Shown here: positions 1 through 64,000 of the stretch, in pieces
Numbering within the stretch: position 1 is the stretch's first letter
Layout: each line of letters starts with the position of its first letter
DNA from: Actinomycetes bacterium
GTDB lineage: Bacteria; Actinomycetota; Acidimicrobiia; Acidimicrobiales; Ilumatobacteraceae
Assembly (NCBI GenBank): GCA_025356335.1
Contig: JANXUF010000033.1
Span: 1 to 64,000, forward strand
Direction of reading: 5' to 3'
Length of the DNA stretch: 64,000 bases
Position numbers and translations under genes: made by a program
Notes under the pieces: generated by a model
The model's database searches: none
Told to the model about the DNA's origin: nothing
The model's input: the letters and a program-made list of their open reading frames with translations, nothing else

Positions 1-239
1 CCGTCTCCTCCGACCGTTCGGCGCGAGCCCCGCGTCCGGAGGTCCCGAACGACGGCCAGCCGCGTCGCTGGGCCAAGGATGGCGTCATCGATTGGCAGCC
101 GCGTGAGCGTCGTACCGGCGAAGTCGGACCAGCCGGAGGGCGACGCACCTACGGTGCGCCCGCCAGCCGCAACAACGGCTCGGCCGCTGGACATCGTGGC
201 TCCCGCCCGAGTTCAACTGGATTCAGTCGCCCCCGCTGA
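1..239 (+). CDS. C-terminal tail of a basic Gly/Arg/Ser-rich protein (partial, 5' end outside window)
   Basis: The frame beginning at base 3 is open from the window edge to a TGA at 237-239. It encodes about 78 residues rich in Arg, Gly, Ser and Pro (for example WAKDGVIDWQPRERR, then GGRRTYG). This is typical of a disordered, nucleic-acid-binding tail such as those on DEAD-box helicases or pseudouridine synthases; the family cannot be decided because the folded domain lies outside the window. The competing 79-312 ORF in another frame looks like a shadow. The stop overlaps the end of the opposite-strand gene by 27 bp, a convergent tail-to-tail overlap. The assignment is moderate at best. Confidence 0.45.
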   Translation, partial: VSSDRSARAPRPEVPNDGQPRRWAKDGVIDWQPRERRTGEVGPAGGRRTYGAPASRNNGSAAGHRGSRPSSTGFSRPR

Positions 240-1064
240 ACCGCCAGGCGACCCCGCACTCAAGCGATGGGTTCTGGAAATCCCCTCGGCAGACCGGATG
301 CTCATCGCTTGAACGGGCTCGTAGTCGCGGTAGTCACGGGCGTGAAAGCGTTTGATCAGGAGCGGTTTCGCCGCTTCGATTCCTGCTCGTGAGGACAGTG
401 CCTCGTCGATTGCCGAACGAACGTCTGCACGTTGTTCGGCACCAAATGACAGCGGCCCGATAATCGGCAGGCAGGGTATGCGAGGGCCTTGCCCGACAAC
501 GACAAGGCCCGCCAGAAGTTCCGGCCGGCCGACGCTGAACTGAGCGATGGACACAGCGTCGACGGCTGCCAGATCGGCGTCGCCCGCCTGCAGCATGGCG
601 AGGCTGTTGGCGTGGGCACCCGTGACGATCACCTGTCCGGGCCAGACGCCGTCGAGCTCCGGAAACGCGCGCACGAGCGAGATCCAACCGGACAGGCTGA
701 CGAGGCTGTTGACGGCAGCGGTCATCGCGCTGAGCGATTCAGGCGTCGGCAACGACGAACCGCAGCGCATCATGATCTGGCTTCGACAGGTCGGGCCGTC
801 TGCCGAGGCGATGTCGTACTCGAATGCCCCGATCGTCGCCACCTTGCCCTGGAGTTCGTCGACGAGTGGCCATCCGCACGACTGACTGAGCAGCAGTTCC
901 TGTTCGTGCCAGAGCGGGTGCGCGTCGTCTCCGTGGGTCAGGGCGCTCGGCACGCCGGTCCAGCCACGCCGAACGAGGCCCTCGGCGATGCCGGACCACA
1001 AGCTGTCATGCGCAGCTTCGAGCCACGGGAAGTCGTACATCGGGAAGCTTGCGCGCCACTCCAT
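213..1064 (-). CDS. PhnD/SsuA-type substrate-binding protein, cytoplasmic variant
   Basis: About 283 residues. The N-terminal MYDFPWLEAAHDSLWSGIAE, the later SQSCGWPLVDEL and the QIMMR segment resemble stand-alone proteins related to the phosphate/phosphonate ABC transporter binding component (COG3221 type). No signal peptide or lipobox is visible and no permease or ATPase gene is adjacent, so a soluble sensor or ligand-binding role is more likely than transport; this is inference. I chose the ATG at 1064 because residues upstream in the ORF (to a GTG at 1145) look non-coding and run into the divergent promoter; ATG 1040 is an alternative. It is divergent from a cysteine dioxygenase, with a 96-bp shared control region holding an 8-bp dyad. 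Confidence 0.7.
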   Translation of the reverse strand: MEWRASFPMYDFPWLEAAHDSLWSGIAEGLVRRGWTGVPSALTHGDDAHPLWHEQELLLSQSCGWPLVDELQGKVATIGAFEYDIASADGPTCRSQIMMRCGSSLPTPESLSAMTAAVNSLVSLSGWISLVRAFPELDGVWPGQVIVTGAHANSLAMLQAGDADLAAVDAVSIAQFSVGRPELLAGLVVVGQGPRIPCLPIIGPLSFGAEQRADVRSAIDEALSSRAGIEAAKPLLIKRFHARDYRDYEPVQAMSIRSAEGISRTHRLSAGSPGGSAGATESS

Positions 1065-1095
1065 CGCCACACAGTGTGGCGGGCAAACGAACGAG

Positions 1096-1135
1096 TTGCT
1101 GACCCGGACAGAAATACGACTAAAGTAGTCAGCAA
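1096..1135. promoter_or_regulatory. Divergent control region with TTGCTGAC/GTCAGCAA dyad
   Basis: A perfect 8-bp inverted repeat, TTGCTGAC at 1096-1103 and GTCAGCAA at 1128-1135, encloses a second smaller dyad GACTA-AAG-TAGTC (1118-1130). It sits between the PhnD-like gene and the cysteine dioxygenase, so it is a candidate operator for both. TTGCTG with TAAAGT (1121) could act as a rightward promoter, but the spacing (19 bp) is long. Confidence 0.45.
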
Positions 1136-1160
1136 TACAGCTCACCAGCCGAGAGGTCCG

Positions 1161-1673
1161 ATGTCCACAACCCAGCTCCGCGACGTGCCCGCCGACGAGT
1201 CGACCGACGCACGGTCACTCGATCACCATGACGTCCTCGATACAGAGGAACTCACGGCGATCGTTCAGCGTATTGCTGCGAACGATGCACCGGCACGGAT
1301 CACACCGGGGACGATGCGCCGGTGGACACTTGCCGAGGAAGCGCCGATATATCAGGCGTGGATCATCGCCTGGCCGGCAGGCGCAGGCCTCGGTCTTCAC
1401 GATCACGACGATTCGCGAGCTGCGATCCACGTCGTCGCCGGCCAACTTCGCGAGCGCTATCTCACCGCTGACGGACTCGTTGCCCGCTCGCTCGGCCCCG
1501 GCGTCACGGAGCGATTACCGCACGACCACACCCACGAGGTCGTCAACGTCGGAACGGTCGAGGCGATCTCCGTGCACGCCTATTCTCCACCACTCCTCGA
1601 TCTGAGCTTCCGGGCCGATCCGTCGATCGATCTGCGCGCCGACGCCAACGCCACGGACTCACCGATCGCCTGA
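1161..1673 (+). CDS. Cysteine dioxygenase-like cupin protein
   Basis: 170 residues. The cupin metal ligands are visible: LHDHDDS supplies the HxH pair and ISVHAYSPPL supplies the third histidine, as in cysteine dioxygenase, which oxidises cysteine to cysteine sulfinate using Fe(II) and O2. Length is close to bacterial members of the family. The ORF track extends 224 residues upstream, but that part overlaps the opposite-strand PhnD-like gene; the ATG at 1161 has GAGAGG about 6 nt upstream and is the sensible start. A 3-mercaptopropionate dioxygenase or other thiol dioxygenase remains possible. The partner gene is divergent and may sense a sulfur or phosphonate compound, which is inference from position. 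Confidence 0.8.
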   Translation: MSTTQLRDVPADESTDARSLDHHDVLDTEELTAIVQRIAANDAPARITPGTMRRWTLAEEAPIYQAWIIAWPAGAGLGLHDHDDSRAAIHVVAGQLRERYLTADGLVARSLGPGVTERLPHDHTHEVVNVGTVEAISVHAYSPPLLDLSFRADPSIDLRADANATDSPIA

Positions 1674-1677
1674 TGCT

Positions 1678-1703
1678 GTGGCCACGAATGTTTGCGTGGT
1701 CAC
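1678..1703 (+). terminator. Hairpin after the cysteine dioxygenase
   Basis: GTGGCCACG and CGTGGTCAC form a 9-bp stem with one G-U pair and an 8-nt loop, just 5 nt after the stop codon. There is no long T-tract, so it may be a weak or Rho-assisted terminator. Confidence 0.45.
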
Positions 1704-1906
1704 TGTGCGGGTGATTCCGGTCGGCATCCGCTGCCCGTCACCGACTCCGTCGGGGGTCCGGGGGCAGTCGCCACTGATCGGCGGCATCGGGACAGCGTGG
1801 CCGCCGTCGTGAGCTCAGCGCGGCGAAACCGCTCCGATTCAATCGACCGACAGGAGTGAGCGAGGTACGAGCGAAGGATGGAGGTCGAAGCACTAGCCTG
1901 TCGGCG

Positions 1907-2932
1907 ATGGCCCCGCCGAGCGAACCGTTCGCCGTCCAGGCCGCTGGTCGGGAGATAGCGATCTCGCATCCCGACAAGATCTTCTTCCCTCAGCATGGCC
2001 AGACGAAGCTCGACCTCGTTCGCTACTACCTCGCAGTCGAGGAACCGCTGCTGCGCGCCATCGGCGGGCGTCCTCTGCTGATGGAGCGATACCCAGACGG
2101 AGCGAGCGGCAAGTCGTTCTTCCAGAAACGTGTGCCGAAGAACCCGCCGGAGTGGTTGCAGACGACCGTCGTCGAGACGCCGAACGGGACGACGTCCGAC
2201 GCCCTCGTGGCTCACGACATCGCCCACATCATCTGGGGTGTGAACCTCTGCTGCCTCGGTTTTCATGTCTGGCCGTACCGCGCCGACGACCCGGCACATG
2301 CCGACGAACTACGCATCGATCTCGACCCGACCCCCGGCGTGACGTTCGCGATGGTCCAGGAGACCGCATTCGAGGTCAAGGCGCTGCTCGACGAACTGGG
2401 CATCGAAGCCAACCCGAAGACGAGCGGCAGCAAGGGCCTGCACATCTATGCACGGCTCGTGCCGGAATGGACATCGTACGAGGTTCGTGCCGGGGCTGTT
2501 GCGCTCGCTCGTGAGCTGGAACGCCGTCGGCCCGACTTGATCACGGCTGCGTGGTGGAAGGAGGAACGCGGCACCCGTGTCTTCGTCGACTTCAACCAGA
2601 ACGCACCGCACAAGACGGTATTCGGGGCGTGGTCCGTGCGCCCGCGTATCGGCGCGCAGGTTTCGACGCCGCTGGCGTGGGACGAGGTCGGGTCGATCAC
2701 GCCCGACCAGTTCACGATGGACAACGTGCCGACCAGGGTCGCTGACGGCGGCGACCCGTGGGCGGCGATGTCGCTGCATCCGCAACGCATCGAACCGCTG
2801 CTGGAGATGTCGGCGCAGGACATGGCCAAGGGGATGATGGACGCACCCTGGCCCCCCGTCTACCCGAAGATGCCGAACGAGCCGCCTCGTGTCGCCCCCA
2901 GCCGCGCCCGAAAGCTGGACGAGACGACGTGA
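1907..2932 (+). CDS. Stand-alone non-homologous end-joining DNA polymerase (LigD Pol-domain family)
   Basis: 341 residues, the size of the primase-polymerase domain of LigD without ligase or nuclease domains. Seen motifs are LRIDLDPTPG (metal-binding Asp pair), TSGSKGLHIYARL (nucleotide-binding SGSKGLH) and VFVDFNQNAPHKT. The family fills and extends broken DNA ends during Ku-dependent repair; no ku or ligase gene is in the window. I chose ATG 1907 because a TAGCCT -10 box ends exactly 7 nt before it, a leaderless arrangement repeated through this window; GTG 1856 is the longer alternative. The next gene overlaps its stop by 4 bp (GTGA) and is probably translationally coupled. Confidence 0.88.
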   Translation: MAPPSEPFAVQAAGREIAISHPDKIFFPQHGQTKLDLVRYYLAVEEPLLRAIGGRPLLMERYPDGASGKSFFQKRVPKNPPEWLQTTVVETPNGTTSDALVAHDIAHIIWGVNLCCLGFHVWPYRADDPAHADELRIDLDPTPGVTFAMVQETAFEVKALLDELGIEANPKTSGSKGLHIYARLVPEWTSYEVRAGAVALARELERRRPDLITAAWWKEERGTRVFVDFNQNAPHKTVFGAWSVRPRIGAQVSTPLAWDEVGSITPDQFTMDNVPTRVADGGDPWAAMSLHPQRIEPLLEMSAQDMAKGMMDAPWPPVYPKMPNEPPRVAPSRARKLDETT

Positions 2933-3372
2933 GCCAGAAGCACTCGTCGCGCAAGCTCTCCCCGGAACGGACGCTGGCAGCGGACGTCAGACGCAACCCA
3001 CGGCTTTCGCCGGTCGTCGGGCAGGTGCTCGAACTGCTCGGGCCGTACGCCGCGCAACATCCGAACACCCGCTTCCGCCACGTCGAGGAGTTCGCTCGCT
3101 GCCGGTTGCCCGACGGATCCCATCACCGGGCCGGATTCGTCGGCTACACCAGCATCGGCATCGTCGTTGTGTGGAAGGAAGGCTTCATGTGGCGCCAACG
3201 CGGCGCATTCGTGTTGACGAAGACCGACACAGTTTCCACGAGTTGGGACGAAACCGGACTGACCGCACTGCTCGCAGACGGCACGGGCCTGCGGATCGAT
3301 TGGCTGGCCCATTCGCCGGAGCGAATCGGCGCGCACGCCGCGTTCGAGGTGTTCAAACCACTCCCCCGGTGA
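2929..3372 (+). CDS. Conserved unknown protein coupled to the NHEJ polymerase gene
   Basis: 147 residues starting at GTG 2929, which overlaps the polymerase stop codon in a GTGA junction. The ORF track shows a longer version from 2758 that would lie inside the polymerase gene, which I reject. The protein has a basic N-terminus and a compact region with FVGYTSIGIVVVWKEGFMW and a C-terminal RIDWLAHSPERIG. No family is recognised; there is no signal peptide or membrane span. Tight coupling suggests an accessory to end-joining, but that is inference from position only. Confidence 0.65.
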   Translation: MSQKHSSRKLSPERTLAADVRRNPRLSPVVGQVLELLGPYAAQHPNTRFRHVEEFARCRLPDGSHHRAGFVGYTSIGIVVVWKEGFMWRQRGAFVLTKTDTVSTSWDETGLTALLADGTGLRIDWLAHSPERIGAHAAFEVFKPLPR

Positions 3373-3414
3373 TGTTGCGCCCGGCCGTGATATCCGGCGG
3401 GCGATGTTGTCCGG

Positions 3415-3966
3415 CTACTTCGTCGGGCCGTGCCCGCTCATCGTGATCGCCGCACCGTCGAGCGCTTGTTGGACGACACCCTCGACATGGGCGAGATCGA
3501 GACCGAGCGCCTCGCCGATATGGATCGACCAGATCTCCGAGCGGATGTTGTTCTCGAAGTCGAGTTGAGTGCGAACGTCCTGCCGCGCCGCCTGGCGGTT
3601 CTGGCTGACCATCACGAATGTCGAGAGGAAGATCGCTTCGAGCGAGACGATCATCGTCAACAGGCCGAAGGGGAACTTGTCGAACGGGTGCCCGAGCGTG
3701 CCCATCAGCCCGACGTTCAGGGCGATCCACACGCCGAACCAGACGATGTGTAGATAGACGAATTTCATCGATCCGGCGAAGGTGGTGATGCCGTCGGCTG
3801 CATGGTCCTGGGCAGCCATCAGCTTGCTTGTCAGCCACCGTTCGTGCTTGGTGAGATAGTGCTCGGTCTTGCCGATCTGGCCGTCTTCGACCCCGTCGAA
3901 ACGATCGATGACGCGGCACGCTTCGCACGTCGCCGGGTCGTGTGAGTGGTCAGTTTCAGTCTCCAT
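3415..3966 (-). CDS. DUF1003 family membrane protein
   Basis: 183 residues. Two membrane segments are visible (FVYLHIVWFGVWIALNVGLM and FGLLTMIVSLEAIFLSTFVM), followed by SQNRQAARQDVRTQLD, the typical basic stretch after the second span in DUF1003 proteins. The N-terminal region carries a CEACRVID segment. Function of the family is unknown. I use the ATG at 3966 (METETDHSHD) because the upstream 74 residues of the ORF lie in the oppositely directed small gene region and look non-coding. It converges on the NHEJ cluster. Confidence 0.8.
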   Translation of the reverse strand: METETDHSHDPATCEACRVIDRFDGVEDGQIGKTEHYLTKHERWLTSKLMAAQDHAADGITTFAGSMKFVYLHIVWFGVWIALNVGLMGTLGHPFDKFPFGLLTMIVSLEAIFLSTFVMVSQNRQAARQDVRTQLDFENNIRSEIWSIHIGEALGLDLAHVEGVVQQALDGAAITMSGHGPTK

Positions 3967-4010
3967 TTCCGGAGTCTTGCATGGGCCAGGTCCATAGAAT
4001 CGACGATCTT

Positions 4011-4265
4011 GTGAACATCCGAGCCTCACGCCGAACGATGATCGTCGGCAGTGCCATGGTGGTCTTGTTAGCGCTGTTAGCGGTGCTCTACATCTCCTTG
4101 ACACATGGTTCAGTAACGACAGCGGACGGTTCGACGACCACCGACCGAACTGGCACCGTGACGACACTCGGAGCCGATCAGGTCGCATATGCCGACCTGC
4201 CCGCCTTCACCGCACTCGTCGTCGGCGCTCCGAACGGCGACCTCACGGCAGTGACGCCCGAGTGA
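4011..4265 (+). CDS. Small single-span membrane or secreted protein of unknown function
   Basis: 84 residues from GTG 4011. A hydrophobic helix ([18 protein letters not shown]) near the N-terminus is followed by a Thr-rich extracytoplasmic tail. I prefer GTG 4011 because TAGAAT (3995-4000) ends 10 nt before it, matching leaderless starts elsewhere in the window; ATG 3981 or 3942 would overlap the DUF1003 start. No family recognised. Start and reality of the gene are moderately certain. Confidence 0.5.
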
Positions 4266-4347
4266 GGGTCGGGACGTGGCCGACCCGCCGTGGCGAACGA
4301 CGCGCCGTTACAGTTCCTGTGACAACCGAATCCGTAGAAAAGGGAAG

Positions 4348-5778
<1,431 letters not shown>

Positions 5779-5903
5779 CACTCGCTCGACGATGCCTGTC
5801 GCCGTCACCGGATTTCCGCCCCGCCATCACGGAATCCATGTGACTGCGACGCACGTCGTGGCAAATTTCCGTCCTGTCAGCGTGTTCTGCAAGGGTTGAC
5901 CGA

Positions 5904-8651
5904 GTGACAGGGGCGCCCTCGAGAACCTTGGTGGGCCGCGAGGACGAGGTCCTGCGCATTGCCGCCGCACTCACCAACCCAGGCTGCAGGGGCATCGCCT
6001 TCGTCGGTCCGGCGGGCGTCGGCAAGAGCCGATTGGCCGACGAGTGCCGCCAGCTCGGTGAAGCGTCAGGGATGACGGCGATCACCGCATTCGGGACCGC
6101 TGTCTCGGCCTCCATCACCCTCGGCGCCTTGTCGCATATCCTCGCGCCGTTCGGAGATATCGCCGACGTCCATCTCGAACTGCAGCCGGCCCAACTGCTC
6201 CAGGCGGCTCGTCGGACGCTGGCAACTCTCGGCGAAGGCACGCGCCTGATGCTGATCGTCGACGACGCCCATCACCTCGACGCCGTGTCGGCTCATCTCG
6301 TCCACCAGTTGGCGCTCTCGTCGGCGGCCTTCGTCGTTGTCACGATCCGCAGCGGCGAAAAGATTCCGGACTCGATCACCTCACTGTGGAAGGAAGCACT
6401 CGTCGAACGGATCGACACGGCGCCGCTCGATCCAGAGCAGACCAGCGAACTGTCCGCCGCCCTGCTCGGAGCACCCGTCGACGCGCACGTCGCACGATGG
6501 GTGTGGAGAACGAGCAACGGCAACGCACTGTTCGCCCGTGAGCTCGTCATCGGCGGGCGAGAGACGGGTGTCGTGCAGCTGCGTCACGGCGTCTGGCAGC
6601 TGGTCGACGGCGCGGCGATGGTTTCGCCGCGCCTCGCCGAACTCGTCGAATCCCGTCTCGTTCATCTCGACTCGCACGCCAGGCGGGCGCTCGACCTGGT
6701 TGCCATGGCCGAGCCGATCGGACTCGACCTCGCAGAGGAGATCGTCGGGTCAGACGTTCTCACGCACCTCGACGAGGCCGGGCTACTACGTGTCACCGCC
6801 GGCGGGCATCGAGTCGAGCTGCAGACCGTACCTCCGCCGTACGGCGAAGCGCTCCGCCAGCAGCCGCTGACCCTACGGCGACGCAATGATCTGAAGGCGT
6901 TGATCAACGCCGTCGAGCGGCTCGGCGCGCGCCGCCGTGACGATCCGATACGGATCGCCGGGTGGCAGCTGGCGGCCGGTGGGCGGCCAGACCCTGCCAC
7001 GCTCTACCGCGCAGCGCTCGCCGCGCAATACGGTTTCGACGACAACAGTGCAGCTCGCCTCTCGCAGTTGGCCCTCGACCAGCTGACAACGGACGCGCGA
7101 GTGTCAACGGATGCGCACGTGTCAACGGATGCGCAGGTTCCGCATCGACCACGAGCCGTCGACGAGTTGTGCTCGGACGTCGCCCTGTGTTTGGCCACCT
7201 CGCTCGCCAGACTCGGTCAGTTCCAACGGTCCGACGAGGTCCTCGCGCCGTTCGAGCCGTTCGAGCGGGACCCTGATCGGCGTATGCGGATGGTGCTGTT
7301 GATCGCCAGTTGCCGATTCGAGGGCTCCGACGACGTCGCCGGTGCGCTGGAGCTGTTGGCCAGGGCGAGCACCACGCTGCCACAGGGACCCTGGCAAGCG
7401 ACGCTGCAATTTCTCGAGGTCACCACCCTCGCCGACGCCGGCCAGGCCTTCGCCGCAGCAGCGGGGCTCGGCACCGACGCTCCTGATTCGATCGAACCCT
7501 CGAAGCTCGTGCCGTACAACCTTGCCGGGACGGCCACGCTGACGGCGTCCGGTCGTTACCAGGCCGCCATCGCGGCCGCAGCGACGTCGTACGACTTCCA
7601 CCTGGCACATCCGGATGCCGACCCGACGTTCCACCCGATCTCACTGCTGATGTACCGGGCGATCTGCGAGATCCGTGGCGGTTGGATGGAGGCCGGCCGG
7701 CGCCACGCCGCCGAGATCCTGGCGTCCGTCGTCGATCAGCCCCGCCCCATTGCGGCCGTCGCCGCTCGGCTGTGTCTGGCAAGGTGCCTGCTCTCGCTCG
7801 GCGAGATCACCGAAGCACGCAGACTCAGCGAACAAGCAGCAGTGTTGTGCACACCGAACCTGCAGCCGTACCTGTTGCGATCGACAGCGGTGATGCTGGC
7901 GCTCTGCGATCTCGAGGCGGGTGAACCCGCCGCAGCTTTTCATCGAGTCGAGCCGCTGCTCGATGCTTCGATGCTCGGCGTCCTGCTCTTCGGCTGCGAC
8001 CTACCGATCAGTGCCGGATTGGCGCTGATCGGCATCGGTCGCAGCGACGAAGGGCTCCGCCTGCTGATGTCTGCGGGCGAATGCTGTGCAGAGCGCGGTG
8101 ACTACGGCGGCGCAGCGGAACTGTCCGCCAGCGCAGCGCTCCATCGGTCCAGCGTCCATGCTGCGCAACGTCTGCTGCACGTAGCGGGACACGTCGAGGC
8201 GCCGATTGCCGACGCCTACCGCGCGCTCGCCAATGCCGTCATCGATCGCCCCACCGCGTCGCGTGAGATGGCGGCGGGAGCGTTCCGCGCACTCGGCCTC
8301 CTGCCGTTCGCGGCACGCCTCTCGGCGCAGGCTGCGGACCTCGCCCGCACCGAAGGGGACCAACGCGCCGCGACCCGATTGCGACAGCTCGCGGGCGACG
8401 ATGTCCTGCGCTGTGACGGCCTCCGCTCGGCGCTGGCTGTCAGCGCCGACACCGTCGTCTCGTTGACACAGCGGGAGCACGAGATTGCAGCACTCGTCTG
8501 TTCCGGCAAGGCGAGCAAAGATGTCGCCGACATCCTCTTCCTCAGCACCCGGACCGTCGACAACCATCTCCAGCGCATCCATACCAAGCTCGGCGTGACG
8601 AACAGACGGGAGTTGGCAGAGAGCCTCGGGCTCGGTATTCAAAACCGCTGA
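5904..8651 (+). CDS. Large ATP-binding LuxR-family regulator (LAL type)
   Basis: 915 residues from a GTG start. A Walker A motif GPAGVGKSRL lies near residue 33 and Walker B-like LMLIVDDAHHLD near 115, in a STAND-type AAA ATPase domain. A long helical, TPR-like middle follows, and the C-terminal 60 residues are a LuxR helix-turn-helix (LTQREHEIAALVCSGKA, then STRTVDNHLQRIHTKLGV). Such proteins are ATP-dependent activators that respond to a ligand; none is known here. The middle contains three in-frame 18-bp repeats (7086-7139, residues STDAHVSTDAQV). It stands alone with a hairpin just downstream, so its targets may be the following lipoprotein cluster or distant genes. Confidence 0.88.
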   Translation: MTGAPSRTLVGREDEVLRIAAALTNPGCRGIAFVGPAGVGKSRLADECRQLGEASGMTAITAFGTAVSASITLGALSHILAPFGDIADVHLELQPAQLLQAARRTLATLGEGTRLMLIVDDAHHLDAVSAHLVHQLALSSAAFVVVTIRSGEKIPDSITSLWKEALVERIDTAPLDPEQTSELSAALLGAPVDAHVARWVWRTSNGNALFARELVIGGRETGVVQLRHGVWQLVDGAAMVSPRLAELVESRLVHLDSHARRALDLVAMAEPIGLDLAEEIVGSDVLTHLDEAGLLRVTAGGHRVELQTVPPPYGEALRQQPLTLRRRNDLKALINAVERLGARRRDDPIRIAGWQLAAGGRPDPATLYRAALAAQYGFDDNSAARLSQLALDQLTTDARVSTDAHVSTDAQVPHRPRAVDELCSDVALCLATSLARLGQFQRSDEVLAPFEPFERDPDRRMRMVLLIASCRFEGSDDVAGALELLARASTTLPQGPWQATLQFLEVTTLADAGQAFAAAAGLGTDAPDSIEPSKLVPYNLAGTATLTASGRYQAAIAAAATSYDFHLAHPDADPTFHPISLLMYRAICEIRGGWMEAGRRHAAEILASVVDQPRPIAAVAARLCLARCLLSLGEITEARRLSEQAAVLCTPNLQPYLLRSTAVMLALCDLEAGEPAAAFHRVEPLLDASMLGVLLFGCDLPISAGLALIGIGRSDEGLRLLMSAGECCAERGDYGGAAELSASAALHRSSVHAAQRLLHVAGHVEAPIADAYRALANAVIDRPTASREMAAGAFRALGLLPFAARLSAQAADLARTEGDQRAATRLRQLAGDDVLRCDGLRSALAVSADTVVSLTQREHEIAALVCSGKASKDVADILFLSTRTVDNHLQRIHTKLGVTNRRELAESLGLGIQNR
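7086..7139 (+). repeat. Three 18-bp in-frame tandem repeats inside the LAL regulator gene
   Basis: Units of the form TCAACGGATGCGCACGTG repeat three times with few changes; the first unit is more diverged. They encode an STDA(H/Q)V hexapeptide repeat in the helical middle region. Confidence 0.75.
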
Positions 8652-8682
8652 CTTCCCGGACCTGTCATGGCGATTGAAGCAT

Positions 8683-8723
8683 TACTCAACGACGACTCGA
8701 CTATCCAACGCGTCGATTGAGTA
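8683..8723 (+). terminator. Hairpin after the LAL regulator
   Basis: TACTCAA plus CGACG pairs with CGTCG plus TTGAGTA, with one bulged A, about 30 nt after the stop codon. There is no T-tract. It probably ends the regulator transcript. Confidence 0.4.
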
Positions 8724-8809
8724 GCGACTGCTCACGACGCGGCGATGGTCGATGCGTCATTGTGGACTCCGGGTTCGGGCGAACCCTTCCTGATGAAAGC
8801 GAGCACATC

Positions 8810-9979
8810 GTGCAGTACACACACTTCTCCAACTCGAACCGACGCAGCGGCGGGGGGCGTTCCCTCCACCGCATCAGCCGGCTGACGATCGTCGCCGTCG
8901 GCCTCAGCGCTGCCGCCGTGAGCTGCGGCAGTTCATCGAGCGGTCTCTCTGCTGATCAGTTCAAGGTGCAGGCCGACGCCATCTGCCAGCAGGTCCGTGA
9001 CTACTCCGACAAGGTCGCTCCACCGACGGACCTCAAGGACGAGGCGAAGAAGCTCCAGCAGATCCTCGACATCTCCAAGACCGGCGTCTCGAGCATGACA
9101 GCGCTGACGCTGACGGGTGCGCTGAAGACGAGTCGCGACAACATCGTCTCCGCGGCGACCGCGAGCCAGGCACACCTGACCAGCGCCATCGCTGCTGCGA
9201 AGAACAACGATGAGGCCAAGGTCAACCAGGAACTCGCTTCGTACAACGACGAGACGACAAAGCTGCAGGCCGTTTCCAAGGCCGCTGGTCTGACGAAATG
9301 CGCAGGCGACGATCCGACAGCCACGACGACCGCGGCGAACACGACGAACGCTGCAGCGACCAGCGCGCCGACGACAGCTGCGGCAACGACCACCGCTGCG
9401 ACGACCACCGCTGCGACGACCGCTGCGCCGAGAACGACCGCACCGGTCAGGACGACGCCTGTCACCACAGCGGCGACGGCACCATCGACGGGGCCCGTAG
9501 CACCGGCGTTCACGATTCCCGAGGCGACGACGGCCAGCGGCGTCCCGTTCGTCGATCCGGCAACGCTGTTGACACCGTGGGATGGCCAGAAGTTGGTGCC
9601 GTTCACCGACGCCGATGCGCAATCGCTCGTTTCGGCAATCACCAGCACCGGTGGCGTATCGCAGTACCTCGCAGCAATCGGTGCCGTCCAGGCGGTCGAT
9701 GCGACGACCGGCAAGCTCAGCGTCCTGATCTTCATGGAGCTCAAGGCACCGTTGTCGGACGCCGACACCAACGCCTTCTACCAGTCGCTGCTCGAAGGCA
9801 CCTCCAACCAGGAGCAGGGCACCGTCGCCGGCTCGACCGGTTACGCCTTCACCACCAGCGACGAGGAGGAGGGCTTCGCAACCATCCGCAACACCACGGT
9901 GATCCTCGGCGAGAGCAGCGATCAGGCCACCCTTGCGGCGACCATCGGCGGCCTCTTCCAGGCGAACCCCCAGCTGTAG
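8810..9979 (+). CDS. Secreted lipoprotein with Thr/Ala-rich linker, unknown function
   Basis: 389 residues from GTG 8810. A basic N-terminus, a hydrophobic stretch and the lipobox AAAVSC (followed by GSSSS) indicate a diacylated lipoprotein. A coiled N-terminal domain with a CxxQ near the mature start and a KCAG cysteine follows to about residue 170. Then comes a 60-residue Thr/Ala linker encoded by short ACGACCACCGCTGCG-type repeats (about 9325-9480). The C-terminal 150 residues form a folded domain (VPFTDADAQSLVSAITSTGG). No family is recognised. GTG 8756 or 8762 are weaker start choices. The next gene lies 95 bp downstream and may be cotranscribed. Confidence 0.7.
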   Translation: MQYTHFSNSNRRSGGGRSLHRISRLTIVAVGLSAAAVSCGSSSSGLSADQFKVQADAICQQVRDYSDKVAPPTDLKDEAKKLQQILDISKTGVSSMTALTLTGALKTSRDNIVSAATASQAHLTSAIAAAKNNDEAKVNQELASYNDETTKLQAVSKAAGLTKCAGDDPTATTTAANTTNAAATSAPTTAAATTTAATTTAATTAAPRTTAPVRTTPVTTAATAPSTGPVAPAFTIPEATTASGVPFVDPATLLTPWDGQKLVPFTDADAQSLVSAITSTGGVSQYLAAIGAVQAVDATTGKLSVLIFMELKAPLSDADTNAFYQSLLEGTSNQEQGTVAGSTGYAFTTSDEEEGFATIRNTTVILGESSDQATLAATIGGLFQANPQL

Positions 9980-10018
9980 CGACCATCGCGACCTCCAACA
10001 CATTCTTGACTCCCACCA

Positions 10019-10050
10019 CCAACCACGACACCAACCACGACACCAACAAC
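10019..10050 (+). repeat. Short ACCACGACACCA direct repeats in a leader
   Basis: An A/C-rich unit ACCACGACACCA recurs directly upstream of the RBS of the 10075 gene. It keeps the leader free of structure and carries no recognisable site. Confidence 0.5.
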
Positions 10051-10074
10051 CACCCGACACAAGGACTGAAGACG

Positions 10075-10488
10075 ATGATCAACACCACCAACACACTCAC
10101 CGAGAACGTCTGGCTGCTGCAGAACAAGCTCAACCCGTTCCCGGTCGCCGGTCAGCTCACATGGGACGGCAGCGAACTGTCGCTCGTGCTCGGTATCCCC
10201 GCCGCCGAGTCGTTCTCCGGATGGGTCGCCAAACGATTGAACGCCGACGCCGACACGCTCAAAGAGCGTCTCCGCAGCGGCGAATCGATCCAGCTGTTCC
10301 GCAGCAACCGCGAACAGATGTCAGTCAGCTGGCCGAAGTCGATGGCCGGCGCCGCGCTCGAGGTCGAGACGGGCGGGGCCGAATGGCTGATCTGCATGGA
10401 ATACCCGAGCGGCGGGGCGATCCTGCAAACCATCAACCTGCTCTCGGGACGCAAGAAGGCAAAGGCCTGGAAAGCTGCGCTCGACTGA
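10075..10488 (+). CDS. Conserved unknown soluble protein
   Basis: 137 residues from ATG 10075, preceded by AAGGACTGAAG as RBS. The sequence is soluble, with WLLQNKLNPFPVAGQLTWDG near the start and a Lys-rich end (SGRKKAKAWKAALD). The long ORF version from 9298 overlaps the lipoprotein gene in another frame and is rejected. No family is recognised. The stop codon lies inside the left arm of the long inverted repeat at 10487-10588, so its 3' end is probably structured. Confidence 0.65.
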   Translation: MINTTNTLTENVWLLQNKLNPFPVAGQLTWDGSELSLVLGIPAAESFSGWVAKRLNADADTLKERLRSGESIQLFRSNREQMSVSWPKSMAGAALEVETGGAEWLICMEYPSGGAILQTINLLSGRKKAKAWKAALD

Positions 10489-10588
10489 CAGGGTGCTGAA
10501 ATTCAGCAGGCGGATCGGCAGTTGGTCTCGATGACCGACGCTTCGCAGCGACAGCGGCCAGCCGAGCCCCCAATTTCGGCACCCTGTC
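10487..10588 (+). ncRNA. Candidate structured RNA or inverted-repeat element (17-bp outer helix)
   Basis: GACAGGGTGC-T-GAAATT (10487-10503) pairs with AATTTC-G-GCACCCTGTC (10572-10588): 16 Watson-Crick pairs and one T-G. The enclosed 68 nt hold a 7-bp hairpin (GTTGGTC/GACCGAC) and a 4-bp hairpin (CGCT-tcgc-AGCG). The left arm also forms a local dyad TGCTGAA-a-TTCAGCA (10494-10508), which excludes the outer helix. It lies between an unknown gene and the glycosyltransferase gene. It may be a cis-regulatory RNA, a terminator with unusual size, or a small inverted-repeat element; no target-site duplication is seen. Confidence 0.4.
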
Positions 10589-10652
10589 GAATCCAAGTCC
10601 AGTTGGCGCTTGGACTGAGCAAATACTGAGGTTCGGCGCGGATCGTACCTTC

Positions 10653-12791
10653 ATGGCTACGACACTGACCCCTCCGCTCACTGATCACCCCGGTCACCCC
10701 GGTCACCCCGATCACGGCGTGCTCGACGAGTCCCACGAGTCACCTCCGGGACGTCGACCCGACCCCGACAAGGTGCCGGACGATGGAGCCGGGCCGGGAT
10801 CCACCTCCCGGCTCCGGCGCCTCGTGCGCGGCCGTCCGGAGGATCCAGGTTGGGTCCGTCCGAGCGTCATCGGTGTGCTGGTCGCCACTGCCGTGCTGTA
10901 CATGTGGGGCCTCGGCGCCTCCGGATGGGCCAACAGTTTCTACACCGCAGCCGTGCAGGCCGGCACGAAGAGTTGGAAGGCAATGTTCTTCGGCTCCTCG
11001 GACGCTGCGAACTTCATCACCGTCGACAAGCCACCAGCGGCACTGTGGATCATGGAGATCTCCGCTCGCATCTTCGGGCTGAACTCCTGGAGCGTGCTCG
11101 TCCCGCAGGCGCTCGAAGGAGTCGCCGCTGTCGGCATCCTGTACACCACTGTTCGCCGGTGGTTCAAACCGTCTGCCGGCTTGATCGCCGCAGCCATCAT
11201 GGCTGTCACGCCGGTCGCCGCATTGATGTTCCGCTTCAACAATCCCGACGCTCTCCTCGTGCTGCTGTTGACGGCCGGTGCCTACTTCATGACACGAGCT
11301 GTCGAAGACGGCAGCACGAAGTGGTTGATGTTCGCCTTTTCTGCGGTCGGCTTCGGGTTCCTCACGAAGATGCTGCAGGCGCTGATCGTCGTCCCGGCGT
11401 TCGCCCTCGTCTACCTGTTCGCCGGCCCACCCAAGCTCGGCAAGCGCCTGTGGCAGCTCGTACTGTCGGGTGTTGCGCTGATCGTCTCCGCCGGCTGGTG
11501 GGTGGCGATCGTCGAGCTGTGGCCGAAGTCCAGCCGCCCGTACATCGGCGGTTCGACGGACAACAGCGTGCTCAACCTCGTGTTCGGCTACAACGGCTTC
11601 GGCAGGTTGACAGGCTCGGAGACGGGCAGTGTCGGAGGAGGCGTCGGCGGGGGCACCAGCATGTGGGGTGCAACCGGCTGGCTGCGGATGTTCAACAGTG
11701 AATTCGGCGGCCAGGCGTCATGGTTGCTGCCATCCGCACTGATCCTGCTCGTCGCCGGCCTGGTGCTGACATTCCGCAGGGCACGCACGAGCCGCACCCG
11801 TGCAGCATTCATCCTGTGGGGCGGTTGGCTCCTCGGCACGGCGATCACCTTCAGCCTCGGAAAAGGGATCATCCACCCGTACTACACCGTCGCCCTGGCG
11901 CCGGCGATCGGCGCGCTCGTCGGGATCGGTGCCGCCGTGTTCTGGAACCGTCGCAACACGCTCATCGGAAGAGCGGTGCTCGCTGCAACGCTTGGTGCTG
12001 CAGTCGTGTGGGCATACGAACTCCTCGATCGCACGCCGAACTGGAACCCGTGGTTGCGCTACGGCATCGTCGCCGTCGGCCTCGTCGGCGAGGTCGCTCT
12101 GCTCGCAGGCCCGAAGGTTCACAAGACCGTCGGCAAAATCGCCGTTGCAGCGGCACTGACTGCTGGCCTCGCCGGACCGACCGCGTACAGCATCGCGACC
12201 GCAGCAACTGCGCACACCGGTTCGATTCCCTCAGCTGGCCCGTCCGGAGGACGCGGCGGCTTCGGCGGCTTCGGCGGCGGCCCCGGCGGCTTCGGTGGCG
12301 GCCCCGGCGGCTTCGGTGGCCAGGGCGGACCCCCCACCGGCGCAACCGGGACTGCGACCGGGGGTACGGCCAGCACCCAAACCGGCGGTCCGAGCTTCGG
12401 TGGCGGTCAGGGTGGCTTCGGCGGTATCGGCGGCCTGCTCAACGCCACAGCGCCGAGCGCCGACGTCGTCACCGCGCTGCAGACCAACGCCGGCAACTAC
12501 ACGTGGGTCTTGGCAACGATCGGAGCCAACAATGGTGCCGGCTACCAGATTGCCAGCGGTGAGCCGGTGATGGCGATCGGTGGCTTCAACGGCACCGACG
12601 CCACTCCGACGCTGACGCAGTTCGAGAGCTACGTCACGGCTGGCAAGATTCACTACTTCGTCGCCGGAGGCACCGGTGGGAACTCCGGGACCTCGAGCCA
12701 GATCACGACCTGGGTGGAGGCGAACTTCAAGACCGTCACGATCGGCAGCACGACGTTCTACGACCTGACCTCACCAACGGCCGCCGCCTGA
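10653..12791 (+). CDS. GT39/ArnT-like polytopic membrane glycosyltransferase
   Basis: 712 residues. A Pro/His-rich cytoplasmic N-terminus (three 9-bp repeats encode HPGHPGHPD) leads into many membrane spans. The first periplasmic loop carries TVDKPPAALWIMEI, the conserved acidic/KPP signature of ArnT-like lipid-phosphosugar-dependent transferases, and FNNPDALLVLLLTA follows. After about residue 510 there is a Gly/Phe-rich linker (GGFGGGPGGFGG) and a C-terminal extracytoplasmic domain ending near TTFYDLTSPTAAA. Actinobacterial homologues transfer sugars from polyprenyl phosphate to cell-envelope targets; the acceptor is unknown. It is a monocistronic unit with a strong hairpin downstream. Confidence 0.85.
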   Translation: MATTLTPPLTDHPGHPGHPDHGVLDESHESPPGRRPDPDKVPDDGAGPGSTSRLRRLVRGRPEDPGWVRPSVIGVLVATAVLYMWGLGASGWANSFYTAAVQAGTKSWKAMFFGSSDAANFITVDKPPAALWIMEISARIFGLNSWSVLVPQALEGVAAVGILYTTVRRWFKPSAGLIAAAIMAVTPVAALMFRFNNPDALLVLLLTAGAYFMTRAVEDGSTKWLMFAFSAVGFGFLTKMLQALIVVPAFALVYLFAGPPKLGKRLWQLVLSGVALIVSAGWWVAIVELWPKSSRPYIGGSTDNSVLNLVFGYNGFGRLTGSETGSVGGGVGGGTSMWGATGWLRMFNSEFGGQASWLLPSALILLVAGLVLTFRRARTSRTRAAFILWGGWLLGTAITFSLGKGIIHPYYTVALAPAIGALVGIGAAVFWNRRNTLIGRAVLAATLGAAVVWAYELLDRTPNWNPWLRYGIVAVGLVGEVALLAGPKVHKTVGKIAVAAALTAGLAGPTAYSIATAATAHTGSIPSAGPSGGRGGFGGFGGGPGGFGGGPGGFGGQGGPPTGATGTATGGTASTQTGGPSFGGGQGGFGGIGGLLNATAPSADVVTALQTNAGNYTWVLATIGANNGAGYQIASGEPVMAIGGFNGTDATPTLTQFESYVTAGKIHYFVAGGTGGNSGTSSQITTWVEANFKTVTIGSTTFYDLTSPTAAA

Positions 12792-12836
12792 CCGTCGGGG
12801 AGCAATCCCGACCGATCGAGCAGTAGCCCACCGAAC

Positions 12837-12862
12837 AGGAGCGGCCCTCATGGGCCGCTCCT
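12837..12862 (+). terminator. Strong hairpin between convergent genes
   Basis: AGGAGCGGCCC and GGGCCGCTCCT form a perfect 11-bp stem with a TCAT loop, 45 nt after the glycosyltransferase stop and before the end of the reverse SRPBCC gene. It has no T-tract but is well placed as a bidirectional terminator. Confidence 0.7.
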
Positions 12863-12921
12863 GCGGCGTTTCCGGGACCCAACCGTCGCAGACGGACCAC
12901 CAAAGGACCGCCGGAGGGGGG

Positions 12922-13380
12922 TCAACGGGCGAGCAGCTTTTCGATGCGTTCCAACGTCGACGTCATTGCTTTGCGGGTGGCAGAACGCATCGGTGCCACC
13001 GCCGATTTGACCCGTTCTTCGCTGATGTCCCACGATTCCCTGACGAGTGTGCCATCGCCCTGCGGCACGAGTTCGTACCGCCAGATCCGCCCACCGATAA
13101 CCTTGCCGAGGAGTGCGACGTTCGGTCGTGTCTGCCACGCCAGCAAGCGATTCTCCTCGTATTCGATCACCGTGCTGATCATCTTGTACGGCAACAGTCC
13201 GATCTTCATGTCCATCCCGAAACTTGCTCCGAGCGCCAGATGGTCTGGCACCGTATTTGCCTGCTGGACCGTCCCGGAGCCATCGAACTCGTGATGGCGC
13301 CGCGGATCGGCGATCAGCGCGAAGATCTTCTCGGCGGGCACCGGCATCAACCGCTCGACCGTCTCGACATCGTTGCTCAT
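12922..13380 (-). CDS. SRPBCC-fold (START/polyketide cyclase-like) protein
   Basis: 152 residues. VERLMPVPAEKIFALIADPRRHHEFDGSG is the usual opening of the family, and GTLVRESWDIS followed by a C-terminal amphipathic helix (MTSTLERIEKLLAR) fits the helix-grip fold, which binds hydrophobic ligands. The specific ligand is unknown. The start at 13380 has GAGG about 6 nt upstream. It may be cotranscribed with the upstream RpiR gene, 60 bp away. Confidence 0.8.
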   Translation of the reverse strand: MSNDVETVERLMPVPAEKIFALIADPRRHHEFDGSGTVQQANTVPDHLALGASFGMDMKIGLLPYKMISTVIEYEENRLLAWQTRPNVALLGKVIGGRIWRYELVPQGDGTLVRESWDISEERVKSAVAPMRSATRKAMTSTLERIEKLLAR

Positions 13381-13440
13381 CGGGTGCCTCGTTCCTCATC
13401 GTGCCAGTTGGCGTTCCCGCATGTCTAGCCCATGTCCAGT

Positions 13441-14295
13441 TCAGCCCAGGTCGCGGAGTGCTCCTGCACGTTGCCATGCCATTTCGAGGCGATCCAACCG
13501 CTGTGCCGCCGACTTCTTCAGCCGGGCGGCGGCGGCGGTCACGATGGCGTTGAGCAACGCCAAGGTGCCGACGTGGCTGTCGAACGGTCCCGCGCCGGCA
13601 GCGGCGACGGTGAAGGCGGCGACAGCGTTTTCGGCGATCGGCGAGAGCGCGCTGTCCGAGAGGGCGATCACCTCGATCTCGTGCTCACGCGCCCAACGCA
13701 ACGCCTCGACCGTCCAGCGGTCGTAGCGGCGAAGATCGATGGCCACCACCACGTCGCCGGGGCTGAGCAGCGCCAGTTCCCGGAGTACCGCGACCTCGTT
13801 GCCGTCGATCAGCGTCACACCACCCCGTAGCGAGCCGAGTTCGCCGGTGAAATGGGTGGCGATGCCACGGGATGCTTCCCCCGACAGCACGCCGATGCGC
13901 TTCGCGGGATCGACGAGATGGGTGACGGCGATCTCGAAGCCTGCATGACGTGACTGTTCGAGCGTCGCGTGGAGGTTCTCCAATTCGGTGGCAAGCGTCC
14001 TGCCGATGACGTCGTCAGGAGCCGGCTCGCGAATGCGTTGGGCTGCTGGGCGCAGTCGCTTACCCAGTTCGGTTTGGACGGCGTCCTGCAGGCCGGTGAA
14101 TCCGTCGTAGCCGAGCTTGGTCGCCAGCCGAACGACGGTGGCAGCGCCTGCCTGTGACTCCGCAGCCAATTCGGCGACGGTTCCGAAGGCGATGAGTTCC
14201 GGACGGGTCAGCACCTGGTGGGCGACGCGGCGCTCTGCAGGAGTCAGCAGCTCGGCAAGTTCGGCGACCCGGCCGGCGACATCCACATTCCGCAT
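13441..14295 (-). CDS. MurR/RpiR-family transcriptional regulator
   Basis: 284 residues. The N-terminal 75 residues are an HTH_6 domain (LTPAERRVAHQVL, then ATVVRLATKLGYDGFTGLQ) and the rest is a SIS sugar-isomerase-like domain (KRIGVLSGEAS, then GDVVVAIDLRRYDRWTVEAL and VIALSDSALSPIAENA). Family members sense phosphosugars or small metabolites. It is divergent from the Fe(II)/2OG oxygenase, and a perfect GGAATA-tc-TATTCC dyad lies in between, next to the oxygenase -10 box. It is therefore the likely regulator of that gene. Confidence 0.85.
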   Translation of the reverse strand: MRNVDVAGRVAELAELLTPAERRVAHQVLTRPELIAFGTVAELAAESQAGAATVVRLATKLGYDGFTGLQDAVQTELGKRLRPAAQRIREPAPDDVIGRTLATELENLHATLEQSRHAGFEIAVTHLVDPAKRIGVLSGEASRGIATHFTGELGSLRGGVTLIDGNEVAVLRELALLSPGDVVVAIDLRRYDRWTVEALRWAREHEIEVIALSDSALSPIAENAVAAFTVAAAGAGPFDSHVGTLALLNAIVTAAAARLKKSAAQRLDRLEMAWQRAGALRDLG

Positions 14296-14349
14296 CGTAG
14301 GACGTCGCGGCGACCGGCGCTGACGCTTTCAGCATGCCAGGAGGACGCT

Positions 14350-14363
14350 GGAATATCTATTCC
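14350..14363. promoter_or_regulatory. Probable RpiR operator GGAATA-tc-TATTCC
   Basis: A perfect 6-bp dyad with a 2-nt centre. It overlaps the -35 position of the TATAAT promoter at 14372, so binding here would block or control the oxygenase. RpiR proteins usually bind such short inverted repeats in divergent regions. Confidence 0.65.
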
Positions 14364-14371
14364 GAATCTGC

Positions 14372-14377
14372 TATAAT
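14372..14377 (+). promoter_or_regulatory. -10 box TATAAT of the oxygenase gene
   Basis: A consensus TATAAT, rare in this GC-rich window, lies 39 nt before the ATG. The -35 region (TGGAAT) is poor and overlaps the RpiR dyad, suggesting activation or tight repression. Confidence 0.65.
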
Positions 14378-14415
14378 TGGCTCCTGTATTCCATTCGACG
14401 AGGGGGTTTTCTGCC

Positions 14416-15375
14416 ATGCTCAGCACGACGCTGCTCCACCCGCTACCACGCACTCTCGATGTCGGTGATCTCGACATCGACCTCGGACACGCTCCCGTCG
14501 ATTGGGATCGTGCCGTTTCGGCTGCCGGACACGCCGGGCGCTTCCTGCCTGGAGGACTGCACGACGCGCTCGTCGACTTCACGGACAGCGGCGAAGTCAG
14601 CGGAGCACTGCTGATCCGCGGCCTGCCGGTCGGCGAACTGCCGCTCACCCCGCAGACGCCCACATCTGCAACCTCAAAGTTCGATCGCATCAGCGAGATG
14701 GTGCTGTTGACGATCGCCCGCCGTCTCGGCCAGCCCGTCGGCTACGAGCCCGAACTCGGCGGTGAACTCGTCCAGAACATCCTGCCGGTCCAGGGGACGG
14801 AGGCCCGTCAGATCAGCACGTCCTCGAAGGTCGAGCTGATGTTCCATACGGAGGCAGCATTCCATCCGCACCGCCCCCGCTACCTCGTGCTGCTGTGCCT
14901 CCGCGGGGACCGCGACGGCATCGCCAGGACCACGCTGTCGTCCATCCGCGTCGTCAGCGAACTGCTACCGGCGGCTGTTCGCAACGTGCTGTTCGAGCCG
15001 AGGTTCCGCACCGCTGTCGACGAGTCCTACCTGCACGGCGCAGAGAGCTATCTCGGCGAACCGGTTGCCGTGCTGAGCGGGGATCCGGTGAACCCGACGA
15101 TGGTGTTCGACGCCGATCTGATGGTCGGCGTCGACATCGTTGCCGAGGCCGCGCTGCGGGCGCTCGGCGAGGCTACAGCCGCCTGCCATACCGGCGTCGT
15201 GCTGACCGCTGGCGATGTGCTGGTCATCGACAACAACTGCGCCGTCCATGGACGCACTCCCTTCGCGCCGAGGTTCGACGGTCGCGATCGCTGGCTACAG
15301 CGCACCTTTGTCGTCGCCGACCTGGCGCCGAGCGCAGCAGAACGAATCGGCAGGGTCATCAACACCCGCTTCTGA
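14416..15375 (+). CDS. Fe(II)/2-oxoglutarate-dependent oxygenase of the clavaminate synthase/asparagine oxygenase type
   Basis: 319 residues. The HTE of MFHTEAAFHPHRPRY is the HxD/E half of the iron triad, and AVHGRTPFAPRFDGRDRW carries the distal His and the Arg that binds 2-oxoglutarate. This pattern is that of clavaminate synthase, L-asparagine oxygenase and arginine beta-hydroxylases, which hydroxylate free amino acids. No peptide-synthetase gene is nearby, so the substrate is open. ATG 14416 is chosen because AGGGGG sits 9 nt upstream; the TTG at 14377 lies inside the -10 box. RpiR control suggests induction by a sugar phosphate or similar metabolite. Confidence 0.85.
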   Translation: MLSTTLLHPLPRTLDVGDLDIDLGHAPVDWDRAVSAAGHAGRFLPGGLHDALVDFTDSGEVSGALLIRGLPVGELPLTPQTPTSATSKFDRISEMVLLTIARRLGQPVGYEPELGGELVQNILPVQGTEARQISTSSKVELMFHTEAAFHPHRPRYLVLLCLRGDRDGIARTTLSSIRVVSELLPAAVRNVLFEPRFRTAVDESYLHGAESYLGEPVAVLSGDPVNPTMVFDADLMVGVDIVAEAALRALGEATAACHTGVVLTAGDVLVIDNNCAVHGRTPFAPRFDGRDRWLQRTFVVADLAPSAAERIGRVINTRF

Positions 15376-15402
15376 GGCAGTTGGCCCGTCGGGCGTTTGG
15401 CG

Positions 15403-15690
15403 CTACTTGATGACGTCGACCTTGGCGATGTGTGCTGCAGAGAACCACGAAGGGATGCCTTGGGAGAGGTTTGCCCGTCCGGGCGACGCCAAGTAGTCCG
15501 CCTCGACGGCGTCGAAATCGCCCTCGTGGCTGACGGCCCACGTGAACTCGCTCGATTCGCGGTTGAGATAGGCGAACTCCACCTTGAAGCCGAACTCACC
15601 CCGCACAGCGAGCACATCGTCGAACCAGGCGAGGAACTGGTCGACCACCTCGGGATAGAGCTCATAGCGGCGAAGTTGCACGGTCGTCAT
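15403..15690 (-). CDS. NIPSNAP-family small protein
   Basis: 95 residues beginning MTTVQLRRYELYPEVVDQFL, the typical NIPSNAP opening, and retaining FKVEFAYLNRESSEFTWAVS. These are dimeric ferredoxin-like (EthD/ABM type) proteins of uncertain role. TAGAAC (15698-15703) ends 7 nt before the ATG, indicating a leaderless transcript. It converges on the oxygenase gene across 27 bp. Confidence 0.8.
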   Translation of the reverse strand: MTTVQLRRYELYPEVVDQFLAWFDDVLAVRGEFGFKVEFAYLNRESSEFTWAVSHEGDFDAVEADYLASPGRANLSQGIPSWFSAAHIAKVDVIK

Positions 15691-15716
15691 CGACCACGTT
15701 CTACACCCTCATCAGC

Positions 15717-16658
15717 TCATGCATTGGGATCGAGCAGCAGTTTGCCGCCGGCGCGTCGCTGCAGAATCCGCGAGAAGGCCTCGTCGGCATCCTCCAACGG
15801 CAGAACATCGCCGAGACGGATGCGCAACGAACCGTCTGCCATCATCGCCAGCAACGTCGACAGCACCTGGCGTTCGTCGGCGGGCGATCCAAGGATGCCA
15901 GAGTAACCGAAGATACTGACCGCCTTGCGGTACATCTGGCGCATGTTGAATGTGACCTGCTCGTTCTCCGACGTCCCGTACACGACGAGGCGGCCGCGGT
16001 TGGACAATGATGTCACCACTGCATCGGTGTACGCACCGCCGAGAGGGTCGAGGACGAGCGTCGGAGCGAAATCGGCGAGCCGAGTCGCAAGGCCCTCAGC
16101 CCCGGACACCACGACGTGATCTGCACCATCACCGGTGATCACCGCAGCGTTGGCGTCCGATCCTGTCTGGCCCCACACCGTCGCTCCGGCGGCTTTGGCC
16201 AACTGCACGGCCACGGAACCGACACCACCACTTGCCCCGAGGACGACGACCCGGTCGTCCGGCTGGACCGATCCGCGTGTATGCAATGCATGCCATGCCG
16301 TGATCCCGACAACTGCGAGCCCGGCCACCTGTCTCAGATCGACGCCGCTCGGGAGCTGCAGCACCGAGTCGGATGGAACGCTCGCCCGGTCGCGGAACAG
16401 GCCCTGTCGGGAGAACCCGAGGCCGCCTCCGCGCACGAGCACCGGCTGTCCATCGACATGGCCGGATGCCTCCGAACCGGGAATCCACGGCAGATTCGCG
16501 CCCGCCATCCCCGGACTGCCATGACTGATCCACACATCGAGCGGGTTGACCGACGCGTACGCGATATCGACGAGCACCTCGCCGTCCGCGGCGACAGGGT
16601 CCTCCAACGAATCCAACTGCAAGGTCCCACCAATGTCGTGAAGTCGAGCGGCGCGCAT
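15717..16658 (-). CDS. MDR-superfamily NADPH:quinone oxidoreductase-like protein
   Basis: 313 residues. The GroES-like N-terminal half (VDIAYASVNPLDVWISHG) lacks the zinc ligands, and the nucleotide-binding signature GASGGVGSVAVQLAKAAGA is intact, so it belongs to the zinc-free quinone oxidoreductase branch using NADPH. Substrates in this branch are quinones, enones or enoyl thioesters. TACCGT (16665-16670) ends 6 nt before the ATG. The 480-aa ORF on the other register (16129-17571) is a shadow. It is 26 bp downstream of NIPSNAP but each seems to have its own promoter. Confidence 0.85.
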   Translation of the reverse strand: MRAARLHDIGGTLQLDSLEDPVAADGEVLVDIAYASVNPLDVWISHGSPGMAGANLPWIPGSEASGHVDGQPVLVRGGGLGFSRQGLFRDRASVPSDSVLQLPSGVDLRQVAGLAVVGITAWHALHTRGSVQPDDRVVVLGASGGVGSVAVQLAKAAGATVWGQTGSDANAAVITGDGADHVVVSGAEGLATRLADFAPTLVLDPLGGAYTDAVVTSLSNRGRLVVYGTSENEQVTFNMRQMYRKAVSIFGYSGILGSPADERQVLSTLLAMMADGSLRIRLGDVLPLEDADEAFSRILQRRAGGKLLLDPNA

Positions 16659-16759
16659 ACGTCAACGGTAACGCCGTCCCGAGTCGACGCGCTGCCGTGG
16701 CTCCGTCCGCCATCTGCGCGCTCTCCGTCCCCCGCAGCTCGTGGACGTCGCTCTGCGCC

Positions 16760-16807
16760 AGAGAGTTCTGCTGCCAGAGAGCTCTGCTGCCAGAGAGTTC
16801 TGCTGCC
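16760..16807 (+). repeat. Three tandem 16-bp repeats upstream of the PAP2 gene
   Basis: AGAGAGTTCTGCTGCC is repeated three times without gaps (the middle unit has one change, giving the palindrome AGAGCTCT). The array ends one base before TAGAAT, the -10 box of the next gene, so it occupies the position of a -35 and activator or repressor site. Confidence 0.85.
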
Positions 16808-16808
16808 A

Positions 16809-16814
16809 TAGAAT
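16809..16814 (+). promoter_or_regulatory. -10 box TAGAAT for a leaderless PAP2 transcript
   Basis: TAGAAT ends exactly 7 nt before ATG 16822. The same distance is seen at 1894, 22001, 24793, 29583 and 37442, so transcription probably begins at the start codon. Confidence 0.65.
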
Positions 16815-16821
16815 CGAACAA

Positions 16822-17667
16822 ATGTGGCTCGACCCGACGATTGCCGCGCAGATGGCTGCGTGCCTGCTCCTCGTCGTGCTCATCATCCGCCTGGCGCACC
16901 GACCGTCGCTGAATCCCGTGGTCGCAGTCGCCCGTGAAGCGACCATCGTGCTGGCCCTTTACGCCCTCTGGCAGTACGTGCACGAACATGCCGTCACCAA
17001 GATCGCCGGGGCGACAGAACATGCGCTCGACGTCTGGCACTTCGAGCAACGACTGCATTTCCCCAGCGAACTGACGCTGATGAGAGCATTCCTGCACGTG
17101 CGCTGGTTCATGCAGTTCCTCAACGTCTACTACGCCGTCGTTCACGTCCCGGCCGTGGGGATCATGTTGCTGTGGGTCTTCATCCGCCATCGCCATCGGT
17201 ACGCGTCGATGCGCAACGCGCTCGCGCTGTTGACGGCCGGCTGCCTCGTACTGCAGACGATTCCGGTCGCTCCCCCACGCCTGATGCCGCAACTCGGCTT
17301 CGTCGATGTCGCCGAGATCCTCAAGATGTCGGTGTACGGCACGGGCGGCAGCGGCGTGTCGAATCAGTTGGCGGCGATGCCGTCGCTGCACGTCGGATGG
17401 GCGTTGCTGGTGGGCTGGGCAGTCGTGTCGATCAGTACGAGCAAGCGACGGTGGTGGGTGCTGATGCATCCGGCGCTGACGATTCTCGCCGTCACGGCAA
17501 CGGCCAATCACTGGTGGCTCGACGGTGTCGTCGCCGGCATGATCCTCGCCCTCATTCTCGTACTGCAGCACGCCCTGACACCGTTCTATCTGCGTCTCAA
17601 GGCGAGGTTCTCCCTGACCCGACCGACCGAACTCGCACCGCAGCCGGAGACCGCCAGCATCAGCTGA
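16822..17667 (+). CDS. PAP2-superfamily membrane phosphatase/inositolphosphotransferase-like
   Basis: 281 residues with about six membrane spans. AAMPSLHVGWALL and NHWWLDGVVAG are the second and third PAP2 signature motifs, with the two catalytic histidines; the arrangement resembles Aur1/Ipt1-type proteins that act on lipid phosphates. It probably hydrolyses or transfers a phosphate group at the outer membrane face; the lipid is unknown. ATG 16822 is supported by the leaderless -10 box; the longer ORF from 16741 would translate the 16-bp repeat array. A strong hairpin overlaps its stop codon. Confidence 0.85.
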   Translation: MWLDPTIAAQMAACLLLVVLIIRLAHRPSLNPVVAVAREATIVLALYALWQYVHEHAVTKIAGATEHALDVWHFEQRLHFPSELTLMRAFLHVRWFMQFLNVYYAVVHVPAVGIMLLWVFIRHRHRYASMRNALALLTAGCLVLQTIPVAPPRLMPQLGFVDVAEILKMSVYGTGGSGVSNQLAAMPSLHVGWALLVGWAVVSISTSKRRWWVLMHPALTILAVTATANHWWLDGVVAGMILALILVLQHALTPFYLRLKARFSLTRPTELAPQPETASIS

Positions 17668-17682
17668 GGCGATGCTGGCGGT
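17650..17682 (+). terminator. Hairpin overlapping the PAP2 stop codon
   Basis: ACCGCCAGCATC and GATGCTGGCGGT form a perfect 12-bp stem with a 9-nt loop that contains the TGA. TCTTC follows. It is a likely intrinsic terminator, although the T-tract is short. Confidence 0.7.
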
Positions 17683-17696
17683 TCTTCGGCCCGTTT

Positions 17697-17714
17697 GCCG
17701 CCAATATTGGCGGC
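17697..17714. promoter_or_regulatory. 18-bp perfect palindrome GCCGCCAATATTGGCGGC
   Basis: A gapless palindrome lies between the PAP2 terminator and the transporter promoter. It could be a repressor or activator operator; no gene in the window clearly matches it. Confidence 0.5.
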
Positions 17715-17774
17715 GTGGTGGACTCAGTTTGGTTTTGGAGTGGGGGATGTGTGGTCAGACGTGCCTCCTGACAC

Positions 17775-17842
17775 ATACGAAACACTTGCGTTCCGTAAAG
17801 CATCGGCGTACGTTCAATACGAAACGAAAAGATACCGTTTCG
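17775..17842 (+). promoter_or_regulatory. Transporter promoter with TetR-type operators
   Basis: TTGCGT (17786-17791), 17 bp, TACGTT (17809-17814) make a good promoter. ATACGAAAC occurs at 17775 and again at 17817, one copy just above the -35 and one at +1. The second copy is part of a dyad CGAAACG-N9-CGTTTCG (17820-17842). The TetR gene after the transporter is the obvious ligand-responsive repressor. Confidence 0.65.
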
Positions 17843-17858
17843 GAAAGGTGCGACGAAG

Positions 17859-19508
17859 ATGAACGCAGACATGATCTACAAACGGAGGTGGTTGACACTT
17901 GCGGTACTGTGCGTCAGCCTGCTCGTGGTGTCGCTCGACAACACCATTCTCAACGTCGCACTGCCGACGCTCGTCGAGGATCTGCATGCCACGGCCAGCC
18001 AACAACAGTGGCTCGTCGACGCCTACACGCTCGTGTTCGCCAGCCTGCTGCTCACCGGCGGAGCGCTCGGCGACAAGTTCGGACGCCGTGGGGCGTTGAT
18101 GATCGGCCTCGGCATCTTCGGAACCGGCTCGTTGTTCGCCGCCTTCACGACGTCTGCCTGGAGCCTCATCGGCACCCGCGCAGCGATGGGCATCGGCGGC
18201 GCGTTGATCATGCCGGCGACGCTGTCGATCCTCACCAACACCTTCACCGACCCGAAGGAGCGCACGAAGGCGATCGGTATCTGGGCAGGGGTTTCCGGCC
18301 TCGGGGTCGCTATCGGTCCGGTGCTCGGCGGCTGGCTGCTCCACCACTTCTGGTGGGGTTCCGTCTTCCTCATCAACGTTCCGGTCGTCATTGCCGGCAT
18401 CGTGCTCGGCTACCTGCTCATCGCCCCGACCAAAGAAGCCGACGCTCCGCCGCTCGACATCGTCGGCACGGCAATGTCCTTCGTCGGCCTCGCATCGCTG
18501 ATCTACGGCATCATCGAAGCACCCTCCAGGGGCTGGGTCTCCGGAAGCATCCTCGCCGCCTTCGGCCTGGCGATCGTCATGATCGGCTCGTTCGTCTACT
18601 GGGAACTGCACACCGCAAACCCGGTTCTCGACGTCCGTCTGTTCCGCAACCCACGCTTCAGCGGTGCCTCGATCGCCATCAGCCTGACGTTCTTCGCCCT
18701 GTTCGGCTCGATCTTCTTCATCACCCAGTACCTGCAGTTCGTCCTCGGCTATGACGCCCTCGCTGCCGGCATCCGCACCGCGCCGGTTGCGTTGGCGATC
18801 GTCCTCGGTGCCGGCGTCAGCGCCCCACTGACGAACAGACTGGGCTCGAAGATCGTCGTCACCGCCGGATTGACCAGCGTCGGCATCGGCCTGTTCATCC
18901 TCTCACTGGCGAACGTCGATTCCGGCTACACGATCGTCTTCGCGACGCTGATCATCCTCGGCTTCGGGATGGGCATGGCGATGACACCGGCCACCGACTC
19001 GATCATGGGTGCCGTCCCGCCGGAGAAAGCCGGTGTCGGGTCAGCTGTCAACGACACGACCCGTGAACTCGGTGGCGTGCTCGGTGTCGCCATCCTCGGC
19101 AGCATCGCCGCCAACAGCTACCACTCCAACATGCCGGAAGCGACACTGAGGAGCAGCGGCCTCCCGGCAGCTGCTGCCGGTGCGGCTCACGACTCGATCG
19201 GTGGAGCGGTTTCCGTCGCCCGTCAGATCGGTGCCGCCGGCCAGGATCTCGCCCACACCGCCAGTATCCACTACGTGACCGCCATGAGCACGTCGGTCCG
19301 CATCGGCGCCGGCTTTGCGGTGCTCGGAGCGCTCGTCGCCCTGATCTGGTTGCCGGCACGGGCGACGGCCATCGCCCGCAGCGAGTCACTCGACAGCGAC
19401 GGCGACGCAGACAACGCCTTCGGTGTCGACGGCGACTTCGGCGTCGACCTCGATGCAGAACTGGCAGGCGTCGGCGCTGACGAGGCGTCGGAGTTGGCTG
19501 GCGATTGA
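17859..19508 (+). CDS. DHA2-family (EmrB/QacA-type, 14-span) drug efflux transporter
   Basis: 549 residues. LDNTILNVALPTLVEDL is the DHA2 motif in span 1, GDKFGRRGALMIGL is the cytoplasmic loop motif A, and GIWAGVSGLGVAIGPVLGGW is the antiporter motif C. Fourteen spans are expected, then a Asp/Gly-rich tail. It probably exports a hydrophobic toxic compound using the proton gradient. ATG 17859 has GGAAAGG about 10 nt upstream. The promoter carries TetR-type dyads, and the gene is followed by its own tetR, a standard efflux-regulator pair. Confidence 0.9.
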   Translation: MNADMIYKRRWLTLAVLCVSLLVVSLDNTILNVALPTLVEDLHATASQQQWLVDAYTLVFASLLLTGGALGDKFGRRGALMIGLGIFGTGSLFAAFTTSAWSLIGTRAAMGIGGALIMPATLSILTNTFTDPKERTKAIGIWAGVSGLGVAIGPVLGGWLLHHFWWGSVFLINVPVVIAGIVLGYLLIAPTKEADAPPLDIVGTAMSFVGLASLIYGIIEAPSRGWVSGSILAAFGLAIVMIGSFVYWELHTANPVLDVRLFRNPRFSGASIAISLTFFALFGSIFFITQYLQFVLGYDALAAGIRTAPVALAIVLGAGVSAPLTNRLGSKIVVTAGLTSVGIGLFILSLANVDSGYTIVFATLIILGFGMGMAMTPATDSIMGAVPPEKAGVGSAVNDTTRELGGVLGVAILGSIAANSYHSNMPEATLRSSGLPAAAAGAAHDSIGGAVSVARQIGAAGQDLAHTASIHYVTAMSTSVRIGAGFAVLGALVALIWLPARATAIARSESLDSDGDADNAFGVDGDFGVDLDAELAGVGADEASELAGD

Positions 19509-19542
19509 TGAACCTCCGGTCCACCAGCGGGACCCCACATTT

Positions 19543-19577
19543 GGGAGAATGGTCGCGATGAATGCGACCATTCTCCC
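19543..19577 (+). promoter_or_regulatory. Hairpin burying the RBS and start codon of tetR
   Basis: GGGAGAATGGTCGC and GCGACCATTCTCCC form a perfect 14-bp stem around the loop GATGAAT. The RBS GGGAG is in the left arm, and ATG 19558 is in the loop. It may limit translation of the regulator, terminate transporter mRNA, or be an operator in DNA form. Confidence 0.65.
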
Positions 19578-20163
19578 GCGTGGTCGCCCGCGCAGCGCCG
19601 AGGCGGACGTGGCGATCGCCGAAGCGACGCTCGACCTGCTGATCGAGCACGGCTATGAAGGCACCTCGATGCAGGCCATCGCTCATCGCGCCGGAGTCTC
19701 GACAGCGACGTTGTATCGCCGCTGGCAGAACAAGATCGAACTCGTCCTCCACGTCGTACACGTGCAGACCGACATCACGATGGACATCGACTGCGGTTCG
19801 CTCTACGACGACCTGATGCATATCGCCAAGCGTGCCCAGCAACTGTTCAACGGCAGGCTCGGCAAAGTACTGCGGGCAGTCATCGGCGAAGCGCAGCGCA
19901 ACGAGGAACTCGGCACACTGCTCGCCGACCAATCCGGCGACAACAAGAAGCACGAACTCAACGACGTCGTCGCCAGGGCCGTCGCCCGCGGCGAAATACC
20001 GCCACCCGAGAATGTCGACGTGTTCTGCAACATGCTGATCGGTGCGACGATGGCCCGACTACTGGTCACCGGTGAACCGCTCGACGACGCCTTTTTCGAG
20101 GCGCTGACGCGCTACTGCGTCACCGCCCTCGGCGGAACCTCGCCTGCTCGGTCACCGGCCTGA
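19558..20163 (+). CDS. TetR-family regulator of the adjacent efflux transporter
   Basis: 201 residues. The HTH is clear: RSAEADVAIAEATLDLLIE, then SMQAIAHRAGVSTATLYRRW. The C-terminal domain is of the TetR_C_11 sort seen with DHA2 pumps. It lies 49 bp after the transporter and on the same strand. I chose ATG 19558 because GGGAG is 10 nt upstream; ATG 19549 is in frame and possible. RBS and ATG sit in a 14-bp hairpin, so expression may be translationally restrained. It converges on the thiolase gene. Confidence 0.85.
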   Translation: MNATILPRGRPRSAEADVAIAEATLDLLIEHGYEGTSMQAIAHRAGVSTATLYRRWQNKIELVLHVVHVQTDITMDIDCGSLYDDLMHIAKRAQQLFNGRLGKVLRAVIGEAQRNEELGTLLADQSGDNKKHELNDVVARAVARGEIPPPENVDVFCNMLIGATMARLLVTGEPLDDAFFEALTRYCVTALGGTSPARSPA

Positions 20164-20175
20164 CTGCGCCGAGGG

Positions 20176-21381
20176 TCAGAGGCCTGACTTCTCCAACACG
20201 TGGATACCGCAGGCACTGCCGAGTCCGATGACGTGGGCGAGGCCGACCTTGGCACCTTCGATCTGGCGCTGTCCGGCCTCGCCACGTAGGTGGTGGCAGA
20301 CCTCCCAGATGTTGGCGATACCGGTCGCCGCGATCGGGTGGCCCTTCGACTCGAGACCACCGGACACGTTGACCGGCGTCTTGCCGGTACGCCACGTCGC
20401 ACCGGAGTTGAAGAAGTCGACGGCGCCACCTTCTTCGCACAGCCCGAGGTTGTCGTAGTGCACGAGTTCGGCGGTCGCGAAACAGTCGTGCAGTTCGACG
20501 AGGTCGAGGTCGTCCGGACCGATGCCTGCAGCCTCATAGGCGATTTTGGCTGCGTTCTTCGTCAACGTGTTGACGTCTGGCAGTACCTGGCACGATTCCT
20601 GCCACGGGTCGCTCGTCAACACCGATGCCGAGACCTTGATCGCCCTGCGCTGCTGCTCCAGTGACAGCGTCTTCAACTTGGCGTCGGAGACGACGACCGC
20701 AGCCGCAGCGCCATCGCAGTTGGCGGAGCACATCGGGCGGGTGTTCGGGTAGGCGATCATCACGTCGCCCATGATCTGTTCGAGGCTCATCGCTTTGCTG
20801 TACGCCGCAAGCGGGTTGAGTGTCGAGTGCGAATGGTTCTTCTCGGAGATCCTGGCGAACAACTCGAAGGTGGCTCCACCGTACTTGTGGCCGTACTCCA
20901 TCCCGATCTGGGCGAACGTCCCGGGCATCGCATCGGTGCCGATGCGGCCATCGGTCGGCGCAACGGCGCCGAATCGCCCGGACGGCTCCCACGAAGCACC
21001 CTGAGTCTTCGCTTTGCCGCCGCCGCCGAGCAGTCCGGCACCGGAGAGCTTTTCGACGCCGACGGCCAGGCCGTAGTCGACCTCCCCGGCTTTCACCGCC
21101 ATGATCGCCGTGCGCAGTGCCGTCGCCCCGGTGGCGCAGGCGTTGGAGACGTTGTACACCGGGATGCCGGTCTGGCCGATCTGCTTCTGGATCTGCTGAC
21201 CGATTCCGCCGGAACCCATCAGGTTCCCGGCAGCCAGCACACCGATGTCACGCATCGAAACGCCGGCATCCTTCAACGCCGCGCGAGCGGCCTCCGAAGC
21301 GAGATCGACGACGTCCTTGCCGGCATGCTTCCCGAACTTCGTCATCGTGATCCCAAGTATCCAAACCGGGTCAGTATTCAT
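20176..21381 (-). CDS. Thiolase-family acyltransferase (SCP-x/lipid-transfer type)
   Basis: 401 residues. NVSNACATGATAL holds the nucleophilic Cys, SKGHPIAATGIAN the catalytic His, and GLGSACGIHVLE the C-terminal Cys. The overall style (WILGITMTKFGKH start) is that of SCP2-like thiolases used in beta-oxidation of sterol side chains or fatty acids. RBS AAGGACG is 8 nt before ATG 21381. The DUF35 gene lies 65 bp upstream, and such pairs form a complex that degrades or transfers acyl-CoA substrates. Confidence 0.88.
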   Translation of the reverse strand: MNTDPVWILGITMTKFGKHAGKDVVDLASEAARAALKDAGVSMRDIGVLAAGNLMGSGGIGQQIQKQIGQTGIPVYNVSNACATGATALRTAIMAVKAGEVDYGLAVGVEKLSGAGLLGGGGKAKTQGASWEPSGRFGAVAPTDGRIGTDAMPGTFAQIGMEYGHKYGGATFELFARISEKNHSHSTLNPLAAYSKAMSLEQIMGDVMIAYPNTRPMCSANCDGAAAAVVVSDAKLKTLSLEQQRRAIKVSASVLTSDPWQESCQVLPDVNTLTKNAAKIAYEAAGIGPDDLDLVELHDCFATAELVHYDNLGLCEEGGAVDFFNSGATWRTGKTPVNVSGGLESKGHPIAATGIANIWEVCHHLRGEAGQRQIEGAKVGLAHVIGLGSACGIHVLEKSGL

Positions 21382-21446
21382 CAGTGGTCGTCCTTGTCAT
21401 TTGCTGGGCGTTCGTCATCATCGAGGCGGGTGTCGCAGCCCGCACG

Positions 21447-21848
21447 TCAGTTCGCAGAAATTGGTTCGTAGCCGAAACCGATGGCCTCGGTTCCGTTCTC
21501 GTCGGTGCCGATCGAGTACGTCGCCAAGCGCACCTTCATCCCCAACGAGACGTGCTCAGGGCTCGCTTCGACATTGATGACGTTGGTGCGCACGCTCGTG
21601 CCATCGCAATCGACGACGCCCGAAACGAACGGCACCGGGACGCCTGGCGCCGCGAAGGTGACGATCGTGAACGTCGTCAACTCGCCCTCTGTCGCCACCG
21701 ACACGGTCTTGAACACATCCTCGAAACAGCTCGCACAGGCGTTGCGGCGATCGAAGTATCGGGCACCGCAGTTGACACACTCGTGCGCCTGCAGGTGCGG
21801 AGCATCGCCGAGCACCAGATAATCGACGAGAGGAACTTGATTGGCCAT
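21447..21848 (-). CDS. DUF35 OB-fold zinc-ribbon protein, thiolase partner
   Basis: 133 residues. Two CxxC knuckles (HECVNCGARYF and NACASCFED) make the rubredoxin-like zinc ribbon, and the C-terminal half (FTIVTFAAPGVPVPFVSGVV) is the OB-fold. Family members bind acyl-CoA and channel it to a thiolase or aldolase. ATG 21848 is chosen because TACATT (21855-21860) lies 6 nt upstream; the first 10 residues of the ORF version are unlikely. It heads an operon with the thiolase. Confidence 0.85.
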   Translation of the reverse strand: MANQVPLVDYLVLGDAPHLQAHECVNCGARYFDRRNACASCFEDVFKTVSVATEGELTTFTIVTFAAPGVPVPFVSGVVDCDGTSVRTNVINVEASPEHVSLGMKVRLATYSIGTDENGTEAIGFGYEPISAN

Positions 21849-21951
21849 TCCGCCAATGTAGTGACCACGCAAATCCAACGTTCCATCGGAGCGAACCGGC
21901 TGCGTCCAGCTGACTTCACGGCCGCAGGTCGGCGCGGACGCCGGCGATGAA

Positions 21952-21969
21952 TCTCAGGATGTTCTCAGG
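21952..21969 (+). promoter_or_regulatory. TCTCAGG direct repeats upstream of the response regulator
   Basis: TCTCAGG occurs at 21952 and 21963, an 11-bp spacing, about 32 bp before the TTGAAT -10 box (22001). OmpR-family regulators bind such head-to-tail repeats, and MprA sites in mycobacteria contain similar CTCAG halves, so autoregulation is likely. Confidence 0.6.
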
Positions 21970-22013
21970 GTCTGCGCATCTGCCGCCGATTCAGCTCTGC
22001 TTGAATGCAGGCT

Positions 22014-22709
22014 GTGAGTGACGAAGCAACCAGAGTGCTCGTCGTCGACGACGAGCCATCCATCCGCGAGCTCGTCTCGACCGTGCTGCGTTACGAGGGC
22101 TTCGAAATCGCCTCCGCCGCCAACGGCCATGAGGCGTTGCGCGAAGTCGAACGATTCAGGCCTCATCTCGTCGTGCTCGATGTGATGCTGCCGGACCTCG
22201 ACGGTTTCGAGGTGCAGCGCCGGCTGACAGAGTCAGGCCGTCGTATCCCGGTCGTCTTCCTCACTGCCAAGGACGCCGTCGAGGATCGCGTCCGTGGCCT
22301 GACCATCGGTGGCGACGACTACCTGACCAAGCCGTTCAGTCTCGAAGAACTCGTCGCTCGCATCCGCGCCGTACTGCGCCGCTCGCACGAGACGACCCGA
22401 TCCGGACAACTCGTGCTCGACGACCTGGCGCTCGACGAGGAGACCTACGAAGTCCATCGCGGCGACGAACTGATCGAATTGACGCCGACCGAGTTCAAGC
22501 TGCTGCGCTATTTCATGCGCAACCCGCGGCGTGTCCTCTCGAAGGCGCAGATCCTCGACCACGTGTGGGAATACGACTTCGGTGGCGACGGCAACATCGT
22601 CGAGACGTATGTGTCGTACCTCCGTCGCAAGGTGGACGCCGGCCGCGCGCCGCTCATCCACACGGTTCGTGGTGTCGGCTACACCATGAAACCGACTGTA
22701 CGCGTCTGA
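22014..22709 (+). CDS. OmpR/PhoB-family response regulator (MprA/PrrA-like)
   Basis: 231 residues. Receiver domain: VLVVDDEPSIREL (acidic pocket), VVLDVMLPDLDGFE with the phospho-accepting Asp, and FLTAKDAVEDRVRGL then YLTKPFSLEELVARI with the conserved Lys. The C-terminal winged helix is complete (ELTPTEFKLLRYFM, then ETYVSYLRRKVD and TVRGVGYTM). GTG 22014 is preferred since TTGAAT ends 7 nt before it; ATG 22005 is in frame. The sensor kinase follows after 34 bp. TCTCAGG repeats upstream suggest autoregulation. Confidence 0.92.
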   Translation: MSDEATRVLVVDDEPSIRELVSTVLRYEGFEIASAANGHEALREVERFRPHLVVLDVMLPDLDGFEVQRRLTESGRRIPVVFLTAKDAVEDRVRGLTIGGDDYLTKPFSLEELVARIRAVLRRSHETTRSGQLVLDDLALDEETYEVHRGDELIELTPTEFKLLRYFMRNPRRVLSKAQILDHVWEYDFGGDGNIVETYVSYLRRKVDAGRAPLIHTVRGVGYTMKPTVRV

Positions 22710-22743
22710 ATTTCATGGACCTCGTGGAGCCGGGGGCCACCTG

Positions 22744-24285
22744 ATGTCGCTGCGCAATCGCCTCACGCTGCTGACGATCGGCGCATTCACCCTTGGACTC
22801 ATCGTGCTCGGGATGGTCGTACCGCGCCTCGTGCGTGGCTTTCTGACAGAACGTCTCGATCAGGATCTGGTGACCTCGGAGGCCCGCGCCACGCGATCGC
22901 TGGATGGGCTGATTCGCACGACGCTGCCATCGACGTCAGGCGTGCGGGTCGGAACATTGAATGGCGACGCCTACTTCGAACTTCGCGACGCAGCAGGCAA
23001 CGTCGTGGCGATGATGAGTCCCGAGCTCAGCCCTCCGAAGTTCGCCATGGACTTCACGAACGCTCAGCTGAGCCACGCCTTCACCGTCAATTCGATCGAC
23101 GGCAAATCTCAGTGGCGCGTTCTTGCGTTTGTCCCACCCGGCAACGAGCAGACGACAGCAAACGGGTTTCTGCTGACCGCCCTTCCGACGACGAGCGTCG
23201 ACCAAACGGTGACGGAGACGGTCAAGGCGGTCACGTTTGCGGCGATAGCAATTCTCGTGGCCCTCGGATGGCTGACGTACATCCTCGTCGGTATCGGGCT
23301 TCGGCCGTTGCGCAAGATGCAGCAATCGGCCGCCGGCATCTCGTCTGCAGGTGATCTGCATCAGCGCGTCGAGCAGCCATCCGACAAGACAGAACTCGGC
23401 CAACTCGGCGCCACGCTGAATGGCATGCTCGGCCGTTTGGAGACGAGTTTCGAAGAGCAGCAGCAGAATCAGGCACGCCTGCGCCGCTTCGTCTCCGACG
23501 CCTCACACGAGTTGCGAACGCCGCTGACCTCGATCCGCGGGTATGCAGAATTGCACCGGCGCGGGTACAAGGATCCGGTGCAGGTCGATCGTTCGATGGA
23601 CCGCATCGAGCAGGAATCCTCGCGCATGAGTCGCCTGGTCGAAGACCTCCTCGCCCTCGCACGCGCTGACGAGAAGCGGGCGGCACAGCAGAAGCCGGTG
23701 CGGCTCGACGAGGTGGTTGCCGGTCTCGTCGAGGACTTCCGCGTGGTGCACACCGACCGCCGGACGAACACCACACTCACCAACGCAACCGTGATCGGTG
23801 ATCAGGCGCTCATCACCCAATCGGTCGCCAACGTGCTGGCAAATGCCGGCATCCACACTCCGCCGGAAACGCCGATCGACATCACGTTGACGGCGGACTC
23901 GTCGAGTGCGGTGTTGACGATTGCGGACCACGGTGTCGGCATCTCACCCGAGGACGCACCCCACGTGTTCGACCGCTTCTATCGCAGCGACGTCTCGCGA
24001 AACCGTGAGTCTGGCGGCAGTGGACTCGGATTGTCGATCACGGCTGCAATCATTGCGGCGCACGGCGGGACGATCACCACATCTCCGACGGCCGGCGGCG
24101 GGGCGACGTTCACGATCTCGCTGCCGTTGGCGCTGCTGACCGAAGCGACGCCAGCCGTTGTGATTGAACCCCTCGAAGCGCCCGCCCCACCCGCTGACAT
24201 CCCGGCCGACAACCGCGCCGACCGGGATACAGCCGCATCGGAACCCACCACTGTCCCAGTCGAGCCAGTTGCACCGATACCGTGA
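22744..24285 (+). CDS. Membrane sensor histidine kinase, partner of the response regulator
   Basis: 513 residues. Span 1 (LLTIGAFTLGLIVLGMVV) and span 2 (AVTFAAIAILVALGWLTYIL) frame an extracytoplasmic sensor of about 150 residues. HAMP follows, then HisKA with the phospho-His in SDASHELRTPLTSIRGY. The HATPase_c N-box is unusual: SVANVLANAGIHTPPE has AGIH where NAxKY/H is usual. DHGVGI, FDRFYRSDVSRNRESGGSGLGL complete the G-boxes. A Pro-rich 60-residue tail ends the protein. RBS GGAG lies about 15 nt upstream. It resembles MprB/PrrB kinases. The next gene overlaps by 4 bp. Confidence 0.9.
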   Translation: MSLRNRLTLLTIGAFTLGLIVLGMVVPRLVRGFLTERLDQDLVTSEARATRSLDGLIRTTLPSTSGVRVGTLNGDAYFELRDAAGNVVAMMSPELSPPKFAMDFTNAQLSHAFTVNSIDGKSQWRVLAFVPPGNEQTTANGFLLTALPTTSVDQTVTETVKAVTFAAIAILVALGWLTYILVGIGLRPLRKMQQSAAGISSAGDLHQRVEQPSDKTELGQLGATLNGMLGRLETSFEEQQQNQARLRRFVSDASHELRTPLTSIRGYAELHRRGYKDPVQVDRSMDRIEQESSRMSRLVEDLLALARADEKRAAQQKPVRLDEVVAGLVEDFRVVHTDRRTNTTLTNATVIGDQALITQSVANVLANAGIHTPPETPIDITLTADSSSAVLTIADHGVGISPEDAPHVFDRFYRSDVSRNRESGGSGLGLSITAAIIAAHGGTITTSPTAGGGATFTISLPLALLTEATPAVVIEPLEAPAPPADIPADNRADRDTAASEPTTVPVEPVAPIP

Positions 24286-24749
24286 CCATCGTGAACGAGA
24301 CGACCAACGCCCCGGGTCCCGCTGCGATCGACGGCTCGTCGGTCGGGAAGGTAAGGCTCGTCTGCTTCATCGTCGACACCTGCTTCGTGGTCTTCTTCGT
24401 CGCCCTCGGCCGCGATGCCCATAGCGAGGGATCGGCGATCGGCGGAACGTTGACGGTTGCCGCCCCGTTCCTGATTGCCCTTGCCGTCTCGTGGGTCGTG
24501 GTGTTGGCGACGGTGCAACGGACGCCGACTGCCAAGCGGCTCGTGCCGACTGCCGTCGAGTTCGGGCTTCCCGTGTGGATCGGCACGCTGGCGATCGGCA
24601 TGCTGCTCCGTCACACCGCCTTCGACAAGGGGACGGCGTTCTCGTTCGTCGTCGTCGCCTTCCTGTTCCTGGCGTTCTTCCTCATCGGGTGGCGTGCTGC
24701 ATGGAACTGGTATCAGCGACGCAAGGCAGTCCGGCTCGATCCGAGCTGA
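24282..24749 (+). CDS. DUF3054-family membrane protein
   Basis: 155 residues from GTG 24282, overlapping the kinase stop in a GTGA junction. Four membrane spans are visible (VRLVCFIVDTCFVVFFVALG; TLTVAAPFLIALAVSWVVVL; a third near FGLPVWIGTLAIGML; FSFVVVAFLFLAFFLIGW). FFVALGRDAHSEG matches the ALGRxxH signature of DUF3054. Role unknown; coupling to a two-component system suggests an envelope function. Confidence 0.8.
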   Translation: MTIVNETTNAPGPAAIDGSSVGKVRLVCFIVDTCFVVFFVALGRDAHSEGSAIGGTLTVAAPFLIALAVSWVVVLATVQRTPTAKRLVPTAVEFGLPVWIGTLAIGMLLRHTAFDKGTAFSFVVVAFLFLAFFLIGWRAAWNWYQRRKAVRLDPS

Positions 24750-24805
24750 GTCCGGTCGGGCCGCATTCGGCGGGACGTCCGAGTTTTCTCGGTACCGTCG
24801 TCGCC

Positions 24806-26017
24806 ATGCCGTCAGCGTTCCTGCATCCCTTCGCCAAACCAGCCCGCGAGTCGTTCATCAAGATCGTTCGCGGCGACGGCGCGTTCGTCTACGACGCGGA
24901 CGGTCGGGAGTACGTCGATGGCATGGCGAGCCTGTGGTACTGCGCAGTCGGGCACGGCCGCGCGGAGATCGCCGAGGCCATCGCCAAACAGGCGATGACA
25001 CTCGCCGCCTACTCGACGTTCGATCCGTTCACCAACGAACCGGTCGAAGCGCTGGCGGAGCGGCTCGTCGGCATCTCACCGATTCCCGGCGCCAGGGTAT
25101 TCTTCACCGGCTCGGGATCGGAATCGGTCGACACGGCGATGAAGCTCTCGCGCCTCGCCCATGTGCTGAACGGTCAGCCGCAGCGGACACTGATCATCAG
25201 CAGGGTTCGCGGCTACCACGGCACCGCGTACGGCGGCACCAGCGCGCAGGGCATCGCTCCGAACCGCGAGAACTTCGGCCCGCTGGTCTCCGATGTCGTG
25301 CAGGTCCCTGCAGACGATGTCGAGGCGCTGGCGTCGTTGATGGCCTCCCGTTCGAACGAGATCGCTGCCGTTCTGACCGAGCCGCTGCAAGGTGCCGCCG
25401 GTGTCTTCCCGCCGCACGACGGCTATCTGGAGAGCTTGCGGCGCCTGTGCGACCAGCACGGAGCGCACCTGATCTTCGACGAAGTGATCACCGGGTTCGG
25501 ACGACTCGGCTCGTGGTTCGCCGCCAACCACTACGGCGTCACACCGGACCTCGTGACCTTCGCAAAAGCGGTCACCTCCGGCTACCAGCCGCTCGGCGGC
25601 GTGTTCGTCGGCCCGGCGATCCGCGGCCCGCTCGAGGCCAACCCGGACTACATCCTGCGCACCGGATTCACGTACTCGGGCCACCCGACGGCGTGCGCAG
25701 CAGCGATGGCCAACCTCGACATCTTCGAACGAGAGCAGTTGATCGATCGGGTGCCGCACCTCGGCGATCGACTCGCCGACGGGCTCCGCTCGCTGGCCAA
25801 GGACGGTCAGATCGATCACGTCCGTGGCGAAGGTGCGGTCTGGGCGATCGGCCTGCGCCCGGACCAGGACGCGCTGGCGATCCGCGACCGCATGCTCGTC
25901 AACGGCGTGATCGTACGGGCGACGTCCGCCGACACGAACACGTTCTGCCCGCCACTCGTCGCCACCGACGCGCAGATCGACCGCATCGTCGACGCCGTCG
26001 ACGAAGCAACCCGCTGA
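24806..26017 (+). CDS. Class III PLP-dependent aminotransferase
   Basis: 403 residues. The PLP Lys is in TFAKAVTSGYQPLGG, LIFDEVITGFGRLGSWFA holds the Asp that binds the pyridine nitrogen, and FTGSGSESVDTAMKLSR binds phosphate. It belongs to the omega-aminotransferase group (beta-alanine:pyruvate, putrescine or diamine-acting enzymes). The substrate is unknown; the presence of GlnA-like and homospermidine genes 9-13 kb away makes an amine donor plausible. TACCGT (24793) ends 7 nt before ATG 24806. The longer ORF is a shadow extension. Confidence 0.87.
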   Translation: MPSAFLHPFAKPARESFIKIVRGDGAFVYDADGREYVDGMASLWYCAVGHGRAEIAEAIAKQAMTLAAYSTFDPFTNEPVEALAERLVGISPIPGARVFFTGSGSESVDTAMKLSRLAHVLNGQPQRTLIISRVRGYHGTAYGGTSAQGIAPNRENFGPLVSDVVQVPADDVEALASLMASRSNEIAAVLTEPLQGAAGVFPPHDGYLESLRRLCDQHGAHLIFDEVITGFGRLGSWFAANHYGVTPDLVTFAKAVTSGYQPLGGVFVGPAIRGPLEANPDYILRTGFTYSGHPTACAAAMANLDIFEREQLIDRVPHLGDRLADGLRSLAKDGQIDHVRGEGAVWAIGLRPDQDALAIRDRMLVNGVIVRATSADTNTFCPPLVATDAQIDRIVDAVDEATR

Positions 26018-26025
26018 GACCTCGC

Positions 26026-26076
26026 CGCACATCGCGCGCTGCCGCACATCGCGCGCTGCCGCACATCGCGCGCTGC
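26026..26076 (+). repeat. Three tandem 17-bp repeats after the aminotransferase
   Basis: CGCACATCGCGCGCTGC occurs three times without gaps or changes, beginning 8 nt after the stop codon. 17 is not a multiple of 3, consistent with non-coding DNA. No function is evident. Confidence 0.85.
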
Positions 26077-26250
26077 CGCGCACCGTCGACTCAAACCTCA
26101 CCCGGACGTCCGGTCACCGCAGTTGTTCGATGCACGCGCTCGGAGCAGGAGCCTCAGCCGGTCGACGCTCCTGACCGTGCGCTGCCGTTCGTGGCCGAGC
26201 ACTGGTGCAGTCCTCTTCCGGGGATATCTACTTCCCCGTGTTGCGAAGCA

Positions 26251-26547
26251 TCAACGGGAGAGAACCGCGGCGACGGTCACCACTGCGGCGATGCCAACGA
26301 GGAGTGCCAGCCTGAATCCGAGCGTCAATCGAGTACGAGTATGTCGAGCGCTGCCTGCCGCCTTACCGCTGAGAAAGCGCAGGCGGTCGACGCTCCCCTC
26401 GAATGTGAAACCGCTCGACTTCGGAGCCGACTCCCAGGCGGTCAGCTCCCTGTCTCGTCGCCCCTTCGGCTCAGCCACTCGTCGGTCCAGCTCGTTGCCC
26501 CGTATCGACCCGAGAGCGATAGCTCTCGACCTTGTCGTGGCTCGCAC
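26251..26547 (-). CDS. Possible small tail-anchored membrane protein (or part of a frameshifted gene)
   Basis: 98 residues ending in a clear hydrophobic helix (LALLVGIAAVVTVAAVL) and SR, as in tail-anchored proteins. No family is recognised. The start is weak (GTG 26547, only 2 nt after a GAGAAT -10-like box that has TTGACT 17 bp upstream). A 46-codon ORF in another frame (26471-26611) has a strong RBS and overlaps it, so the two may be halves of one frameshifted gene. The rest of 26077-26657 shows only a CCGGACGTCCGG palindrome (26102) and no better ORF. Confidence 0.35.
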   Translation of the reverse strand: MRATTRSRAIALGSIRGNELDRRVAEPKGRRDRELTAWESAPKSSGFTFEGSVDRLRFLSGKAAGSARHTRTRLTLGFRLALLVGIAAVVTVAAVLSR

Positions 26548-26611
26548 CGATTCTCGCCTTCAGAGTGACGAAAGTCAACATGCGATTGTGAACACCCGAG
26601 TGCGTTGCCAC
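26471..26611 (-). CDS. 46-codon ORF with strong RBS, possible 5' part of a frameshifted gene
   Basis: GTG 26611 has GGGAGGAG only 5 nt upstream, one of the best Shine-Dalgarno sequences in the window. It encodes about 46 residues (MATHSGVHNRMLTFVTLKAR...) and stops at 26471, overlapping the 26251-26547 ORF in another frame. It follows the tetR gene on the same strand. The peptide has no recognised relatives. It could be a real small protein, or a broken or frameshifted N-terminus. Confidence 0.3.
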   Translation of the reverse strand: MATHSGVHNRMLTFVTLKARIGASHDKVESYRSRVDTGQRAGPTSG

Positions 26612-26657
26612 TGTCGCTCCTCCCTCGGCGTTTTTCACAGACCGCGATGATGTGGGC

Positions 26658-27290
26658 TCAGCGAACGAACCCCCTGGTCAATTTCGCGGGGGCGGGGGGC
26701 GGGGGGCGGAGGGGCGGAGGGGCGGCGTGCCAGGCGTGGACGAGTGCACGTGAGCCGTTCGACAACAGCAACTCGAACGCTCGGTCACGTTCGGCGTCGC
26801 CATCGAAACCCCCGTCGTCGAGCCACGCGCAGATACCGTCGTAGTGATACGCCGTCACGGTGCGAACGGCCCAACGGCGTAGTGCCGGCTCGGAGATCGG
26901 TGGCTGCAACAGTGCATCGGCGTATCCTTCGACGCCTGCGTGAAAGGCTGATGCATACTCGCGGAACATCGGCTCGTGCGCAGCGTGCCGCCACAGCAGA
27001 CGAAAGGCGTCCGGTTGACGCCTGGCGACGCCGAGCAACAGGTGGCTGACGCCGCCGTGGGCGGCGAGTTCGGATTGCCTGTCGACGAAGCAGTCGGCGA
27101 GATCGTCGAGCACCGTGTCGAGGACCGCCCGGTACAGCTGTTCCTTCGATTCGAAGATGCGGTAGACGATCAGTCGGGTGACGCCGGCCTGCTTGGCGAC
27201 GTCGTCCATCGACGTGCCGTCGAATCCGGCACGCAGAAAGGCAGCGGCACCCGCAGCGATGATCTGCACCCGGCGTTCGGCCCGCGGCAT
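26658..27290 (-). CDS. TetR-family regulator of the SDR-P450 operon
   Basis: 210 residues. VQIIAAGAAAFLRAGFDGTS and MDDVAKQAGVTRLIVYRIF form the HTH; the C-terminal ligand domain has LLWRHAAHEPMFREYASAF. The last 20 residues are Pro/Arg-rich because the gene end is a long G-run array (26688-26725). It is divergent from the SDR-P450 operon, and a near-perfect 24-bp dyad sits in that operon promoter, 48 bp above its own start, so it probably represses both. Confidence 0.85.
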   Translation of the reverse strand: MPRAERRVQIIAAGAAAFLRAGFDGTSMDDVAKQAGVTRLIVYRIFESKEQLYRAVLDTVLDDLADCFVDRQSELAAHGGVSHLLLGVARRQPDAFRLLWRHAAHEPMFREYASAFHAGVEGYADALLQPPISEPALRRWAVRTVTAYHYDGICAWLDDGGFDGDAERDRAFELLLSNGSRALVHAWHAAPPPLRPPPPAPAKLTRGFVR

Positions 27291-27331
27291 GCGCAGGCGC
27301 TCGCCGGTGACACGTCCACTGATCGTTCCAC

Positions 27332-27361
27332 TTGACAGATGTATACACAGGTGTTTACATC
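27332..27361 (+). promoter_or_regulatory. SDR-P450 promoter with operator filling the -35/-10 spacer
   Basis: TTGACA (27332-27337), 17 bp, TTACAT (27355-27360). The whole spacer and -10 box form a dyad from 27338 to 27361: GATGTA and TACATC outer arms, ACAC and GTGT inner arms, one mismatch per side. This is textbook TetR repression geometry. Confidence 0.8.
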
Positions 27362-27447
27362 AGATCCAGGGAATGCGCAAGCGGACGGCGACCACCGGGT
27401 TGATCGCCGAATGGCGGCCGTCGTGAACAGGAAGCAGGACATACCGG

Positions 27448-28272
27448 ATGAGTGATCGACTCCCCTTCGCCGGCCGCCATGCCATCGTCACCGGAGGCGC
27501 TTCCGGCATCGGTGCGGGGATCGCCCGGCGTCTCATCGCCGAGGGTGCCTCGGTCGTCGTCGCCGACGTCAACGACAAGGCAGGTGAGTTCTTCGCCGAA
27601 CAGGTCGGTGCGCAGTACGCCCACCTCGACGTCGCCGATTCTGCCCAGTGGACCGATGTCGTCAACGGCTTCGGCCCGTTCGATCTCGCCTTCCTCAACG
27701 CCGGGATCACCACTCACCCCGGCATCGACCTCTCCGACATCGGACCCGTGCCGCTCGGCAACCTCGACGACGCCGACTATCGGCGCATCGTCGGCGTCAA
27801 CCTCGACGGAGTCGTCTTCGGAACACGCGCCCTCGTTCCGGCGATGTGTGCAGCGGGTGCCGGCGACATCGTCGTCACCGCCTCACTCGCCGGACTGGTC
27901 GGAACGCCGTTCGATCCGATGTACGGCACGACGAAACATGCAGTCGTCGGCTTCGTCAAATCGATGGCACCGTTGCTCGAACCATTCGGCGTGTGCATCA
28001 GTTCGATCAACCCTGGCTTCGTCGACACGCCGATTCTCGGTGATGACGGCGCAGCGAGGATCAGCGACCTCGGACTGCCACTGTTGCGACCCGCCGACCT
28101 CGGGACCGTCGCAGTGCAGGTGCTCACCGAGCGGATCCATGGTGCGCAATGGGTGCTGTGGGGCGAACCCCCAGCGACGACGTACACCTGGGCTGACCCG
28201 CTCGGCCATCTGCAGGCTCCCGTCGCCGATGGTCAGGAGCAGGTCGATGTGAGCGTCGGACGATCGTCGTGA
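27448..28272 (+). CDS. Short-chain dehydrogenase/reductase
   Basis: 274 residues. VTGGASGIGAGIARRL binds the dinucleotide, VVVADVN favours NAD(H), FLNAGI replaces the usual NNAG, and MYGTTKHAVVGF is the YxxxK active site with TASLAG as the Ser loop. It oxidises or reduces a hydroxyl/keto group. The stop overlaps the P450 start by 4 bp (GTGA), so the two act in sequence on one substrate, perhaps a terpenoid or steroid alcohol; that is inference. A leader of about 80 nt precedes it. Confidence 0.87.
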   Translation: MSDRLPFAGRHAIVTGGASGIGAGIARRLIAEGASVVVADVNDKAGEFFAEQVGAQYAHLDVADSAQWTDVVNGFGPFDLAFLNAGITTHPGIDLSDIGPVPLGNLDDADYRRIVGVNLDGVVFGTRALVPAMCAAGAGDIVVTASLAGLVGTPFDPMYGTTKHAVVGFVKSMAPLLEPFGVCISSINPGFVDTPILGDDGAARISDLGLPLLRPADLGTVAVQVLTERIHGAQWVLWGEPPATTYTWADPLGHLQAPVADGQEQVDVSVGRSS

Positions 28273-29564
28273 CCGACATCGCCGCGTCCCCGGACGCAGT
28301 GTCTGCAACGGCTGCCGAGACGGCGTCGTCCGGCCCACTGTTCAACCCGTTCGACCCTGCCTTCCGGGCGAACCCGTATCCGTTCTACGACATCCTCCGA
28401 TCGACAGAGCCGGTGCACGTCAGCCCATTCGGATTCACCGTGTTGACGCGATACGACGATGTCAGCCGGACGTTGCGCGGCGGCGAATTCTCACGCGATG
28501 TGGAGGCGAACGCGACCGAACCATCGGACCCGATCCGCCAGGCGCGGCTCGAGACGCTACGCGAACGACGGGAACAGGGCACCGCTGCGAAGACGATCCT
28601 CAACCTCGATCCGCCCGACCACACCCGCCTCCGTCGACTCGTCAACCTGGCCTTCACGCCGCGCGCGATCGAACGCCTGCGCAGCCGCATCCAGTCGCTC
28701 GTCGACGCCATCCTCGACACAGCTGCAGAGCGCGGATCGATCGAACTGGTCGATGCCCTCGCCTTCCCCGTCCCGTTCCAGGTGATCTCCGATCTCCTCG
28801 ACCTGCCGACCGAACGCTCCGACGACATTCGCGACTGGTCGCAGGCCTTGACCGCTGCGCTCGAGCCGACGTCGTCCACCGAGACGCTGCACGACGCCGA
28901 GCGGGCGAGCAGGCTGATGGGCGCATACCTCGGCGAAGTCATCGAGGACCGCCGACAGCACCTCGGCGACGACGTTCTCTCCGCGTTGATCACCGTCGAA
29001 GAAGCCGGCGAGCGGATGAGCACCGCCGAATTGCTGTCGTTCGTCACCCTGCTGTACGTCGCCGGGCACGAGACGACGGTCAATCTGATCGGCAACGGCA
29101 CATTGGCGTTGCTGAACAACCGCGACGAACTCCGCCGCTGGCGTGACGACCCGACGATCGGATCGGCCGCCGTCGACGAATTGTTGCGGTTCGACGGTCC
29201 GGTTCAGCACACGGTTCGGGTACCGACCGAAACGGTGCGCTACGGCGATGTGACAGTGCAGTCCGGGTCGATGGTCATGACGATCCTCGGTGCTGCGAAT
29301 CACGATCCGTCGGTGTTCGAGAATCCTCACGCCCTGCGGCTCGACAGGCCGAACGCCGGTCGCCACGTCGCTCTGTCCGCCGGTATCCACTACTGCCTCG
29401 GTGCTTCATTGGCGAAGCTCGAAGCGGAGGTCGCCATCGGATCGTTGATCAAACGATTCGAGACGATCGAGATGACGGCGACGCCGACGTGGCGCGACCG
29501 GCTGACGATTCGAGGCGTGTCCAGCCTGCCGCTCGCGCTTGCTCCAGGTCGGCACTCTGCCTGA
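28269..29564 (+). CDS. Cytochrome P450 monooxygenase
   Basis: 431 residues. FNPFDPAFRANPYPFYDILR is the usual opening of soluble bacterial P450s; YVAGHETTVNLIG is the I-helix oxygen-activation motif; DELLR is ExxR; LSAGIHYCLGASLAKLE is the heme-Cys loop, with Leu in place of the usual Phe ten residues before the end of the motif. GTG 28269 overlaps the SDR stop. No ferredoxin gene is present in the window, so electron supply comes from elsewhere. TetR control suggests induction by the substrate. Confidence 0.92.
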   Translation: MTDIAASPDAVSATAAETASSGPLFNPFDPAFRANPYPFYDILRSTEPVHVSPFGFTVLTRYDDVSRTLRGGEFSRDVEANATEPSDPIRQARLETLRERREQGTAAKTILNLDPPDHTRLRRLVNLAFTPRAIERLRSRIQSLVDAILDTAAERGSIELVDALAFPVPFQVISDLLDLPTERSDDIRDWSQALTAALEPTSSTETLHDAERASRLMGAYLGEVIEDRRQHLGDDVLSALITVEEAGERMSTAELLSFVTLLYVAGHETTVNLIGNGTLALLNNRDELRRWRDDPTIGSAAVDELLRFDGPVQHTVRVPTETVRYGDVTVQSGSMVMTILGAANHDPSVFENPHALRLDRPNAGRHVALSAGIHYCLGASLAKLEAEVAIGSLIKRFETIEMTATPTWRDRLTIRGVSSLPLALAPGRHSA

Positions 29565-29595
29565 CGAGGTGATGTGGCGTGCTACACCTGCTGAC

Positions 29596-30525
29596 ATGAA
29601 TCCGTTGCGCTGGGGCATCATTGGTGCCACCTCGAAGATCTACAACCAGAGCCTCAAGCCAGCGATGCTCGAAGGAGACCGCCACGAGATCGTCGCCGAG
29701 GCGAGCCGCAGCGACGGCGGGCGCGACCCATATTCGGCGCTACTGGAGCGAGCCGATGTCGACGCCGTGTACATACCGCTCCCGAATGACGGCCACAAGC
29801 CGTGGATCCTGAGGGCACTGCAAGCCGGCAAGCACGTACTGTGCGAGAAACCGTTGACGATGTCTGCAACCGACACGATCGACGTCTTCGACGCTGGCGA
29901 ATCCGCTGGCCGAGTGCTGATGGAGGCCTACATGTGGCCACACCATCCGCGCGCCAGACGGGTACTGCAGTGTTGCGCTGACGGCACCATCGGCGCACTC
30001 CGTTCGGTGCGCAGCGTCTTCACCTATCCGTCGTCCGACCCGACGAATCACCGATTCGATGAACGGGGTGCCGGCGCACTGTTCGACGTCGGGATCTACT
30101 GCCTCGGACCGGCGATGCTGATCGCAGGCCGCGACCATGCGGCCGTTGCCGGATCGGCAACACGCAACGCGAAGCACGTCGACGTATCGATGACCGGCTT
30201 CGTCGATTGGGGCGGCGGACTCGGGAGCAGCTTCGATGTCAGTTTCGAAGCTCCGGCCAGACGGGTCCTCGAAGTGTCGGGAACCGAGGGAATCCTGACG
30301 CTGCCCGGGTTTCACGCCCCGGGTCCGCTCGGTTCCTCCGTGATCATGATCGAGCGCCGTGACGGTTCGAAGGAGGTGACCGACGTCGAGGGGGCCAACG
30401 CCTTCGTCGAGATGCTCGATCAGTTCGCCTCCGTCGTCAACGGCGACGCCGCACCAGTGTTCGGGCGTCGAGAAAGCGTGCGATTGGCGGGAGTGATCGA
30501 CGCACTGCACGCCGCGACTCGATAG
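29596..30525 (+). CDS. Gfo/Idh/MocA-family oxidoreductase
   Basis: 309 residues. RWGIIGATSKIYN is the Rossmann start, YIPLPNDGHKPWILRALQAG and HVLCEKPLTMSATD carry the EKP motif that positions the catalytic Lys, and DVGIYCLGPAM holds the proximal Asp/Tyr region. The family acts on sugars, inositols or trans-dihydrodiols with NAD(P). TACACC (29583) ends 7 nt before ATG 29596, so it has its own leaderless promoter despite being 31 bp after the P450. Confidence 0.85.
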   Translation: MNPLRWGIIGATSKIYNQSLKPAMLEGDRHEIVAEASRSDGGRDPYSALLERADVDAVYIPLPNDGHKPWILRALQAGKHVLCEKPLTMSATDTIDVFDAGESAGRVLMEAYMWPHHPRARRVLQCCADGTIGALRSVRSVFTYPSSDPTNHRFDERGAGALFDVGIYCLGPAMLIAGRDHAAVAGSATRNAKHVDVSMTGFVDWGGGLGSSFDVSFEAPARRVLEVSGTEGILTLPGFHAPGPLGSSVIMIERRDGSKEVTDVEGANAFVEMLDQFASVVNGDAAPVFGRRESVRLAGVIDALHAATR

Positions 30526-30545
30526 CGAACCCGGCAACCGAGGCT

Positions 30546-30935
30546 CTACCGCGGTCGACGTGCGACGAGTTCGATCTCGACCTTCGCTCCGTACGGCAGC
30601 GCGGCCACTCCGACGGTCGTGCGCGCCGGGTACGGTTCGGCGAACTTCGTCTTGTAGACGGCATTCATCGCCGCGAAGTCGTTCGGCAGGTCCGTCAGAT
30701 AGGCGTTGACCTTGACGACGTCGTCGGCGGTCAGTCCGGCTGCAGCCAGCACCGTGAAGAGATTGTCGAGGACCTGGTTCGTCTGCACATCGATACCGCC
30801 CTCGACGAGTTCCCCCGTCGCCGGATCGACAGGCGTCTGTCCGGCGAGGTAGACGAACGGGTCGGCATCGATCGCCTGCGAGTAGGGCCCGAGTGCAGCG
30901 GGGGCTTCTGCTGAATGGATCGGCATGCGCGACAT
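30546..30935 (-). CDS. RidA-family (YjgF/YER057c) reactive-enamine deaminase
   Basis: 129 residues. AGQTPVDPATGELVEGGIDVQTNQVLDNL and ARTTVGVAALPYGAKVEIELVA carry the conserved Arg and Glu positions of RidA proteins, which hydrolyse 2-aminoacrylate and other imines released by PLP enzymes. TAGGCT (30942-30947) ends 6 nt before ATG 30935; ATG 30926 is possible. It converges on the Gfo/Idh gene with 20 bp between stops. Confidence 0.87.
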   Translation of the reverse strand: MSRMPIHSAEAPAALGPYSQAIDADPFVYLAGQTPVDPATGELVEGGIDVQTNQVLDNLFTVLAAAGLTADDVVKVNAYLTDLPNDFAAMNAVYKTKFAEPYPARTTVGVAALPYGAKVEIELVARRPR

Positions 30936-30996
30936 CAGGCGAGCCTATGCGAAGCCGCCTGCTCGAGCCGGTGGAAACGCAGCGAAGGGTCGGTTC

Positions 30997-31018
30997 GTGG
31001 ACGCCACGTCCACTTTTT
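30997..31018 (+). terminator. Hairpin GTGGAC-gccac-GTCCAC with TTTTT
   Basis: A 6-bp stem with a 5-nt loop and a following T5 looks like an intrinsic terminator on the plus strand, yet both neighbours are on the minus strand. A related element is at 61914-61930, in the opposite orientation. Confidence 0.5.
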
Positions 31019-31074
31019 GCTCAAACCTTCTCAGGGCGCGAGTGGCGAGGGGTGAGGGCGGCGCTGCGGCGACG

Positions 31075-31962
31075 TCAGGTGAGCAGGGTGATGAGGCTCG
31101 AGGTGTCCCATCGTTTGCCGCCGTTGGCGACGACCTGCGCGTAGAACTGGTCGACGAGCGCGGTGAGCGGGAGCTTGGCGCCGTTTCGGCGGGCCTCGTC
31201 GAGGCAGAAGCCGAGGTCCTTGCGCATCCATTCGACGGCGAACCCGAATTCGAATTCACCGCGGGCCATCGTCTTCGAGCGATTCTCCATCTGCCACGAC
31301 TGCGCAGCACCCTTGGAGATCACGTCGATCACGTCGTCGGTTTCGAGACCGGCCGCCTGACCGAAGGCGATCGCCTCCGAGAGGCCCTGGACGATGCCGG
31401 CGATACAGATCTGATTGACCATCTTCGTCAATTGGCCGGCGCCGACCTCGCCGAGCCGGCGGCACGATTTGGCGAACGCAGCGATGACCGGAGCGACCGT
31501 GTCGAAGTCGGCCTGCGAGCCCCCGCACATCACGGTCAACGCGCCGTTCTCGGCACCGGCCTGACCACCGGAGACGGGAGCGTCGACGAAACCGACGCCC
31601 GACGCGGCTGCGGCGGCACCGATCTCACGTGCGAGGAGCGCCGAAGCAGTCGTGTGGTCGACGAGCGCCGAACCGCTTGTCATTCCGGCAAGGGCTCCGT
31701 CTTCGCCGAGCACGACCGAACGGACGTCGTCGTCGTTGCCGACGCACATGAAGACGATCGCCGCACCGGAGGCCGCCGATTTCGGGGTCGCTGCCGCGAC
31801 ACCCCCGTTCGCCCGTACCCACGCCTGCGCCTTCGAGGCGGTGCGATTGTAGACGGTGACCTGATGGCCGGCTGCGGCAAGATGACGGGCCATCGGCGAG
31901 CCCATGACCCCCAGGCCGATGAAGGCGACTGGGAGGCCGGTCGAGGAGATCGACTCGCTCAT
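31075..31962 (-). CDS. 3-hydroxyisobutyrate dehydrogenase-family oxidoreductase
   Basis: 295 residues. AFIGLGVMGSPMARHLAAAGHQV is the Rossmann motif, DAPVSGGQAGAENGALTVMCGG is the substrate signature, and GAGQLTKMVNQICIAG carries the catalytic Lys. The family oxidises beta-hydroxyacids (3-hydroxyisobutyrate, tartronate semialdehyde and relatives). ATG 31962 overlaps the stop of the upstream SDR in an ATGA junction, so they form one operon, under the dyad-bearing divergent region at 32.8 kb. Confidence 0.88.
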   Translation of the reverse strand: MSESISSTGLPVAFIGLGVMGSPMARHLAAAGHQVTVYNRTASKAQAWVRANGGVAAATPKSAASGAAIVFMCVGNDDDVRSVVLGEDGALAGMTSGSALVDHTTASALLAREIGAAAAASGVGFVDAPVSGGQAGAENGALTVMCGGSQADFDTVAPVIAAFAKSCRRLGEVGAGQLTKMVNQICIAGIVQGLSEAIAFGQAAGLETDDVIDVISKGAAQSWQMENRSKTMARGEFEFGFAVEWMRKDLGFCLDEARRNGAKLPLTALVDQFYAQVVANGGKRWDTSSLITLLT

Positions 31963-32732
31963 TCCGGCGTCACGTATGCGCTCGTGATCCCGCCGTCGAT
32001 GATGAGCGACTGGCCGGTCATCCAACTCGACTCGTCGCTCGCGAGGAAGAGTGCGCCGTTGGCGATCTCGATCGGTTCGCCGAAGCGGCCCATCGGGATG
32101 TGCACGAGGCGTCGGTTGCGTTTGGAATCGTCGGACAGGAACTTGGCGAGCAGAGGCGTCATGATCGGCCCGGGGCACAGTGCGTTGGCGCGGATGCCCT
32201 GACGGGCATAGATCACGGCGATTTCACGAGTCATCGCCAATACGGCGCCCTTCGAGGCGGTGTAGGCGATCTGCGGCGTGGCGGCACCCATATGGGCGAC
32301 GAACGAGGCGACGTTGACGATCGATCCGCCACCGCCGGCGAGCATCGCCGGAATGGCGTACTTGCAGCCGAGCAACACGCCTTTGACGTTGATGTCCATC
32401 GTCCTCTCATACGTCTCGATCGACGTCGACACCGGATCGTCGTCGTCGCCGAGCATCACGCCGGCGTTGTTGTACAGCACGTGCAACCCGCCGAATGTCT
32501 CGACGGCATGCTCGATAGCGGCCTTGATCGAGTCGGGATCGGTCACATCAGTTCGCACATAGGTGGCCTCACCGCCGGCGTCCTCGATCGCCGCAACGAC
32601 CTCATCACCGTCGGACATGTCGGCAATGACGAGCTTGGCACCCTCTGCCGCGAACCGCTCCGCGCCGACGCGCCCGAGCCCCGATGCTGCGCCGGTGATC
32701 AGCGCAACCTTTCCCTCCAACCGACCGGTCAC
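31959..32732 (-). CDS. Short-chain dehydrogenase/reductase
   Basis: 257 residues. ITGAASGLGRVGAERF is the cofactor loop, YNNAGVMLGDD the NNAG motif, VASFVAHMGAATPQIAYTASKGAV the Ser and YxxxK catalytic residues, and a GG-rich ISS loop follows. VIADM at the end of beta-2 favours NAD. It probably oxidises a hydroxyl compound together with the overlapping HIBADH-type enzyme. It is divergent from the membrane protein-DCC-tetR operon, with two TTGAACA-type dyads between. Confidence 0.87.
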   Translation of the reverse strand: MTGRLEGKVALITGAASGLGRVGAERFAAEGAKLVIADMSDGDEVVAAIEDAGGEATYVRTDVTDPDSIKAAIEHAVETFGGLHVLYNNAGVMLGDDDDPVSTSIETYERTMDINVKGVLLGCKYAIPAMLAGGGGSIVNVASFVAHMGAATPQIAYTASKGAVLAMTREIAVIYARQGIRANALCPGPIMTPLLAKFLSDDSKRNRRLVHIPMGRFGEPIEIANGALFLASDESSWMTGQSLIIDGGITSAYVTPE

Positions 32733-32825
32733 GTGAGGTTCCTTCCATCGATGTGCTGGCGAATGTGCCGGTGCGACGCTAGCCGAGCATCGTCATCGCC
32801 GGATCGATGCCGTGCAGACATTATT

Positions 32826-32837
32826 TGAACATGTTCA
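32826..32837. promoter_or_regulatory. Operator dyad TGAACATGTTCA
   Basis: A perfect 12-bp palindrome, 8 bp upstream of the -35 box of the rightward operon. A near copy is at 32880. Both probably bind the TetR encoded by that operon. Confidence 0.7.
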
Positions 32838-32845
32838 GCAACTGC

Positions 32846-32874
32846 TTGACGGGAGCGGCCAAAACAGTCATACT
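32846..32874 (+). promoter_or_regulatory. Promoter TTGACG-N17-CATACT
   Basis: Well-spaced boxes at 32846-32851 and 32869-32874. Predicted start lies at about 32881, within the second operator, and about 117 nt before the first gene. Confidence 0.65.
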
Positions 32875-32879
32875 CATTA

Positions 32880-32893
32880 TTGAACACGTTCAA
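32880..32893. promoter_or_regulatory. Operator dyad TTGAAC-ac-GTTCAA at +1
   Basis: Perfect 6-bp arms with a 2-nt centre, 54 bp from the matching dyad at 32826. Overlap with the predicted transcription start suggests repression. A half-site TCGAACATG follows at about 32903. Confidence 0.7.
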
Positions 32894-32997
32894 CTTTGCT
32901 GTCGAACATGATCCTCCGACGTGATCCTCGAAGGTCATCGTCGACATTCGAGTCACGAACGTCGGATTGCCGGACCTCTCACCAAGGAGCATCACCC

Positions 32998-33420
32998 ATG
33001 GACTACAAAGTACTGACATATCTGCTGTACCTCGCCGTCACCGTCCCACTGACGATCTTCGTCGCCAGGACGCTGTACGGCAACGGCAAGGTCTTCCTGC
33101 AGGACGTCTTCGATGGCGACGAACGACTTGCCGAGGCGGTGAATCGTCTGCTCGTCGTCGGCTTCTACCTGCTGAACCTCGGCTACGTGGCCCTGTTCCT
33201 CAAGACGGGGAATCGCATCGCCGGCGGCCAACAGATGCTCGAAGTCCTCAGCCAACGCGTCGGCATCGTCGCCATCGTCCTCGGCACCGTCCACCTCGCC
33301 AACGTCTGGGTCTTCAACCTGCTGCGCCGGCGGGCACTCGACGCCGCCGAGATCCACAGCCCGGTCGCCGCGGCCGAGCGGACCACCGTCGTCGCCAACC
33401 CGTGGGGTGCCCCCCGGTGA
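32998..33420 (+). CDS. Unknown multi-span membrane protein
   Basis: 140 residues with three predicted spans (YLLYLAVTVPLTIFVARTLY; LLVVGFYLLNLGYVALFL; VGIVAIVLGTVHLANVWVFN). NGKVFLQDVFDGDERLAEAVN lies between spans 1 and 2. No family is firmly recognised. ATG 32998 has AAGGAG 9 nt upstream. The stop overlaps the DCC gene by 4 bp, so the two are coupled and the membrane protein may be a partner of a thiol-redox enzyme. Confidence 0.75.
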   Translation: MDYKVLTYLLYLAVTVPLTIFVARTLYGNGKVFLQDVFDGDERLAEAVNRLLVVGFYLLNLGYVALFLKTGNRIAGGQQMLEVLSQRVGIVAIVLGTVHLANVWVFNLLRRRALDAAEIHSPVAAAERTTVVANPWGAPR

Positions 33421-33899
33421 TCCAGCAATCCAGTGCGCCTGCCGGGCAACAGCCTGCCCGGCCACAGCCTGCCGGGCTACTCTCCCTCGAGCACCCCGTG
33501 ATCACCGGACTGACGGTGCTCTATGACGGGGCATGCTCGGTGTGCCGGGCCTGTCGCCATTCGATGGAATCGCAGTCGCAACTCGTACCCGTCGACTTCG
33601 TCGCTGCCCGATCCGAAGAGGCGCGCCGACGGTTTCCCGAGCTCGATCATGCCAGGACTGCCGACGAGATCACCGTCGTCTCCGATGACGGTTCGGTCTT
33701 CCGTGGCGACGATGCCTTCATCGTCTGCCTGTGGGCGATGCGCAACACCCGCCATCTCGCCGAGGAAGTCGCCAAGGGCCGCAACCCGTGGGTCGTGCGT
33801 GCACTGTTGGGGACGACCGGGCTGCTGCGAACGCTGTCGAAACCTCGCTGCGACGAGGAGGCATCGTGTCATGCCCCTATGGCAGGCTGGAAGCAATGA
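33417..33899 (+). CDS. DCC-family (DUF393) thiol-disulfide oxidoreductase-like protein
   Basis: 160 residues from GTG 33417; GTG 33498 would give a tighter start at VITGLTVLYDG. TVLYDGACSVCRACRHSM is the YDGxCxxC signature, typical of the DCC family with a thioredoxin-like fold. FIVCLWAMRNTRHLAEEV follows. The first 27 residues are Pro/Gln/Ala-rich and encoded by alternating GCCGGGC/GCCCGGC repeats that can form rival hairpins (33441-33477). The stop overlaps the tetR start (ATGA). Confidence 0.8.
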   Translation: MIQQSSAPAGQQPARPQPAGLLSLEHPVITGLTVLYDGACSVCRACRHSMESQSQLVPVDFVAARSEEARRRFPELDHARTADEITVVSDDGSVFRGDDAFIVCLWAMRNTRHLAEEVAKGRNPWVVRALLGTTGLLRTLSKPRCDEEASCHAPMAGWKQ

Positions 33900-34588
33900 A
33901 TCGCCAAGCACGCGGCCAACTGACGAAGTCGTCGATCATCGACGCGGCCCTGGAACTGTTCGAGGCGGGCGGCTACGAGGCGACGACGATGCGGGCGATC
34001 GCCGAAAAGGCCGAGGTCTCGCTTGGCAGCGCCTACTACTACTTCGATTCGAAGGAACACCTGATCCAGGGCTTCTACGTCCGTGCAGGAGACGAGCAGA
34101 ACGCCGTCGTGCCGGGTCGAGTCGCCGGGGTCTCCGACCTCGCAGCGCGCCTCATCATCTTCATCGATGCATGGGTCGAGATCATGGCGAAGTACCGGGC
34201 GTTCGCCGCTGCGTTCTTCCGCAGCGCGGCGAACCCGCAGAGCCCGCTGAGTCCGTTCAGTCCGGAAAGTGCTCCTGCCAGAGCCGTCGGCATCGATTTG
34301 CTACGACGGGTGATCGACGGATCTGATGCCGAGCTCCCGGAGGCGATCCGTGACGAGTTGCCGGAATTGATCTGGCTCTATCACATGGGCGTCGTGTTGT
34401 TCTGGGTGTATGACGGATCGGAGGACTCGCAAGCGACCAGGCTGCTCGTGCGGCGCACGGTGCCCCTGCTGACCGCAGCGATCAGCCTCGCCCAACTGCC
34501 GGCACTGCGCAGCATGATCACCGACCTGATGGCACTCGTCGGCGATCTCAAACTGCTGCTGACGGCACCCGCAGCCTCGGCGTCGTGA
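33896..34588 (+). CDS. TetR-family regulator, third gene of the membrane-DCC operon
   Basis: 230 residues. SSIIDAALELFEAGGYEATT and MRAIAEKAEVSLGSAYYYF make a canonical HTH. The C-terminal domain ends in a hydrophobic LISLAQLPALRSMITDL-like helix and Ala tail. ATG 33896 overlaps the DCC stop. The operon promoter carries two matching palindromes, so autoregulation and control of the divergent SDR-HIBADH pair are likely. It converges on glnA-like with only 4 bp between stop codons. Confidence 0.86.
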   Translation: MNRQARGQLTKSSIIDAALELFEAGGYEATTMRAIAEKAEVSLGSAYYYFDSKEHLIQGFYVRAGDEQNAVVPGRVAGVSDLAARLIIFIDAWVEIMAKYRAFAAAFFRSAANPQSPLSPFSPESAPARAVGIDLLRRVIDGSDAELPEAIRDELPELIWLYHMGVVLFWVYDGSEDSQATRLLVRRTVPLLTAAISLAQLPALRSMITDLMALVGDLKLLLTAPAASAS

Positions 34589-34592
34589 GCTC

Positions 34593-35969
34593 CTACGCGC
34601 GTTCCCAGTAGCGTCGGAGTTCCCAGTCGGTGACGGTCTGGTTGAACGACATCCACTCCTGTTTGGCCATGTTGAGGATGTGGGCGTGGACATCTTCGCC
34701 AAAACACGCCTTGGCGACGTCGGAGCGCTCCCATAGATCGATGGCGTCGACGATGCTCCATGGAATGCGCGGCAGATCCGTCGATTCGTAACCGTTGCCG
34801 GTGTAGGCGGGTGGTGGTTCGATCTTGTTCTCGATGCCGTGCAGCCCGCCGGCGATCGTCCCGGCGAACGCCAGATAGGAGTTGGCGTCAGCACCGGGGA
34901 TGCGACTCTCGACACGGCTGCCCTTGCCGTGGCCGACCTTGCGGAACCCGAGCGTGCGGTTGTCGAGCCCCCAGCCGACAGCTGTCGGCGCCCACGAACT
35001 CGGCTGGAACCGCTTGTATGAGTTGATCGTCGGACCCCAGAGCAGCGAGAAATCCTGCGCCGTTGCCAGCAATCCGCCGAGCCACCAGCGGAACGTGTCG
35101 CTCATGTGATGATCGGCGCTGTGGTCGTCGAAGACGTTGACCGACTGATCGGCATTCCACAAGGACGAATGAATGTGACACGACGAACCGGTGTCGTTGA
35201 AGTCGTACTTCGCCATGAAGCTGATCGACCGGCCGTTCAGCGCGGCGATCTCCTTTGCCGAGTTCTTGTAGACGGCGTTGCGGTCCGCCATCTCGACGGC
35301 AGTCGTGTAATCGAGGTTGATCTCGTGCTGGCCTCGCCCGGCCTCGCCTTTGGAGAACTCCACAGGGACACCGGCCGCTTCCAGGCCCCTGCGGATCTGA
35401 CCGATGATGTATTCGTCCTTGGTCGTCTGCAACACGTGGTAATCCTCGAGCCACGGCGAATGCGGCTCGAGACCCTTGTAGCCCTTGGCAAACGCCTGCT
35501 CATAGGTGTCGCGGAAAAGATAGAACTCGATCTCGCTGGCGACGAGGGCGACGTAACCGGCATCGGATGCCTTGTTCACCTGATCGCGCAGGATCTGGCG
35601 AGGCGCCACGCGGATCGGCTCACCGCTGTCGACGTCGAACAGATCGCACATCACCATCGCCGTGCCCTTTACCCACGGGATCCTGCGGATCGTCGACCAG
35701 TCCGGCGTCGCCAGCATGTCGCCGTAGCCGAGGTCGTAGTTGGCGAAGGCGTAGCCGGGGACGGCGTTGTTGTCCCAATCGGTGGCGATCAGGTAGTTGC
35801 AGTTCTCGGTGCCGTTGTGCTGCACGTTCTCGAGGAAGAACCGGCCGGTCGTGCGTTTGGCCACCAGGCGTCCCTGAAGATCGGGGAATGCCACGAGGAC
35901 GGTATCGATCTCGCCCGACTCGATTGCGGTGACCAGTTCAGCTTGGGTGACGGTGACTCGTGAACTCAT
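34593..35969 (-). CDS. Glutamine synthetase-family ligase, probable gamma-glutamylpolyamine synthetase
   Basis: 458 residues. Seen are SEIEFYLF, GRGQHEINLDY (metal Glu), FMAKYDFNDTGSSCHIHSSL (metal His), and NSYKRF then RVESRIPGADANSYLAFA (Arg and glutamate binding). The sequence is closer to PuuA/GlnA3/GlnA4 than to true GS-I: the adenylylation Tyr loop and usual NPF are absent. It likely joins glutamate to an amine. A homospermidine synthase gene 2.5 kb away supports a polyamine substrate, by inference. TACCAT (35980-35985) lies 10 nt before ATG 35969. Confidence 0.82.
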   Translation of the reverse strand: MSSRVTVTQAELVTAIESGEIDTVLVAFPDLQGRLVAKRTTGRFFLENVQHNGTENCNYLIATDWDNNAVPGYAFANYDLGYGDMLATPDWSTIRRIPWVKGTAMVMCDLFDVDSGEPIRVAPRQILRDQVNKASDAGYVALVASEIEFYLFRDTYEQAFAKGYKGLEPHSPWLEDYHVLQTTKDEYIIGQIRRGLEAAGVPVEFSKGEAGRGQHEINLDYTTAVEMADRNAVYKNSAKEIAALNGRSISFMAKYDFNDTGSSCHIHSSLWNADQSVNVFDDHSADHHMSDTFRWWLGGLLATAQDFSLLWGPTINSYKRFQPSSWAPTAVGWGLDNRTLGFRKVGHGKGSRVESRIPGADANSYLAFAGTIAGGLHGIENKIEPPPAYTGNGYESTDLPRIPWSIVDAIDLWERSDVAKACFGEDVHAHILNMAKQEWMSFNQTVTDWELRRYWERA

Positions 35970-36022
35970 GATGCGAGCGATGGTAGTCAACGTCCGGCAT
36001 CGGGCAGAACATCGCCGTCGAG

Positions 36023-36547
36023 TCAGCGCTTGCGGGCGACGGGTTCCTTCGGTGGCTTGAGCACGCCTTTGGCGAGTGCGTCGTCGAGGTACTGCTCTGC
36101 GTCTTCTGCGCTGACCTTCAACGCCGGCGCGATCTCCGAGATCAGGTTGATGCGAGCACGCTCGTACATCGTTCGTTCTGCCGCAGACAGCGCAGCATCG
36201 CGGTTACGCGCTGCGAGGTTACGGACAACTTCCGCAACCTGGTAGACGTCACCGGACTTGAGCTTTTCCTGGTGGTTCTTGAAACGGCGTGACCAGTTCG
36301 ACGGGACACGGGGATCGGCCTTCGACAGCACCGAGACCAGGTCTTCGAGTTCGTCGGCGTTGACCGGCGGACGGACACCGACTTCGGCGGTCTTGTTGAC
36401 CGGAACGTTGAGGGTCATCTCATTGATGACCGTCTTCAGGATGAGGTAGTCCTGCGTCTCTCCGAACACTGTGATCTTCTTGTTGCCAACGACGATGCAA
36501 GCACCGTGCTGGGGATAGATGACCGTGTCACCCTTCTTGAACTTCAC
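36023..36547 (-). CDS. carD: CarD-family RNA polymerase-binding transcription factor
   Basis: 174 residues. VKFKKGDTVIYPQHGACIVV begins the Tudor-like RNAP-interaction domain, and the C-terminal helical domain (RFKNHQEKLKSGDVYQVAEVVRNLAARN) is the DNA-binding half. CarD stabilises the open complex at rRNA and other promoters in actinobacteria. I chose GTG 36547, with GAGG 8 nt upstream, because family proteins start at this residue; ATG 36568 is an alternative. It is monocistronic. Confidence 0.9.
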   Translation of the reverse strand: MKFKKGDTVIYPQHGACIVVGNKKITVFGETQDYLILKTVINEMTLNVPVNKTAEVGVRPPVNADELEDLVSVLSKADPRVPSNWSRRFKNHQEKLKSGDVYQVAEVVRNLAARNRDAALSAAERTMYERARINLISEIAPALKVSAEDAEQYLDDALAKGVLKPPKEPVARKR

Positions 36548-36633
36548 ACAAGACCTCGTTGCAGCCATGGCGATACACCGCCCAGGAGACCGTCCAGGGT
36601 AGGGCCAGAACCGCCATTTTCCGCCGCTGGGCG

Positions 36634-37371
36634 TCAGCCTTGTACCGCCAACTCGTCGCCGATACCGATCTGTCCCTCATGGACGACAAGCGCGCCGACG
36701 CCGAGTTGGTTACCCAAGTCGTTGATGATCGTCCTGAGTACGCCGAGGTCGCGGTCGACGCCGCCCGGCTGCGCCCGCGTCGTCATCACGCATCGCTCGA
36801 TCGGTTTGACGACCTCGAGTTCCGTGCTTCCGGTGCCGACACGCTTGCCTTCCAGAGGTCGCGCCGACCCGCCGGAGACGATCACGTTGAAGCGAAACCG
36901 ACGCGGATCCCAGTCACGGAGTTCGTCGAGCGAACCGATCGACACCCTGGTCTGCGTCGAGTCGTGGTACGTGTCGGTCGGCCCGTCCCAGTGCAGCCAC
37001 GGCGCCGCGTCGACGGAGAAGTCCTCGTGCTCGAAGTCCGGGGCGATCTCGTAGGTGCCGGAACCTCCGCCAGCCCTGCGCAGTTCGACCGGGCGGCCGA
37101 GCCACGCCGACAGTCGAGCGGACGCGTCGTTGGAACTGGACGGGCGCGTCCCGTCCGGCAAGGTGATCTGCACGTTGCCGTCTGGCTGCAGCGCCGCAGA
37201 TGCCCAGAGCAGCAGGGGCTCGCGCCGTCCCGTGAGCGTCATGCCGCTCGTCAGATCGACCACCGCCCACTGGCGGTCGCCGGCGATGCCAAGTCGGTCG
37301 AGGCGTGCCGTTTCGAGGCGCTCCCCCTGCATCGACTTGACCGGATACCGCCACAGCTGCTCGACACGCAT
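36634..37371 (-). CDS. MOSC domain-containing protein
   Basis: 245 residues. The N-terminal MRVEQLWRYPVKSMQGERL is MOSC_N beta-barrel and the C-terminal part, with FRFNVIVSGG and KPIERCVMTTRAQPGG, is the MOSC domain with its conserved Cys. Such proteins bind a molybdenum cofactor sulfur or act on N-hydroxylated substrates (mARC type). TACGCT (37378-37383) ends 6 nt before ATG 37371, so the longer start at 37395 is unlikely. Divergent from DUF1697. Confidence 0.85.
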   Translation of the reverse strand: MRVEQLWRYPVKSMQGERLETARLDRLGIAGDRQWAVVDLTSGMTLTGRREPLLLWASAALQPDGNVQITLPDGTRPSSSNDASARLSAWLGRPVELRRAGGGSGTYEIAPDFEHEDFSVDAAPWLHWDGPTDTYHDSTQTRVSIGSLDELRDWDPRRFRFNVIVSGGSARPLEGKRVGTGSTELEVVKPIERCVMTTRAQPGGVDRDLGVLRTIINDLGNQLGVGALVVHEGQIGIGDELAVQG

Positions 37372-37408
37372 CGTCGCAGCGTAAACCGCCGCCAACGAAA
37401 CGCATCGG

Positions 37409-37450
37409 TCGAATCACGTCTCGTGCCACTCGAATCATGTCTAGTGTCAC
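37409..37450 (+). repeat. Two tandem 21-bp repeats in the DUF1697 promoter
   Basis: TCGAATCACGTCTCGTGCCAC is followed directly by TCGAATCATGTCTAGTGTCAC (18 of 21 identical). The second copy contains TAGTGT, the -10 box of the gene; the first has TCGTGC in its place. Confidence 0.75.
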
Positions 37451-37454
37451 CCCG

Positions 37455-37991
37455 ATGACCACCTATGTCGCCCTCCTGCGAGCCGTGAACGTCGGTGGGG
37501 CGAACCGCATCAAGATGGCGGACCTCAAGGCAGCGTTCGTCACCAACGGATTCGTCGATGCGACCACACACATCCAGACCGGAAACGTGATCTTCACCAG
37601 CAAGCTGGCGGAGTCGAAGGTGAAGTCGGCGGTCGAGGCGCTGATCACCGAACACCTCGCTTTGTCGATCACCGCCATCGTCCGCTCGGCGAAGGAGATG
37701 ACGGCGGTGATCGCCGGCGGGCACCCGCTCGGCGGTTCGGAGGAACTCAAGCAGCTGTACGTCTCGTTCCTCGACCAAGCTCCGAAGCAGGACCTGGCAG
37801 AGAGTTTCGGCGCGAGGTCGTTTCCGGACGCCGAGTTCGAGGTGGTCGGCCGCGAAGTCTTCATCCGCTATCACGCTGGCGCCGGCACATCGAAGCTGAC
37901 GAATGGCCTGATCGAGTCGAAGCTGAAGGTGAAATCGACAGCGCGGAACTGGAATGTCACCACCAACCTGACGAGGCTGCTGAACCCGTGA
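37455..37991 (+). CDS. DUF1697-family protein
   Basis: 178 residues. TTYVALLRAVNVGGANRIKMADL is the highly conserved DUF1697 start, and TNGFVDATTHIQTGNVIFTS and TSKLTNGLIESKL also match. The fold is ferredoxin-like; function is unknown. TAGTGT (37442) ends 7 nt before ATG 37455, giving a leaderless transcript; two tandem 21-bp repeats form the promoter. Convergent with homospermidine synthase. Confidence 0.85.
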   Translation: MTTYVALLRAVNVGGANRIKMADLKAAFVTNGFVDATTHIQTGNVIFTSKLAESKVKSAVEALITEHLALSITAIVRSAKEMTAVIAGGHPLGGSEELKQLYVSFLDQAPKQDLAESFGARSFPDAEFEVVGREVFIRYHAGAGTSKLTNGLIESKLKVKSTARNWNVTTNLTRLLNP

Positions 37992-38013
37992 TCGACGTCG
38001 CCCGAGCTGTCGG

Positions 38014-39567
38014 TCAGTGGACGAGGACGTTGCGGAACTGCCAGGGATCCGATTCGTCGATGTCCTCCGGGAACAGTCCGCGGCGACCGACGAGTGGCGT
38101 CCAGTCGGTGTAGATGCCTTCGACGGGACCGAGATAGGGGCGCTGCACTTCGAGGCAGCGTTCGAAATCCATGTCGTCGCTCTCGACGATGCCTTCCTCG
38201 GGGTTTTCGAGTGCCCAGACCATGCCGGCAAGCACGGCGGAACTAACCTGCATGCCGGTTGCGTTCTGGTACGGCGCCAACAGACGCGTCTCCTCGATCG
38301 ACAGCCGCGAACCGTACCAATAGGCGTTCTTGGCGTGGCCGTAGAGCAGGACGCCGAGTTCGTCGATGCCGTCGACGATCTCGTCCTCTCCGAGGATGTG
38401 CTGGTGCGGTTGCACACTGCCTGGATGGCCGAACAGTTCGTGCAGCGACAGCACGGCGTCGTCCGCTGGGTGGTAGGCGTAGTGCACCGTCGGGCGGAAC
38501 TCGACGGCACCACCGGCGGCCCCGGCATCAGTAGCAGCGCCACCGGCATCAGCAATAGAAGTCGTGGCGCCACCGTCTGGACCGTGGACCGTGAAGTAGT
38601 CGGCGATCGAGATCGCTTCGTTGTGCGTCACGAGGAAGCCGAACTGCGCACCGGGCGTGGGGCACCACGAACGGACGCGTGTATTGGCACCCGGCTGCAG
38701 CAGGAAGATCGCCGCACCGCAACCGGTCGAATGATGCCGGGCGTTGTCCGGTTCCCACGTCTCGTGGGTCCCCCAGCCGAGTTCCGCCGGCTGCTGGCCC
38801 TCGGACAGAAAGCCCTCGACGGACCAGGTGTTGACGAACGTCCCACGATCCTTCGGCTTCGCCGCCCGCTGGGTGTCGCGCTCGGCGATGTGCACCCCTT
38901 TGACGCCTGTCGCCTGCATCAACGCAGCCCATTCTGCTCGCGACGTCGGAACGGTTGCGAGTGTGCCGGTGTCGCCGGCAATGTCGAGCAGCGCCTGCTT
39001 GACGAACCACGACACCATGCCAGGGTTGGCACCACACGCCGACACGGCGGTGGTTCCGCCGGGGTTGGCGCGGCGCTCGGCGAGCACGGTTTCACGGAGT
39101 GCGTAGTTCGAGCGGTCTGCTGCCGAGGTCGACTCGTCGTAGTAGAAGCCGAGCCACGGTTCGACGACCGTGTCGATGTACAGCGCGCCGAGTGAGCGGC
39201 ACAGTGTGAGGATCGCCAATGATGACGTATCGACCGAGAGGTTGACGCAGAACGCCTGCCCTGGACCCGCCGCCAGCAGTGGTGTCAACGTCTCTTCGTA
39301 GTTCTCGGGCGTGATCGTTGCGACGATCTTGCGGATGCCGCGTTCGGCGAGGATGCCGTCGTTCTCACTGTCCGGGGTGACGACGACGATCTGACTGGGA
39401 TCCACGGTGAAATGTCGTTCGATGAGCGGCAGCGTCGCCCGCCCGATCGATCCGAAGCCGATGATCACGACGGGGCCTTCGAGGCGCCCGTAGTTCGGCC
39501 AGATGGCGGCGGGAGTGGTGTCAGAAGCGGTTGCGGTCGGCCCTACGGGTCGTGAGTCTGCGGTCAT
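38014..39567 (-). CDS. hss: Homospermidine synthase
   Basis: 517 residues. VVIIGFGSIGRATLPLIERHF is the Rossmann motif; LYIDTVVEPWLGFYYDES and ACGANPGMVSWFVKQALL are typical of bacterial homospermidine synthase, which builds homospermidine from two putrescines (or from spermidine) with NAD. An Ala/Gly-rich insert near residue 340 makes it somewhat longer than usual. Its neighbourhood with the GlnA-like ligase suggests homeostasis of polyamines. ATG 39567 is preceded by GAGAGAACAGGTACCG. Confidence 0.85.
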   Translation of the reverse strand: MTADSRPVGPTATASDTTPAAIWPNYGRLEGPVVIIGFGSIGRATLPLIERHFTVDPSQIVVVTPDSENDGILAERGIRKIVATITPENYEETLTPLLAAGPGQAFCVNLSVDTSSLAILTLCRSLGALYIDTVVEPWLGFYYDESTSAADRSNYALRETVLAERRANPGGTTAVSACGANPGMVSWFVKQALLDIAGDTGTLATVPTSRAEWAALMQATGVKGVHIAERDTQRAAKPKDRGTFVNTWSVEGFLSEGQQPAELGWGTHETWEPDNARHHSTGCGAAIFLLQPGANTRVRSWCPTPGAQFGFLVTHNEAISIADYFTVHGPDGGATTSIADAGGAATDAGAAGGAVEFRPTVHYAYHPADDAVLSLHELFGHPGSVQPHQHILGEDEIVDGIDELGVLLYGHAKNAYWYGSRLSIEETRLLAPYQNATGMQVSSAVLAGMVWALENPEEGIVESDDMDFERCLEVQRPYLGPVEGIYTDWTPLVGRRGLFPEDIDESDPWQFRNVLVH

Positions 39568-39692
39568 CGGTACCTGTTCTCTCGTGCACGGAGGCTCGCA
39601 CGAATTGCGAAGCAGCGAAGGTACTGACCATCACAGCGGTTCAGATGGAGCCAAGGAGAAATATCTGATCGCCGGCCCTGCTGTTGGGTCCT

Positions 39693-40466
39693 CTACGGAT
39701 TCATCTGGAGTGCGAAGTTGACACCGCGCAGCACGAGATCGGGAACGATCTCGTCGAACAGGCCTGCGTCCTCGAAGAGCCCGGAGAAACCACCGGCACC
39801 GACGACCAGCGGCTGCGTGTCGTCCAGGAAGGCTTCGTCGGTGATGCGCTGCGTCAGCTCCTTGATCATCCCGATCTGGCCGAAGTACAGCCCGGACTGG
39901 ATGTTCTCGACGGTCGAGCGCCCGATCGCCTGCGCCGGTTTGATGATTTCGACGGCCGACAATTTGGCGGTTCCCCTGCCGAGGGCGTCGATCGACAGAC
40001 GTGGGCCGGCAAGAATTGCTCCACCGAGATAGTCGCGGTGACGGGTGATGACATCGAATGTCGTCGCCGTTCCGAAGTCGACGACGATGACGTTGCGGTC
40101 CGGGAAGAGCTGGGTTGCGGCGATGGCGTTGGCGATACGGTCAGCCCCGACTTCGAGCGGGTTGCGGTACTTGATGTTGAGGCCTGTCTTGGCGCCGGCG
40201 CGCAGCACGAACGGGGTCGTATCGAAGTACTTGAGGCAGCAGTTGCGCAGTGAGTGCACGGCATCGGGAACAACGGAGCAATAGGCGATGCGGTCGATGG
40301 TGCGCCAGTCGATTGCGTTCTCGCGCAGGACGGCACGCAGGAAGACGCCGAGTTCGTCACTGGTGGCATGCGATTCCGACGCCCGCCGGAACTCCATCAG
40401 CACCTTGTCGTCATCGAACACCGCACCATGGATCGTGCTGTTGCCGACATCGAGACAGAGGATCAT
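39693..40466 (-). CDS. coaX: Type III pantothenate kinase
   Basis: 257 residues. ILCLDVGNSTIHGAVFDD is the ASKHA phosphate-1 loop, GADRIANAIAATQL and VVDFGTATTFDVI are phosphate-2 and adenosine regions. It phosphorylates pantothenate, the first step to coenzyme A, in the cytosol. ATG 40466 overlaps the CoaBC stop by 4 bp (ATGA), so two steps of the pathway share an mRNA. The longer ORF start at 40580 lies inside coaBC and is rejected. Confidence 0.93.
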   Translation of the reverse strand: MILCLDVGNSTIHGAVFDDDKVLMEFRRASESHATSDELGVFLRAVLRENAIDWRTIDRIAYCSVVPDAVHSLRNCCLKYFDTTPFVLRAGAKTGLNIKYRNPLEVGADRIANAIAATQLFPDRNVIVVDFGTATTFDVITRHRDYLGGAILAGPRLSIDALGRGTAKLSAVEIIKPAQAIGRSTVENIQSGLYFGQIGMIKELTQRITDEAFLDDTQPLVVGAGGFSGLFEDAGLFDEIVPDLVLRGVNFALQMNP

Positions 40467-41944
40467 GCTCGGTGCTCTTGGCCGTCGACGATCGATCGCC
40501 CTGTGAGCTCTGTCAGCCGTGCGGCGATGAGCTGTTCGAGTTGCTGTGCCAATTCCCGCTTGGTGGTAACCGTTCGACACGCATGACCGTTGCGGAAGAT
40601 CGTCGCCGGATGGCAGTCACTGTCCATCTCGGCGATGTCGTTGTGGACGATGAAGTCGGTCCCCGGAGTCACTCGTGCGACAGCCTGCAGTCGTTCAGCA
40701 GGCGTCGCCCCGTTCGTCAGTTTGAAACCGACGACGATGAGCGGATGTGACGTCGCCAGCCTGTTGCTGCCGGCGTTCGACGGTGACGCGTACTGTCCGA
40801 GCCGCGAAAGGATCTTGTGGTTCTTGCGCAAGTGGATCGTCAGCGTCTCGCCGGAGTCGATCTTGCCGAGTGGGTTCGGCACGATCTCCTTCCCGTCGAC
40901 GACGAGATGATCGACGTCGAAATCGCTGACCGCTGCGAGATGGATGACGGCGTCGTACGCGCCGGTGGCGAGCTCGTGACGGAGCACCTCGTCCAGTTCC
41001 GTGAATGTCGTGAACGGAACCAGGCGGATTCGGCCGGAGGTGTCGGAAACGATCTCGTCGGCATCGGTCAGTTGCCGCGGCGGCAGGAGGGCAGTGCGGG
41101 CGTGGACGAGCGTCACGCTGTGGCCGGCACCGGCGAGATGCGCTGCGATCGCCGACCCGGTCGCACCCGTACTGGTGTTGGTGATCGTGCGGACACCGTC
41201 GATCGGCACAGCGGTACCGCCGGCAGTCACGAGGAAACGGTGCCGGGCGCCAGATCGCGCAGCCGGCCAAACGGCGTGCGGCTGCTCAGCGGCGTGCAGA
41301 TCCTCAGCGGCGTGCGGATCCTCAGCGGCGCGCAGACTCTCAGCGGCGTCACGATGGAGTTCCAGGCGATCGAGGCGTTCGACAAGTGCGTCGAGTATCC
41401 GTTCCGGTTCGAGCAGCCTGCCCGCTCCGACCTCACCGCACGCCAGTTGGCCCGAACCCGGCTCGAGCACCTCGACTCCCCACGTACGCAGCTGCCCCAG
41501 TGAACGGCGGGTCGCGGGGTGACGGTACATCGTTGCGTTCATCGCCGGCGCGATCAGATACGGCTTGTCGAAATCGTGCGCCAGGAACATCGTCGAGATG
41601 AGGTCGTCGCCGAGGCCGGCCGCCAGCCGATTGATCGTGTTGGCCGACGCCGGGCAGAGCACGACGAGATCGGCCCAGCGCACGAGGTGGATGTGATCCA
41701 TCGCCCTTCCACGGGCGAAAACGTCAGTGGCGACCGGTCGGCCTGTCAGTCCTTCGAGCGTTGCTTCGCCGACGAATTCCAATGCCGAAGCGGTCGCCAC
41801 CGTCTGTACCTCATAGCCCGCCTGCACGAGTCGGGAGACGACATGGCACGCCTTGTACGCGGCGATCGAACCACTGAGCTGGAACAGCACCCGTGCTCGA
41901 GCGGTAGGGCGCACCGGCGACTCGGTTTCGCTGGAAAGGGTCAT
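40463..41944 (-). CDS. coaBC: Bifunctional phosphopantothenoylcysteine decarboxylase/phosphopantothenate-cysteine ligase
   Basis: 493 residues. The CoaC half has LSGSIAAYKACHVV, HIHLVRWADLVVLCPASANT, APAMNATMYRHPA and GSGQLACGEVGAGR; the CoaB half starts near residue 235 with FLVTAGGTAVPIDGVRTITN. The linker between them carries AAE(D/S)-type repeats from four 18-bp DNA units (41272-41343). It makes 4'-phosphopantetheine precursors for coenzyme A. RBS AAAGGAC is about 9 nt before ATG 41944. Cotranscribed with coaX. Confidence 0.93.
   Translation of the reverse strand: MTLSSETESPVRPTARARVLFQLSGSIAAYKACHVVSRLVQAGYEVQTVATASALEFVGEATLEGLTGRPVATDVFARGRAMDHIHLVRWADLVVLCPASANTINRLAAGLGDDLISTMFLAHDFDKPYLIAPAMNATMYRHPATRRSLGQLRTWGVEVLEPGSGQLACGEVGAGRLLEPERILDALVERLDRLELHRDAAESLRAAEDPHAAEDLHAAEQPHAVWPAARSGARHRFLVTAGGTAVPIDGVRTITNTSTGATGSAIAAHLAGAGHSVTLVHARTALLPPRQLTDADEIVSDTSGRIRLVPFTTFTELDEVLRHELATGAYDAVIHLAAVSDFDVDHLVVDGKEIVPNPLGKIDSGETLTIHLRKNHKILSRLGQYASPSNAGSNRLATSHPLIVVGFKLTNGATPAERLQAVARVTPGTDFIVHNDIAEMDSDCHPATIFRNGHACRTVTTKRELAQQLEQLIAARLTELTGRSIVDGQEHRA
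41272..41343 (-). repeat. Four 18-bp in-frame tandem repeats in the CoaBC linker
   Basis: Plus-strand units CGGCGTGCAGATCCTCAG and variants repeat four times. On the coding strand they give hexapeptides such as AAEDLH, forming a charged helical linker between the two enzyme domains. Confidence 0.8.
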
Positions 41945-42033
41945 TCGGTACCTGTCCTTTCGGGATCAAGTCCAGGCCTTGTGGTCGCAGCGCACCCTAT
42001 CGACGTTCACTGTCGAGATGGCGTGCCGGAAGC

Positions 42034-42082
42034 GTCGCTGTCGGCAGACGTCGTATTTTGCGCTACTTCTGCCGACAGCGAC
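42034..42082. ncRNA. Conserved-loop hairpin element, copy 1
   Basis: A perfect 15-bp stem, GTCGCTGTCGGCAGA with TCTGCCGACAGCGAC, encloses the 19-nt loop CGTCGTATTTTGCGCTACT. The bases just outside do not pair. It lies between the tRNA-Arg 3' end and coaBC. A second element at 50368-50416 has the same stem length and loop length, 13 of 19 loop bases identical, and a different but fully compensated stem. Function is unknown. Confidence 0.6.
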
Positions 42083-42102
42083 CGCACGCCGAAGCGACAT
42101 GG

Positions 42103-42175
42103 CGCCTCCGGAGAGACTCGAACTCCCAACCGACCGGGTAGAAACCGGTTGCTCTATCCATTGAGCTACGGAGGC
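42103..42175 (-). tRNA. tRNA-Arg (anticodon TCT)
   Basis: The minus strand folds as a 73-nt cloverleaf: acceptor GCCTCCG/CGGAGGC, D arm GCTC-AATGGATA-GAGC, anticodon stem ACCGG/CCGGT with loop TTTCTAC (anticodon TCT, reading AGA), T arm GGGAG-TTCGAGT-CTCTC. The 3' CCA is not encoded. It is flanked by coaBC and cinA; the hairpin element at 42034-42082 follows its 3' end. Confidence 0.95.
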
Positions 42176-42244
42176 AACAGTCGACAACGTTAGCGAATCG
42201 GCGCGCAGCCCCCTCCCTACTTCGCGGCGCCATCCAAACCTTCG

Positions 42245-43492
42245 TTATGCGGCAGCCGTTGCGAGCAGGGCCTGACGGAGCACGTCGAGCGCCGAGATCA
42301 CGCTGATCTGGCGCATCTGCTCGCGTTGGCCCGGCAGGCGCAGCAACCGTGCCGTCGTTGGTCGGCCGCCGATCGACAGGCCGACGTACAGCGTTCCCAC
42401 GGGTTGGCCGTCCTGTTCTGCCGGTCCGGCGACACCGGTCAGCGACAATCCGACATCGGCACCGAGGACCCGACGGGCACCGTCCGCCATCTCGATCGCG
42501 GCCCGTTCGCTGACGACCGGGCCGTCACCGACACCGAGGACATCGTGCTTGACGTCGGTGGCGTACGAGACGATCGAACCGCGGAAGACCTCGCTCGCTC
42601 CGGCAATCCCCGTCAATCGGGCACCGACCAGACCACCGGTCACCGATTCCGCAAGGCCGAGCGTCATGCCGCGCTCACGCAACATCTGCAGGACGACCGA
42701 TTCCATCGTGTCGTCGTCGAGGCCGAAGACGAGCGGGCCGACGACCTCGCGAATCGCTGCTTCCCACGGATCGATGATCGCCGCAGCCTCAGCGGCCGTC
42801 GGGGCTTTGGACGTCAGACGGACCTTGATCCCTTCCCAACCGGAGGCGAGGAACGCCAGTGTGGGATTGCCGGCGATGTCGAGTTGGGCGATGACCGGAT
42901 CGAGCCGTTCGTTGAGCCCGCTCTCGCTCTCGCCCCACGTCCGCAGGGTGCGACTGGCGATGACACTCACATCGCCATTGCGGGCCGCCAGATCGGGAAG
43001 GATCGCCCGCTCGAGCATCTCCTTCATCTCGTGCGGAACGCCCGGAACGGCATAGATGACCTTGTCACCGACGGGGCAGATGAGGCCGGGCGCCGTCCCG
43101 CGCCGCTGCGGGATGATCGTCGCGCCGACCGGTACGAATGCCTGGCGCAGGTTGTTCTCCGGCATTCGCCTGCCGCGGGACTCGAACATTTGACGGATTG
43201 CCTCGCCGACTGCCTCGTCCTGGATGAGTGTGACTCCCATGACCTCGGCGATCGCCTCACGGGTGATGTCGTCGTGCGTCGGGCCGAGCCCACCGCACAT
43301 GATCACAGCATCGGCGTCGTCCAACGTCCTGCGGAGCAGCCCGACGATGCGCGCCAGGTTGTCGCCGACTTTGACCTGCACGAGCGAGTCGATGCCATGG
43401 GCGGCGAGTTGTTCACCGATCCAGGACGAGTTCGTGTCGTTGATCTGGCCGAGCAACAACTCGGTACCGACGGCGACAACGTCACACCGCAT
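42245..43492 (-). CDS. cinA: CinA: ADP-ribose/NMN-processing protein (CinA/PncC two-domain)
   Basis: 415 residues. MRCDVVAVGTELLLGQINDTN and MCGGLGPTHDDITREAIA are the N-terminal MoaB/CinA (ADP-ribose pyrophosphatase) domain; the C-terminal domain (GLAESVTGGLVGARLTGIAGASEVFRGS, then SLTGVAGPAEQDGQPVGT) is the PncC NMN deamidase. It recycles pyridine nucleotides. ATG 43492 lies within the end of pgsA (11-bp overlap), so rimO-pgsA-cinA form one operon. Confidence 0.92.
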   Translation of the reverse strand: MRCDVVAVGTELLLGQINDTNSSWIGEQLAAHGIDSLVQVKVGDNLARIVGLLRRTLDDADAVIMCGGLGPTHDDITREAIAEVMGVTLIQDEAVGEAIRQMFESRGRRMPENNLRQAFVPVGATIIPQRRGTAPGLICPVGDKVIYAVPGVPHEMKEMLERAILPDLAARNGDVSVIASRTLRTWGESESGLNERLDPVIAQLDIAGNPTLAFLASGWEGIKVRLTSKAPTAAEAAAIIDPWEAAIREVVGPLVFGLDDDTMESVVLQMLRERGMTLGLAESVTGGLVGARLTGIAGASEVFRGSIVSYATDVKHDVLGVGDGPVVSERAAIEMADGARRVLGADVGLSLTGVAGPAEQDGQPVGTLYVGLSIGGRPTTARLLRLPGQREQMRQISVISALDVLRQALLATAAA

Positions 43493-44045
43493 GTTCGGCC
43501 TGTGAAGCAGCGATTTTGTGGGAAGCGAGGAAGTACTGGGTGCCGGTGATGAGTGTGAGGATAACGGCGGCCCAGAGCAACGTCTGCCATGTCCACTGCG
43601 CTCTCCGTGTGGTGACCGGCGCGAGCGCGAACGCGACGGCGAATTGTTGCGTCACCGTCTTGATCTTGGCCAATTTCTTCGCCGGGACAGTCACGCCGTT
43701 GGCGCCCGCGAAGACGCGATAGATACTGATGGCGACTTCGCGGGCGGCGATGACGACCACCGGCACGATCCAGAAGACACCTTCGTTGACGAGGGTGAAC
43801 ATCGCCCCGAGCACCAGCACTTTGTCAGCGAGCGGATCGAGGAATGCTCCGGAACGCGTCGTTCCATGGCGACGGGCGAGATAGCCGTCGACGCCGTCGC
43901 TCGCGCACAGCAGGAACCACAGCACGAAGGCGGGCCATGAACCGTGGTTGCCGCGGATCAGCACGAAGAGAAACGGCGAGATCAACACCCTGCCGACCGT
44001 GACGGCATTCGCCCATGTGGCGATGGCGCTCGAGTCGTAGGCCAC
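43482..44045 (-). CDS. pgsA: CDP-diacylglycerol-glycerol-3-phosphate 3-phosphatidyltransferase
   Basis: 187 residues. The CDP-alcohol phosphotransferase motif DGVDGYLARRHGTTRSGAFL is followed by DPLADK, giving the four metal-binding Asp. Four to five membrane spans are visible. It makes phosphatidylglycerophosphate for phosphatidylglycerol and cardiolipin. GTG 44045 is chosen with GAGG 7 nt upstream, between rimO stop and gene body; GTG 44072 is longer. It overlaps cinA by 11 bp. Confidence 0.9.
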   Translation of the reverse strand: MAYDSSAIATWANAVTVGRVLISPFLFVLIRGNHGSWPAFVLWFLLCASDGVDGYLARRHGTTRSGAFLDPLADKVLVLGAMFTLVNEGVFWIVPVVVIAAREVAISIYRVFAGANGVTVPAKKLAKIKTVTQQFAVAFALAPVTTRRAQWTWQTLLWAAVILTLITGTQYFLASHKIAASQAEHAV

Positions 44046-44061
44046 TAGGCCACCTCGGCGC

Positions 44062-45420
44062 TCATCGAACACCTACGGAAGTACTGACGGCGGGAGAGGC
44101 ACCGGCGGTGACGGCGGGAGAGGCACCGGCGGTGACGACGAGAGAGGCACCGGCGGTGACGACGAGATCTGGTCCGAGTGCATCGGTGACGACCACGTCG
44201 TGGAACTGGCCGACAGCGAGGTCGAGCGGCAGGTGGACGATGCCGTCGATTTCCGGTGCCTCGTGATGACTCCGGCCGATTCCCGGAGCATCGACGAGTA
44301 CCCGCTGGGTCGTACCGATGAGATCGTCACGCCGTGAAGCGGTGATGCGGTCCTGCATCTCGCGGAGTTCGCTGAGCCGCTCTGCCATCAGTGCCGCCGG
44401 AACCTGGCCGTCGAGGTCGACCGCGTAGGTGCCATCCTCCGCCGAGTACGAGAAGAAGCCGCACCAGTCGAGCTGTGCTGCCTCGACGAAGGCAAGTAGT
44501 TCGTCGTGGTCGGCTTCGGTCTCCCCCGGGTATCCAACGATGAAGTTGCTGCGAAACGCTGCGTCTGCAGAACGTGCACGGATGTCCTCGATGCGCTTGA
44601 GGAAACGGGTGCCGTCGCCCCACCGTCGCATCCGTCTGAGCAGTTTCTTGGAGACGTGCTGGAGCGACAGATCGAAGTACGGCACGCCGGTGTCGAGCAT
44701 CGCATCGATCAGGTCGTCACTCAGATCTGACGGATAGAGATAGAGCAGCCGCACCCAGTCGGTGCGAGCGGCAACGGCCCGAACGAGCGGGACGATCGAG
44801 CCTGCACCGAGTTCACCGGGGCGATCCTTGCCGTAGGAGGCGAGGTCCTGAGCGACGAGGACGATTTCTCTGACGTCGAGTTGGTCCACTTCGGCGAGGA
44901 TCGAATCAATGGTCCGGCTGCGCTGCGGACCGCGAAAACTCGGAATGGCGCAGAAACCGCACGAGCGGTCGCAGCCCTCGGCGATCTTCACGTAGGCCCA
45001 CGGCATCGTCGACTTCGGGCGGGGCAGGTTGAGCAGGTCGAGTTTCGGCAGCGCCGCCGTTTGTGCAGTGACGGACAGGCCTGCAGGCTTCTTGCCGAGC
45101 GTGATCGGTACGCCGAAACCGGCCACCTGGTCGACTTCCGGCAGCGCCTCCGCGAGTTCGTCGCCGTACCGCTCTGCCATACATCCGGTCACCACGAGGC
45201 GGGCGCCGTGCTTGCGGCGATCAGCGAGCGCAAGGACGGTGTCGATCGATTCACGGCGAGCATCCTCGATGAACGCGCAGGTGTTGACGACAACGAGGTC
45301 GGCCTGTTCCGGGTCGGCTGTTGCCGTCATCCCGTCGGCAAGCAGGCTGCCGATGATCTTGTCCGAATCGACATCGTTCTTGGGGCAACCCAGAGTCTCG
45401 ACGTAAAAGTGCTGTCCCAC
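44062..45420 (-). CDS. rimO: Ribosomal protein S12 methylthiotransferase
   Basis: 452 residues. LGCPKNDVDSDKIIGSL, VVNTCAFIEDARRESID and VVTGCMAERYGDEL supply the three N-terminal cluster cysteines; EGCDRSCGFCAIPSFRG is the radical-SAM CxxxCxxC. A TRAM domain follows. The enzyme adds a methylthio group to S12 Asp. The last 35 residues are three VTAGASPA repeats coded by 24-bp DNA units (44089-44160), an extension outside the family. Its GTG start 45420 has TAGCTT 8 nt upstream. Head of rimO-pgsA-cinA. Confidence 0.92.
   Translation of the reverse strand: MGQHFYVETLGCPKNDVDSDKIIGSLLADGMTATADPEQADLVVVNTCAFIEDARRESIDTVLALADRRKHGARLVVTGCMAERYGDELAEALPEVDQVAGFGVPITLGKKPAGLSVTAQTAALPKLDLLNLPRPKSTMPWAYVKIAEGCDRSCGFCAIPSFRGPQRSRTIDSILAEVDQLDVREIVLVAQDLASYGKDRPGELGAGSIVPLVRAVAARTDWVRLLYLYPSDLSDDLIDAMLDTGVPYFDLSLQHVSKKLLRRMRRWGDGTRFLKRIEDIRARSADAAFRSNFIVGYPGETEADHDELLAFVEAAQLDWCGFFSYSAEDGTYAVDLDGQVPAALMAERLSELREMQDRITASRRDDLIGTTQRVLVDAPGIGRSHHEAPEIDGIVHLPLDLAVGQFHDVVVTDALGPDLVVTAGASLVVTAGASPAVTAGASPAVSTSVGVR
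44089..44160 (-). repeat. Three 24-bp in-frame tandem repeats at the RimO C-terminus
   Basis: Plus-strand unit of 24 bp (GGCGGGAGAGGCACC then GGCGGTGAC) repeats three times, the third with two changes. On the coding strand it gives VTAGASPA octapeptides after the TRAM domain. Confidence 0.85.
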
Positions 45421-45466
45421 GGCCGACCAAGCTACCGCCTGGTTACGGACGCTTCCGGGAAACGAC

Positions 45467-46393
45467 TCAGGCTTCGTAGTGCAACTGCAGTCCCGGATAG
45501 GGCCACGGCATCGACAGGAGCTTGCCGAAACCGGACGAGGTGATGAACGCCGTGCCGTACTCCGGGCCGCCGAAGCAGATGTTCGTCGTCATCAGGTCGC
45601 CCGTGGCGATGTGCTCCAGTACCTCGCCTGCCGGGCTGATGACGGTGATCCCTCCGTTGACGAGCGTGGCCACGCACACGTTGCCGGCACCGTCGACTCC
45701 CAGCGAGTCGAACAACTGGAATCCTGGCAGTCCGCAGAGCACAGCGCTCGGGTCGATGGCGGCTGCCTCGGCCAGGACGCCGGGCGAAACGATCGTCCGT
45801 TCGTACACTCGGCCGGTCATCGTCTCCGCCCAGTAGACCTTCGTACCGTCGGGCGACAGCCCGATGCCGTTCGGCGCGTCGACCGGGAAGGCAACCTCGG
45901 TGATCGACGAACCGTCAGGCAGCGCGTAGTAGATCCCGGTGATGTCACTCGTGCGCGCGTGATGGTCGCGGATGCCGTGGTCGGTGAAGTAGAAGCCACC
46001 ATGGGCATCGAAGACGATGTCGTTCGGGGCGCGGAGCGGGTGACCGTCACATTCGGTGTAGAGGTCGGTGACCGAGCCGTCGCCGAGGTCGACGCGTTGG
46101 ATCCGTCCTCCGATGTACAGCGCTGGATCGAAGGCACCCGGAAACATCAATCCGCCGAGATCGACCGGCTGGAAGCAGCCACCGTTGTTGCACAGGTAGA
46201 CCGCACCGTCGGGCCCGATGGCAGCACCATTCGGTCCGCCGGGGATCTCGGCAATCGTCTGCTTCGTACCGTCCGGGAGCACTCGTGTCAGACGCGGCCC
46301 GAACATCTCGACGACGATCACGCTGCCGTCGAGCATTGCAATCGGTCCCTCGGGGAAACGCAATCCGGACGTGATCTCTGTCAATTCAGCCAT
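45467..46393 (-). CDS. SMP-30/gluconolactonase-family beta-propeller lactonase
   Basis: 308 residues. GLRFPEGPIAMLDGSVIVVE holds the first metal Glu, LRAPNDIVFDAHGGFYFTD the Asn-Asp pair, and APNGIGLSPDGTKVYWAE the second Asn, as in gluconolactonases. It hydrolyses a lactone, unknown here. TACTGT (46401-46406) ends 7 nt before ATG 46393, so it is leaderless and separate from rimO. Divergent from DUF445. Confidence 0.87.
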   Translation of the reverse strand: MAELTEITSGLRFPEGPIAMLDGSVIVVEMFGPRLTRVLPDGTKQTIAEIPGGPNGAAIGPDGAVYLCNNGGCFQPVDLGGLMFPGAFDPALYIGGRIQRVDLGDGSVTDLYTECDGHPLRAPNDIVFDAHGGFYFTDHGIRDHHARTSDITGIYYALPDGSSITEVAFPVDAPNGIGLSPDGTKVYWAETMTGRVYERTIVSPGVLAEAAAIDPSAVLCGLPGFQLFDSLGVDGAGNVCVATLVNGGITVISPAGEVLEHIATGDLMTTNICFGGPEYGTAFITSSGFGKLLSMPWPYPGLQLHYEA

Positions 46394-46463
46394 GAGCGTG
46401 ACAGTACGTCGCCGGGCTTCACGATCTCGGACCGAAGCAATCCGACGTTAGCTTTGAGGCGAT

Positions 46464-47702
46464 ATGACTGAGGCGGAACGGCTGGCGGCATTGCGCCGTA
46501 TGAAGATGTTTGCGACGTCGCTGCTGCTCGCGGCGGCGACGTTGTTCATCGTCATGACACTCGTCGACGACGGTCAGAACTGGGTCGGATATGTCAAGTC
46601 GTTCGCCGAGGCCTCGATGGTCGGAGCACTCGCCGACTGGTTCGCGGTGACGGCGCTTTTCCGCCATCCGCTGGGCATCCCGATCCCGCACACGGCGATC
46701 ATCCCCAACCGCAAGGACCAGATCGGGCGCAGCCTCGGCGAGTTCGTCGAGAGCGAATTCCTCACAGCAGCAGTGATCTCCGAACGCCTCGGCGGCTTCG
46801 GCGTGTCCAAGCGGCTCGGTGCGTGGTTGATCGAAGACGTCAACGCCGACAAGGCCGCAGCGGCGATCGGTGACGCTTTGCGTGCTGCGCTGGAGGTGCT
46901 CGACGACAACGAGGTCCAGGGTGCTCTGGAGCAGGTCGTCGTCAAGCGCGTGCGGTCCACACCGATCGCCCCGTTGATCGGGCGAGCGGTGGACATCGGC
47001 GTCGAAGGTGGGCATCATCAACGCCTCCTCGATTCGGTACTCGTCGGGCTCGGCAACTTCCTGGACGACAACAAGACGGTGCTACGCGAGAAGCTCTCGC
47101 GGGAATCGCCATGGTGGGTGCCGGAGCCGATCGACGATCGGATCTTCAGCAAGATCTACGACGGCGTGAACTCGTTCATCGGTGAGATCGCCGCCAATCC
47201 GGAGCACGACGTGCGTCTGGCGATGGACACCCGCGTCGTCGACTTCGCCAAGCGCCTGCAGGCCGATCCCGAACTGTTGGCCAAGGGCGAGGAGTTGAAG
47301 GACGAGGTACTGGACCATCCCGATGTGCGCGCCTGGCTCGGCTCGCTGTGGGGCGAGTTGAAGACCACCCTGAACTCGGCGAGCAACGATCCGACGAGCG
47401 AACTACGGAAACGGATGAACGCCGGCGTCAAGACGTTCGGCGACAAGCTGTGCACCGACGCTGTGCTGCAGGCGAAAATCGACCACTGGGTCGAGCGGGC
47501 GGTGTCGTACGTCGTCGACAACTACCGCCACGAAGTCGCCGATCTCATCGCCAGCACCGTCTCACGGTGGGACGGCGAGTCGACGAGCCGCAAGATCGAA
47601 CTGCAGGTCGGCCGCGATCTGCAGTTCATCCGCATCAACGGCACCCTCGTCGGCGGCATCGCCGGCGTCCTGATCCACGCCCTCGCCCAACTCATCAGCT
47701 GA
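46464..47702 (+). CDS. DUF445-family membrane protein
   Basis: 412 residues. An N-terminal span (MFATSLLLAAATLFIVMTLV) is followed by SFAEASMVGALADWFAVTALFRHPLGIPIP, the DUF445 hallmark, then LRFIRINGTLVGGIAGVLIHALAQL-type C-terminal span. The centre is helical. Family function is unclear (envelope-related). TAGCTT (46449) lies 9 nt before ATG 46464. Converges on ftsK. Confidence 0.85.
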   Translation: MTEAERLAALRRMKMFATSLLLAAATLFIVMTLVDDGQNWVGYVKSFAEASMVGALADWFAVTALFRHPLGIPIPHTAIIPNRKDQIGRSLGEFVESEFLTAAVISERLGGFGVSKRLGAWLIEDVNADKAAAAIGDALRAALEVLDDNEVQGALEQVVVKRVRSTPIAPLIGRAVDIGVEGGHHQRLLDSVLVGLGNFLDDNKTVLREKLSRESPWWVPEPIDDRIFSKIYDGVNSFIGEIAANPEHDVRLAMDTRVVDFAKRLQADPELLAKGEELKDEVLDHPDVRAWLGSLWGELKTTLNSASNDPTSELRKRMNAGVKTFGDKLCTDAVLQAKIDHWVERAVSYVVDNYRHEVADLIASTVSRWDGESTSRKIELQVGRDLQFIRINGTLVGGIAGVLIHALAQLIS

Positions 47703-47762
47703 GAGCGTCGACCAAGACGTCTGCCCGATCGCGCCAGTCCGTGGACCGATCAGGTGGAAACG

Positions 47763-50297
47763 CTACGCGCCGCGCTCGGCCTGCTCGACGAGTTCCAGTT
47801 CTTCGACGGTCATCAGGACGGTACGCGCCTTGGAACCCTCACTCGGCCCGACGATGCCGCGGTTCTCCATCAGGTCCATGATCCGCCCGGCGCGGGCGAA
47901 ACCGACCTTGAGTTTGCGTTGCAGCATCGACGTCGAACCCAACTGACTTCTGACGACGAGTTCGCGTGCCTGACGCATCAGCGACTCGTCATCGTCGTCG
48001 TCGCCGTTTCCGGAGCTGCCGCTACTGCCGCCCATCGCGTTGGTCCGTGAGGCGTTGTCGTTCTCGTCACCCTCGACACCGGCCACGTAGGTGACCTCCG
48101 GAGCCTGGCGACGCCAGAAGGCGACGACCTTGCGGACCTCTTCCTCGCTGACGAACGATCCCTGGATTCGCTGGGCGACGTTGGAGTTGCCTGGCAGCAA
48201 CAACATGTCGCCCTTACCGACGAGCTTTTCGGCACCCGGTTGATCGAGGATCACGCGAGAGTCGGTCAGGCTGGAGACGGCGAAGGCCATACGTGCCGGG
48301 ACGTTGGCCTTGATCACGCCGGTGATGACATTGACCGACGGCCGCTGGGTGGCGACGATGAGGTGAACGCCGACAGCGCGGGCCTTCTGGGCGATACGGG
48401 TGATGCTCTCCTCGACGTCACGGGCGGCGACCATCATCAGGTCGTTGAGTTCGTCGACGACGACGACGATGTACGGCAACCGCTCGAATGTCTTGTCCGA
48501 ACCCTCTTCTGCCTGCAGTTCGCCACGGTCGAACGCCGCGTTGTAACCGCTGATGTCACGGAACCCGACCTCGTAGAGCAGGTCGTAGCGACGCTCCATC
48601 TCCTTGACGGCCCATGACAGCGCGTTGGCGGCCTTCTTCGGGTTCGTCACCGGTTGCGTCAGCAGGTGCGGCAGCCTGGCGTACTGGCCCATCTCGACCT
48701 GCTTGGGGTCGATGAGAATGAGGCGGACCTGATCGGGCGTTGCGCGCATCAGCAACGAGGTGATGATGCAGTTGATACCACTCGACTTCCCGGCGCCGGT
48801 TGCTCCGGCGATCAACAGGTGTGGCGTGGTTGCGAGGTTGAGGAACACGGCGCGGCCGGCGATGTCCTTGCCGACGGCGACGTCGAGAGGATGGGTGGCA
48901 TCGCGTGCTTCCTGTCCGCCGAGGATGTCTCCGAGGCTGACGAGCTGGCGGGTGTGATTCGGTACCTCGACGCCGATCGCCGAGCGGCCAGGAATCGGGG
49001 CGAGGATGCGGACGTCCGTCGCCGCCATCGAGTAAGCGATGTCGCGCTGCAGCGTGGTGACGCGGGCGACCTTGACACCGGAACCGAGTTCGAGTTCATA
49101 GCGGGTGACGGTCGGGCCGACCGTCGCACCGACGAGACGCGTCTCGACACCATGCGATTCGAGCGCCTCGTGCAACGTGCGACCGCGAGCGTCGACCTCT
49201 GCCTTGTTGATCGTCTGCGCGCCGGTCTTGACGAGGTACGACGCCGGCGGCAACGACCATGCACCGCGCTTGGCGCCTGGGCCGAGTTCCAGCTCGGGCT
49301 GCTTGGCAGTGGCAACAGAAGCGAGCGTCGGCGGCGGCAGCGGACGCGGCGCTTTCGGCCGGGGAGATCGCAGCGACGGCAACGGCAGGGTCGCGGCCTC
49401 CCCAGGGACCGACCAGCCCTCTTCTGAGTCGACGTCGTACACCCTCGGCGCACCCGACGCTGCCGTCCGCTCGCTCGAGAGCGTCGAGACACCTCCGACG
49501 GCCCGGCCGGCAGCCGAACGAATCGGCGACGTGATTCGCGGGATGAACGTCAAGACGCCGGCGATCACTTCACGCAGCGGGCGCCTGGTGATCAACAGCA
49601 ACCCACCGATGATCGCCGCGACCAGCAGCACCACGGCCCCTGCAGGTGCCAGTAGCGCCTTCAACGGCTGGCCGATCAGCGCTCCGATCCAACCCCCGGC
49701 AGTTGAAAGCGAATCGAGATGGACGGTGATCTTGCCGGCACCGCGGGCGATGTGCAACAGCCCGAGTACGGCACCGGCGATGACGGAAACCCCGACCAAC
49801 AGCCGGAAGCGCTGATTGATCTGACCTTTGCGGATGAGGGCGACACCGACGGCGACGAGGGCGATCGGCACGGCAAACCGGCCAAGGCCCGTCAGCCAGC
49901 CGAGCACATTCGAGAGCGCCCTGCCGACGAGCCCGGCGAGTTTGAAGTACAACGCCAGGCCGATGAGGACCCCGCTGGCGATGAAGGCGAGTCCGACGTA
50001 TTCGTGTTCCTGGCCGCTGACGGCAGCGCGCATCTCGTCGTGACGGCTCATCCGTGTCGTCGACCGTGCCGTCGCCGGAGCGGTTCTCGGTGTTGCCTTC
50101 GGTGTCGACTGGGACGAGCGCCGCGACGGTGACGCACGCTTCTGCGAGCCGCTGCCACCGCGACCCCAGCTCGTCTCCTCATCCATCGGCTCGGTGTCGG
50201 CAAACGCCGACGAGCGCGTCGAACGGGTCCCCGGGCGGGATCGGGACGTGCTCGATGAAGAGGGGGGCGGGTTGTTCCGTGCGGGCCTCGAGGCCAT
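47763..50297 (-). CDS. ftsK: FtsK/SpoIIIE-family DNA translocase
   Basis: 844 residues. A basic Ser/Arg/Pro-rich N-terminus of about 90 residues precedes four membrane spans. The motor has GATGAGKSSGINCIITSL (Walker A) and LPYIVVVVDELNDLMMVA (Walker B) with VHLIVATQRPSVNVITG; the last 70 residues are the winged-helix gamma domain (SLMRQARELVVRSQLGSTSMLQRKLKVGFARAGRIMDLME). It pumps DNA at the septum for dimer resolution. TAGCTT (50304-50309) ends 6 nt before ATG 50297. Confidence 0.92.
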   Translation of the reverse strand: MASRPARNNPPPSSSSTSRSRPGTRSTRSSAFADTEPMDEETSWGRGGSGSQKRASPSRRSSQSTPKATPRTAPATARSTTRMSRHDEMRAAVSGQEHEYVGLAFIASGVLIGLALYFKLAGLVGRALSNVLGWLTGLGRFAVPIALVAVGVALIRKGQINQRFRLLVGVSVIAGAVLGLLHIARGAGKITVHLDSLSTAGGWIGALIGQPLKALLAPAGAVVLLVAAIIGGLLLITRRPLREVIAGVLTFIPRITSPIRSAAGRAVGGVSTLSSERTAASGAPRVYDVDSEEGWSVPGEAATLPLPSLRSPRPKAPRPLPPPTLASVATAKQPELELGPGAKRGAWSLPPASYLVKTGAQTINKAEVDARGRTLHEALESHGVETRLVGATVGPTVTRYELELGSGVKVARVTTLQRDIAYSMAATDVRILAPIPGRSAIGVEVPNHTRQLVSLGDILGGQEARDATHPLDVAVGKDIAGRAVFLNLATTPHLLIAGATGAGKSSGINCIITSLLMRATPDQVRLILIDPKQVEMGQYARLPHLLTQPVTNPKKAANALSWAVKEMERRYDLLYEVGFRDISGYNAAFDRGELQAEEGSDKTFERLPYIVVVVDELNDLMMVAARDVEESITRIAQKARAVGVHLIVATQRPSVNVITGVIKANVPARMAFAVSSLTDSRVILDQPGAEKLVGKGDMLLLPGNSNVAQRIQGSFVSEEEVRKVVAFWRRQAPEVTYVAGVEGDENDNASRTNAMGGSSGSSGNGDDDDDESLMRQARELVVRSQLGSTSMLQRKLKVGFARAGRIMDLMENRGIVGPSEGSKARTVLMTVEELELVEQAERGA

Positions 50298-50367
50298 CGA
50301 ACCAAGCTACCAGCCCAGCCCGCGGCCGTTCCGGACACTGCATCTGCGGCATGACCCCCGCCACGGC

Positions 50368-50416
50368 GACGCAGGCACGAGAGGTCGCATTTTCTGCAAC
50401 ATCTCGTGCCTGCGTC
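50368..50416. ncRNA. Conserved-loop hairpin element, copy 2
   Basis: A perfect 15-bp stem, GACGCAGGCACGAGA with TCTCGTGCCTGCGTC, encloses the 19-nt loop GGTCGCATTTTCTGCAACA. It sits between the ftsK start and the end of the lipoprotein gene upstream. See the copy at 42034-42082, with which it shares stem and loop lengths and the GTCG-ATTTT-GC-AC loop core. Confidence 0.6.
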
Positions 50417-50447
50417 AGAATGGAGGTGGACTCGCCGGTCGAACAGT

Positions 50448-51104
50448 TCAGTCGCTGAGGATGCCGGTGACGGTCGTGCCGTCGACGGCGAGGCCGACGA
50501 TGAACTTGGCCTGCTTGGCCCCCTCGACGTACAAGTGCCACACGAACCCGTCCGTGCTGTTGCTGATCAGCACCACCCTGGCGATCGTCGCTCCGGGGAG
50601 TTGTGCGCTGAGCAGGGTCTGGAAGCCGGCGATCTTCTCGAGGTTCACCGTGTCGAGCGAAAAGGTGACTGCCCCTTGCTCCTGCGGCGTCGGCGATGCT
50701 GGAGGACTGAGGGTGCCCGATCGATAGAGGTATGCGAGCTCCGTGCCGTCGCCCTTGGCGACGAACAGGTTGACGTTCTGCACATCGACGTTGATTTCGG
50801 TGTACCGCTGAGGACCACCCAGCGCCTGCTCGACCGCCTTGACCGCCGGTTGGACATCGGTGAGCCTGACCGACGTCTGGCCGACAGCCGTCGCCGCCGA
50901 ATTCCCGGGTGCCGCTGGTGCCGTTCCCAGCGGTGCCCCCGCACGCGTCGTCGAGGCCGAACCATCGAGGCCCCCGAGGCTCACGACGAAAGACGTCGTC
51001 GTCGAGCCTCCACTGGACGATGACGAACCCGAACAGCCCGCGCCGACGACGATCGACGCTGCGACGAACGCTGCGGCTCCTCGGGCGCCGATCCGCCAGG
51101 GCAT
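50448..51104 (-). CDS. Lipoprotein of unknown function
   Basis: 218 residues from ATG 51104. Signal and lipobox: AAFVAASIVVGAGC, followed by a Ser/Thr-rich tether. The soluble part has YTEINVDVQNVNLFVAKGDG and FVWHLYVEGAKQAKFIVGLA; no family is recognised. The ATG overlaps the stop of the tiny upstream ORF in a TGATG junction. Longer ORF starts at 51464 would overlap rnj and are rejected. Confidence 0.7.
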   Translation of the reverse strand: MPWRIGARGAAAFVAASIVVGAGCSGSSSSSGGSTTTSFVVSLGGLDGSASTTRAGAPLGTAPAAPGNSAATAVGQTSVRLTDVQPAVKAVEQALGGPQRYTEINVDVQNVNLFVAKGDGTELAYLYRSGTLSPPASPTPQEQGAVTFSLDTVNLEKIAGFQTLLSAQLPGATIARVVLISNSTDGFVWHLYVEGAKQAKFIVGLAVDGTTVTGILSD

Positions 51105-51196
51105 CAGCCGCCGAAACCCGAGAGGATCGCGCCGACATCGAATCTGGCGAGCAACGTCGTGGCGAACACGGCGACGACCGTCTCGATGATGTTCAC
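51104..51196 (-). CDS. Possible 30-residue hydrophobic peptide coupled to the lipoprotein
   Basis: GTG 51196 opens a 30-codon frame coding for a hydrophobic helix (NIIETVVAVFATTLLARFDV) and ending AILSGFGG. Its TGA overlaps the lipoprotein ATG (TGATG), a translational coupling arrangement. The 111 nt between it and rnj hold no clear promoter. Too short for the family to be recognised; it could be a leader peptide or a membrane micropeptide. Confidence 0.35.
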   Translation of the reverse strand: MNIIETVVAVFATTLLARFDVGAILSGFGG

Positions 51197-51307
51197 AGCG
51201 CTGCGCCTTTGGTGTCCGCTCGACCCGATGGCAAAAGTCGGCGGAGGATCTGCGGGTGGGTGACTGCGTGTGGTCGAATCGTCGATGGTGGCAACAGACC
51301 GCACGGG

Positions 51308-52969
51308 TCAGGCCTCCATCACCACGGGGACGATCATCGGGCGGCGTTTGGTGCGGTCGCTGACGAACCGACCTGCGGCGCGTCGTACCTCGCGCTCCAG
51401 CGCGTCCACGTCGCGGACTCCCTTGGCGAGCGCCTTTTCGACGGCATCGGCGACGGCGTCGCACGCCTCGTCGAGCAGATCCTCGGCCTCCGGCGCATAG
51501 ACCCAGCCACGAGTGATGATCTCCGGGCCGGTCAGCACCCGTCCGGTCTCGATGTCGACCGTGACGATGGCGACGACGACGCCTTCCTCGGAAAGCACCT
51601 TGCGGTCGCGCAGCACTCCTTGGCCGACGTCACCGACGATGCCGTCGACGTACAGGTAACCGGCAGGAACTCGACCGTCGCGGGTGATTCCCTTGTCGTC
51701 GATCCGCAGACGATCGCCGTCCTCGCACTGCAGCACGTGTTCCGGCTGGACGCCCATCAAACGGGCGAGTTTGGCGTGGGCGAACATGTGGCGATACTCG
51801 CCATGGATCGGAACGAACCACTGTGGCTTGACGATCGACAGGTAGGTCTTCAACTCGTCGGCCTGGGCATGGCCGGTGGCGTGGACATCAGCGATGCCCG
51901 AATGGATCACGTCGACGCCGAGGCGCAGCAGACCGTCGATGACCCGATTGACATTCGACTCGTTGCCGGGGATCGCATGACTCGACAGGATCACCGTGTC
52001 GTCCTTGCCGACCTTGAGCCATTTGCTGTCGCCGCGGGCCAGGAGCGACAACGCTGACATCGGCTCTCCCTGTGAACCGGTCGACAGCACGCAGACCTTG
52101 CCTGGCGGGTATTTGTCGACATCCTCGATATCGACGATCGCCGAATCGGGAACCTTCAGCAGCCCCAACTCGCGAGCCATCCGGATGTTCTTCTTGATCG
52201 ACAGGCCGAGGGTCGCCACGACCCGGCCCTCGCCGATTGCCGCCTCGATCACCTGCTGCATGCGGTGGATGTGACTGGCGAAACTGGCGGTGATGATGCG
52301 CTTGCCGCGATGGCTGGCGAACAGCGCCCGCAACACACCGCCGACGTCGGATTCGCTCGGCGCATGACCGTGTTCTTCGGCGTTCGTCGAATCGGCCATC
52401 AGCAGACGGACGCCTTCCGTCGTGGCGATCGTGCCGAGCCGCGACAGATCGGTACGACGACCGTCGACGGGCGTGAGGTCGAGCTTGAAGTCGCCCGAGT
52501 GCAGCAGCACACCCTGGGGCGTGTGCAGGGCGATGGCGTGAGCCCACGGCACCGAATGCGTCACCGGGATGAACTCGACATCGAACGGGCCGATCATCCG
52601 CCGCTCGCCGTCCTCGATACGGATGAGTTCGGTCTTGCTCAGCAAGCCCGCTTCCTCGATGCGGTTGCGGGCGAGGCCGAGCGTGACGGCCGACCCGTAG
52701 ATCGGGAAACTCAGTTCGCGCAACAGGTACTGCAGACCGCCGACGTGGTCTTCGTGCCCGTGCGTCGCCACACAGCCGACGATGCGGTCGGCGTTGGCGC
52801 GGAGGTAGGTGAAGTCGGGCAGGACGAGGTCGATGCCGTGCATGTCTGCATCGGGGAACATCAGACCGCAGTCGATCAGCAGGAGCTTGCCCTGTTGCTC
52901 GACCACCATGCAGTTGCGGCCAATCTCCCCCAACCCGCCGAGGAAATTGACGTATATCGGATCAGCCAT
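51308..52969 (-). CDS. rnj: Ribonuclease J
   Basis: 553 residues. The metallo-beta-lactamase core is complete: THGHEDHVGGL (zinc ligands), HSGDFKLD, and SGIADVHATGHAQADEL with PQWFVPIHGEYRH from the beta-CASP region; LSTGSQGEPMSALSLL also matches. It is a 5'-exo/endonuclease for RNA processing and decay in the cytoplasm. It starts 5 bp after dapA on the same strand, the common actinobacterial dapA-rnj order. Confidence 0.94.
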   Translation of the reverse strand: MADPIYVNFLGGLGEIGRNCMVVEQQGKLLLIDCGLMFPDADMHGIDLVLPDFTYLRANADRIVGCVATHGHEDHVGGLQYLLRELSFPIYGSAVTLGLARNRIEEAGLLSKTELIRIEDGERRMIGPFDVEFIPVTHSVPWAHAIALHTPQGVLLHSGDFKLDLTPVDGRRTDLSRLGTIATTEGVRLLMADSTNAEEHGHAPSESDVGGVLRALFASHRGKRIITASFASHIHRMQQVIEAAIGEGRVVATLGLSIKKNIRMARELGLLKVPDSAIVDIEDVDKYPPGKVCVLSTGSQGEPMSALSLLARGDSKWLKVGKDDTVILSSHAIPGNESNVNRVIDGLLRLGVDVIHSGIADVHATGHAQADELKTYLSIVKPQWFVPIHGEYRHMFAHAKLARLMGVQPEHVLQCEDGDRLRIDDKGITRDGRVPAGYLYVDGIVGDVGQGVLRDRKVLSEEGVVVAIVTVDIETGRVLTGPEIITRGWVYAPEAEDLLDEACDAVADAVEKALAKGVRDVDALEREVRRAAGRFVSDRTKRRPMIVPVVMEA

Positions 52970-52974
52970 TGCTG

Positions 52975-53892
52975 CTAGTCAACACCGCGGAACTCCAAGA
53001 ACGCGATTCTGGCCCGCGTCAGGTTGGCGTACACCGTCGTGGCGCGCTCGTGGACCCACGCCGGGGCAGGCCCCATCGGCAGCCTCGCATCGCCGACGTC
53101 GATGCCCAGATGCCGCAACATCGCCTTCGTCGGGAGCGGGTTGGGGGCGTCGTCACCGGTCTCGAAGGCGAAACTCTCGAGCATCCGCGCGTTGACGGCC
53201 CGCGCACCGGCGGTGTCACCCTTCTCCCACAAGGCGAACATCTCCTGGTGGTCGTCGCCGGTCCAGTGGGTCGCCACACCGATCACGCCGACGGCCCCTG
53301 CGGCCAACAACGGAAGCGTCATGATGTCATCGCCGCTGTAGACCTCGAACCCGCCGGGTGCGTGGGCGATCAGTGACGCCGTCTCGCCGGGGTGGCCCGC
53401 CGCATCTTTCAATGCGAGCACGTTCGTCACCTCCCGAGCGAGGCCCAGCAACGTGTTGGTGGTGATCTTGCGGCCCGTTCGAACCGGGATGTCGTAGACC
53501 ACGACGGGCAGGTCCGTCGCCGCCGCCATCGCCCTGATGTGACCGTCGATTCCGGCTTGGGACGGCCGGTTGTAGTACGGGCAGACCGCGAGCACTCCAG
53601 CCGCTCCAAGCGCTGTCGCCTCTTTCGTCAGGTGCACGGAGTGCGCTGTGTCGTTCGTCCCGGTGCCGGCGATGACAGGAATGGTGACGGCGTTGATCAC
53701 CGCTTCGAACAGGCTCAGCCGTTCGTCGTCCGAGAGCACGGGCGCCTCACCGGTCGTCCCGGCGATGACCAACCCGTCGTTGCCGTGGGCCTGCAGGTAG
53801 CGGGCGAGCGTTGCAGCCTTGTCGAGATCGAGCACACCGTCGGCGTCGAAAGGCGTGACCATCGCCGTGAGAACCTTGCCGAAACGAGCCAT
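52975..53892 (-). CDS. dapA: 4-hydroxy-tetrahydrodipicolinate synthase
   Basis: 305 residues. AGTTGEAPVLSDDERLSLFE is the pyruvate-binding loop, CPYYNRPSQAGIDGH the Tyr region and VLALKDAAGHPGE carries the Schiff-base Lys. It condenses pyruvate with aspartate semialdehyde in lysine and diaminopimelate synthesis. ATG 53892 has AAGGA 8 nt upstream; the 54012 extension is a shadow. The 60-bp minisatellite lies upstream of it. Confidence 0.93.
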   Translation of the reverse strand: MARFGKVLTAMVTPFDADGVLDLDKAATLARYLQAHGNDGLVIAGTTGEAPVLSDDERLSLFEAVINAVTIPVIAGTGTNDTAHSVHLTKEATALGAAGVLAVCPYYNRPSQAGIDGHIRAMAAATDLPVVVYDIPVRTGRKITTNTLLGLAREVTNVLALKDAAGHPGETASLIAHAPGGFEVYSGDDIMTLPLLAAGAVGVIGVATHWTGDDHQEMFALWEKGDTAGARAVNARMLESFAFETGDDAPNPLPTKAMLRHLGIDVGDARLPMGPAPAWVHERATTVYANLTRARIAFLEFRGVD

Positions 53893-54089
53893 CCGTCTGT
53901 CCTTCCGTTCACGGCCGCCGATGTGGCCGGCAATCGTGTGCTCGTGTGGAGCACCTAGCTGAGAATCTTCGAGCACCATCGTGGCCGATGGACGTGCAGC
54001 ATCCTCAAACATATTCGTTTCGATCGACCCAGGATTGGCACAGCGGTTCCAATCGACCTGCTCGCCCCCTCCACCGCTTCGGCGTCCAG

Positions 54090-54380
54090 CGCGCGGTCAC
54101 CCCGCCACCGCGGAATCCACGTGACCACGACACCTGCCGTACCCGCGCGGTCACCCCGACTCCGCCATCGCCCAATCCACGTGACCACGACACCTCCCGT
54201 CCCCGCGCGGTCACCCCGAATCCGCCACTGCGGAATCCACGTGACCACGACACCTCCCGTCCCCGCGCGGTCACCCCGAATCCGCCACTGCGGAATCCAC
54301 GTGACCACGACACCTCCCGTCCCCGCGCGGTCACCCCGACTCCGCCATTGCGGAATCCACGTGACCACGACAACTGCCGC
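54090..54380. repeat. 60-bp minisatellite (four full units and two partial)
   Basis: Units at 54121, 54181, 54241 and 54301 are 60 bp each; the second and third are identical, the first and fourth differ by a few bases. Each unit has GTGACC at its start and GGTCAC 28 bp later, so this hexamer alternates in orientation along the array, and CACGTG spans each unit junction. All six frames stay open because the unit lacks stops, but no frame looks like a real protein. The stretch 53893-54423 contains nothing else convincing. Confidence 0.85.
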
Positions 54381-54423
54381 GTACTCGAATCGACCAGCCG
54401 TCCGTGGCCTTTCGACGCCTGCA

Positions 54424-57400
54424 TCAGATATGCATCTTGCGCCTCCGTGCGAAGATCAGCAGCAGGAACCCGATGATGCTCAGCGCAACCGCGAAGCGCA
54501 GGGACTGGCCGGAATCGGTTCCGGTCGCCGGGAGTTGCACGGGAGGCGTACCGGTGGTGGCCGGGTTCGGCACTGGCGTTGCGGCGCCAGCAGGCGTTGT
54601 CAGCGGCGTTGTCACGAGGGCCGTTCCGGGCGTCGTCGTGACCGTCGTCGTGACCGTTGAATCGAGGATCACCGTGACGTGGAAAATGGACTGTGCCGTG
54701 TTTCCGGCACCGTCCGTCGCCACGCAGGTGACGGGCGTCGTTCCGACTGGGTAGACGATTCCCGTCGCCGGCGTGCAGGAGACCGTCGGGGCGATGCCTG
54801 AGTTGTCTGCAGCAGCCGGTGCGCCGTAGTTCACGACGATTCCAGCCGGGTCGCTGGTGTGCACAGTGATGTCGGGACGCGAGATCGTCGGGGCCTGATT
54901 GTCGACCACCGTGATGGTGAACGATGCGGAGTCCGCTATGAACGGCTGGTGCTGGACGTTCGGCTGCCGTGCTTCCGTGTTCTCGATCACCAACTCCTGC
55001 TGCTGTGCGCTGTCGATCGCTGTGCAACTGACGACGGTCTGGCCGAGCGGGAAGAAGTCGCCGCTGTTCTTCGTGCAGCTGATGGTCACCGGAGGGATGC
55101 CACCCGTCGACGTCGCCGCTGCAAAGGTGACGACTGCGCCGGCCTGACCAGGATCGTTCGGCACGATCTTGTCCGGCGGGACGGCGATCGTCAACGGCGG
55201 AGTGACCCACGACACGAGATTGTCGGTCGAGGTGGACGCCTGCGAGTTGGTGACCGGCAGGCCGATCGTTTGCGCTGCGCCAGCAGGGATCGAGGCGATG
55301 ACCGTGCCGGACGTCGTCATGCCAGTCACCCGTACCTGAAAGTGGCTGCTGTCGATCGAGGCGATCGAGGCTGACAACGCGCCGCCGGCCGTGCCGGAGA
55401 TGGTCGCATCGCTCGCTTCGACACCGAATCCAATGACAGGTGCCGAGAACACGACGTCGAAGGCGATCGGCGATGTCGAGGTCGGATCTGCCTGGCCGAA
55501 AGCCTGGTTGATCGTGACCGTCGGTGCCGAAGGCGGAGCGGCGATCTGGAAGGTGATCGAGTTGTCCGCCGAAGTCGACGCTGCACTGCCGAGGTGTGGC
55601 AGCGCAACGGCCGTCGTGGCGTTCGCCGGGATCGACACCGTGACATCACCGTTCTGGGTCATTCCGGAGATCGTCACATGTTGGTGCGTGCTGTCGATGA
55701 GCGAAACGCCGATCGTGAACCCTCCGACGGGACCGGCCGTCGAGACAATGGTGAGTTGGTTGAACGGGATGAGATTGATCGCCTGGTCCGACACGATGTC
55801 GAAGCCGAGTGGGGAGATGAACGTCGGGTCTGTCTGCGGCAGTGGCGACTGGTTGATCGTCAACACCGGAGGGGTCGGCTTGTTGAAGGTGACGGAAGCG
55901 AGGTTGGAGGAGAGGTTGCCGAGCAGGCTCGTCGTTCCCGTAGCGAGGCCCGGGCCGACGTTCACCTGCACCGAGCCGCTGGATGGCATTCCCGACACCG
56001 CGACCGTGTAGTGAGCGGCGTCGACGGTCGTCACGGTGGCAGCGTTGGCATTCGCCGATCCGGTGAGGGTGACGTCCGTTTGGTCGAAGCCGGAGACCGC
56101 TTCGGAGAACATCACATCGAAGATGATCGGACTGACCGAGGTCGGGTTCACCTGACCGGGATCGACCGACACCGTCGTCGTCGGAGCGACCGGCACAGGT
56201 TTGTTGAAGGTGACGAGCGCAAGGTTCGACGAGAGGTTGCCGAGCAAGCTTGTCGTTCCGTTAGCGAGGCCCGGGCCGACGTTCACTTGCACCGAGCCAC
56301 TGGCGTTCATCCCGGAGACCGACACGGTGTAGTGCGATGCATCGACCATCGTGACTGTCGTGGCATTGGCAATCGCCGAGCCCGTCAGCGTGACGTCCGA
56401 CTGGTCGAAACCGGTGACTCCCTCGGAGAAGATGACATCGAAGACGATGGGGCTGGCCGACGTCGGATTGGCCTGAAGCAGGTCGACCGACACGGTCGTC
56501 GTCGGTGGTACCGGTGCAGCGGGCTTGATCCACTGCAATGTCGCAGTGTTCGACACCGTATTTGCGAGCCCCGTGGCGATCGATGTCACCGAACCAGCGG
56601 CAACCGTCAGATTGACATTGCCAGAATCCGGCATGCCAGACTCGGCGACCGTGTACCGCGACCCGTCCATCGGAGCCACCTGCGTCACGACAGCAGCATT
56701 CGCGCCGGCACTCCCGACGAACGCCACATCGGCAGTATCGAACGTCGCGACCGGCTCGGAAAACGTCACCAGAAACGTCACCGATGCAGCAGACGAGGGA
56801 TCCGTCGTACCCGGATTCAACGTGACCTGGGCACTCGGTGCTGTGGGCTCGACCCACTGCACGTCATTGTCGGTCGATGACGACGCGGAACTGGTCAGCG
56901 CATTGAACGTTGCATCCTGCGCTGCGGCACCCGGGATCGAGGCGATGACATGACCCTGATCGATCGACATGCCGGTGACATGGACGGTGTAGTGCGAACT
57001 GCTGATCGTCGTAACGGTCGCCGCAAGCGTGCCGGCGGTCGATGCCGACAGATCGACATCAGGTGCGGTGAACCCGACGACGGGCCGGGAGAAGATGACG
57101 TCGAAATCGATCGGCGAGAGCGAGGTCGGATCGGTCTGCGGAGGCGGGGACTGATTGATCGTCACCCTCGGATTCGTCAAGAAGGTGACCGTGTGATCAG
57201 TCGAACTCGACGCGGCATTGACAACAACCGGGACAGCGACCTCGTGGGCGGCTCCAGCAGGGACATCGACGATGACCGTCCCACTCTGGGTCATGCCAGT
57301 CACGGCGATGTCGTACGTCTTGGCATCGACCGGGGTGACGACAGCCGTGGTGGCGCCGGCAGTGCCGAAGAGCGTCACGTCCGAATTTGCGTCGCCGAAG

Positions 57401-58719
57401 CCCTGCATGTCATCGGTGAAAGTCGCTGTGAAATGGATCGGCGAATCCGGCGTCGGGTCGGCCTGAGCGGTCGGCGTCGTCTGCTGGTTCACCGTGACCT
57501 GCGGAACGGTGACGACGAAGTCGACAGACGGTGTCGGCAGCGAGAAACCGAGAGCCGGGGCCTCGACACCGGCCGGGTTGAAGCCCGGCGTATTGGTGAA
57601 GTTGAAGTAGTGGCCCGGTAGTCCGTGGTTGCCGAGGTCGCTGAGGAAGTTAGTCATCGTGCAGGTCCCGGCGGTCGTCGGCGGGTTGAACGTGACAGTG
57701 GAGTAGGCGTTCTTGATATCCCCGAGCGTGCCGATTCCGGCGATCGCCGAGACGTTGTCGGTGCTGGAGACGAGCGGGAGGTTCTTCACCGAATCGGGCA
57801 GGGCATCATAGACCAGGTTGATCACCTGCGTGTCGAGCGCCGGATCGATGTTCGACGGGTCGATACCGCTGAAATTCTTCAGCAGATCCTTGATGTCGGT
57901 GCCGAGATGGAAGTTGCCGCTCGGCGAAACGTCGAAGCTTCCGCAGGTCACCCAGGCGATGAACAACATGTTGCCCTGCTCGGAATGGCTGTTGACATCG
58001 GAGTCATTGGCGTCGAAACCGGGGATGACCTGTGGCTCTCCGGCCCTGACGTTGACGGGGCTCGCCGGGTCGGTCATCGACGGGACACTGTCGAGCGTCG
58101 TGATGCGGATGTCGACCGTCGCCTCGTGGTTTGGGGAGCCCGTATTCGTGCTCTCGTGGCCATCGTCGATACTGCTACTGGTGTTGATGGTCAGTTCGGC
58201 TGGCGTGTCATTGAGGTTCGAGTAGTTCGCAGGTGGCGTGTAGGTCAGCGTGCCGAGCGCAGCGTTCAGCTGATCGTTCGTCCCCTGGAACTGGAGAGCC
58301 TGCTGGCCCCCAACGGGGTCCCCCTGCGTCGACATCCCAGGGTCCATAGTCATTTTCAAGATCCCCGTGGTGACCGCAAGCTGGACGTTCGCGCATCCAC
58401 TGGTCACTTGCGGGGTCGTCGTGAGCGTGCAGTCCCCGTCGGTCGACTTGCTGTCGACCTTGATGTCACGCTTCTGCGGAGCTGCGATCGGGTCAGTGCC
58501 CGCAAAGACGACCGGGACCGGCAGTAGAGGATTCAACCCCGAAGGGTCGCCATATACACGCGGCGGCGAGGTGATGACCGGAACAGCGGCACTGGCACTC
58601 CCGGGATCGAACAGGCCGAGAACGACGGTGGTCGTTGCGAGGAGCAACATGACGACGATGACGCGGAACATCGGTTGGCGACGGTGCTTCGATGCGCCTT
58701 GAGTGGTGAAGTTGCTCAT
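54424..58719 (-). CDS. Giant LPATG-anchored surface protein with repeated Ig-like domains
   Basis: 1431 residues. Signal peptide: VIVVMLLLATTTVVLGLF, then GSASA cleavage. The middle has at least eight Ig-like domains of about 105 residues beginning VTINQ or TVSVD and containing SPI-FDVIFS-PV-GF (bacterial Ig-like/Big type); near residue 1200 two HYR-like domains follow (FTITVVDNQAPTISRPDITV). The C-terminus VQLPATGTDSGQ, a hydrophobic span, and RRRKMHI is a sortase signal. It is probably an adhesin or biofilm-matrix protein. No sortase gene is present in the window. ATG 58719 has TACCTT 6 nt upstream. Confidence 0.87.
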   Translation of the reverse strand: MSNFTTQGASKHRRQPMFRVIVVMLLLATTTVVLGLFDPGSASAAVPVITSPPRVYGDPSGLNPLLPVPVVFAGTDPIAAPQKRDIKVDSKSTDGDCTLTTTPQVTSGCANVQLAVTTGILKMTMDPGMSTQGDPVGGQQALQFQGTNDQLNAALGTLTYTPPANYSNLNDTPAELTINTSSSIDDGHESTNTGSPNHEATVDIRITTLDSVPSMTDPASPVNVRAGEPQVIPGFDANDSDVNSHSEQGNMLFIAWVTCGSFDVSPSGNFHLGTDIKDLLKNFSGIDPSNIDPALDTQVINLVYDALPDSVKNLPLVSSTDNVSAIAGIGTLGDIKNAYSTVTFNPPTTAGTCTMTNFLSDLGNHGLPGHYFNFTNTPGFNPAGVEAPALGFSLPTPSVDFVVTVPQVTVNQQTTPTAQADPTPDSPIHFTATFTDDMQGFGDANSDVTLFGTAGATTAVVTPVDAKTYDIAVTGMTQSGTVIVDVPAGAAHEVAVPVVVNAASSSTDHTVTFLTNPRVTINQSPPPQTDPTSLSPIDFDVIFSRPVVGFTAPDVDLSASTAGTLAATVTTISSSHYTVHVTGMSIDQGHVIASIPGAAAQDATFNALTSSASSSTDNDVQWVEPTAPSAQVTLNPGTTDPSSAASVTFLVTFSEPVATFDTADVAFVGSAGANAAVVTQVAPMDGSRYTVAESGMPDSGNVNLTVAAGSVTSIATGLANTVSNTATLQWIKPAAPVPPTTTVSVDLLQANPTSASPIVFDVIFSEGVTGFDQSDVTLTGSAIANATTVTMVDASHYTVSVSGMNASGSVQVNVGPGLANGTTSLLGNLSSNLALVTFNKPVPVAPTTTVSVDPGQVNPTSVSPIIFDVMFSEAVSGFDQTDVTLTGSANANAATVTTVDAAHYTVAVSGMPSSGSVQVNVGPGLATGTTSLLGNLSSNLASVTFNKPTPPVLTINQSPLPQTDPTFISPLGFDIVSDQAINLIPFNQLTIVSTAGPVGGFTIGVSLIDSTHQHVTISGMTQNGDVTVSIPANATTAVALPHLGSAASTSADNSITFQIAAPPSAPTVTINQAFGQADPTSTSPIAFDVVFSAPVIGFGVEASDATISGTAGGALSASIASIDSSHFQVRVTGMTTSGTVIASIPAGAAQTIGLPVTNSQASTSTDNLVSWVTPPLTIAVPPDKIVPNDPGQAGAVVTFAAATSTGGIPPVTISCTKNSGDFFPLGQTVVSCTAIDSAQQQELVIENTEARQPNVQHQPFIADSASFTITVVDNQAPTISRPDITVHTSDPAGIVVNYGAPAAADNSGIAPTVSCTPATGIVYPVGTTPVTCVATDGAGNTAQSIFHVTVILDSTVTTTVTTTPGTALVTTPLTTPAGAATPVPNPATTGTPPVQLPATGTDSGQSLRFAVALSIIGFLLLIFARRRKMHI
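55877..56518 (-). repeat. Two near-identical 321-bp domain repeats in the surface protein gene
   Basis: Copies begin at 55877 and 56198, 321 bp (107 codons) apart, and share long runs such as GAGGCCCGGGCCGACGTTCA. The high DNA identity indicates a recent internal duplication of one Ig-like domain. Confidence 0.75.
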
Positions 58720-58913
58720 GCAAGCAAGGTAAGGAAGGTCGGTACCCGTCGTCATGAGTAGTCGAGTACTCATTTGACCTGCGGCGACGGCGCTCCCGTT
58801 GGCCGCTGATCAGCAAGGTCGATGTTAAGAAGATCATCGGTACAGCGGTCGCCCGAGCAGTGGTCATCGGGTATCCACCCATCGGTGCCGTCGCCATTGG
58901 CCGGCAGTGACCG

Positions 58914-59699
58914 TCAACCGAGGCGACCCCACATGAGGATGCGCTTGAACGGAAAGAAGAACGGTGACCGATCGCCGAGTTCGCCAACGAGCCTGCGGGT
59001 GTATTCGTCGACGAATTGTTCGAACTGCTCGGCTGAGAGCAGCCTTTGGAACCGCGTGAGGGATGTTCCCCTCACCCATTCGACCACGTCATTCGTCGAC
59101 TGCAATCGGTGGCCGTAGACCTGCAGTCGCACTGACTGCTGGACATAGCCGAGTGTGTCCAACAGTTCCGCGTACGACTGCGGGCTCAGCACGTTCGCGG
59201 CGACCGGGTCACCGACATCGTGGCCAGCGAACCACGAGCGGTACGGCTCCTCACGGGCAAGAGCGGCGCTGACGGTATGCGAAGGGTAGTCGTGGTTCGC
59301 CGGTACCTGCACCGCCAGTTGCCCGCCCGCCTGCAATGCCATGGTCCACCGGCCGAGCACGAACCGGTGATCCGGCACCCACTGCAACGAAGCGTTGGCG
59401 ATGACGAGGTCGTAGTCCGCGCCTGCGGTCCACTGACCGATATCACCGAGGCTGAAATGGAGATGCTCGGTCCGCAGTGGCATCGCCTGCGCCATCATCT
59501 TCGGAGAGTTGTCGATACCGGTCATCTCGGCGACGTCGAGATGTTCAGCGGCCAGCTTCGTCAGTTTCCCCGGCCCGCAGCCGAGGTCGACGGCGCGCAT
59601 TCGTTGCACCGGCGCAACGAGAGCGAGTAAGTCGTGGAACGGTTGGGCCCGCTCGTCCGCAAAGCGTTGATATTGCGTCGGATTCCATGCGTCGGCCAT
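58914..59699 (-). CDS. tam: Trans-aconitate 2-methyltransferase-like SAM methyltransferase
   Basis: 261 residues. MADAWNPTQYQRFADERAQPF is the Tam start, AVDLGCGPGKLTKLAAEHL binds SAM, and YDLVIANASLQWVPDH is motif IV. E. coli Tam methylates trans-aconitate, an inhibitor of aconitase. Two ACTTGTAT repeats, 11 bp apart, lie directly upstream and are shared with the divergent permease. Stretch 58720-58913 behind it shows no gene. Confidence 0.85.
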   Translation of the reverse strand: MADAWNPTQYQRFADERAQPFHDLLALVAPVQRMRAVDLGCGPGKLTKLAAEHLDVAEMTGIDNSPKMMAQAMPLRTEHLHFSLGDIGQWTAGADYDLVIANASLQWVPDHRFVLGRWTMALQAGGQLAVQVPANHDYPSHTVSAALAREEPYRSWFAGHDVGDPVAANVLSPQSYAELLDTLGYVQQSVRLQVYGHRLQSTNDVVEWVRGTSLTRFQRLLSAEQFEQFVDEYTRRLVGELGDRSPFFFPFKRILMWGRLG

Positions 59700-59718
59700 A
59701 CTTGTATTTAACTTGTAT
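59700..59718. promoter_or_regulatory. ACTTGTAT direct repeats between tam and the permease
   Basis: ACTTGTAT at 59700 and 59711, one helical turn apart, and both AT-rich in a GC-rich region. They overlap the tam start region and face the permease gene, so they may be a regulator site or the -10 region of tam. Confidence 0.5.
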
Positions 59719-59779
59719 TAGTAGCACTGTGTCAAGCTGTCCGATCGCTCGTGGGGAGCAACAGAACGGAGCACCAGTC

Positions 59780-61426
59780 ATGGCGGTCGCACAGTCCGAT
59801 CCGGAGATGGCCTCGAAGGGTTTGAAGGGCGGATCACTCGGCCTCGTCGCCGTCACGGTGATCGCCATCGCCTCGACAGCACCCGGATATTCGCTCGCCG
59901 CCGGTATCGGCGGCATCGCCGGTCACGTCGGTGTCCACTCCCCGTTCATCATGATCTTCGCCTTCATTCCGATGGCCTGCATCGCCGCAGCGTTCTTCTA
60001 CATGAACAAGGCCGACCCGGACTGCGGCACGAACTTCACCTGGGGTGTGCGTGCCTTCGGACCGTCCTTCGGCTGGCTGAGTGGCTGGGCGTGCATCATC
60101 GCCGATCTGGTGATCATGCCGAACCTCGCCGGAATTTCGGGGCAGTACCTCGTGCTGTTGTTCGACGAGAAGGCGTCGAACAACATCTACCTGACGACAT
60201 TCATCGGCATCCTCTTCATCGGGGCGATGTGCTGGGTCTGTTGGAAGGGGATCGAACTCTCCGCCCGTTCCCAAGTCGTACTCCTCGGGACCGAAATCAT
60301 TGTGCTGACGATCTTCGCCGTCGTCGCCTTCACCAAGTCGTTCGGCAGCGGCATCTCCAAGAACGGGGGCGTGCTGACCGGTGACGATGCAACCGCCGCC
60401 CAGAGTTCGTACCCAGCGTGTAGCGCAGTCACCAAGTCGACTCAGAGTTGTTTCAACACCGTCCAGGACGGCGTGCAGGTCGTGTACCACTCCGTCAAAC
60501 CCTCGCTGTCGTGGATGTCGTGGAGCGGCGTGTCGTCGAAGGATCTGCTCGCCGGTTTGGTGCTGGCGGTGTTCATCTATTGGGGATGGGATACTGCCGT
60601 CTCGGTCAACGAGGAAAGCACGGACGCCAACCGCACGCCGGGCATCGCCGCAGTCCTGTCGACGTTCCTGCTCCTCGGCATCTACCTGGTCACCGCCTAC
60701 GGGTCGGTCTCCTTGCTCGGACCCGGCTTCACCGCCGACAACTCGGCCGATGCGCTCGGTGCACTCGGTGCCGTCGCGTTGCCGACGATCCTCTACAAAC
60801 TGCTGATCATCGCCGTGCTGACGTCGGCCTCCGCCTCGTGCCAGACGACGATCCTGCCCGCCACCCGGACAATGCTGTCGATGGGCGTCCACAAGGCGGT
60901 GCCGGACAAACTCGCCGAAGTCGACGCCAAACATCTCACGCCAGCGTTCAGCACCTGGGTCTTCGGTTTCGTGTCCGTGCTGTGGTACCTGCTGCTCGTC
61001 GTTGTCAGCCACAACACGAGTACCGATCTCTACAGCTCATCGATCGGCGCCGTCGGGATGGCAATCGCCCTGTATTACGGGTTCACCGGCATCTCGTGCA
61101 TCTGGTACTACCGACGCTGGCTGACGAAGTCGACGAAGAACCTCGTCTTCATCGGCGTACTGCCGCTGCTCGGCGGCATCGTGCTCGTCTATACGTTCTT
61201 CGCGACGATCCGCGACAACGTCGGCACCGATGGCGACCACGCGCTGCTGTTCACCGGTACGGGTCTGCTGATCGCCGGCATCCCGTTCATGATCTGGTGC
61301 CGCCTCAAGTATCCGACCTTCTTCACGTACCGGCCGGACCCGCCGGACACGGTCCCTGACCCGGGTGGCCCGAGTGGGGTCATCGCTGCCGAATTGGGAA
61401 CCTACACACAGGGAGCCAGGAAATGA
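59780..61426 (+). CDS. APC-superfamily amino acid permease
   Basis: 548 residues, about 12-14 spans. VAVTVIAIASTAPGYSLAAG is span 1 with the unwound GXG-like part, and YMNKADPDCGTNFTWGVRAF and LSGWACIIADLVIMP follow the APC pattern. Between spans a periplasmic loop has two Cys (SYPACSAVTKSTQSC). It imports or exchanges amino acids or amines. ATG 59780 has GGAG 9 nt upstream. It overlaps the USP gene by ATGA. Confidence 0.87.
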   Translation: MAVAQSDPEMASKGLKGGSLGLVAVTVIAIASTAPGYSLAAGIGGIAGHVGVHSPFIMIFAFIPMACIAAAFFYMNKADPDCGTNFTWGVRAFGPSFGWLSGWACIIADLVIMPNLAGISGQYLVLLFDEKASNNIYLTTFIGILFIGAMCWVCWKGIELSARSQVVLLGTEIIVLTIFAVVAFTKSFGSGISKNGGVLTGDDATAAQSSYPACSAVTKSTQSCFNTVQDGVQVVYHSVKPSLSWMSWSGVSSKDLLAGLVLAVFIYWGWDTAVSVNEESTDANRTPGIAAVLSTFLLLGIYLVTAYGSVSLLGPGFTADNSADALGALGAVALPTILYKLLIIAVLTSASASCQTTILPATRTMLSMGVHKAVPDKLAEVDAKHLTPAFSTWVFGFVSVLWYLLLVVVSHNTSTDLYSSSIGAVGMAIALYYGFTGISCIWYYRRWLTKSTKNLVFIGVLPLLGGIVLVYTFFATIRDNVGTDGDHALLFTGTGLLIAGIPFMIWCRLKYPTFFTYRPDPPDTVPDPGGPSGVIAAELGTYTQGARK

Positions 61427-61866
61427 GTTCGATCGTCGTCGTCGGTATCGGACCAGAAGGTAGCGGGTCGCACGCTGCAGATGTGGCGGCGGGTTACGCG
61501 ACGGCGCTCGGCGCCACCATGATCCTCGTGTTCGGCTACGAACCGTCGTCGCTTGGGCCTCGTGGAGGACCATTTGAAGACCAGATCGAGGAAATCGCCG
61601 ACGAGGTCACCAAGGACGTCCGTTCGGCGCTGTCCGCCGCTCATCCCGATCTTGCCATCACCGTCGAACTCGTTCGCGATCGCCCGGTCGAGAGTCTCAT
61701 TCGTGTCGCCGAAGCGCGCAGTGCGCAGGTGATCGTCGTCGGCCACGGAGGGTCTGGCCCGTTCCGCGCCGCCCTGTTGGGCTCCACCACCTACGAGCTG
61801 GTGCACCGCTCGACGATCCCCGTGCTCGTCGTCCCGGACCCCAAAGCGCCTGACTCCGACGACTGA
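61423..61866 (+). CDS. Universal stress protein (UspA family)
   Basis: 147 residues. VVVGHGGSGPFRAALLGSTTYELVHRSTIP matches the ATP-binding G-2X-G-9X-G(S/T) motif of UspA proteins. The gene overlaps the permease stop by 4 bp, so it may regulate that permease by binding it or its ligand; pairings of APC permeases with USP domains are common. Confidence 0.87.
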   Translation: MSSIVVVGIGPEGSGSHAADVAAGYATALGATMILVFGYEPSSLGPRGGPFEDQIEEIADEVTKDVRSALSAAHPDLAITVELVRDRPVESLIRVAEARSAQVIVVGHGGSGPFRAALLGSTTYELVHRSTIPVLVVPDPKAPDSDD

Positions 61867-61913
61867 AACCCACCCCACGCAGCGATGTGCCCGTCGGAGC
61901 GACGGAGCAGAAA

Positions 61914-61930
61914 GTGGACTCCACGTCCAC
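61914..61930. repeat. GTGGAC-tccac-GTCCAC dyad, second copy of a dispersed element
   Basis: With its flank GAGCAGAAA it matches the reverse complement of the element at 30997-31018 (GAGCAAAAAGTGGAC then GTCCACGAA). The 5-nt centres differ. Confidence 0.55.
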
Positions 61931-61977
61931 GAAGTGCCCCATCCCTCCTGGGCTGGCGGGCGCGTGCGAAAACGCAA

Positions 61978-62009
61978 GCAGGCCCAGCGTCTGGCGACGG
62001 TGGGCCTGC
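61978..62009 (-). terminator. Hairpin between convergent USP and diiron genes
   Basis: GCAGGCCCA and TGGGCCTGC form a 9-bp stem, and inside CGTC pairs with GACG after one G-G mismatch. On the minus strand TTGCGTTTTC follows. It probably terminates the diiron gene. Confidence 0.6.
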
Positions 62010-62028
62010 CCGACGCGCTGGCGTGGTG

Positions 62029-63198
62029 CTACTGGCCGGCGACGGGAACCCGTGGACCGGCGTCTGCCGGAGCGTCGGCGTCGAGGGCGAACTTGACGTA
62101 CTCCTCTGCGGTGTCCTCCCAGTCCTCGAACTGGATGACGTTCATCTCCTCGAAGCGGTGACGGAGCCACTTGTCGTTGCGATCGAGCAGACCGAGTTTC
62201 TTGCAGTTCGGGACGATCTTCGAGAACAGCATCTGCTGGAACATCACCCTGGTCGGGTCGGCGAGCACGAGTGGCAGCACGTCCTTGGGGTTGATGCCCA
62301 TCCGGTCCCACACTTCTTGTGAGAGGAAACGGTCGCGCATGCGGACGGCGGCCTCGAAGGCGAACTCCTGGCGGTCCATCATCTCGCGATCGGTCATGCC
62401 GTCGTACACCTCTTTGAGCGACAGCACGCCGAAGGCGACGTGGCGGGCTTCGTCACTCATCACGTAACGCAGGAGCTGCTTGAGCAGCGGCTCGCTCGTC
62501 AACTGCTGCTGGAAGCCGAAGGCGGCAAGTGCCAGACCCTCGACCATGACCTGCATACCGAGATACGTCATGTCCCAGCGGGAATCGTTGACGATGTCGT
62601 CGAGCAGCAACTTCAAGTGGGCGTTGATCGGGTAGTGACCCGACAGCTTGGTGTCGAGGTAGCGGCCGAAGACCTCGACATGACGGGCCTCGTCGACGAC
62701 CTGCGTGGAGGCGTACAGCTTGGCGTCATACCACGGCACCGTCTCGACGATCTTGGCGGTACACAGCAGCGCACCCTGCTCACCGTGCAGGAACTGGCTG
62801 AGCGTCCAGTTGTTCTGCTCGACGCCGAACTGCAGCCATTCCTTGTCGCCCCACTTCTCCACCGGCGTGCCGATGTATTGCGCCGGCTCCATGCCGGTGC
62901 CGATCTGCGCCTGGATCTCGGCGACGACCTTCTCCTGGTCGACCTCGGTATCCCACGGCAGGTCGGTCGAACCGTTCCACTGACCGGTCTTGGCCTTTTC
63001 GTACAACTTGCGCAGATGCGGTCGGGCGAGGGAGTAGTCCCACGTGAAGATGGCGTCTGCGTTGTCCTTGACGACATGCGTGACCTCGTCGACGTCGGTG
63101 TTGACGACGCTGAGGATGGCCTCGATGTCGTTGATCTCGTCGCGGCCGAGCAGTTCTGCGTGCGATGCCCCGATGACGGGATTTTCGGTGATGCTCAT
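62029..63198 (-). CDS. Ferritin-like diiron oxygenase (AurF-type)
   Basis: 389 residues. Iron ligands are visible in EQNNWTLSQFLHGEQGALL, VVDEARHVEVFGRYL, MVEGLALAAFGF and MSDEARHVAFGVLSL, i.e. two DEARH helices as in AurF and related N-oxygenases. It may oxidise an amine or lipid; no substrate clue. ATG 63198 has AAGGAGT 6 nt upstream. The tetR gene lies 38 bp upstream on the same strand, so it probably controls this gene. Confidence 0.85.
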   Translation of the reverse strand: MSITENPVIGASHAELLGRDEINDIEAILSVVNTDVDEVTHVVKDNADAIFTWDYSLARPHLRKLYEKAKTGQWNGSTDLPWDTEVDQEKVVAEIQAQIGTGMEPAQYIGTPVEKWGDKEWLQFGVEQNNWTLSQFLHGEQGALLCTAKIVETVPWYDAKLYASTQVVDEARHVEVFGRYLDTKLSGHYPINAHLKLLLDDIVNDSRWDMTYLGMQVMVEGLALAAFGFQQQLTSEPLLKQLLRYVMSDEARHVAFGVLSLKEVYDGMTDREMMDRQEFAFEAAVRMRDRFLSQEVWDRMGINPKDVLPLVLADPTRVMFQQMLFSKIVPNCKKLGLLDRNDKWLRHRFEEMNVIQFEDWEDTAEEYVKFALDADAPADAGPRVPVAGQ

Positions 63199-63236
63199 GG
63201 GTTACTCCTTCGTTGATTCGTGGTTAGCACGGAGCG

Positions 63237-63869
63237 CTAGCTGTGCAGGGATGATTGGGTCGAGATGAGTGCGCCGGAATAGGCAGGCAGGATGATCTTG
63301 CGGATGAAGGCGCGGGCATCGACTTCCTTGGTGAAGTCCATCCGCTCCGAGGGTGCAAGGAACCCGGAGATCACCAGGCGAACGAGCAGTTCGACGACTT
63401 CGCCACCCTCGCGTTTGCCGAGGAACGGCTGGACGAGCGGGGTCAGGAACGTCGAAGCGACCCGAATGATGCGCGGGACGCCGTGAACCGTCAACTCATC
63501 GACCGTCTCGCCGGGGGCTGTCGACATCATCACCGCAAGGTGGTGGTCGTCGCGCATGTCCTGCATCGAGAACACCACGGCACGCACGAGGAGTTCCTCG
63601 AAGTCGTCGGTCTCACCGATCGCCGCCAGTAGTCGGCTGAAGAAGTCTTCGAGTTCCTGCAGGCGCATCGCCTCGAACAGCACATCTTTGCCGCCGGGGA
63701 ACAGCCGGTAGAGGGTCGCTCGGGAGACCTTGGCGGTGTTGGCGATGTCGTCGATGGTGACGCGCTCGAATCCCCACTGTTCACAGCACACCTTGGCGGC
63801 ATCGAGGATGCGTTGTTCTGCCGCACTCGGCATGCGACGCGTTTCCAAGGCTGAGCCCGCGTGCTCCAT
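63237..63869 (-). CDS. TetR-family regulator of the diiron oxygenase
   Basis: 210 residues. AEQRILDAAKVCCEQWGFER and TIDDIANTAKVSRATLYRLF form the HTH; the C-terminal domain has LVRAVVFSMQDMRDDHHLAV. Its start is ATG 63869 (ATG 63833 is possible). A dyad TGAGAC-N15-GTCTCA (63873-63899) directly upstream covers the promoter, so the gene regulates itself and the downstream diiron oxygenase. Confidence 0.84.
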   Translation of the reverse strand: MEHAGSALETRRMPSAAEQRILDAAKVCCEQWGFERVTIDDIANTAKVSRATLYRLFPGGKDVLFEAMRLQELEDFFSRLLAAIGETDDFEELLVRAVVFSMQDMRDDHHLAVMMSTAPGETVDELTVHGVPRIIRVASTFLTPLVQPFLGKREGGEVVELLVRLVISGFLAPSERMDFTKEVDARAFIRKIILPAYSGALISTQSSLHS

Positions 63870-63872
63870 GAA

Positions 63873-63899
63873 TGAGACATTAAGACTAAAACCGTCTCA
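63873..63899. promoter_or_regulatory. TetR autoregulatory operator TGAGAC-N15-GTCTCA
   Basis: Two perfect 6-bp arms separated by an AT-rich 15-bp core lie 4 nt upstream of the tetR start. Position over the promoter supports repression. Confidence 0.6.
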
Positions 63900-63988
63900 C
63901 TGTCAACCCCCCACTTCGGCCTGTCATCGTGACCGTCGAAGCGGGCGCGGGACTAGCCTGTGGCCACCGTTCACCACCGGAGGTTTCT

Positions 63989-64000
63989 ATGCGTCGCTCA
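63989..64000 (+). CDS. Start of a gene continuing outside the window (partial)
   Basis: ATG 63989 is preceded by CGGAGG (spacing about 7 nt) and, 31 nt upstream of it, TAGCCT as -10 box (63953-63958). Only four codons (MRRS) are visible, so the product cannot be named. Confidence 0.55.

Follow-up and report, generated by a model that had tools for sequence, protein, structure and literature searches.

Dispersed 49-bp palindromes in an Ilumatobacteraceae genome as probable solo copies from small mobile elements with an AbiEi-DUF559 gene

Known palindromic systems and the two hairpins of the window

Short palindromes in many copies behind genes, forming genome-specific families and accompanied by a flanked gene of nuclease type, are known from the REP/RAYT (TnpA-REP) systems and their REPINs. 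Small genes with a Vsr/DUF559-like domain behave as mobile DNA in the case of the Vsr-like and EDxHD homing endonucleases, EDxHD enzymes being linked to Vsr-like domains. Furthermore, REP-like palindromes without RAYT are a recorded puzzle: CGTC-tagged and untagged families without a known transposase lie between convergent and unidirectional ORFs (PMC3733652). In the type IV toxin-antitoxin system of Streptococcus agalactiae, AbiEi binds, as two monomers, two 23-bp inverted repeats that are 3 bp apart (PMC7319586), and the insertion sequence IS1272 targets inverted repeats without target duplication (PMC5678879).

The palindromes described here resemble each of these in part. Their layout and placement are REP/RAYT-like; however, the enzyme is AbiEi-like with a DUF559 domain instead of a Y1 HUH transposase, the unit is 49 bp with 23-bp arms, and no GTAG tag is present, and because the defining enzyme and tag are missing, the family is not classed as REP. 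The stems of the CGTC units are 8-9 bp long and are accompanied by an unpaired tag, while a candidate partner gene was found for the palindromes in this genome. With the AbiEi operators they share two 23-bp inverted repeats 3 bp apart and an AbiEi-like protein part, but about 80 copies are scattered behind genes, the protein has a nuclease-like domain, and no toxin partner was seen by eye. Unlike the homing endonucleases, the element lies outside any intron, intein or host gene and is bounded by whole palindromes. IS1272 is likewise mobile DNA associated with inverted repeats and lacking target duplications, but it is an insertion sequence with a transposase, whereas here the palindromes form both ends and are mostly direct. 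Judged from the sequences, the hairpins are probably solo copies of a 49-bp palindrome from REP/RAYT-like small mobile elements with an unrelated enzyme.

The window, i.e., the whole stretch of DNA analysed (64,000 nt; contig JANXUF010000033.1, positions 1 to 64,000), has the following features, with the register of arms and centre taken from the family alignment:

50368..50416, minus strand: solo palindrome of subtype A (49 bp) upstream of ftsK, 31 nt past the end of a minus-strand ORF (stop codon at 50448)
50368..50390: first 23-bp arm of the subtype A copy
50391..50393: 3-nt centre of the subtype A copy
50394..50416: second 23-bp arm of the subtype A copy
42034..42082, minus strand: solo palindrome of subtype B (49 bp) upstream of coaBC, 17 nt past the 3′ end of tRNA-Arg
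42034..42056: first 23-bp arm of the subtype B copy
42060..42082: second 23-bp arm of the subtype B copy
42100-42175, minus strand: tRNA-Arg beside the subtype B copy
start 41944, minus strand: coaBC beside the subtype B copy
5798..5850: putative third copy, decayed, following the stop codon of a plus-strand gene (4348-5778); weak model match (E = 0.004)

A sequence-only reading of this DNA had given both hairpins the same architecture, and indeed each has 15 perfect outer pairs with 19 nt between them. Their folds are far more stable than those of dinucleotide shuffles (z -4.1 to -9.9), and the strict loop pattern GTCGYATTTTNNGCNAC matches only these two hairpins in the whole 5.57-Mb genome, where its reversed control has 0 matches. 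The supposed conserved 19-nt loop, on the other hand, is no loop: this segment makes up the inner third of a palindrome of 49 nt and is paired in most copies of the family. The inner arms of both window copies are decayed, and the copies are members of two different subtypes, the one at 50368 being 80% identical to the right palindrome of a nuclease element on contig C58 of the same genome, and the one at 42034 80% identical to the left palindrome of a nuclease element on contig C24. The proximity to ftsK pointed out in that reading is incidental, ftsK being merely one of many unrelated genes behind which copies are found. An Rfam scan of the window gave a tRNA as the sole match, leaving the palindromes without a curated RNA family.

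The palindrome family and its subtypes

Covariance models were built stepwise from 2, then 46, then 63 copies. The model from the two window copies found about 47 hairpins in the 5.57-Mb genome, nearly all exactly 49 nt long, and the model from 63 copies found about 80 places, almost all exactly 49 nt. With these further copies, the proposal of a hairpin family, for which a lack of other copies had been named as the refutation, is borne out. The genome is a draft (5.57 Mb, 93.7% complete) with home-made gene calls, and about 400 kb of its stretches plus the window served as the background for comparisons.

The layout of most copies is 23 bp + 3 nt + 23 bp. The main subtypes are A (GACGCAGGCAC...), B (GTCGCTGTCGGC...) and D (CCCGAGTCAC...), besides which there is a mixed remainder, and all have the frame and several invariant letters in common. 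When 65 copies of this genome, including some of the element palindromes themselves, are classified by the nearest element (see below), 24 go with C58 (A), 12 with C24 (B), 17 with C152/C13 (D), and 12 with none of these.

The sequence-only reading had also noticed compensated changes in the stems, and had taken them as the mark of a structure under selection, either in RNA or as a protein-recognised cruciform. Pairs do covary across all copies, and the source is the differences between subtypes; the compensation apparent between the window copies arises because one of these is of subtype B and the other of subtype A. Among the 23 copies of subtype A, the covariation of 0.161 is not in excess of that in shuffles (0.147, sd 0.012), the pairing is 87.1% compared with 86.3% in shuffles, and particular positions are almost fixed in both arms. 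Each arm is accordingly kept as a sequence, as a protein-binding site would be, and not as a helix in which the letters may vary. Because of this strong per-position conservation without compensatory change beyond shuffles, the palindrome resembles DNA recognised by a protein more than a structured RNA. Thus the protein-recognised option is favoured, and compensatory evolution within a subtype was not demonstrated. An RNA regulatory element was rejected as a candidate, there being no Rfam match, no fixed distance to starts and no within-subtype covariation.

The flanks of the palindromes have no conserved letters and no unpaired GTAG or CGTC tag. In a test for a DNA uptake sequence, in which the arm pattern was sought as lone half-sites, all sites but one fell within palindromes. 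Among 84,980 genomes, the subtype A pattern had 7 scattered single matches in unrelated phyla, which were taken as chance, and a common word across the order, CAGGCACCAGATGT, was rejected as not widespread.

Palindrome-flanked AbiEi-DUF559 genes

A complete element of about 1.05 kb consists of a palindrome, one gene of about 303 codons and a second palindrome. Elements span about 1.03-1.27 kb, with about 40-54 nt between the upstream palindrome and the start codon, and the pairs of palindromes are mostly direct (16 direct, 5 inverted). The encoded protein of ~303 aa has an AbiEi-like N-terminal part (matches to PADLOC AbiEi profiles down to 8e-20) and a C-terminal DUF559 nuclease-like domain (Pfam matches with E of 4e-5 to 1.5e-3); the former is a predicted winged-helix DNA-binding part, and the latter is Vsr/PD-(D/E)XK-like. 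Residues E203, D235, E245 and H252 are conserved in the protein alignment. To our knowledge, no function is assigned to DUF559 proteins, and by sequence the element protein could be matched to no solved structure. Beside the elements no toxin partner (DUF1814 nucleotidyltransferase, AbiEii-like) is evident by eye, the neighbours being other genes. Four elements of this genome are as follows:

contig C58: element with subtype A palindromes
contig C24: element with subtype B palindromes
contig C152: element with subtype D palindromes
contig C13: element with subtype D palindromes

On contig C13, a nuclease gene (L207) is bordered on either side by two palindromes, which form nearly identical pairs.

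Homologues were collected by protein profile search in 15 genomes, and most flanked genes were found by protein similarity alone. By one counting rule, two similar palindromes flank 16 of the 31 genes of the family and none of 355 other genes; in the remaining 15 family genes the pair is decayed, one-sided or absent by the same rule. The family thus has a co-occurring protein, of the kind that the sequence-only reading had advised looking for. Each paralogue carries its own palindrome sequence, two of which match the window copies, and palindrome similarity tracks protein similarity (Mantel r 0.31; 14/5000 permutations). Moreover, gene remnants adjoin palindromes: the palindrome at C25:37184 abuts a gene fragment, and a flanked pseudogene is found at C29. 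This suggests that some solo copies are leftovers of elements.

Among 121 genomes of the same taxonomic family, to which all elements examined belong, the 49-nt palindrome is found in G255 (about 19 sites), G229 (6), G233 (3), G240 and G013, with genome-specific sequences. Its presence is patchy across other genera of the family, and in the same-genus genomes G020 and G010 no palindromes of this type were found; a few palindromes occur in G240 and G015, where no close homologue of the gene was found. In G233, two palindromes enclose a gene of 304 aa, and the same-genus G255 is without the whole element at the orthologous site, where flanks with 83-89% identity to those of G233 are 39 nt apart. 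The junction at this sole empty site is imprecise, i.e., 39 nt in G255 compared with 28 nt + element + 92 nt in G233. Three homologues of the G233 gene are present elsewhere in G255, one of them also between two palindromes. In viral contigs, phages and plasmids no close homologues were found, and short DUF559 matches occurred in 3 plasmids only.

Other repeats were noticed in the relatives. In G229 (L195-L199), a common stretch of ~60 nt adjoins four of the six palindromes on their 3′ side. It contains another hairpin of terminator-like form (ACTCCC..GGGAGT and a T run), so that the whole is a longer composite repeat. G015 (L080, L081, L123, L128, L132-L135) has a different dispersed palindrome family around GGTGCCTGGCACC / CAGGCACCAGATGTC, and a close AbiEi-DUF559 homologue was not found in this genome. 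G008 has three CCCATGGGCGCGG...CCGCGCCCATGGG palindromes (L118, L122, L127), some with an inner GATGTTGCAG motif, which are unlike the palindromes beside the two nuclease genes that G008 carries.

Placement of solo copies and candidate mechanisms

Solo copies are typically located 5-50 nt downstream of stop codons. A stop codon is at most 60 nt away in 50 of the 56 solo copies with a neighbouring stop; for random intergenic placements the share is 51%. The 69 solo copies comprise 25 in convergent, 31 in tandem and 7 in divergent gene settings, plus 6 that overlap with called genes; random intergenic placements are 13% convergent, 59% tandem and 28% divergent, so that the convergent setting (25/63 intergenic copies) is over-represented and the divergent one (7/63) avoided. 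The orientation of the palindrome is independent of the strand of the adjacent gene. No T-rich tract is found beside the palindromes (mean 1.9 T/12 nt on the 3′ side, 1.8 A/12 nt on the 5′ side), and no target-site duplication is seen at solo copies or elements.

Such placement, together with very stable folds and one window copy directly after a tRNA gene, is also what might be expected of RNA hairpins that act as terminators or stabilisers of transcripts, in a repeated family that has been duplicated because it is useful. This explanation is improbable: the T-rich tract is missing, orientation does not follow the gene strand, subtype A has strong letter conservation in place of covariation, and the fixed length and the flanking of one particular gene family are left unexplained. 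Somewhat more improbable still is that the protein is a regulator or antitoxin of AbiEi type and the palindromes its regulon. The 23 + 3 + 23 bp geometry is that of the AbiEi operator and the upstream palindrome precedes the start codon by about 40-54 nt, yet solo copies avoid promoters and sit behind stops, a second copy stands behind the gene, and by eye the elements have no AbiEii-like toxin gene next to them. REP sequences of the classical kind, with a RAYT to move them, would likewise be imperfect palindromes in many copies behind genes with a flanked cognate gene (PMC3733652), and the sequence-only reading, which found that REP did not fit, is in this respect corrected, since the layout is REP-like. 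At the enzyme level it was right: the best Y1_Tnp (PF01797) match in this genome (93.7% complete) reaches 12 bits against a curated cut-off of 23. As the conserved GTAG or CGTC tag is also missing, the arms are 23 bp instead of 5-13 bp, and the flanked gene is AbiEi/DUF559-like, a RAYT origin is hardly credible.

The strongest competitor, though still unlikely, is a selfish gene of homing type, in which the DUF559 nuclease cuts solo palindromes and the gene is copied in by repair, no new palindromes being made. EDxHD is listed among homing endonuclease families (PMC6083498), and the mostly direct repeats flanking the gene would fit; by itself, however, homing leaves the about 80 palindromes unexplained, as well as the orthologous site without any palindrome. 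Two kinds of insertion sequence were rejected as well, one with the arms as split ends, because half-arms occur only inside palindromes, and one of DDE type, the palindromes being mostly direct and target duplication absent.

The preferred reading, small mobile elements with palindromic ends, can be put as a sequence of steps. The first is observed: genes of the family stand between palindromes, with a version particular to each gene, and solo copies are scattered downstream of genes. Since the operator geometry is identical and the flanked genes carry an AbiEi-like part, two protein monomers would bind the two 23-bp arms, by analogy with AbiEi on its operator, and the upstream palindrome may also autoregulate the gene. 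The DUF559 domain would then cut the palindrome or the DNA next to it, and the element and its palindrome would spread through repair or transposition. Recombination between direct palindromes, or decay of the gene, would finally leave solo copies at tolerated sites, i.e., the 3′ ends of genes, where as a side effect the hairpin may help to end or stabilise transcripts. There is about an even chance that a class of bacterial mobile elements with AbiEi-operator-like palindrome ends has AbiEi-DUF559 genes as its autonomous members, that protein and palindrome diverge together in it, and that its elements seed bacterial 3′ ends with solo palindromes to give REP-like repeats without RAYT.

If the palindrome and the nuclease are indeed a cognate pair, this would be the first explanation for RAYT-less REP-like palindromes and for DUF559 proteins. 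Cognate pairs would supply matched protein-DNA partners that are readily testable, and the elements would offer naturally diverged specificities for a long (23 + 3 + 23 bp) DNA site. Combined literature searches found no description of such palindrome-gene elements, and none of the searched papers that mention DUF559 concerns such palindromes by title and abstract; the novelty of the element is provisional, because subscription papers and transposon databases were outside the search scope.

Two more repeats were noticed in the window. At 19543-19577, between convergent genes, lies a hairpin of 14 perfect base pairs and a 7-nt loop (GGGAGAATGGTCGC...GCGACCATTCTCCC), which is not a member of the palindrome family. 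At 54005-54370, between called genes, a block of short direct repeats closely follows the stop codon of a surface-protein-like ORF of 1449 aa; in open frames the block can be read as a repeat of ~20 residues (RDHDTSRPRAVTPNPPLRNP).
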